In this document: piece by piece, positions 1 to 25,786 of the stretch
How positions within the stretch are numbered: the stretch's first letter is position 1
Layout of the letters: each line of letters opens with the position of its first letter
IMG/VR virus record: IMGVR_UViG_3300000115_005261
Location: 1-25,786 of that record
Strand: one strand, 5' to 3'
Origin: a virus
Length of the DNA: 25,786 bases
The notes under the pieces: model-generated
The model's database searches: none
Told to the model about the DNA's origin: nothing
Seen by the model: the letters and a program-made list of their open reading frames with translations, nothing else
Translations under genes and position numbers: made by a program

Positions 1-227
1 AAAAACTACAAGAAAGGTATTACGGAGCATCAGCATGGACTGAAGCTTTTACAAAGGAGCAGTTAGAAAGCTGGATTAAAGATAAAGTATGGTTTATGCC
101 TGCTGGAGATTCAAGAGAATCCTTATTTAAATCATACCCACTAGTATTTGACTGGGTTAGAGATAATGGTTACAGAATGACTTGGAGACCACATATTATT
201 GCCTTTGAAGATCAACGCGAAGTATAG
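1..227 (+). CDS. queE: C-terminal part of probable 7-carboxy-7-deazaguanine synthase (QueE)
   Basis: The reading frame is open from the window edge (first full codon at base 3) to the TAG at 225-227, giving about 74 C-terminal residues; the radical-SAM cysteine region would lie upstream and is not visible. The tail VWFMPAGDSRESL followed about 25 residues later by WRPHIIAFEDQREV resembles the end of QueE proteins, where a 'MPxG' segment is followed by a conserved H, an aromatic residue and an RG/RE-V end. QueE converts carboxytetrahydropterin to 7-carboxy-7-deazaguanine on the way to preQ0, preQ1 and queuosine, and several phages use the pathway for deazaguanine DNA modification. The call is strengthened by folE, the first step of the same pathway, about 0.9 kb downstream. 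The usual 'WG' before the final RG is FE here, so the identification is probable, not certain. Confidence 0.6.
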   Translation, partial: KLQERYYGASAWTEAFTKEQLESWIKDKVWFMPAGDSRESLFKSYPLVFDWVRDNGYRMTWRPHIIAFEDQREV

Positions 228-229
228 AT

Positions 230-613
230 ATGCAATTAATATCCACACACCCCATTAAAAAATCAGACCTAGGTTTCCATGCTAATTTATTTGGCGGGAA
301 ACTCTTGGCTTGGCTAGATGCTTCGGCCGCAGCATTTGCTATGGAAGTATGCGATACCCCTAGAATGGTTACCGTTAAGATTGATGAATGTATATTTAAA
401 AAATCAGCTAAAGAAGGGCAAATGATTAAGATCTATGGTAAGGTTGAAAGTGTTGGTAATACTTCTCTTACACTTTATATGGAAGCCCGATCACATAATG
501 TCTATTCAGGAAAACAAACTATTATATTATCTACAAATATCACTTTTGTAAGAATAGATGAAAATAATGAACCTATCCCTATTTCAGAAAGGGTAAAAAA
601 CAAAATAAAATGA
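230..613 (+). CDS. Acyl-CoA thioesterase-like hotdog protein (YciA type)
   Basis: This 127-residue protein has the length of a single hotdog domain. The segment FGGKLLAWLDASAAAFA (about residues 21-37) matches the YciA/acyl-CoA hydrolase pattern in which a GG precedes the central helix and an Asp (here D30) is the catalytic acid. The strand VTVKIDECIFKKSAKEGQ matches the second conserved block of that family. Known members hydrolyse acyl-CoA thioesters in the cytoplasm as homo-oligomers. The start ATG lies 2 bases after the upstream stop, and the stop overlaps the next start in ATGA, so the gene is co-translated with the pathway genes around it. Its substrate in a phage is unknown; turnover of membrane lipid precursors or of a pathway intermediate are both possible. 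Confidence 0.72.
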   Translation: MQLISTHPIKKSDLGFHANLFGGKLLAWLDASAAAFAMEVCDTPRMVTVKIDECIFKKSAKEGQMIKIYGKVESVGNTSLTLYMEARSHNVYSGKQTIILSTNITFVRIDENNEPIPISERVKNKIK

Positions 614-1116
614 GAGAATTAATTACAGCAAACGACATTGAAATTAAAACCAAAATTTTAGGACAACAAATCTCAAGAGAACATGAAGGGGATAAGACAC
701 CCGTTATAATGGTGGGTTTACTTAACGGTTGTTTTGCGTTTTACAGCGATTTAGTACGAGCTATGCCTATTGATATGGAGTGTGATTTTATGCGCGTTAA
801 ATCGTATACAAACTATAAACAAGGAGATATAGAGATTACAAAAGATCTTGAAACTCCTATAAAGGGAAAACATGTTTACATTGTAGATGATATATATGAT
901 ACCGGAAATACTATGGGGTGTGTTATAGAATATTTAAAAATGAAAAACCCATTATCTATATCTATGGTAGTTTTAGTTACTAGAAAGGATTCTCCAAAAC
1001 ATGAAACTGTAAATCTACATAGTGCTTTTACTATAGAGGATGAATGGTTGATTGGTTATGGGATGGATGATAATAAAGGATTTAATAGAAATTTAAAGTC
1101 AATTTGGGCTCTGTAA
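610..1116 (+). CDS. Purine-type phosphoribosyltransferase (HPRT-like)
   Basis: The 168-residue protein has the PRPP-binding signature VYIVDDIYDTGNT at about residues 89-101, with two adjacent Asp and the DTGxT phosphate loop. An N-terminal LLNG segment (37-40) occupies the place of the family's first PRPP loop, and a MRVKSY segment (61-66) the flexible loop. Length and motif order match hypoxanthine-guanine phosphoribosyltransferases, which join a 6-oxopurine to PRPP to give the nucleotide and pyrophosphate. The start overlaps the thioesterase stop (ATGA). Beside queE and folE the enzyme may act in nucleotide salvage or possibly on a deazapurine base; the sequence does not decide the base specificity. 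Members that act on other bases cannot be excluded. Confidence 0.8.
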   Translation: MRELITANDIEIKTKILGQQISREHEGDKTPVIMVGLLNGCFAFYSDLVRAMPIDMECDFMRVKSYTNYKQGDIEITKDLETPIKGKHVYIVDDIYDTGNTMGCVIEYLKMKNPLSISMVVLVTRKDSPKHETVNLHSAFTIEDEWLIGYGMDDNKGFNRNLKSIWAL

Positions 1117-1132
1117 ATAGAGTTCGTATATT
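1103..1132 (+). promoter_or_regulatory. Promoter P1 upstream of folE
   Basis: TTTG at 1103-1106 is followed after exactly 20 bases by TATATT at 1127-1132, inside the 10-mer TTCGTATATT (1123-1132). This is the Bacteroidota-like -33/-7 arrangement, repeated eight times in this window. The folE ATG lies 24 bases beyond the motif. The -33 element starts inside the end of the preceding gene. Confidence 0.75.
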
Positions 1133-1156
1133 ATACCAAATAAAAAACTATAATTA

Positions 1157-1852
1157 ATGGAAAATAAACGAAGAAAAATTCACGAAGAATTAGAAGTAGT
1201 AAAAGTAGGTTATGCAAATGGGGTTGCTGAAGGATTCCCTTTCACTAACATAGAAAAAGCAAGAATGATTGATGATGCAGAAGAAGCTTATGGTAAGTTT
1301 TTAGATGCTTTAAAATGTGATTGGAGAGAAGACCCTAATTCAATGGAAACCCCTCGTCGTGTAGCTAAAGCTTATGTAAATGATTTATGGGCTGGTCGTT
1401 ACACAGCAATGTCTCCTATTACATCATTTCCCTCGGATGGTTATGATGGTATTGTTATAGAACGTAATATACCATTAACTTCAATGTGTTCTCATCACCA
1501 CCAAACAATAGGAGGTGTAGTTCATATTGGATATATTGCAGGAGAAGGTGGTCAAGTAATTGGATTATCTAAATTAAACAGAATTGTAGAACTATTTGGT
1601 CGTAGAGGAGCAATACAAGAACAGTTAACATCAGCTATCCACAATGCTGTAAATAAAATTACAGAAGGTAATAAAGGTGTAATTGTTACTATAGTTGCAG
1701 GACACAACTGTGTTTCATGTAGGGGTGTTAAACACCAAGGCGCTTCAATGGTAACAACTAAGGCATCAGGTGTATTTAAAGATAATACTAATCTAGCTCG
1801 TAAAGAATTTTTTGATAGTCTTAAAATCAATAACGGAGGGCATAACATTTAG
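1157..1852 (+). CDS. folE: GTP cyclohydrolase I
   Basis: This 231-residue protein is a clear FolE. The zinc and catalytic block MCSHHHQTIGG (about 110-120) supplies C111, H113 and H114, and the second block GHNCVSCRGV (about 182-191) supplies H183 and C185, matching the Cys-His-Cys zinc site of the family. GLSKLNRIVELFGRR (about 136-150) is the conserved substrate-pocket helix region. FolE converts GTP to dihydroneopterin triphosphate and formate, the entry to folate and to deazaguanine/queuosine synthesis, and works as a toroidal homodecamer. The length is close to the roughly 220 residues of bacterial enzymes, so the gene looks intact. It opens a transcription unit behind promoter P1. With the queE-like gene upstream it suggests phage-driven preQ0 supply, although folE alone could also raise host folate pools. 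Confidence 0.96.
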   Translation: MENKRRKIHEELEVVKVGYANGVAEGFPFTNIEKARMIDDAEEAYGKFLDALKCDWREDPNSMETPRRVAKAYVNDLWAGRYTAMSPITSFPSDGYDGIVIERNIPLTSMCSHHHQTIGGVVHIGYIAGEGGQVIGLSKLNRIVELFGRRGAIQEQLTSAIHNAVNKITEGNKGVIVTIVAGHNCVSCRGVKHQGASMVTTKASGVFKDNTNLARKEFFDSLKINNGGHNI

Positions 1853-1855
1853 AAT

Positions 1856-2476
1856 ATGATGTACATTAAATTTATATTAGGACAGTTAAAAGTCATAGGA
1901 CTAATAATAATCTCAGGAATAATTGCATATCCTTTCTTTGTATATCCAAATAGACGTAGAAACTGGAATACTAGATTCAGTACGTTTAGAGACAAGTGGT
2001 ACTGGTTTGCTGCAGACACAGAAGGAACTGGTTGGAATGGAACTGATGATGAACATTATCTAAATGCTACCTTTGGATTGTATGAATTAGTTAAAATGAG
2101 AGATGATAATAATAAGTGGATTCCAGATTATGATAGGTTCTGGCAAATGAATAGTATTCAAAAATTTATACTAGCTTATAGATGGAGTGTGCTTAGAAAC
2201 GGGTGTTGGAACTATATACAAAGTGTAGTTCCTAAACAAGGTCCGTGGGAAAATGAAAATTGTAAAATAAATACAGGGGGCGCTTCATGTAGGTTATGGA
2301 GAAATAAATATAATCTTGGGACCCAATCTGTAACTTGGGAAGTAGAAGGAACTAAGTACTTTAGATATTCATTTACTAAAAAGGTATTTAAAGACTACTA
2401 TCTAAACTTTATGATTGGAGCCTCAACAAATAGATACCTCATTAAATTTCGAATATTTAACATTAAAAATAATTAA
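1856..2476 (+). CDS. Membrane-anchored protein of unknown function
   Basis: I do not recognise this 206-residue protein with certainty. The N-terminus has one hydrophobic segment (about residues 6-30) followed by the basic stretch NRRRNW, consistent with a single membrane anchor. The remainder is rich in Trp, Tyr and Asn, with a central Trp-rich part (WYWFAADTEGTGWNG at about 48-62) and SVLRNGCWNYI at about 114-124. The general pattern of an anchor, YP, then a YRW...RN segment resembles a family of small membrane proteins seen in phages, but this is only a resemblance. Two adjacent ATGs (1856 and 1859) could serve as start. It lies 3 bases after folE and 3 bases before the lipoprotein gene, so it is surely co-transcribed with both. 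Confidence 0.55.
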   Translation: MMYIKFILGQLKVIGLIIISGIIAYPFFVYPNRRRNWNTRFSTFRDKWYWFAADTEGTGWNGTDDEHYLNATFGLYELVKMRDDNNKWIPDYDRFWQMNSIQKFILAYRWSVLRNGCWNYIQSVVPKQGPWENENCKINTGGASCRLWRNKYNLGTQSVTWEVEGTKYFRYSFTKKVFKDYYLNFMIGASTNRYLIKFRIFNIKNN

Positions 2477-2479
2477 AAT

Positions 2480-2989
2480 ATGAAAAATAACACAATTAAA
2501 CTTATATTTATTATCCTATTATTTAGTTCTTGTATCCCTGTTAGAATAACCACAATGAACCACCCAGGATTAACAACCTATAGAACAAATTCAACTATGT
2601 TTGATGGTACAAACATTCCATTGTATTTACGCTATCGTAGGTATAATTGTGATAATTCATATATAATACAAAATCCCCTAGGATTAGATTCTAGGTATAG
2701 TCGTTATTGGACTTCTATAGAATTTTATAATAGCCTTTATGGGGGAGATTGCATTAACTACCAGGTGCCAACCTATAATGAAAGAGTTTTTATAACAAAC
2801 CAATATAAAAGACGCAGAACAAATAAATTAAGAAGAAATATAAATACCAATACCCCTAAAATACCTAACATTGTAAGGCCAAGGGTTCAAAATACAAGAC
2901 CACCCTTAAGAAATACTCTACGAGTTAATAGTACCCCAAAACCTAACACTCGTTCAATAAAAAATAATAACCAAAAGAAAAATAATTAA
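2480..2989 (+). CDS. Putative lipoprotein with basic Asn/Arg/Pro-rich tail
   Basis: The first 18 residues form a signal peptide with a lipobox: Lys-containing N-region, hydrophobic run and LLFSSC with the acceptor cysteine at C18, a form common in Bacteroidota. The mature part of about 150 residues is rich in Tyr, Arg and Asn. From about residue 110 it becomes low-complexity and strongly basic (RRRTNKLRRNINTN, then repeated Asn-Thr-Arg-Pro runs). No enzymatic motif is visible. The product should be exported and lipid-anchored. In a phage it might act in lysis (spanin-like), superinfection exclusion or envelope remodelling. The preceding gene also encodes an envelope protein, so the two may act together. 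Function is not assigned. Confidence 0.6.
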   Translation: MKNNTIKLIFIILLFSSCIPVRITTMNHPGLTTYRTNSTMFDGTNIPLYLRYRRYNCDNSYIIQNPLGLDSRYSRYWTSIEFYNSLYGGDCINYQVPTYNERVFITNQYKRRRTNKLRRNINTNTPKIPNIVRPRVQNTRPPLRNTLRVNSTPKPNTRSIKNNNQKKNN

Positions 2990-2990
2990 G

Positions 2991-3548
2991 ATGAAAGGAA
3001 AACAATTAAACATGTTTGTAGAAGAAAATTACGAGATACCATCATCCCCTTCAGTGCCCTTTGTAGATGAGGTAGAAATATTTAATGCAACTATGGGTAA
3101 GGATTGGCAAAATAGAAAAACACCTACGATTGACCCCAAAGATGCTAAGTTTGTGATTGACTTTATTCAAGAAGAATTAGATGAATTAAAGGAAGCCGTA
3201 AATGATAAAAACATTATTGAAATATTTGATGCTTTACTAGATATTGCCTATGTAGGTCTAGGAAATGGGGCTTTAGTATTTGGGTTAAAGGATAAAATGT
3301 TGGATGGTTATGCTGAAGTTCAAGCTTCTAATATGTCCAAAATATGCCAAACCAAAGAAGAAGCAACTCAAACCGTTATGGTTAGAAGTAAAGAGCAAGG
3401 GGAAGAATGTCATTACAGAGAAATCAATGGTAAATATGTTGTTTACCGTAGCTCAGATAATAAGGTAATGAAGTCTATTAATTATTTTAGACCAGACTTA
3501 GCTCAATTTTTTACAGAACAGGATATTATGGATACTCTTATTAAATAG
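2991..3548 (+). CDS. MazG/HisE-like all-alpha NTP pyrophosphatase
   Basis: The 185-residue protein has the all-alpha NTP-pyrophosphatase signature: the EExxE helix at about 61-65 (IQEELDELKEAV) and, about 12 residues later, EIFDALLDIAYVGLG with E77, D80 and D84, which together would hold the catalytic Mg ions. Such enzymes release pyrophosphate from (d)NTPs or phosphoribosyl-ATP. A C-terminal extension of about 60 residues beyond the helical core contains a segment (about residues 140-160) that reads like a short beta-rich domain. It starts one base after the lipoprotein stop and is the last gene before a hairpin terminator, so it closes the metabolic unit. Likely roles are sanitising the dNTP pool or lowering alarmones such as ppGpp, as proposed for other phage MazG proteins. 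Confidence 0.8.
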   Translation: MKGKQLNMFVEENYEIPSSPSVPFVDEVEIFNATMGKDWQNRKTPTIDPKDAKFVIDFIQEELDELKEAVNDKNIIEIFDALLDIAYVGLGNGALVFGLKDKMLDGYAEVQASNMSKICQTKEEATQTVMVRSKEQGEECHYREINGKYVVYRSSDNKVMKSINYFRPDLAQFFTEQDIMDTLIK

Positions 3549-3574
3549 AAATTCAAATTTATTAAAAGATAGTA

Positions 3575-3606
3575 AGGCTTAACTTGGAAACAGGTTAAGC
3601 TTTTAT
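3575..3606 (+). terminator. Intrinsic terminator between the metabolic and replication units
   Basis: The perfect inverted repeat GCTTAAC (3577-3583) / GTTAAGC (3594-3600) has a 10-base loop and is followed directly by TTTTATTA. The stem can lengthen by two A-T pairs if one G bulges. It sits between the MazG-like stop and the polymerase start, where no other unit boundary is visible. Confidence 0.7.
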
Positions 3607-3633
3607 TACATTATAGTTAAAATAGGTTATAAA

Positions 3634-5319
3634 ATGTATAAAAAATGTTTTGCACAAAGAAAAGGAGGTAACACTCACCTTATCCATTTATGGACTGATG
3701 AGGAAGGTTATCAAAAAGTAGAATGGAAAAATCAAGCTTATGTAGAGTGTGATGACTCACAAGCCTCTCATACGGGGTTAAATGGGGAGTCTTTACGTAA
3801 AATATCAAATTGGAAACCTGAAAATCCAAAACTTCATTTCCATGATATGCCTGCACATCAAAAGTTTTTAGTTGAAAAGTATGGCATAAATGACGAACCT
3901 TCTACCACTCAAAGGGAAATATTTTTTGATATTGAAACGGAATGGGGGGATGCTCTTACTGAAGAATACATTAAATCTGCTCCTAAAAAGGTTACATCTA
4001 TTGCTTGGTATGATAAACAGGCTGATGAGTGGGGGATATTAATTTTAGATAAAAAATCCCAACTTAGTAGAACTAAAGCTAGGAATAAAGAAATTATACC
4101 TTGTGCTACTGAGGATGAATTATTAATGAAATTTCTAGAAAGATTTAGGGAGATTGATCCTGACATTATAGTAGGGTGGAATAGTGATTATTTTGATGTT
4201 CCCTACCTTTATTATAGAATGTGTAATGTTTTAGGTCAAGATGTAGCCCGTTATCTATCCCCTATTGGTTATGTTCGTGAAACCCCTTGGTATAAAGACC
4301 AGTATATCCAAATAGCAGGAGTTGAATCCTTAGACTATATGCGTTTACATAAAAAGTTTAGTTGGGCTGACGAACCATCATTTAAACTAGATGCTATTGG
4401 TGAGAAGTATGTAGGGATGAAAAAAGTAGAATATGAAGGGAACCTTGATGATTTATTTGAAACAGACATCCATAAATTTATTAAATACAACTTTGTAGAT
4501 GTTGAAATTCTAAAACTATTAGATGAAAAGTTAGAATATTTATCACTTGTTAAAAACTTAGCTCATAAGGGTAAACATAATTACAGTGAAGTATACGCTA
4601 ACACTAAAACCCAAGATGGAGCAATTTCAGCTTACCTTTTAAGTCAAAAGATTGTACCTCCTGCTAAAGAACGCAATCCATTTTCAAAGAAAAACTACGC
4701 TGGTGGTTATTTGTTTTGCCCCAAAGCCGGTATCTATAATTATGTATTTGATGAGGATTTAACATCACTATACCCTTCAATTATTATGACTATTAATATT
4801 GGTAAAGAAACAATGGTTGGCAGGATTATAGATGCTGATGATAGGAATAATCGTTTAGGGCTAAACGATTTAAAACGTAGAGACCCTGAAGAAGAGTTAA
4901 TTGTTGAAAATGCCAAACGCAGTAGAACTAAGGTTAATGTAGGTAGACTAGTAAACATGGTTGAGCAAAATGATCTCTCTATATCCGCAAATGGTGTGAT
5001 GTTTAACACAGATAGAGAATCTGTTTTATCTACTATATTAAAGAAATGGTTTGATGAGAGAGTTTTATATAAAAATGAGATGAAAAAAGCATATAAATCA
5101 GGTAATAAAGAACTAGGGGCTGGTTTTCATATGAAACAGTACACTATGAAAATTTTATTAAATTCCCTCTATGGAGCTACGGCACTTGGTTCATTCCGAT
5201 ATGGTAATGTAATCCTGAGTGAAGCTATAACACTCTCAGGACAGCGTATAATTCAGGAGAGTGCTTTAACAGCTAACAGACATATTAATAAGGTTATTAA
5301 AAATGAAATAGAATTATGA
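3634..5319 (+). CDS. 43A: Family B DNA polymerase, N-terminal cistron (exonuclease, palm motifs A and B)
   Basis: The 561-residue product is the N-terminal two thirds of a T4 gp43-like replicative polymerase. 3'-5' exonuclease motifs: Exo I FFDIETEW (D99, E101), Exo II GWNSDYFDVPYL (about 181-192), Exo III YNFVDVEILK (Y285, D289). Polymerase motif A is DEDLTSLYPSII (about 373-384, metal-binding D375) and motif B is KILLNSLYGA (about 506-515). The frame then stops at TGA 5317-5319, before motif C, which lies in the next cistron. Together the two products total 872 residues, close to the roughly 900 of gp43, so little or nothing is missing. No promoter of the common type precedes it; expression may come from read-through of the terminator at 3577-3604. 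Confidence 0.95.
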   Translation: MYKKCFAQRKGGNTHLIHLWTDEEGYQKVEWKNQAYVECDDSQASHTGLNGESLRKISNWKPENPKLHFHDMPAHQKFLVEKYGINDEPSTTQREIFFDIETEWGDALTEEYIKSAPKKVTSIAWYDKQADEWGILILDKKSQLSRTKARNKEIIPCATEDELLMKFLERFREIDPDIIVGWNSDYFDVPYLYYRMCNVLGQDVARYLSPIGYVRETPWYKDQYIQIAGVESLDYMRLHKKFSWADEPSFKLDAIGEKYVGMKKVEYEGNLDDLFETDIHKFIKYNFVDVEILKLLDEKLEYLSLVKNLAHKGKHNYSEVYANTKTQDGAISAYLLSQKIVPPAKERNPFSKKNYAGGYLFCPKAGIYNYVFDEDLTSLYPSIIMTINIGKETMVGRIIDADDRNNRLGLNDLKRRDPEEELIVENAKRSRTKVNVGRLVNMVEQNDLSISANGVMFNTDRESVLSTILKKWFDERVLYKNEMKKAYKSGNKELGAGFHMKQYTMKILLNSLYGATALGSFRYGNVILSEAITLSGQRIIQESALTANRHINKVIKNEIEL

Positions 5320-6251
5320 AACATATAGAAGATACTCCATGGTGGATTTGTGATCCTGAAGATACTAACTATGTAGCATACTCAGATACTGATTCAATTT
5401 ACATCCATGCTGAACCACTCCTTCGTCATTTATACCCTGATTTTGCAGAAATGCCTAGTGAAGAAAAAGATGATAAGTTAGAAGAAATAGCTTTAAAATA
5501 TCAAGACATTATTACTGATTCTTACAGTGAATTAGCTACAGATTGTTTTAATGCTAAAGGTAAGCACAGACTTGAGATGAAAACTGAATGTGTCATTAGA
5601 GCAGCTTATTTCAGAGCTACTAGAAGGTATGCCCAGTGGATTACTAAACAAGAAGGTATTACAAAAGAATCACTAGATGTTAAGGGTCTTGAATTTAAGA
5701 AAGCAAACTTCCCACCCGTATTAGGTAAATTTTTTCATAAGGCTTTAGTAGATGTATTAAAAGGGGAACAACAGTCTAATATAGATGCCCGTGTTAAAGA
5801 ATTTAAAATCCAAATACTAGATGGTACAATTCCTTTAACCCAACTAGGTAACCCCACATCTGTAAAAACATTAAACAAATACACTGAAAGGGCAGCTCGT
5901 GCTGGTGAGATGTTTACTATAGTGGCTAAAGGGGCACCAGCAGCTGTTAGAGCTGTTATTAGATATAATGATTTACTTAGGTTTTGGGGCTTGAGTAACC
6001 AACATAAAGTAATAACTCAAGGGGAAAAAATTAAATGGATTTATCTAAAATCAAATCCCTATCAGATAGATGCTATTGCATTTTTAGATTTTGATTTACC
6101 ACCAAAAATTGAAAATTTTATTGAGCAATATGCTGATAGAAAAAAGATTTTTGAATCAATTCTTTTAAATAAGTTAGAGGGTTTTTATAATGATCTAGGT
6201 TGGACTCTTTCGTTAAATCCCTATAAGGATATGTTCTTCAACTTAGACTAA
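5316..6251 (+). CDS. 43B: Family B DNA polymerase, C-terminal cistron (motif C, thumb, clamp-binding tail)
   Basis: This 311-residue protein continues the polymerase. Motif C, AYSDTDSIYI at about 21-30 with catalytic D24 and D26, is followed by KHRLEMKTE and TRRYAQWI (thumb-side motif) and ends in YKDMFFNLD, which resembles the clamp-binding tail of gp43. Its ATG overlaps the stop of the first cistron (ATGA, 5316-5319), pointing to translational coupling. A -1 shift could in principle join the frames only between the in-frame TGA at 5304-5306 and 5319, and no slippery heptamer is visible there. Two separate subunits forming one enzyme are therefore more likely. The break falls in the loop before motif C, where a discontinuity need not disturb the fold. 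Confidence 0.93.
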   Translation: MKHIEDTPWWICDPEDTNYVAYSDTDSIYIHAEPLLRHLYPDFAEMPSEEKDDKLEEIALKYQDIITDSYSELATDCFNAKGKHRLEMKTECVIRAAYFRATRRYAQWITKQEGITKESLDVKGLEFKKANFPPVLGKFFHKALVDVLKGEQQSNIDARVKEFKIQILDGTIPLTQLGNPTSVKTLNKYTERAARAGEMFTIVAKGAPAAVRAVIRYNDLLRFWGLSNQHKVITQGEKIKWIYLKSNPYQIDAIAFLDFDLPPKIENFIEQYADRKKIFESILLNKLEGFYNDLGWTLSLNPYKDMFFNLD

Positions 6252-6254
6252 AAG

Positions 6255-6284
6255 TTAGGAATACCTAAAACAAATTCGTATATT
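6255..6284 (+). promoter_or_regulatory. Promoter P2 upstream of the sliding clamp gene
   Basis: TTAG (6255-6258), 20 bases, then TATATT (6279-6284) inside TTCGTATATT (6275-6284). The clamp ATG is 22 bases downstream. The -33 element is one arm of a small inverted repeat TTAGG/CCTAA (6255-6259, 6264-6268), which may or may not matter. Confidence 0.72.
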
Positions 6285-6306
6285 ATATAAATAAAAAGTT
6301 ATAAAC

Positions 6307-7041
6307 ATGATAAGCAAACTACAATTACAAAGTATAATCGATAAGTATTATTTAGGACTAAATGAATCCGTAAAATGGGTAATTAAGGATAAAAAAATAA
6401 GTATTGATTTCATGACCCCTACTAAAGATGTTATTGGTAAAGTTACTAGTGATAATTTTTCTATGGAAGACGGAAATTTGGCAATATATGATACCAAAAA
6501 ATTACAAAGCTTAGTGTCAATATGTAGTGGAGACTTATTACTTGAGTTAGAAAAAAATAATGCTATTACCACTAAGTTAAATGTTTCAGATTTAAATTTT
6601 AACCTAACTTATGCTTTATCTGATCCTTTACTTATTAATAAGGTCGGAACTGTAAATATCCAAGATTGGGTTGTAGAATTAGATATGACTGCTGATGACA
6701 TTACAAACCTTATTAAAGCTAAAAGTGCACTATCCCAAGTGGACAATATGTTAATCACAACAACCGAGAACCTAGACAAAGATAAAGTAGTTGAGTTCAT
6801 ATTTGGAGATGAAGCTGGACATAATAATAAAATTACATATCAGGTAATGGGGAGAGTTGATGAGTTAAACTTACAAATACCATATAACTCAGATGTATTA
6901 AAAACAATACTCCAGGCAAATAAAGATATGGGAGGGGGTAAAATGCTTCTTAGTTCTATGGGTTTACTTAAATTTGAATTTTCAAATGAGGGAACTCATA
7001 GTGAATATTTTATGGTGCGTAGAGCTGAAACTGACTTTTAA
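6307..7041 (+). CDS. 45: DNA polymerase sliding clamp (gp45-like)
   Basis: The 244-residue protein lies directly behind the polymerase and ahead of the clamp loader genes. Its length is near the 228 of T4 gp45. The segment AIYDTKKLQSLVSI (about 59-72) parallels the gp45 'AIYD...' strand-helix, and the C-terminus RRAETDF parallels the gp45 end (THDF). A long mostly beta pattern with one glycine-rich turn (MGGGK) near residue 213 is compatible with the two-domain clamp fold. The clamp would be a homotrimer encircling DNA, tethering the polymerase and, in T4, also stimulating late transcription. Sequence similarity is low, as is usual for this family, so position carries much of the weight. It has its own promoter P2. 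Confidence 0.85.
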   Translation: MISKLQLQSIIDKYYLGLNESVKWVIKDKKISIDFMTPTKDVIGKVTSDNFSMEDGNLAIYDTKKLQSLVSICSGDLLLELEKNNAITTKLNVSDLNFNLTYALSDPLLINKVGTVNIQDWVVELDMTADDITNLIKAKSALSQVDNMLITTTENLDKDKVVEFIFGDEAGHNNKITYQVMGRVDELNLQIPYNSDVLKTILQANKDMGGGKMLLSSMGLLKFEFSNEGTHSEYFMVRRAETDF

Positions 7042-7057
7042 AATTCCTCAAAATTTA

Positions 7058-7087
7058 CGAGGTATATCACACAATTATTCGTATATT
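7058..7087 (+). promoter_or_regulatory. Promoter P3 upstream of the chaperonin unit
   Basis: TTCGTATATT at 7078-7087 with TATATT at 7082-7087. At the -33 position stands CGAG (7058-7061), which keeps only the final G, so this copy has the weakest -33 box of the eight. The next ATG is 27 bases downstream. Confidence 0.65.
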
Positions 7088-7114
7088 CACGTCAAATAAA
7101 TAAATCAAAGTTAT

Positions 7115-7429
7115 ATGTCAAACACAACTATTAAAGATCCCCTTTTAGAACCTTATTTTATAGGGAAAGATTCTCACTGCTACACAGTATATGAGACTGT
7201 ATCTCCTAAAAAGAAAAGATTAGGTAAAAAATTAGAAAAAGGAGAAGTACTCCAAGATTATGAAAAACCACAAGGTCATTATTCTACATTTGGTGCAGCT
7301 TTGCAAAGAATAGCAAAGGAAAAACTAAATAATGGGGAAGAAAATTACTCTAGTGTCCAGGAGTATGTAAAAAAATGGGATGAAATATTAACACAATTAA
7401 AAACATTACAAAATTACAAAGGATTATGA
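7115..7429 (+). CDS. Conserved-looking small protein coupled to groES
   Basis: I do not recognise a named family for this 104-residue protein. It begins with DPLLEPYFIGKDSHCYTVYE, has a basic central part (KKKRLGKKLEKGE) and a helical C-terminal half containing FGAALQRIAKEKLN and a Trp-containing helix. The layout (short beta-like front, YSTFGAAL, helix) is of the kind seen in small phage proteins of unknown function. Its stop overlaps the groES start in ATGA, so the two are translationally coupled, and it is the first gene after promoter P3. This position makes a link with the chaperonin or with replication plausible, but nothing in the sequence proves it. Confidence 0.6.
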   Translation: MSNTTIKDPLLEPYFIGKDSHCYTVYETVSPKKKRLGKKLEKGEVLQDYEKPQGHYSTFGAALQRIAKEKLNNGEENYSSVQEYVKKWDEILTQLKTLQNYKGL

Positions 7430-7725
7430 AAGAATTAAAAGCACTATTTAACGCCGTTATAGTTAAACCTATAGAAGCAGAGGAATCAACCTACGGTTCG
7501 ATAATTGTTCCTGATATGGGGAATGAAAAAAACACAACAGGTGAAGTTATATCTGTTGGACCCGGTCAAAGCACCTTGATGGGAGAGTTTATTCCTACTA
7601 TTAGTAAAGTTGGGGACGTTGTAGTTCTACCAACTCAAGGATTTACCAAACTCCCATTTGAAGGAGATGATTATCTTGTAGGACCCGAAAATCAAATACT
7701 TGCAGCAATAACAACTAAACAATAA
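7426..7725 (+). CDS. groES: Co-chaperonin GroES
   Basis: This 99-residue protein matches GroES in length and layout. It starts with LFNAVIVKPIEAEE, in the place of the E. coli 'LHDRVIVKR' strand. The mobile loop follows (about 20-35) with a hydrophobic Ile-Ile-Val tripeptide in YGSIIVP where GroES carries the GroEL-binding Ile-Val-Leu. Then come TTGEVISVGPG, KVGDVVVLP and a C-terminal ILAAI strand. GroES heptamers cap the GroEL ring. T4 carries only the GroES-like gp31 and borrows host GroEL; here a full groEL follows 5 bases later. The normal mobile loop suggests that it could also bind host GroEL. Confidence 0.95.
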   Translation: MKELKALFNAVIVKPIEAEESTYGSIIVPDMGNEKNTTGEVISVGPGQSTLMGEFIPTISKVGDVVVLPTQGFTKLPFEGDDYLVGPENQILAAITTKQ

Positions 7726-7730
7726 TATAT

Positions 7731-9347
7731 ATGAAAAAAGAAATTAAATTTGGATCTCAAGCAAGAGAAGAATTAATGAAAGGTATCAATCAACTAGCAG
7801 ATGCTGTTGTGTGTACTTTAGGACCAAATGGAAGGAATGTACTAATCGATGAATCTGGTCATAATGGTGATGTAAAACCTATCCATACCAAGGATGGTGT
7901 TACAGTTGCTAAACATATTGGAGTTAATGATTTAACACAAAATCTAGGAGTCCAAATGGTTAAAGAAGCAGCACTGCAAACTGCAGAAAAAGCAGGAGAT
8001 GGTACAACTACTTCTACACTATTAGCTCGTGAGTTAATTAAGTCTGGTTTAAAACATCTTAATAATGGTGAAAATGCTGTTGATATTAAAAAAGGAATTG
8101 ATGCCGCTGTAAAAGAAGTTGTAACATATCTTAGAGACACGATTTCTCAAGAAATATCAAGTGAAGACCAACTAGAACAGATTGCAACTATATCAGCTAA
8201 CAATGATATTGAAGTTGGAAAATTAATTGCTACCGCAATCGAAAAGGTAGGACGTGATGGTGTAGTACACATTGAAGAATCAAAATCAGGAGAAACATAC
8301 CTTGAAACTGTAGAAGGGATGCAGTTTAATAGGGGATATAAATCTCATTTCTTTGTTACTGACAACAATAGTATGAGTTGTACTTTAGAAGATCCTTACA
8401 TTTTAATAGCAGATCATAAATTTACTACTGCTAAAGAATTATTACCAATTTTAGAAAGTATTTCTACTACAAATAAATCCCTACTGATTATTGCCGAAGA
8501 TATTGAAAATGAGGCATTAGCTACCCTAATTGTTAATAAAGCAAGAGGTATTTTAAAAGTAGCAGCAGTAAAAGCCCCAGATTTTGGAGATAGACGAAAA
8601 TTAATCCTTGAAGATATTGCAACTCTAACAGGAGGTACAGTATTTGATAAAGATAAGGGAATGAAACTTGATAAATTTTCTTATGATTGGTTTGGAGAAG
8701 CTCGAACTGTTACAATATCTAAAGAAGAAACTACTATAGTTGATGGTAAGGGTGATGAAGATGCCATTGATCAAAGAGTTAGTGAGTTACAGACACAAAT
8801 TTCAAAATCAGATACCCCATTTGTTACTGAACAATTACAAAACCGTTTAGCTAAAATGGTGGGTGGTGTTTCTATTATCCATGTAGGTGGACATACTGAA
8901 GTAGAAATGAGAGAGAAAAAAGATCGTGTAGATGATGCACTTCATGCTACAAAAGCAGCATTGGAAGGTGGTATTGTTCCTGGAGGAGGAGCGGCATTAT
9001 TACATTCACGTGAAGTTATTAGTCTTGATGGTATAGGTTCTAAAATTGTATATGAGGCATGTGGTAAACCATTTGAGCAAATACTTTTAAACGCAGGTTA
9101 TACGTCAACTGACGCCCAAATGATTGGTAAGCACCAAATAATAACCTCAACAGGGTTTTGGAGTGGTTATAATCTTAAAACAAAAGAGGTTGTAAATATG
9201 TTAGATGCCGGTATTTTAGATCCATCTAAAGTAACAATAACAGCATTAGAAAATGCATCATCTGTAGCAGGTACAGTTTTACTTACAGAATGTTCTGTAG
9301 TAAACCAACCAGCCCCAGAAACTCCACCACAACAACCAATGTACTAG
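7731..9347 (+). CDS. groEL: Chaperonin GroEL (60 kDa)
   Basis: The 538-residue protein is a full-length GroEL (E. coli 548). Nucleotide-binding motifs TLGPNGRNV (about 29-37) and [10 protein letters not shown] (about 89-98, D90 the ATPase-linked Asp) are present. The later ATPase segment [15 protein letters not shown] and the PGGGAAL loop also match the family. The apical domain region contains [11 protein letters not shown], in the place of the E. coli substrate-binding segment. The Gly-Gly-Met tail of cellular GroEL is replaced by [10 protein letters not shown]. The gene seems intact and follows groES by 5 bases under promoter P3. It probably folds phage proteins, such as the capsid protein, or replaces host GroEL at peak demand. 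It differs enough from typical host GroEL for old phage ownership to be plausible, but this was not tested. Confidence 0.97.
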
Positions 9348-9348
9348 A

Positions 9349-9630
9349 ATGGACAGTAATACAACCGAAAAAGTAGAACATAATGAATTAATAGCTCAAC
9401 GTGTCCCTCCAGGGGACCGTTGGTCATTAGTTAATGACCCTAAAAAGGAAGTATTTAAAACCCTTACGGATGTTTTAGAAGCATTTTTACAAAATACAGG
9501 ATTTAAAGGAGCTTATAGATTAGACCCCTTAGATAGTAAGCTTTATGCTGTGCAAGAACATGAGTATGAGGTACCTAAAGAAGAACCTAAAATGTATTCA
9601 TTATATGGGGAATTCAAACAAGGAGCTTAA
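9349..9630 (+). CDS. Small protein of unknown function after groEL
   Basis: This 93-residue protein begins one base after the groEL stop. It is acidic and hydrophilic, with VPPGDRWSLVNDPKK in the first half, a helix-like FKTLTDVLEAFLQNTGF in the middle and a tyrosine-containing tail. There is no signal peptide, membrane segment or metal motif. The tight spacing says it is co-translated with groEL and ends the chaperonin unit before promoter P4. No function is assigned. Confidence 0.6.
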   Translation: MDSNTTEKVEHNELIAQRVPPGDRWSLVNDPKKEVFKTLTDVLEAFLQNTGFKGAYRLDPLDSKLYAVQEHEYEVPKEEPKMYSLYGEFKQGA

Positions 9631-9660
9631 TTTGGATATTAATAAAATATTTCGTATATT
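9631..9660 (+). promoter_or_regulatory. Promoter P4 immediately before the clamp loader gene
   Basis: TTTG (9631-9634), 20 bases, TATATT (9655-9660) inside TTCGTATATT (9651-9660): the strongest match of the set together with P1 and P6. Only 6 bases separate it from the ATG at 9667, so a transcript starting at the usual distance would have almost no 5' leader. Confidence 0.75.
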
Positions 9661-9666
9661 TAAGTT

Positions 9667-10581
9667 ATGATAAAAACAGAACACACATTATTAGTTGAAA
9701 GGTATAGACCTACCAAACTAGAAAATTATGTAGGAAATGAGCACATTAAACAGGCAATTTCCAGCTATTTAGGTCAAAATGATATTCAAAATCTAATATT
9801 TTATGGACCTGCCGGAACTGGAAAGACAACACTTGCTAAACTTATTGTTAAAAACCTTAATTGTGATCATCTTTATATTAATGCCTCTGATGAAAGGGGG
9901 ATTGAAACTATTAGAGATAAAGTATCGGGTTTTGCGAGCACAGCTAGTTTTAAACCACTTAAAGTGGTCATTTTGGATGAAGCTGATTTTCTTACTATCC
10001 AAGCGCAGGCTTCTCTCCGCAATGTCATTGAAACCTTTTCTAGAACGACTAGGTTTATAATGACTTGTAACTATGTGGAGCGTATTATAGATCCTTTACA
10101 ATCACGTTGTCAAGTATTAAAAATAGTTCCCCCAACAAAAGTAGATGTTGCCAAACATATTGCTTGGATTTTAGGAGAGGAAAATACTGAATTTGAATTA
10201 GAAGATATTAAGGTAATAACCAACCAATTCTATCCAGATTTACGTAAATGTTTAAATACTATTCAACTATCCACTCAGGATAATAAATTAGCTATTGATA
10301 AATCTATACTTGTATCATCTAATTATATGAATCAAGTATTAGATAAATTAAAATCTAAATCCCCAAATTGGAGAGAAATTAGACAAATTATAGCTAATGC
10401 TAATATTAAGGATTTTGAAGAGTTTTATCGTTACCTATATGATAACTCATCAACATATTTACCAGGAAGTGAAGGGATGGTTGCAGTTTATATTAATGAG
10501 TATAGTTACCAAGCTAATTTCCGTATAGATAAAGAAATAAACTGTTTAGCACTAATATCAAAATTAATAGGATTAAAATAA
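9667..10581 (+). CDS. 44: Sliding-clamp loader large subunit (gp44-like AAA+ ATPase)
   Basis: The 304-residue protein (T4 gp44: 319) carries ERYRPTKLENYVGN near the start, Walker A GPAGTGKTT (about 47-55), Walker B VVILDEADF (about 100-108), a sensor-1 CNY (about 134-136) and the SRC arginine-finger motif in LQSRCQVL (about 144-151). These are the marks of RFC/gp44 clamp loaders, in which four gp44 subunits and one gp62 open the gp45 ring and place it on primed DNA. The C-terminal helical part is less conserved. The conserved start motif lies only about 10 residues from the ATG at 9667, which supports this start even though promoter P4 ends 6 bases upstream. Confidence 0.95.
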   Translation: MIKTEHTLLVERYRPTKLENYVGNEHIKQAISSYLGQNDIQNLIFYGPAGTGKTTLAKLIVKNLNCDHLYINASDERGIETIRDKVSGFASTASFKPLKVVILDEADFLTIQAQASLRNVIETFSRTTRFIMTCNYVERIIDPLQSRCQVLKIVPPTKVDVAKHIAWILGEENTEFELEDIKVITNQFYPDLRKCLNTIQLSTQDNKLAIDKSILVSSNYMNQVLDKLKSKSPNWREIRQIIANANIKDFEEFYRYLYDNSSTYLPGSEGMVAVYINEYSYQANFRIDKEINCLALISKLIGLK

Positions 10582-10599
10582 ATAATAAATAAAAACAAG

Positions 10600-10854
10600 A
10601 TGGAAGACCAAAAACAACAAATGAATCTTAATGTAGATTTAAAAAACACTCAAGTAGTAGAAACAAAAGAAGGAAATGTAGTATTCCAACAAGGGGTAGT
10701 TTTACGTAAAGTATCAAAGTTCTTAGTAGGAGCAGAAGAAGATGCTGTAATGCCTATTCCTGTATTTTTCGACCCAATATCAGGTAAGATCCTAAAAGAT
10801 ACAATACCTGCAGAGTTAAGAAAAGATTATGAGGAACACATGATTGATGGGTAA
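10600..10854 (+). CDS. Small protein between clamp loader genes, zinc-ribbon-like without cysteines
   Basis: This 84-residue protein has VVFQQGVVLRKVSKFLVG and then AVMPIPVFFDPISGKIL. The order 'RKVS..-VGT..-D..-PIPVF' recalls small phage proteins in which this core is framed by two Cys pairs of a zinc ribbon. Here every cysteine is absent, so if related it has lost the metal site. It lies between the genes for the two clamp loader subunits, and its end overlaps the gp62-like ATG by 8 bases. A structural or regulatory role around the clamp loader is possible, but the function is unknown. Confidence 0.6.
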   Translation: MEDQKQQMNLNVDLKNTQVVETKEGNVVFQQGVVLRKVSKFLVGAEEDAVMPIPVFFDPISGKILKDTIPAELRKDYEEHMIDG

Positions 10855-11290
10855 GACAGAAATTTCCAATATTTTTGGATGGCTGGATGAGATAACATTA
10901 AACAAGTCTCATCCAGATTCATTCTCAGAATCTTCATGGGATAAATGGAATTCTTATATGATTCATAGATATATGTCTATGAATTTGGGGTATATAGACG
11001 TTGTAAATTATGTACAAAAGATAAGCCCTCAAAATAAGAAACAGATTTATACTGTTTATAAAGAAATGATTCCTAGAAAGAAACTTTGGCTCAAATACAT
11101 TAAAAACCAAAACAAAAACACATACCAAGAAATATCAGAATATGTTTCTAAATATCATGAATGTTCTATAGAAGAATCAAACCAGTACATCTCACTATTA
11201 GGGCCTTTAGGGGTGAAAGATATACTATCTAAAATGGGGGTAGATGAAAAAGAATTAAAAAAAATAATCAAAAAAGCAAAATTAAAATGA
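10847..11290 (+). CDS. 62: Sliding-clamp loader small subunit (gp62-like)
   Basis: The 147-residue protein has FGWLDEITLNK and SSWDKWNSYMIHRYMSMN near the N-terminus. This matches the 'F.W...I...K...FNSYMVNRWLSM' pattern of gp62-like clamp loader subunits in T4-related phages. The end is a Lys-rich helix (KELKKIIKKAKLK). It is shorter than T4 gp62 (187), which is common outside the T4 group. I chose the ATG at 10847; a TTG one codon earlier (10844) is also possible. The start overlaps the previous gene by 8 bases and the stop overlaps the next start (ATGA). gp62 holds the gp44 subunits together in the loader. Confidence 0.82.
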   Translation: MGKTEISNIFGWLDEITLNKSHPDSFSESSWDKWNSYMIHRYMSMNLGYIDVVNYVQKISPQNKKQIYTVYKEMIPRKKLWLKYIKNQNKNTYQEISEYVSKYHECSIEESNQYISLLGPLGVKDILSKMGVDEKELKKIIKKAKLK

Positions 11291-11511
11291 AACTATTATT
11301 GCATATGTTACGCACATCTGCTGAAGCAGATAAAGCAAAAGCCCTATTATCCCTTGACTTGTTAGGTAATAAAGCTGTAGGTATTGGAGACCACTCAACA
11401 TCCGATTTATATAAAAATGGAGAAGAAGCACTTGCTATGTTAGTGGATGCCGATGATAGAATAGCAGCATTAGATAAATATTTTACTGAAAAAGAAACGA
11501 TAAAAGGGTAG
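11287..11511 (+). CDS. Small protein of unknown function
   Basis: A 74-residue, alanine- and leucine-rich, probably all-helical protein whose start overlaps the clamp loader small subunit stop (ATGA). It includes MLRTSAEADKAKALLSLDLLGNKAVG and HSTSDLYKNGEEALAMLVDADDRIAALD, split by a glycine-rich turn. No motif is recognised. It closes the replisome unit before promoter P5, whose -33 element overlaps its stop codon. Confidence 0.6.
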   Translation: MKLLLHMLRTSAEADKAKALLSLDLLGNKAVGIGDHSTSDLYKNGEEALAMLVDADDRIAALDKYFTEKETIKG

Positions 11512-11537
11512 GAGAACCTAAATATTGTTCGTATATT
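11508..11537 (+). promoter_or_regulatory. Promoter P5 upstream of the NMAD1-like gene
   Basis: GTAG (11508-11511), 20 bases, TATATT (11532-11537) inside TTCGTATATT (11528-11537). The next ATG is 25 bases downstream. The -33 element overlaps the previous stop codon. Confidence 0.7.
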
Positions 11538-11562
11538 CACGGCATATTAAAAAACATACAAT

Positions 11563-11976
11563 ATGGGAAACTCAGTAAACAAATGGGATGAAATACTCGA
11601 ACAACAGATGATAGACGAAACTAACACCAACTCTTCTAAATTAGATGTAAAGGTATTTGAAAAAGAATATCCAGAATTATCCAAGGAATTTAAAAAAATC
11701 CAAAAAGAAATGTATGAGTTATTTGCTCGTAAACACATGGATTATGGTTTAAATAACATTGCTTTAGGTGGGGATATATTACATAGTGAGGAAGATAAAA
11801 AATTTTCATTAACAGGTTTATGTATTAGACTTACTGATAAAATCTCCCGTTTAAAAAATCTACTAATTAATGGTAGATCGTTTGTTATTGGTGAGGGTAT
11901 GGAAGATACATTTATTGATATTGCCAATTATGGAATAATAGGTCTTTTAGTAGGTCGCAATAAATGGAAAAAATAG
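11563..11976 (+). CDS. NMAD1/DUF1599-like nucleotide-modification-associated protein
   Basis: The 137-residue protein shows the pattern of the domain called nucleotide modification associated domain 1 (DUF1599). FARKHMDYGLNN (about 54-65) carries the K..DYG motif; TGLCIRLTDKISRLKNL (about 83-99) the R..DK..R motif; and EDTFIDIANYGIIG (about 113-126) the DT..DIANY motif. These conserved acidic and basic residues suggest an enzymatic site, and the family has been linked by gene neighbourhood to modified bases in phage DNA; the reaction itself is not established. The first 30 or so residues are a variable extension. It opens a unit after promoter P5 and precedes the nuclease gene with 1 base between stop and start. 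With queE and folE it strengthens, without proving, a base-modification theme. Confidence 0.72.
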   Translation: MGNSVNKWDEILEQQMIDETNTNSSKLDVKVFEKEYPELSKEFKKIQKEMYELFARKHMDYGLNNIALGGDILHSEEDKKFSLTGLCIRLTDKISRLKNLLINGRSFVIGEGMEDTFIDIANYGIIGLLVGRNKWKK

Positions 11977-11977
11977 T

Positions 11978-12919
11978 TTGGGAAAGAAAAAGAAAATACC
12001 ACAAATAGTAAGGGAGATACAAAACAACCCCCCGGAACCTGTTAACTTTGCATTTGAGAAAAATATATCATATTCTCAATTATCTATGTACACCCAATGT
12101 CCTAAAAAATGGGCGTTAAATTATAGAGATGGTCATAAAGTAAGAGAACAAAGCATCCATATGACTTTTGGAACAGCTGTACATGAAACACTCCAAATGT
12201 ATCTTGATGTGATGTATAATGAAAGTGCAGCAGCTGCGGATCGCATTGATCTTGAAGAAGACTTTGAGGGGAGGTTAAGAGAGTGCTATGCTAAAGCTTA
12301 TAAATCAAATAAAGGCATACACTTTAGCTCCCCAGAACAAATCCGAGAATTTTATAATGATGGGGTTGAAATAATCTCATATATAAAAAAGAATAGAAGT
12401 AAGTATTTCTCAAAACGTGGGTGGTCGTTAGTGGGTTGTGAGGTGCCAATTGTAATAGCACCAAATCCACGTTTACCTCGCGTTAAATACATGGGCTTCC
12501 TTGATGTCGTATTATACCATGAAGACACAGATAAGTTTGTTATAATTGATATAAAAACATCAACTAATGGGTGGAATGCTAATGCTAAAAAGGATAAATC
12601 AAAACAACATCAGTTAGTTTTATATAAGAAATTCTTTGCTGAGCAGTACAATATCCCTATAGATGATATTGAAATAGAGTTTTTTATTGTTAAACGCAAG
12701 TTATGGGAATCTGAGGATTATGTAATTAAACGTGTCCAACAATTCAGGCCACCTTCAGGTAAAACCTCAGTTAATAAGGCAACATCCTCACTTAAAATAT
12801 TCTTAGATAATTGTTTTACAAAAGATGGTTTTAATGATAAGGAAATGCCGGCTACTATAAACAATAACTGTAAATGGTGCCCCTTCCACAAAACTCACCT
12901 ATGCTCTGCGACGTACTGA
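11978..12919 (+). CDS. PD-(D/E)XK nuclease with probable 4Fe-4S cluster (Cas4/AddB/RecB-like)
   Basis: The 313-residue protein has SYSQLSMYTQCPKKWAL at about 31-47 with C41, then FGTAVHETL (H69), MGFLDVVLY (D176), VIIDIKTST (D191, K193) and HQLVLYK (Q212, Y216): the full motif series of RecB-family nucleases. C298, C301 and C309 near the C-terminus plus C41 form the one-plus-three cysteine pattern that holds a 4Fe-4S cluster in Cas4 and AddB. It should be a DNA exonuclease or endonuclease for recombination, repair or end processing. The start is TTG at 11978; no ATG occurs before the conserved SYSQLS motif, so a non-ATG start is required. It follows the NMAD1-like gene directly. Confidence 0.88.
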   Translation: MGKKKKIPQIVREIQNNPPEPVNFAFEKNISYSQLSMYTQCPKKWALNYRDGHKVREQSIHMTFGTAVHETLQMYLDVMYNESAAAADRIDLEEDFEGRLRECYAKAYKSNKGIHFSSPEQIREFYNDGVEIISYIKKNRSKYFSKRGWSLVGCEVPIVIAPNPRLPRVKYMGFLDVVLYHEDTDKFVIIDIKTSTNGWNANAKKDKSKQHQLVLYKKFFAEQYNIPIDDIEIEFFIVKRKLWESEDYVIKRVQQFRPPSGKTSVNKATSSLKIFLDNCFTKDGFNDKEMPATINNNCKWCPFHKTHLCSATY

Positions 12920-12920
12920 T

Positions 12921-12947
12921 ATTTCTATATATGTATGTATATGAAAT
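12921..12947 (+). promoter_or_regulatory. AT-rich imperfect inverted repeat upstream of the RHH gene
   Basis: ATTTC (12921-12925) pairs with GAAAT (12943-12947), and TATA/TATA inside can continue the stem with one bulged base. It lies 1 base after the nuclease stop and 22 bases before the ribbon-helix-helix gene. There is no T-run, so it is not a normal terminator. It could be an operator for the downstream DNA-binding protein or an mRNA hairpin. At this AT content a chance dyad is possible. Confidence 0.3.
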
Positions 12948-12969
12948 AATAATAATAAAATAAATAATT

Positions 12970-13158
12970 ATGAGTACCAACAGAGAAATGACACTAACTA
13001 GTGTAAAAGTAAAAAGTGATCTATTTGAAGATTTTAAAATAGAATGTGTAAAAAGAAAATTTAGTTTTCAAAAATTATCTGATAGAGCTATTTTTCTATA
13101 TTTAACAGATGAAGACTTTAGAAAAAAAATTACTAACCAAACAAATCTAACAAAATAA
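12970..13158 (+). CDS. Ribbon-helix-helix-like small DNA-binding protein
   Basis: The 62-residue protein has the pattern of a ribbon-helix-helix repressor: a short polar beta strand LTSVKVKSD (about 9-17), helix A LFEDFKIECVKRK, a turn and helix B FQKLSDRAIFLYL, then a DEDFRKKI tail. Such proteins bind DNA as dimers through the strand pair. Small proteins with this 'VKV..-L...FK....-FSFQKL..R...LY' pattern seem typical of T4-like phages, where they may act as transcriptional regulators. An imperfect inverted repeat lies 22 bases upstream. It precedes the glycosyltransferase cassette by 7 bases and could regulate it. Confidence 0.7.
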   Translation: MSTNREMTLTSVKVKSDLFEDFKIECVKRKFSFQKLSDRAIFLYLTDEDFRKKITNQTNLTK

Positions 13159-13165
13159 CATATAA

Positions 13166-14596
13166 ATGAAAAAAGGTTATATCAAACAGAAAGATAGGAA
13201 AAAAATCCTATTACTTACAGATGACATCCGTGTACATTCTGGAGTTGCTCAGATAGGTAGGGAACTTGTTTTAAATACCGTGGGACATTATAATTGGGTT
13301 CAATTAGCCGGAAGTGTTAAACACCCTGAAAAAGGAAAAATTATTGACCTTTCAGAGGAGATGAACAGAGAACAAGGCATTGAAGATGCTAGTGTTAAGT
13401 TAATCCCTACAGATGGTTATGGGAATGCTGATATTTTAAGAGATGTTATTAGGGAAGAAAAACCTGATGCTATCCTTCTTATTACCGACCCACGTTATTT
13501 CATGTGGTTGTTTCAAATGGAGGAAGAAATAAGAAGTCAAATACCAATAGCTTATCTTAATATTTGGGATGATATGCCTGCACCTCAATACAATGAAGAA
13601 TTTTACGAGTCTTGTGATGCTTTGTTTGGTATTTCAAAACAAACCGTAGCTATTAATGAAATAGTGTTGGGTGAGAAAGCAAAAGATAAAGTAATTAAAT
13701 ATGTCCCTCATGGTTTAAATACTAAAAAGTTTTTCCCTATAGATAAAACAGATGAGGAGTATAACAAGTTTAAAAAAACGATTACTAAAGGACAAGAAAA
13801 GGACTTTATTTTATTTTTTAACTCAAGAAATATTAGAAGAAAAGCACTCCCAGATGCTTTAATAGCCTGGAAAATGTTTACTGACACTCTTACTCCAGAA
13901 GAAAAAGATAAATGTTTGTTTATCTTACACACTGATGTTACAAGCGACCATGGTACGGATATAGTAGCTGTAGTTGATTATTTGTTTAGTGATAATGATA
14001 ATTCCATAGCAATTTCAAATAACAAATTACCAACCACTTATATGAACTATTTGTATAATATGGCTGATGGGGTAGTATTACTTTCATCTGCAGAGGGTTG
14101 GGGGTTATCATTAACTGAATCTTTACTTACGGGTACTCCTTTTATTGCTAACGTGACGGGTGGAATGCAAGACCAGATGAGGTTTGTTGATAATGAGGGT
14201 AAGTGGTATGTCAATTCTAAAGAAGTACCTTCTAATCATAAAGGTACTTACCAAGAACATGGAGAATGGGTACTGCCCGTATTCCCCAAAGCATTGTCCC
14301 TAGTAGGATCACCAACAACCCCTTATATTTGGGATAGTAGATGTGATGCCGGAGAAGCAGCATCACGATTTTCTGAATTATATAATATGTCTGTTTCTGA
14401 AAGGGAATCAAAAGGAAATTTAGGTAGAGAATGGGCGATAGGAGATGAAGCCGGTTTTACATCTATAAAGATGGGAGAAACATTTACTGAAGGGATGGAG
14501 GAATTATTTTCAACTTGGACTCCCCGAGACAATTTTGTATTTTTAAAAGATACAGATTACAAAACAAGAGTTTTAAAACATAAATTAAATTATTAA
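13166..14596 (+). CDS. GT-B glycosyltransferase, GT4-like
   Basis: The 476-residue protein has a Rossmann-like start KILLLTDDIRVHSGVAQIGREL (positions about 13-34, the SGVA acceptor loop). The C-terminal donor site holds SSAEGWGLSLTESLLTGTPF (about 306-325), the GT4 'E-x7-E' motif, followed by IANVTGGMQD. GT4 enzymes are retaining transferases that use nucleotide sugars such as UDP- or GDP-hexoses. The middle part YVPHGLNTKKFFPI is the typical inter-domain linker. No signal peptide is present, so it acts in the cytoplasm. It heads the sugar cassette after a small RHH gene, and its stop overlaps the next start (TAATG). Acceptor unknown: a virion protein, a lipid-linked glycan or DNA are all possible. 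Confidence 0.9.
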   Translation: MKKGYIKQKDRKKILLLTDDIRVHSGVAQIGRELVLNTVGHYNWVQLAGSVKHPEKGKIIDLSEEMNREQGIEDASVKLIPTDGYGNADILRDVIREEKPDAILLITDPRYFMWLFQMEEEIRSQIPIAYLNIWDDMPAPQYNEEFYESCDALFGISKQTVAINEIVLGEKAKDKVIKYVPHGLNTKKFFPIDKTDEEYNKFKKTITKGQEKDFILFFNSRNIRRKALPDALIAWKMFTDTLTPEEKDKCLFILHTDVTSDHGTDIVAVVDYLFSDNDNSIAISNNKLPTTYMNYLYNMADGVVLLSSAEGWGLSLTESLLTGTPFIANVTGGMQDQMRFVDNEGKWYVNSKEVPSNHKGTYQEHGEWVLPVFPKALSLVGSPTTPYIWDSRCDAGEAASRFSELYNMSVSERESKGNLGREWAIGDEAGFTSIKMGETFTEGMEELFSTWTPRDNFVFLKDTDYKTRVLKHKLNY

Positions 14597-15894
14597 TGAG
14601 AAATACATTTTATATAAGCTGTCCAATAGATACCTATTCAGGATATGGAGCAAGAAGTAGAGATTTCGTAAAAGCTATTATTGAGTCTGAAAAATATGAT
14701 GTAGTGATAGTACCTCAGAGGTGGGGTGATACTAGAAAGGGATTTATTAATGATTTTAAAGAATGGGGTTTTTTAAATAATTATTTAATGGACAATGTCA
14801 ACCTTCACAGAGAAAAACCTGACATTTGGTGCCAAATTACAGTACCTAATGAATTTCAAGCTATAGGTCGATATAATATAGGCTTAACTGCTGGTATTGA
14901 AACTACACAATGTGCGGCTTCATGGATAGAAGGATGCAATAGAATGAATTTAGTACTTACTTCTTCAACACATTCTAAAAATGTTTTAGAAATTACTAAA
15001 TATAAAGTAGTAGATAAAAACAACCCAGAAATATCAACAGAATTAAAGCTAACAACCCCCGTAGAAGTATTAATTGAAGGTGTTAATTTAAATGTATATA
15101 AACCTCTCAAAACCCCAATGACTAGTAATAAGCTATACAAACATATAGACTCAATCCCCGAGAATTTTGCATATTTGTTTGTAGGGCATTGGTTACAAGG
15201 AGAAATGGGTGAAGATAGAAAAAATGTAGGGTTAATGTTAAAAGCTTTTTATGAAGTTTTTAAGAATAAATCTAATGCCCCTGCATTAATTCTAAAATCA
15301 AGTTGTGGGAAGGGTTCACATATGGATCGAAGAGAAATAATGAGGAGGATAGATGCTATTAGAAAAACAATAGATGCTAAAATAATCCCTAATGTTTACT
15401 TAATACATGGAGATCTATCAGATGCTGAAATTAATGAACTTTACAACCATCCAAAAGTAAAATCAATGATTTCTGCTACAAAGGGTGAAGGTTTTGGTCG
15501 CCCCCTACTTGAATTTGCATTAACAGGTAAACCCGTCATAGCATCAGGGTGGTCAGGACAAACTGATTTTTTAGATAGTAAACATAATATATTATTAGGT
15601 GGAACTTTAACAAATATCCATCCATCAGCTCAACATCCCGAAATGTTAGTTGAAGGATCTAAATGGTTTTCTGTTGATCATGGCCAACTCGGAAATGCTT
15701 TAGTTGATGTTAAGAAAAACTATAAGGATTGGTATAAAAAGGGTAAAATCCATAAAAATATTTTAAAGAAGAATTTTAGTTATGAAAGCATGAAATCCCA
15801 AATATACGAAATTTTAGATAATAACATATCAAATATACCAGTGGCAGTAAAACTAACACTCCCAAAATTAAATTTACCAAAACTACAAAAATAA
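14596..15894 (+). CDS. GT-B glycosyltransferase, GT1/GT4-type
   Basis: The 432-residue protein starts FYISCPIDTYSGYGARSRDF, a front like that of GT-B transferases with an SGYG acceptor loop, and has the C-terminal donor motif ATKGEGFGRPLLEFALTGKP (about 293-312) followed by VIASGWSGQTDFL. The E-x7-E spacing of retaining enzymes is kept (GEGFGRPLLE). The middle segment VEVLIEGVNLNVYKPL is the domain linker. It is a paralogue-like neighbour of the first GT4 gene but not obviously a recent duplicate. Its start overlaps that gene by one base, so the two may act on successive sugars of the same glycan. Confidence 0.9.
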   Translation: MRNTFYISCPIDTYSGYGARSRDFVKAIIESEKYDVVIVPQRWGDTRKGFINDFKEWGFLNNYLMDNVNLHREKPDIWCQITVPNEFQAIGRYNIGLTAGIETTQCAASWIEGCNRMNLVLTSSTHSKNVLEITKYKVVDKNNPEISTELKLTTPVEVLIEGVNLNVYKPLKTPMTSNKLYKHIDSIPENFAYLFVGHWLQGEMGEDRKNVGLMLKAFYEVFKNKSNAPALILKSSCGKGSHMDRREIMRRIDAIRKTIDAKIIPNVYLIHGDLSDAEINELYNHPKVKSMISATKGEGFGRPLLEFALTGKPVIASGWSGQTDFLDSKHNILLGGTLTNIHPSAQHPEMLVEGSKWFSVDHGQLGNALVDVKKNYKDWYKKGKIHKNILKKNFSYESMKSQIYEILDNNISNIPVAVKLTLPKLNLPKLQK

Positions 15895-15898
15895 AATT

Positions 15899-16369
15899 AT
15901 GGATAACTTAATAGAATGCGATAGATGTGGATCTGATGCTTGTTATATGCAAGAGGTTAACCACGAAGTAAAAAACTACCAATGTTATGGGTGTGGTTTT
16001 ATAACTAATTCTTTACTAGTTGAAGGGTCACAGTTTTTTGAAGACCAGATGGAATTACTTCCTAGCTTATATAAAGAACTAATGGGGGAAGATAAAAATG
16101 GCAAAATTTGGATGCCTTCAACAGTAAATATGCCATCTTTAGGGATGATATTTGCTAATGGTAAAAGTGGTGCTAATTGGAAATGGGCTGCAGTGTTAGC
16201 CGTACCTGTTAAAGATGAAGAAAAAGAAAAATACCCAATCCCCAATAAAGAAGGAGAATTTTATGAGTGGAGGATGGATATGGAAACTATGAAAGAATTT
16301 GATGAATGTGATTACCTAGAAGCTTTAGATTATATAGGAATTTTTAATCAAGAGGAGAATGCAGATTAG
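15899..16369 (+). CDS. Zinc-ribbon protein of unknown function in the sugar cassette
   Basis: The N-terminus of this 156-residue protein has IECDRCGSDACYM and YQCYGCGF, giving C7, C10 and C29, C32: a four-cysteine zinc ribbon. The rest is acidic, with the Trp-containing stretch KIWMPSTVNMPSLG (about 70-83) and GANWKWAAVLAV (about 95-106), which reads like a compact domain. No catalytic motif was recognised. The end overlaps the next glycosyltransferase start by 11 bases. Zinc-ribbon proteins are common in T4-like phages; whether this one serves transcription or sugar modification is not shown. Confidence 0.65.
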   Translation: MDNLIECDRCGSDACYMQEVNHEVKNYQCYGCGFITNSLLVEGSQFFEDQMELLPSLYKELMGEDKNGKIWMPSTVNMPSLGMIFANGKSGANWKWAAVLAVPVKDEEKEKYPIPNKEGEFYEWRMDMETMKEFDECDYLEALDYIGIFNQEENAD

Positions 16370-16988
16370 TTATGCAGTAACCGTATGTGATGAGTTTCTT
16401 GAAATACAGAGACTCCTTTCACTATTACTAAACAATAAAAGAAGTCAAGATGAAATTGTAGTATTAGTTGATTTATCTAAAAATAAACCAACATCTGAAT
16501 TACTTAGGTACCTCCATGAATTAAGTTCTGAAGACTACATAACATTAGTTGAAGATAAGTTTAATAAGCACTTTGCTGATTGGAAAAATAAATTAACTAA
16601 AACCTGTAAGGGGGATTACATATTCCAAATAGATGCAGATGAATACCCTCATACAAATTTAATTACAAACTTACCATCTCTTTTAGAGGCTAACCCTGAA
16701 GTTGATATGTTAAGAGTCCCTAGAGTGAATACTGTAGACGGGCTTACAGAAGAACATATTAAGAAATGGGGTTGGAGGGTAAATGAAAAAGGTTGGATTA
16801 ATTGGGCTGATTGGCAGATGAGAATATATAAAAACCACCCAGATATTATATGGGTTAATAAAGTACATGAAGTGTTAGAGGGATATAAAGTGCATGGTAT
16901 GTTACCTTTAGAAGAAGAGTGGGCCTTATACCACCCAAAAGACATTAAACGTCAAGAAAAACAAAATAACTATTACGATACGATATGA
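16359..16988 (+). CDS. GT2-family glycosyltransferase (LgtF/WaaE-like)
   Basis: The 209-residue protein begins ISYAVTVCDEFLEIQRLL, the GT2 beta-alpha start. It has the LgtF/WaaE-type segment HFADWKNKLTKTCKGDYIF (about 67-85) leading into QIDADEYPH, in which D-A-D binds the metal and nucleotide sugar. The C-terminal NKVHEVL also occurs in this subfamily. It is cytoplasmic and inverting by family. A purine-rich AGAGGAG lies just before the ATG at 16359, unusual for this window, where most starts lack a Shine-Dalgarno, and the start overlaps the zinc-ribbon gene by 11 bases. The stop overlaps the epimerase start in ATGA. Confidence 0.87.
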   Translation: MQISYAVTVCDEFLEIQRLLSLLLNNKRSQDEIVVLVDLSKNKPTSELLRYLHELSSEDYITLVEDKFNKHFADWKNKLTKTCKGDYIFQIDADEYPHTNLITNLPSLLEANPEVDMLRVPRVNTVDGLTEEHIKKWGWRVNEKGWINWADWQMRIYKNHPDIIWVNKVHEVLEGYKVHGMLPLEEEWALYHPKDIKRQEKQNNYYDTI

Positions 16989-17983
16989 AAAAAACAGTTT
17001 TAATTACAGGTGTAGCGGGTTTACTTGGAAGTAGGCTAGCAGATTGGATTATAGAAAACAAACCAGAATATAAAGTTGTTGGAATTGACGATTTAAGTGG
17101 GGGTTATGAAGAAAATATTAACCCAAAAGTAGATTTTTGGCAAATGAACCTAACAGAACACCCTTTAGAAAATTGCTTTGAAGTAAATAACTTTGATTAT
17201 GTTTTTCACTTTGCGGCCTATGCAGCCGAAGGTTTATCTCCATTTATACGGTGTTATAACTATGATAATAATTTAAAATCAACGGCGCGTATAGTTAACG
17301 AGTGCATTAAAAACAACGTTAAAAGACTGGTATTTACGTCAACTTTAGCTGTATATGGTCATGGGGATGGGGGAATATTTGATGAAGACCAACAACAATC
17401 ACCTATAGACCCTTATGGAGTTGCAAAATATGCTTGTGAAATGGATATTCAAATAGCTAATGAGCAACATGGACTAGATTACACCATCATCAGACCTCAT
17501 AATGTTTATGGTATAAAACAAAATATATGGGACAAGTATAGAAATGTGCTTGGGATTTGGATGTATCAATATTTAAATGGAGAGCCTATGACAATATTTG
17601 GAGATGGTGATCAAACTAGAGCATTTAGCTTTATAGATGACTCAATTGAACCTCTATGGAATGCAGCTGTAAGACCAGAAGCTAGTAAACAAATAATTAA
17701 TTTAGGGGGAATTGAAGAAGTATCTATTAATGATGCCTGTTCTATTTTAAGAGAAGTTATAGGTGATGGAGAAATAGTTCATTTAGAAGGTAGACATGAA
17801 GTTAAACATTCTATCCCAACATATCAAAAGTCAATTGATTTATTAGGGTTTGAATATAAAACTTCAATGAAAGAAGGCTTAACACAAATGTGGGAATGGG
17901 CTAAAAAACAACCTATGAGAGATAGGTTTGTGTGGCCTTCATATGAAATTGAAAAAGGAATTTATAGTTATTGGAAAAAATGA
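16985..17983 (+). CDS. NAD-dependent nucleotide-sugar epimerase/dehydratase (GalE-like)
   Basis: The 332-residue protein is an extended short-chain dehydrogenase: the NAD-binding glycine motif ITGVAGLLGSRL (about 7-18; G9, G12, G15), FHFAAYA (about 74-80), FTSTLAVYG (about 117-125) and the active-site pair Y144 and K148 in DPYGVAKY. GalE-like relatives interconvert UDP-sugars; related enzymes are 4,6-dehydratases, and the exact reaction cannot be read off. It would supply a sugar donor for the neighbouring transferases. Its ATG overlaps the previous stop, and its own stop overlaps the following ATG. Confidence 0.9.
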   Translation: MKKTVLITGVAGLLGSRLADWIIENKPEYKVVGIDDLSGGYEENINPKVDFWQMNLTEHPLENCFEVNNFDYVFHFAAYAAEGLSPFIRCYNYDNNLKSTARIVNECIKNNVKRLVFTSTLAVYGHGDGGIFDEDQQQSPIDPYGVAKYACEMDIQIANEQHGLDYTIIRPHNVYGIKQNIWDKYRNVLGIWMYQYLNGEPMTIFGDGDQTRAFSFIDDSIEPLWNAAVRPEASKQIINLGGIEEVSINDACSILREVIGDGEIVHLEGRHEVKHSIPTYQKSIDLLGFEYKTSMKEGLTQMWEWAKKQPMRDRFVWPSYEIEKGIYSYWKK

Positions 17984-18777
17984 AGTTAAAGAAATTAATA
18001 AATAAAAGTTATTATTGTTCTATAGGTCATGTGGGCAGTGGAAGTGATTTAGAATTACATGAAAGGTACATACTATATAATCTAAAAGTATTAAAAGAAT
18101 TTAAACAACATTTAATTGTTGTCAATTATTCATCACCACTCCAAAAACAAAATACAGATTTATGGAAAAAATACTTCCCAGATTGTATAATAATCGATTT
18201 AGAACAAAATAGAGGCCATAACTTTGGGAATGCTGATACTGAAAATACCATAATTGATTATTGCCATACACATAACATAAAATGGATATGTAAATCTTCT
18301 CATGATGTAGTTTTTAACGAAAGTATTTTAGATATGGAAGTTGGAGATGGTCACGACTTTTACTATATGAATGGGGTTGGTTACGGCACTTTGAAAAAAT
18401 GTAACTTTGATTTTGATAAAATTATTAAAGAAGTTTTTTACCCCCAAACTAACTTTTACTTCATAGATACTACTAAAGTAGATTATCTGTATGATAAAGA
18501 ATATGTAAATGAAACCTATGACTACATTCAAAGTATAGAAAATTATAGTGGTAAAATTTGGAACTATATTCAGGGGTGGACCTGTGAAGATTTTTTAAGG
18601 AAGTGTGTAATTAGAAATAATCTTTCTAAATATCATTTGGTTTCTGAGGCAAATTATCGTACATTGTTGGAAATAGTTAAGAGTGGAAACATCCACGATA
18701 GCAGCCACAAAAATATTATGATAGGAGGAATATGTCATTTTCAACACCCCAATCAAAATGTTATTAATATAGTATAA
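17980..18777 (+). CDS. Divergent GT-A-like protein of unknown specificity
   Basis: I took the ATG at 17980, which overlaps the epimerase stop in ATGA; a TTG at 17971 would add three residues. The 265-residue product has a GT-A-like outline: strand LIVVNYSSP, a second block IIIDLEQNRGHNFGNA (about 70-85), then WICKSSHDVVFN (about 98-109) where GT2 enzymes carry the DxD region, and GWTCEDFLRKC (about 195-205) like the catalytic-base loop. The DxD itself is not clear (SSHD), so the fold call is weak. Aromatic and asparagine content is high. By position it belongs to the glycan cassette, as a transferase or a sugar-modifying partner. Confidence 0.55.
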   Translation: MKLKKLINKSYYCSIGHVGSGSDLELHERYILYNLKVLKEFKQHLIVVNYSSPLQKQNTDLWKKYFPDCIIIDLEQNRGHNFGNADTENTIIDYCHTHNIKWICKSSHDVVFNESILDMEVGDGHDFYYMNGVGYGTLKKCNFDFDKIIKEVFYPQTNFYFIDTTKVDYLYDKEYVNETYDYIQSIENYSGKIWNYIQGWTCEDFLRKCVIRNNLSKYHLVSEANYRTLLEIVKSGNIHDSSHKNIMIGGICHFQHPNQNVINIV

Positions 18778-18791
18778 AAAAATAAATAGTT

Positions 18792-19394
18792 ATGCCTATA
18801 AGTCTCCAACATGAGTTTAAATTTATCCATATCCCCAAAACTGGAGGTAGCAGTATAGAAAAAGCATTTAACCTTTTCCATAGACATAATTTATTTGTGC
18901 CCCGACATACTGAGGTTATTGAAGGTGTTAAATTTTCCCCTCAACACCTCACACATAATCTTATAGAACATGAATGTCCCTTTACAAAGGATTGGTTTTC
19001 TTTTACAGTTGTAAGAAATCCCTATACTAAACTCCTCTCTGAATATTTTTATATTAATGGGATTTTTGAAGGGGAGAAAGTTGAAAAATTTAATGAAGAT
19101 GAATTTAATTTTTGGATTGATAATAGTTTATTAAAATTTGATATGGATCATAAATTACCACAATATTCTTTTATAGATAAGGAGGTTGATATGATTTTAC
19201 GATTTGAAAATTTTGAAGAGGATTTTAATATATTACAACAAAAGCTAAACACTCACTATAAAATTACCCATACTAATCATGACAAGCGGGGATTTAATAA
19301 AAAAGAAATCATAGAATCCCTAAACCCATCTACTAAAGAAAAGATATATAGTATATTTAGGGGAGATTTTGAAAAATTTGACTATAAAAAATAA
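18792..19394 (+). CDS. PAPS-dependent sulfotransferase
   Basis: The 200-residue protein has the 5'-phosphosulfate loop FIHIPKTGGSSIEKAF (about 11-26, catalytic-type K16) and the 3'-phosphate motif VVRNPYTKLLSEYFY (about 73-87, R75 and S83), the two marks of the sulfotransferase superfamily. It resembles the carbohydrate sulfotransferase group (Sulfotransfer_2). Such enzymes move a sulfate from PAPS to a sugar hydroxyl. The final IFRGDFEKFDYKK also matches a common family end ('Y..DFE.F.Y'). It lies within the glycan cassette, so the likely product is a sulfated glycan. No signal peptide or membrane anchor is present, unlike many eukaryotic relatives. Confidence 0.87.
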   Translation: MPISLQHEFKFIHIPKTGGSSIEKAFNLFHRHNLFVPRHTEVIEGVKFSPQHLTHNLIEHECPFTKDWFSFTVVRNPYTKLLSEYFYINGIFEGEKVEKFNEDEFNFWIDNSLLKFDMDHKLPQYSFIDKEVDMILRFENFEEDFNILQQKLNTHYKITHTNHDKRGFNKKEIIESLNPSTKEKIYSIFRGDFEKFDYKK

Positions 19395-19401
19395 AAATCC
19401 T

Positions 19402-20112
19402 ATGATTAGAATATTCCAAAGACACTGTAACTTTTCTACAAATTCCGAACATAAACCTAGACCTGAATGGTTTGATAGGGAACAGATATTTGATTCTTTA
19501 CTCAAAACTTTAGACAATAGAGTAGAATATACAGCTTTCCATGATTCGGGTAATGGTGAAATTGAAGATCATTTCTTATCTGGTAAAGATGTTAATAAAA
19601 TATCAATGAAAGGTGGAAACGATGCCCAATCATTTCTTAACTTACTTAACTACGTAAATGATCAAGATTATGATGAGGAGGATATTATATATTTCCTTGA
19701 AGATGATTATCTGCATAAACCTCAATGGGTTGATGTTATGTTAGAAGGATTTAATGTCATAGGGGCTGATTATTATACTTTATATGACCACCCTGATAAG
19801 TATTGGGGAAATATGTATAGTAAATTAACATCCAAAATAATAGTAACTCCTTCAACACATTGGAGAACAACACCTTCTACAACAAACACATATGCTTGTA
19901 GGTTTAAAACCTTAAAAAAACATTTTGACATACACCTTCAGTATTGTGATTTAGTTGAAAAGTGGACTAAGGACCATGATAAGTTTACCCATCTTTGGAA
20001 TATTGGGTCTAATTTAATATCCTGCATCCCAGGATACTGTACCCATGTAGAAGGGGGTATGTTATCACCATTAACTAATTGGAAACAAGTATTAATCTGG
20101 AATAAAATATGA
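19402..20112 (+). CDS. GT-A-like glycosyltransferase-related protein
   Basis: A TTG start at 19369 would overlap the sulfotransferase, so I use the ATG at 19402, 7 bases after its stop, giving 236 residues. The protein starts with FQRHCNFSTNSEHKPRPEWF and has IIYFLEDDYLHKPQWVDVML in the centre (about 93-112), where EDDY sits after a hydrophobic strand, as the DxD of GT-A enzymes does. A later VTPSTHWRTTPSTTNTYAC loop (about 140-158) and a His-rich end are unusual. It overlaps the next gene by ATGA. I infer a metal-dependent transferase with unknown sugar and acceptor. Confidence 0.6.
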   Translation: MIRIFQRHCNFSTNSEHKPRPEWFDREQIFDSLLKTLDNRVEYTAFHDSGNGEIEDHFLSGKDVNKISMKGGNDAQSFLNLLNYVNDQDYDEEDIIYFLEDDYLHKPQWVDVMLEGFNVIGADYYTLYDHPDKYWGNMYSKLTSKIIVTPSTHWRTTPSTTNTYACRFKTLKKHFDIHLQYCDLVEKWTKDHDKFTHLWNIGSNLISCIPGYCTHVEGGMLSPLTNWKQVLIWNKI

Positions 20113-20900
20113 TCAGTATAATTATACCCACTTACCGAAATCCTAAATATTTAGATATATGTTTATTTTCTTGCATTAACCAACAACATTACAAAAATGA
20201 AATTATTGTTGCTGTAGATGGTTTTATTGAAGAAAGTCAAGAAGTATTAGATAAGTATAAAAAAGATATTAAAATACTAGACTTAGGAGAAAACCAAGGA
20301 ATGCAAACAGCTCTTAACTTAGCTGTTATGAATGCTACTAATGAGATAATTTTTATAGTAAATGATGATAATGTGTTTTGTAGTAAGTGGGATACCACAA
20401 TTACAGAAACACTAAAAGAAAGATCAGTATTAACTTTAAACCAAATAGAACCAACAGGTCCAGGCATATTTAATTTCCCAGTTAAAGACTTTGGCAGAAA
20501 CCCAAACACATTTAAATATGGAGAATTTATCAAGTACGAAGATTCTATAAAACAAGATTCATTAACTTTAGATGGGGGTATTTTCCCATTTGCCATGTAT
20601 AAAAAATATTATATGGCTGTTGGTGGGTTTGATACAATGTATCAATCTCCATTTATATGTGATTGGGATTTCTTTTTAAAATTGGACTTAATAGGGTTAG
20701 GTTTTTCTAGAACTCATAAAGCTCATCTATACCACTTTGGGAGTACAGCTACTAAAAATGGTAAGGAAGGGGATAAGTTTAAAGCAACCGAAGGACCTGC
20801 AGCTGAGGTGTTTAGGTATAAGTGGGGAATGCCTCCTAGATTATTTGAAAATAATTCACATCGTCCTAAAGGAAACATGGTTAAAGGGATTAAATTTTAA
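20109..20900 (+). CDS. GT2-family glycosyltransferase
   Basis: The 263-residue protein is a typical inverting GT-A enzyme: SIIIPTYRNPKYLDICL at the start, IIVAVDGF, LGENQGMQTALNLAVMNA (about 58-75), the metal site IFIVNDDNVF (about 79-88; NDDN in place of DxD) and a GGFDTMYQSPFICDWDFFL loop (about 176-194), in which CDWDF is the probable catalytic base region. It is cytoplasmic. It is the last gene of the sugar cassette, followed by 32 gene-free bases, and overlaps the previous gene by four bases. Confidence 0.9.
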   Translation: MISIIIPTYRNPKYLDICLFSCINQQHYKNEIIVAVDGFIEESQEVLDKYKKDIKILDLGENQGMQTALNLAVMNATNEIIFIVNDDNVFCSKWDTTITETLKERSVLTLNQIEPTGPGIFNFPVKDFGRNPNTFKYGEFIKYEDSIKQDSLTLDGGIFPFAMYKKYYMAVGGFDTMYQSPFICDWDFFLKLDLIGLGFSRTHKAHLYHFGSTATKNGKEGDKFKATEGPAAEVFRYKWGMPPRLFENNSHRPKGNMVKGIKF

Positions 20901-20932
20901 ATATTTATAATTAACATAAAACCCCTATTACT

Positions 20933-21262
20933 ATGAAAGAAGAAGAAGAAGATAATAAAGGTAGTGAAGAAGGGGCACCATATATAGAGTTAGTATGGAG
21001 TAGTACACAAGATTTAATTGATCTTCAATCCAATGAAGAATTTAGTGATTTTGTATTATTAAAATCTTATGGCACTATAAAGAAATCAATTGAAGATAAG
21101 TTGGATACCGCTGAATTATTTAACATATTTAATATGTCTATAATTATAGAATTAGATAGAAAAAATTTTTACATAGCACTCCAAAAAATTACCGAGTATT
21201 TTCTTAAAATTGAAGATTATGAAGAATGTCGTAAAATTAAAACCCTAATAGATAAGATATGA
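20933..21262 (+). CDS. Small acidic protein with UvrB/UvrC-like end motif
   Basis: This 109-residue acidic protein begins KEEEEDNKGSEEG and ends in ITEYFLKIEDYEECRKIKTLIDKI. The end recalls the short helical-hairpin motif of UvrB/UvrC-type proteins (E-D-Y-E-x-x-x-x-I-K-x-x-I-D), a motif often found at the C-terminus of small phage and bacterial proteins. The centre is helical and Ile-rich. Its stop overlaps the next small gene in ATGA. No function is assigned; the motif may mediate protein contacts. Confidence 0.6.
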   Translation: MKEEEEDNKGSEEGAPYIELVWSSTQDLIDLQSNEEFSDFVLLKSYGTIKKSIEDKLDTAELFNIFNMSIIIELDRKNFYIALQKITEYFLKIEDYEECRKIKTLIDKI

Positions 21263-21429
21263 TAAAATGGAAGTATTACCCTACAAGCAGCGTAAGTAAA
21301 GAACCTACAGGAACATTATATGCCTTAAATGAAGAACAAGCCTATAGCATAGCTAGTACGAGGAAAAATCTTGCATTAGAGCAATTTAAAAGGTTATTTG
21401 TAATATCAACCTTCGAGGATGGAATTTAA
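21259..21429 (+). CDS. Small 56-residue protein of unknown function
   Basis: The frame from ATG 21259 to TAA 21427-21429 fills the gap between two genes exactly: its ATG overlaps the previous stop (ATGA) and its end overlaps the next start by 11 bases. The sequence begins MIKWKYYPTSSVSKEPTG, continues with ALNEEQAYSIASTRKNLAL and ends in a basic and hydrophobic part (FKRLFVISTFEDGI). No motif is recognised. Overlapping ends of this kind are typical of real genes in this window. Confidence 0.6.
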   Translation: MIKWKYYPTSSVSKEPTGTLYALNEEQAYSIASTRKNLALEQFKRLFVISTFEDGI

Positions 21430-21820
21430 TATAGAAGGAGAAGATGAGATTAAGGATTTATTTAAATCCATCTTAGGCCCCGAAGTTAGAATTAAGGATA
21501 ATTTAGATACTACTGAAGAACTACTATTCATCAACACTATCAACAAATTACAGGACTCCCATATATTAGAAGAAAGTTTATTTGAAGACTATGGAATCTC
21601 TATAGCAGCAATAATAGATCCCTTATGGGAAGTTATTGAAAATGATTTTACTTATCTATATGGTGATCAAGCTAGAGAAACTATTAGTTGGTACATCCAT
21701 GGTAGGTTTGATTCAGATGGAAAAATTATTGACTTAGAACAAGAAGATGGTAAGTTAGTTAAATTATTAACCCCTAAAGATTTATGGGATTATATTAAAT
21801 TTAAAACAAAGCAACCATAA
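21419..21820 (+). CDS. Acidic protein of unknown function
   Basis: A 133-residue, strongly acidic protein rich in Glu, Asp and Ile, with a start overlapping the preceding small gene by 11 bases. The visible pieces are an N-terminal region EFNIEGEDEIKDLFKSIL, a helical middle TEELLFINTINKL and a Trp-containing end (DLWDYIKFKTK). No metal-binding or catalytic motif and no signal peptide can be seen. The acidic character could suit a DNA-mimic or an inhibitor, but that is only a possibility. It is followed by 81 non-coding bases. Confidence 0.55.
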   Translation: MEFNIEGEDEIKDLFKSILGPEVRIKDNLDTTEELLFINTINKLQDSHILEESLFEDYGISIAAIIDPLWEVIENDFTYLYGDQARETISWYIHGRFDSDGKIIDLEQEDGKLVKLLTPKDLWDYIKFKTKQP

Positions 21821-21901
21821 CGTGGGTTTTTATTAATTTCTATGTATTTTCTGGGAAATTTTTATAGTTATGCCATGAGTGTAATTTAAATAATACAACA
21901 C

Positions 21902-22159
21902 ATGAAGTTAAAAATGATACCCTGCAAGGTTTGTAAAAGACCAATGCCCGAACTTAGATTAACAGAATACAACTATCAAAGTTGTGTTGAGTGTTCTACT
22001 GTAGGGGCATATCAAGCAGTAAACACAACACAAGGGTCTGGTGACCATACTTGGAATGATATTCAAATTATGAGTAAAGAACAATATGATCTTTACCAAG
22101 ATGAAGTTAACCCCCAACCACGAATAAGTTTCGGAATAGAAAATAAAACTAAAAAATAA
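21902..22159 (+). CDS. Small zinc-finger-like protein
   Basis: The 85-residue protein has two CxxC pairs, IPCKVCKRP (C8, C11) and QSCVECST (C28, C31), spaced like a zinc ribbon or treble-clef knuckle. The tail is polar and unstructured in appearance (HTWNDIQIMSKEQYD, then PQPRISFG). It shares one base with the next gene (TAATG at its end), so it is coupled to the HTH-HNH protein. Nucleic-acid or protein binding is the usual role for such knuckles. Confidence 0.6.
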   Translation: MKLKMIPCKVCKRPMPELRLTEYNYQSCVECSTVGAYQAVNTTQGSGDHTWNDIQIMSKEQYDLYQDEVNPQPRISFGIENKTKK

Positions 22160-22785
22160 TGCCCAAAGCTAAACCACTTAGTCATGAATTGATAAAAGCC
22201 GCAATGGCCAAAACTAAATCAAATATGGCAGCTGCTCGATATTTGAATTGTTCATATCAACATTATAAAAAGTGGGCAAAGTTATATAATAGTGAAACAC
22301 ATAATAGCTTATTTGATGAACATAAAAACCAATCAGGTAAGGGAATACCTAAATTTTTAAGAGTTGGTGGTAAAGAACCAGCACTATTAGATTTAATAGA
22401 AGGTAGAGCAAATGCTTCATCATTTTCTCCTGAAAAGATAAAATATAGGCTTACTACTGAGGGGTATTTAGAGGAAAAATGTGCTCAATGTGATTTTCAA
22501 GAGAGAAGGGTATTAGATTATAAAATCCCACTTTTATTACATTTTAAAGATAACAATAAAAAAAATTATAAGTTAGAAAATATAGAAATGTTATGTTATA
22601 ACCATTATTTTCTCTCTGTGGGTGATATTTTTTCTGATAAACAAATTGAAAATCTATCAGTCGAACGTCCTATAAGTAAGGGTAAGGTTGATTGGGAAGT
22701 TGATGATTATCACCTACAACGTTTAAAAGAACTAGGTCTAGGTGATGATAGTCCTGAAGAATATGATATAATATCTAGAATATAA
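22159..22785 (+). CDS. HTH plus HNH-like protein
   Basis: The 208-residue protein has an N-terminal helix-turn-helix of Fis-like outline, KSNMAAARYLNCSYQHYKKW (about 20-39). Its C-terminal half has the layout of an HNH zinc-beta-alpha nuclease: C108 and C111 (CAQC), then LLLHFKDNNKKNYKLENIEM (H128, with N141 in ENIEM), then C146 and H149 in MLCYNHYF. In HNH nucleases 'HxxGxxxNN..ENL..LC..CH' is usual, so the core His and Asn are kept and the second metal pair is C/H. It may be a homing-type or a regulatory DNA-binding protein. It starts on the stop of the zinc-knuckle gene. Confidence 0.65.
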   Translation: MPKAKPLSHELIKAAMAKTKSNMAAARYLNCSYQHYKKWAKLYNSETHNSLFDEHKNQSGKGIPKFLRVGGKEPALLDLIEGRANASSFSPEKIKYRLTTEGYLEEKCAQCDFQERRVLDYKIPLLLHFKDNNKKNYKLENIEMLCYNHYFLSVGDIFSDKQIENLSVERPISKGKVDWEVDDYHLQRLKELGLGDDSPEEYDIISRI

Positions 22786-22788
22786 AAT

Positions 22789-22965
22789 ATGGCTAAGAAA
22801 ACTCGAAATATAAAAAGAGGTAGACATGACCGTATTGTAAAGGATTATGATGTGCAGAAAGAAAAACACCTAGAAAAGTTAGCTACTAGAATGTTAAAAA
22901 ATGAGGAGAAAAACCAAAAGTTAAAGGGGAAAAGCATTAATCCTAATTTTTTAGATCTCTTCTAA
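22789..22965 (+). CDS. Small basic 58-residue protein
   Basis: The frame from ATG 22789, 3 bases after the previous stop, to TAA 22963-22965 encodes a very basic and helical protein. It begins MAKKTRNIKRGRHDRIVKDY, has the coiled-coil-like QKEKHLEKLATRMLKNEEKN and ends SINPNFLDLF. Tight spacing and the absence of any other gene here support it. A DNA- or RNA-binding role is suggested by charge only. The stop lies just before promoter P6. Confidence 0.6.
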   Translation: MAKKTRNIKRGRHDRIVKDYDVQKEKHLEKLATRMLKNEEKNQKLKGKSINPNFLDLF

Positions 22966-22972
22966 CATCATA

Positions 22973-23002
22973 TTTGTTCCCCCAACCCCTCTTTCGTATA
23001 TT
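22973..23002 (+). promoter_or_regulatory. Promoter P6 upstream of the transglycosylase-like gene
   Basis: TTTG (22973-22976), 20 bases, TATATT (22997-23002) inside TTCGTATATT (22993-23002). The next ATG is 23 bases downstream. The spacer is unusually C-rich (22979-22989). Confidence 0.75.
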
Positions 23003-23025
23003 ACATAACATAAAATGTAAAACAT

Positions 23026-23508
23026 ATGAAAAAGGTTATCATGTTAATCTTCCCCCTAGTCCTTAGTAGTGGGAGTATTTCTAATTTAGATAAAAATCCA
23101 AAACATAATATTGTAAACCCCACTATATTACAACCGGCAGGAATATTACCAACACCCCCCATTGAAAAATTAATCAATGCTCTAATATACGTTGAATCAC
23201 GCGGTAAATCCAACGCCGTTGGTGATACACATTTGGGAGAACCATCAATTGGGGTATTACAGATAAGGCCAATCATGGTTCGAGAAGTTAATCGCATATT
23301 GAAAATATCCCATATACCAAAACGGTTTAAATTGAAAGATCGATTTAATAGAGAAAAATCAATTGCAATGTTTATGGTTTGGAAAAACTACCACCACCCC
23401 AAGGGGGGTTTTGAAACTATTGCAAGGAATTGGAATGGTGGTCCTAAAGGATATAGATATAATAGAACTATAAAATATTGGGTAAAGGTACAAAAACAAT
23501 TGCAATAG
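23026..23508 (+). CDS. Secreted lytic transglycosylase-like (SLT) protein
   Basis: The 160-residue protein has a short N-terminal hydrophobic signal (MKKVIMLIFPLVLSSGS) without a clear lipobox. The SLT domain follows: INALIYVESRGKSNAVGD (about 50-67, with E57 in the catalytic Glu-Ser position), PSIGVLQIRP (about 73-82), WKNYHHPKGGFETIARNWNGG (about 119-139) and KYWVKVQ at the end. Lytic transglycosylases cut the MurNAc-GlcNAc bond with formation of an anhydro sugar. An export signal suggests action in the periplasm, for lysis or host-wall remodelling. It has its own promoter (P6) and no holin or spanin is visible next to it. Structural tail lysozymes usually lack such a signal, so a lysis or early host-modifying role is more likely. 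Confidence 0.8.
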   Translation: MKKVIMLIFPLVLSSGSISNLDKNPKHNIVNPTILQPAGILPTPPIEKLINALIYVESRGKSNAVGDTHLGEPSIGVLQIRPIMVREVNRILKISHIPKRFKLKDRFNREKSIAMFMVWKNYHHPKGGFETIARNWNGGPKGYRYNRTIKYWVKVQKQLQ

Positions 23509-23509
23509 T

Positions 23510-23539
23510 TGTGATTACCCGGATAAGGGTTCGTATATT
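23510..23539 (+). promoter_or_regulatory. Promoter P7 upstream of the SWIM-protein gene
   Basis: TGTG (23510-23513), 20 bases, TATATT (23534-23539) inside TTCGTATATT (23530-23539). The -33 element overlaps the region just behind the transglycosylase stop. The ATG lies 49 bases downstream, longer than at P1-P6. This promoter is part of the repeat at 23510-23591. Confidence 0.72.
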
Positions 23540-23591
23540 TACATATAAGTGAGACACGAAGTTTCATTATTAATTAAAAATAAAGGTTATG
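23510..23591 (+). repeat. Promoter-leader repeat, copy 1
   Basis: This 82-base segment and copy 2 (24358-24439) align without gaps: by my hand count about 71 of 82 bases agree, and 56 of 62 from the TTCGTATATT to the ATG. Shared parts include TTACCCGG, TTTACATATAAGTG, CACGAAGT and TAATTAAAAATAAAGGTTATG. Both copies carry promoter, leader and start site together. Confidence 0.88.
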
Positions 23592-24032
23592 CCTATAGTA
23601 GAATTTTCAAATTTGAATAGATATGGTAATGTTAGGACCCGTAGGTTCTGGAGAGACAAATCTAATTTAAATATTAACCCTAACGGTTTGGGACCCTCTA
23701 TATCTTATAATTTATTTAAATATGAGTATAGACACCCAATCACACCCCCGGGTTTAGTACGTTTAGGAAATAAAAAATTTATTACACCTACATGGCAAGA
23801 AGTATTACCTGAAACCAGATTAGAAGATATAAAATGGATTAAACCTAAGACTAAAAAAACAAAGAAAGAAGAAACAATAACTGAAACTCATACTAGTAGT
23901 AGCAATCCAAATAAAACATACAAAACAATGTATTATCCAGAATCAGGCAATTTCAGATGCTCTTGTCCTGGAAGTTGGAGAGCAGCAGATAGACGTTGCA
24001 AACACATAAAATCATTAGAAAAGAAGGTATGA
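23589..24032 (+). CDS. SWIM zinc-finger protein
   Basis: The C-terminus of this 147-residue protein has FRCSCPGSW (C124, C126) and DRRCKHIKSL (C137, H139), giving the CxC-x10-CxH pattern of a SWIM zinc finger, preceded by a strand-like TYKTMYYPESGN. The first 85 residues have no clear match, contain WRDKSN and ITPTWQEVLPETRL, and a Lys/Thr-rich linker (KPKTKKTKKEETITE) connects the halves. SWIM fingers bind DNA or protein partners in recombination-linked and chromatin-linked proteins. The gene starts the unit behind promoter P7 with a 49-base leader that is shared with P8. Confidence 0.72.
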   Translation: MPIVEFSNLNRYGNVRTRRFWRDKSNLNINPNGLGPSISYNLFKYEYRHPITPPGLVRLGNKKFITPTWQEVLPETRLEDIKWIKPKTKKTKKEETITETHTSSSNPNKTYKTMYYPESGNFRCSCPGSWRAADRRCKHIKSLEKKV

Positions 24033-24071
24033 AAGAACAAATTTAATAACTTAATTAAAAGACAAGAAATT

Positions 24072-24308
24072 ATGAGTGCAGAAAAAAGTAACAAAGAAAG
24101 CAATAGCAATGAACTTTATACAGTGTTAGGCACTGGCTCTAAAATACTAATGCCTTTGCAAATGAAATGGCAACCGAAAGAAGATATAACAACTTATGAA
24201 CTTGCATTATGTATGCAGTACCTAGTTAGACATAGTGCAATAATGCCTTATGAGGTTGACACTAATGATAATCACCTAAGACACTTTAAAATAACTGACC
24301 ATAATTGA
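24072..24308 (+). CDS. Small protein of unknown function
   Basis: This 78-residue protein follows the SWIM gene by 39 bases and has the common A-rich start context. It begins with a polar stretch (SAEKSNKESNSNE), then LYTVLGTGSKILMPLQMKW and a helical TYELALCMQYLVRH, and ends in ITDHN. No known motif was seen. It is the last gene before the second promoter-leader copy. Confidence 0.55.
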   Translation: MSAEKSNKESNSNELYTVLGTGSKILMPLQMKWQPKEDITTYELALCMQYLVRHSAIMPYEVDTNDNHLRHFKITDHN

Positions 24309-24357
24309 GCTTGTGCTTAACACCGTATAACAACCACCCAACATTTCCTGTTAAGTA

Positions 24358-24387
24358 TGTGGTTACCCGGGGGAGAGTTTGTATATT
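24358..24387 (+). promoter_or_regulatory. Promoter P8 upstream of the small-gene cluster
   Basis: TGTG (24358-24361), 20 bases, TATATT (24382-24387) inside TTTGTATATT (24378-24387), one base different from the other seven copies. The ATG lies 49 bases downstream, exactly as at P7. The 24309-24357 region upstream holds inverted repeats discussed among the findings but no gene. Confidence 0.68.
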
Positions 24388-24439
24388 TACATATAAGTGG
24401 GGCACGAAGTCGCATTAATAATTAAAAATAAAGGTTATG
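24358..24439 (+). repeat. Promoter-leader repeat, copy 2
   Basis: This is the second copy of the 82-base element at 23510-23591. Differences cluster in the promoter spacer and in a few leader positions; the last 20 bases before and at the start codon are identical apart from one base. It drives a different set of downstream genes. Confidence 0.88.
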
Positions 24440-24655
24440 GCAGTTAATTATCAAAAAAAGCAAGCATTAGAGATATGCACAAGAGCGGCTAAGGTTTTAG
24501 GGTATGATCAGTATGAGATTAACCAGCAAATAAAAGATGTAGCATTACTAGTAGTAGAGGAGAAAAGGGCATCTTTATTTTTATTAGATGATGCTTATTC
24601 AAATAGGGTATATAGAAATTTAAATAAAGTAAAAAAAGAAATAGAAAAATTATAA
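24437..24655 (+). CDS. Small protein of unknown function
   Basis: A 72-residue basic, helical protein (QALEICTRAAKVLGYDQYE, then LLVVEEKRASLFLLDDAYS, ending in KKEIEKL). No motif is recognised. It is the first gene behind promoter P8 and uses the aaaGGTTATG start context, identical to that of the SWIM gene and of the following gene. Confidence 0.6.
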   Translation: MAVNYQKKQALEICTRAAKVLGYDQYEINQQIKDVALLVVEEKRASLFLLDDAYSNRVYRNLNKVKKEIEKL

Positions 24656-24676
24656 AATAACATTAAAACAAAGGTT

Positions 24677-24913
24677 ATGACAAATTTAAAAAATGAGGTT
24701 AAAAACAATTTTAGAGTTATTAAAAATAATTGGTTTGAACTAGAAGCTAAAAATTTATTCGGACAGCAAGATGTTAGTTATACGATTGTAAAGGATATAA
24801 TTGATTGTAATAGGTCGGAACAATTATGGGATTTATTAAAGTTCTTTACAGATGGATTGGATATTGATTTGGAGGAATTCATTATAAATTTAAAAAACCA
24901 AAGTTATGAATAA
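24677..24913 (+). CDS. Small protein of unknown function
   Basis: This 78-residue acidic protein starts in the context aaaGGTTATG and includes NNFRVIKNNWFELEAKNLFG, then a DIIDCNRSEQLWDLLKFF block and DIDLEEFIINLK. It has a helical look with three acidic clusters. The final codons overlap the next gene by 8 bases. No function is assigned. Confidence 0.55.
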   Translation: MTNLKNEVKNNFRVIKNNWFELEAKNLFGQQDVSYTIVKDIIDCNRSEQLWDLLKFFTDGLDIDLEEFIINLKNQSYE

Positions 24914-25205
24914 ATTAGAGCAAAAACAACTATTATTCCTTAAAAAGAATTACTTTACATCTGTACAAAAAACACTATGTAAGAAATTTGAACAATATGG
25001 AGGTGAATTTACTTTTAAAGTAGAAAACGAACCATTTAAAATTATATTCAAACAGTCTAAAGCCTACACTAATTTTTTATTTGAATCTATAAAAAATAAT
25101 ACAGGTGTAATGCATAAGGGAAATAATGTGCGTGTACAAGATAAGTATGGTAAAGTTAATTATGCGGAATCAAATTTACATAACAAAATAGATAAAAACC
25201 TATAA
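24906..25205 (+). CDS. Basic small protein of unknown function
   Basis: This 99-residue lysine- and phenylalanine-rich protein begins NKLEQKQLLFLKKNYFTS, has FEQYGGEFTFKVENEPFKII in the middle and ends basic (NLHNKIDKNL). The alternation of basic and aromatic residues would fit nucleic-acid contact, but no known fold is recognised. The start overlaps the previous gene by 8 bases, and the next gene begins 1 base after its stop. Confidence 0.55.
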   Translation: MNKLEQKQLLFLKKNYFTSVQKTLCKKFEQYGGEFTFKVENEPFKIIFKQSKAYTNFLFESIKNNTGVMHKGNNVRVQDKYGKVNYAESNLHNKIDKNL

Positions 25206-25206
25206 T

Positions 25207-25620
25207 ATGAGTAGAGGAAGACCAAAAGAGCAAGAAGCAATACCATGGCAAGAGTACACACAAGAAATGTTAGAAGTACCTTCTAAACCCGAATTAGGTA
25301 GTAGATCAGTTTGGCATTATGATAGAAGTAAATATGCAAATGGACCCTATAAAACAGAACACTGGGGTGTTAAAGGAGAAAAACAACAGAAAACTAAACC
25401 TGATAAAGGTAAAGCATACGGTCAACAACCGGTAGTAATGGTTTTTAAAACTTCAAATAGGTCAAATGCCAAAACAAAAATGAAAGTTTGGAATAATGAA
25501 AATATAGACTATATACTCTCAACACCCAAACTTCCAGGAATACCTACAAAATCAGAAATACTAGAATTAGGAGTTGGTAAAAGCCTCATTGAAAAGTGGC
25601 GATCTAAATATAGTTTATAA
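25207..25620 (+). CDS. Basic protein of unknown function with AT-hook-like start
   Basis: This 137-residue basic protein starts MSRGRPKEQEAIPWQEY; RGRP is the core of an AT-hook, though one hook alone is weak evidence. Later parts include SVWHYDRSKYANGPYKTEHW (about 34-53) and a C-terminal helical region LELGVGKSLIEKWRSKYSL, with a Lys-rich centre (KQQKTKPDKGKA). A DNA-binding role is a reasonable guess. It lies in the P8 unit. Confidence 0.58.
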   Translation: MSRGRPKEQEAIPWQEYTQEMLEVPSKPELGSRSVWHYDRSKYANGPYKTEHWGVKGEKQQKTKPDKGKAYGQQPVVMVFKTSNRSNAKTKMKVWNNENIDYILSTPKLPGIPTKSEILELGVGKSLIEKWRSKYSL

Positions 25621-25650
25621 TATTTATAATAAATTTAAAAAAATAATAAA

Positions 25651-25786
25651 ATGGCAAAATACAAAATAAAAGATTTATTTGAAGGAAAATATCAAATAGG
25701 TTCAGGTTTTACAACAGATTTCGATTATGAAGGAATGCTAAATGCAGGTCTTAATGTCGCAGTTGATACTGATCTTGAAACTTTAA
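25651..25786 (+). CDS. Start of a further gene, cut by the window end
   Basis: From ATG 25651 the frame stays open to the window end: 45 residues beginning MAKYKIKDLFEGKYQIGSGF. Lysine- and aromatic-rich at the start, then acidic. The A-rich sequence AAAATAATAAA before the ATG fits the usual start context. The family cannot be told from this part. Confidence 0.55.
   Translation, partial: MAKYKIKDLFEGKYQIGSGFTTDFDYEGMLNAGLNVAVDTDLETL

Follow-up and report, generated by a model that had tools for sequence, protein, structure and literature searches.

A gp43-type DNA polymerase encoded as two chains by a phage clade with an inherited break ahead of motif C

How can a replicative DNA polymerase persist when its gene is cut between the catalytic aspartates of the palm, and where does such a cut come from? 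The question is raised by a stretch of 25,786 nucleotides, IMG/VR virus record IMGVR_UViG_3300000115_005261, referred to here in its whole length as the window. An earlier note, made from the letters of this DNA alone, had proposed that a gp43 polymerase is split there between motifs B and C, with the exonuclease and motifs A and B on the first cistron and DTDS on the second.

The two cistrons and their junction

The features of the window relevant to this question are as follows.

3634–5319, plus strand: N-terminal polymerase chain, 561 aa, with the 3'-5' exonuclease domain and polymerase motifs A and B (PF03104, PF00136, RB69 alignment, PHROG_262 positions 12–569)
4756–4782, plus strand: polymerase motif A, DLTSLYPSI (D375), aligned to RB69 D411
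5149–5172, plus strand: polymerase motif B, KILLNSLY (K506–Y513), aligned to RB69 K560–Y567
5316–5319, plus strand: ATGA start/stop overlap; break at about RB69 611, in the loop that connects the helix following motif B with the strand of motif C (RB69 alignment, model)
5316–6251, plus strand: C-terminal polymerase chain, 311 aa, with the motif C strand of the palm, the remaining palm and the thumb (RB69 alignment, PHROG_262 positions 565–844)
5385–5396, plus strand: polymerase motif C, DTDS (D24–S27 of the second chain), aligned to RB69 D621/D623
6307–7041, plus strand: candidate sliding clamp of 244 aa, proposed from its location and length; Pfam gave no match and PHROG a weak one, to a family without assigned function
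9667–10581, plus strand: large subunit of the clamp loader (gp44-like), belonging to the same replication cluster (phrog_168, E 4.6e-78; PF00004)

The proposed split proved to be real. ORF calling reproduced the 4-base overlap and the summed length of 872 aa given in the earlier note, and the alignment to RB69 gp43 confirmed the assignment of motifs to the two cistrons. Indeed, the counterparts of RB69 D411 and K560/N564/Y567 (D375 and K506/N510/Y513) all lie in the first ORF and those of D621/D623 (D24/D26) in the second, the catalytic residues being all kept across the two chains. Since these cover adjoining stretches of PHROG_262 (T4-type DNA polymerase, 856 positions), nothing large is missing or duplicated. 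Furthermore, family profile A1 finds RB69 gp43 with an E-value of 5.9e-170, and the profile of the C-chain family aligns to its residues 605–884. The exonuclease domain and motifs A, B and C with their catalytic residues mark the pair as a predicted T4-type family B polymerase (gp43). The putative clamp-binding tail that the earlier note placed on the second cistron amounts to a short ...MFFNLD end. The type of junction is ordinary in the window, since the same 4-base overlap joins 6 of its 39 neighbouring ORF pairs. Further downstream, at 7426–9347, adjacent GroES-like (Cpn10, PF00166) and GroEL-like (Cpn60, PF00118) phage genes are found.

To locate the break in the fold, we relied on a model of the intact relative L213 (888 aa; loci are designated here by L numbers), which has a pLDDT of 88.8 and matches RB69 gp43 at E 1e-54 with a TM of about 0.8. 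The break maps to residues ~560–582 of L213, a lower-confidence region between helix 530–559 and the motif C strand, and is thus predicted to lie in a surface loop, which is about 16 residues shorter in more distant intact polymerases. The second chain of the window modelled alone reached a pLDDT of 61, which fell below 50 in the motif C region and at residues 84–130; the model was too weak for a fold search. This outcome would fit a dependence of the C chain on the first chain, which it does not prove; since the model was built from only 13 sequences, the poor palm may also reflect shallow data.

Inheritance of the break among relatives

The search for relatives with the same break, which the earlier note had suggested, was carried out in IMG/VR with the second chain; the best 80 of 433 related stretches were kept and further searches added loci, giving 239 loci classed as split and 118 as intact. 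At least 147 distinct split sequences from many metagenomes, the independent LR756508 excluded, form the set of the window and have the same break. Their junctions consist of 46 ATGA overlaps, 9 TAATG sequences, 5 spacers of 2–55 nt and 87 intervals of 207–4214 nt. A single-genome indel from assembly or sequencing was considered, since a one-base change could fuse or separate the frames and the window comes from one virus record of 25.8 kb, but with 147 relatives sharing the break, at differing junctions and even with whole genes inside it, the chance of such an artefact is negligible.

As in frameshift cassettes, the overlapping ORFs are in different frames, which could suggest a programmed frameshift at the junction that yields a fused full-length polymerase. 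However, the TGA at 5304–5306 closes the second frame, leaving a short stretch in which no slippery site was obvious by eye, and the TAATG junctions, spacers and inserted genes of the relatives keep no constant frame relation, which makes this mechanism very improbable. The same mixture of overlaps, spacers and whole genes excludes the recent frameshift preserved by coupling that the earlier note had offered as one possible origin. Its other proposal, that the split is ancient and was cleaned up, stands in its first part, given the 147 distinct split sequences and dN/dS values of 0.02–0.14. These values were obtained for both polymerase halves, which are under strong purifying selection, and the break itself is a long-standing condition that this phage clade has inherited.

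In four relatives of 158–164 kb, records whose completeness is uncertified, the split gene is the sole PolB match and neither PolA nor PolIII alpha was found; a backup polymerase was accordingly discarded for these four. They carry a gp23-type major capsid gene (E about 1e-76), the window being a fragment without that region. Contigs with the split gene occur in MAGs labelled Flavobacteriales, Flavobacteriaceae and Pelagibacter, labels that only hint at the host. The virus of the window is a putative T4-like phage of marine bacteria. As a separate hint at the host group, the GTP cyclohydrolase I gene of the window (1157–1852) shares 74.6% DNA identity with Flavobacterium phage immuto across about 384 nt.

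Two individual loci deviate around motif C. The second half of L077 (4884–5816) reads YSDT-stop-A-DSIY, with an in-frame stop within the motif C region where relatives have DTDS, due either to real inactivation or to sequence error; in L220 (1637–1720), a split locus that is otherwise normal, frame changes disrupt the sequence around YSDTDS.

Genes in the break and the history of the split

The most common insert in the break is an 88-aa ORF, present in 74 loci, whose product has no Pfam or PHROG match; homologues of this protein also occur elsewhere in 8 of the 10 tested relatives with clean junctions. Other breaks hold DUF6165, a mannose-6-phosphate isomerase-like cupin, a cytidylyltransferase-like protein, Smr, DUF2452 and sugar-related genes. 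An endonuclease-type gene was found in the break of only two members of the set of 147: L046, with a SegE-type GIY-YIG protein over the Pfam cut-off, and L217, with T5orf172, a gene also present in the breaks of L478 and L506. The window itself contains neither a homologue of the insert proteins of its relatives nor an endonuclease or recognisable remnant of one. The earlier description of a split without insertion is thus correct for this genome and incorrect for the clade: since 87 of the 147 relatives carry genes in the break, the clean junction is one end state. For the ancestor of the clade, parsimony favours neither a clean junction nor one with the 88-aa gene, which leaves "cleaned up" likely and no firmer. 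The sugar-related genes mentioned above lie in the polymerase breaks of L074 and L324/L346, and the window has a run of glycosyltransferase and NAD-dependent epimerase genes at 13166–17983.

A sister radiation contains polymerases split at the same loop as in the window, namely L394, L395, L399, L404 and L420, L424, L434, interleaved with intact sisters. The break of L395 holds a GIY-YIG gene over the Pfam cut-off, that of L399 a GIY-YIG match below the threshold and that of L404 a close homologue, by eye, of the L399 protein; L394 has a GIY-YIG-like ORF seen by eye only, with no Pfam match, and L420 an endonuclease VII-like ORF. One-clade hypotheses were rejected for this radiation (AU p 1.6e-4 and 1.65e-4). 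An origin by endonuclease insertion is well supported there, and splitting at this loop has occurred repeatedly outside the clade of the window.

Closer to the window, a second split clade (L217, L388–L392, L478–L509), with T5orf172 or the 88-aa gene in the break, adjoins the intact L213/L215/L468–477. A first tree, based on few data, placed L217 with intact relatives; more loci were then added. It is possible that the wider clade of the window split only once and that this intact group is re-fused, since these closest intact relatives stand beside split lineages and are about 16 residues longer at the break than more distant intact polymerases. Indeed, they branch among the split lineages with support of 98/91 and 96/91, the extra residues lie exactly at the break, and the two split clades resemble each other in their head and tail sequences and have the 88-aa gene in the break in common. 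However, the larger tree rejects neither all split rows nor all intact rows of the wider clade as one clade (AU p 0.38 and 0.55, respectively), and horizontal transfer of a split junction would yield the same pattern. We consider the single split with re-fusion rather unlikely; it concerns history only and is compatible with a two-chain enzyme.

Transfer of the junction is addressed by the DNA flanking it. Near the break, split alleles are closer in sequence to one another than to their intact sisters. For instance, L420 and its intact sister L414 have about 82–92% DNA identity over most stretches and 61% over the first 75 nt from motif C, whereas L420 and the more distant split L424 have 92% over these 75 nt. 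Informative sites in 11 trios show an excess near the break, with odds ratios of 2.2–7.6 and nominal p values from 4e-4 to 6e-15, which are descriptive since the sites are not independent and the trios overlap. Chimeric metagenome contigs could mimic single trio cases, hardly all of them. Flanking DNA that tracks whether an allele is split, and not the gene tree, would be expected from homing with co-conversion; in the wider clade of the window, the pattern could instead reflect replacement or re-fusion of the intact group. A tentative reading, in our view somewhat short of an even chance, is that the chain break is a mobile allele: the stop/start junction with some 60 codons of flank would spread by homing-like co-conversion, and intact and split forms would interconvert, including a re-fusion that left the 16-residue scar in L213/L468.

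Taken together, we think it likely that the two cistrons of the window encode one gp43-type family B polymerase as two assembling chains, with an old inherited break that probably arose through insertion of a homing-type endonuclease gene later lost or replaced. Such a gene would insert beside the conserved codons of motif C and would thereby supply a new stop to what lies upstream and a new start to what lies downstream. After its loss or replacement the break would persist, many relatives now holding unrelated small genes there, and the window would be a clean end state. The ATGA overlap probably couples translation of the second chain to that of the first, and the two products would reassemble into one gp43-like enzyme. 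It seems that an essential replicative polymerase can persist stably across a large clade in the form of two chains, with the cut between its catalytic aspartates, and that the loop ahead of motif C, being broken repeatedly, offers a natural site for dividing gp43-type polymerases. Furthermore, since living relatives display the stages, namely an endonuclease-type gene, cargo genes, a clean overlap and possibly a re-fused gene, the proposed route by which an inserted homing endonuclease gene leads to a permanent two-subunit enzyme can be tested, both comparatively and at the bench.

Comparison with known split polymerases

Some polymerases in two pieces are associated with inteins. The PolB of the jumbo phage MIJ3 is encoded in two ORFs with an HNH endonuclease gene between them, and its halves, which carry intein parts, are presumably spliced (PMC6892783, where Dassa et al. 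2009 is cited for fractured genes). In LR756508, a 484 kb uncultured phage, PolB is broken ahead of motif C, in the same loop as in the window; its halves, 31–33% identical to those of the window, are about 3 kb apart with other genes between them, and both have intein-like insertions, at motifs B and C. This locus appears to be a further independent split at this loop. These cases raise the alternative of a "fractured gene", in which a split intein would join the halves after translation or a group I intron would do so at the RNA level. Unlike the MIJ3 halves, those of the window contain no intein parts: the first chain ends about 30 residues past the GQ motif and the second starts 23 residues before DTDS, ends too short to leave room for them. 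The window has no intervening sequence at all, no extra sequence beyond about 16 residues is present at the break, and no Rfam match was obtained in the window or in 13 related loci. Joining by either route is therefore most unlikely, and two separate chains are the preferred reading.

Intein-like sequences were also noted at particular loci. In LR756508 (L083, 9001–16925), one insertion follows KILIN (motif B) and another lies inside motif C. In L449, L450, L451 and L456, the first PolB piece has an intein-like end, KKVSELTENDDVLI, and a separate downstream piece lies at motif C with a 275-aa ORF between them, an organization that resembles a fractured intein arrangement.

Reassembly of the two chains into one working gp43-like polymerase is the most likely outcome by analogy with two systems. 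The polymerase halves of Aeromonas phage 25 co-purify and are active, according to a passage of PMC2988022 citing Petrov et al. 2010, and the PolB of Methanothermobacter thermautotrophicus consists of two polypeptides, according to a passage of PMC7776575 citing Kelman et al. 1999. The latter is likewise a family B enzyme in two chains; it differs in being archaeal. OM43 marine phages of the MEP401 type, related to Zobellviridae, have a polymerase, possibly of a type other than T4-type PolB, in two genes with a small uncharacterised ORF between them (PMC10580990). Our literature search, covering few subscription journals, found no published split polymerase at the site described here.

The closest parallel is 43A/43B of Aeromonas phages 44RR and 25, a T4-type PolB in two cistrons with palm motifs A and C on separate chains. 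The earlier note had drawn this parallel, which applies to the kind of split, and had regarded palm aspartates on two chains as structurally unusual, a feature not unique to the window, since the 44RR break also parts motif A from motif C. The break of phage 25 holds a GIY-YIG endonuclease gene, as do those of some relatives of the window; the window has a 4-base overlap and no spacer or homing endonuclease gene there, although some relatives do. The site is where the parallel fails: the 44RR/25 break follows residue 498 of 43A, which corresponds to a fingers position (RB69 ~512) and leaves motif B to the second piece, whereas that of the window lies at RB69 ~611, with motif B in the first piece and no spacer, and is conserved across a large clade. 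The two breaks are thus different events. Endonuclease-associated splitting of gp43 is of a known kind, while the site, the conservation and the proposed mobility of the present break are new.
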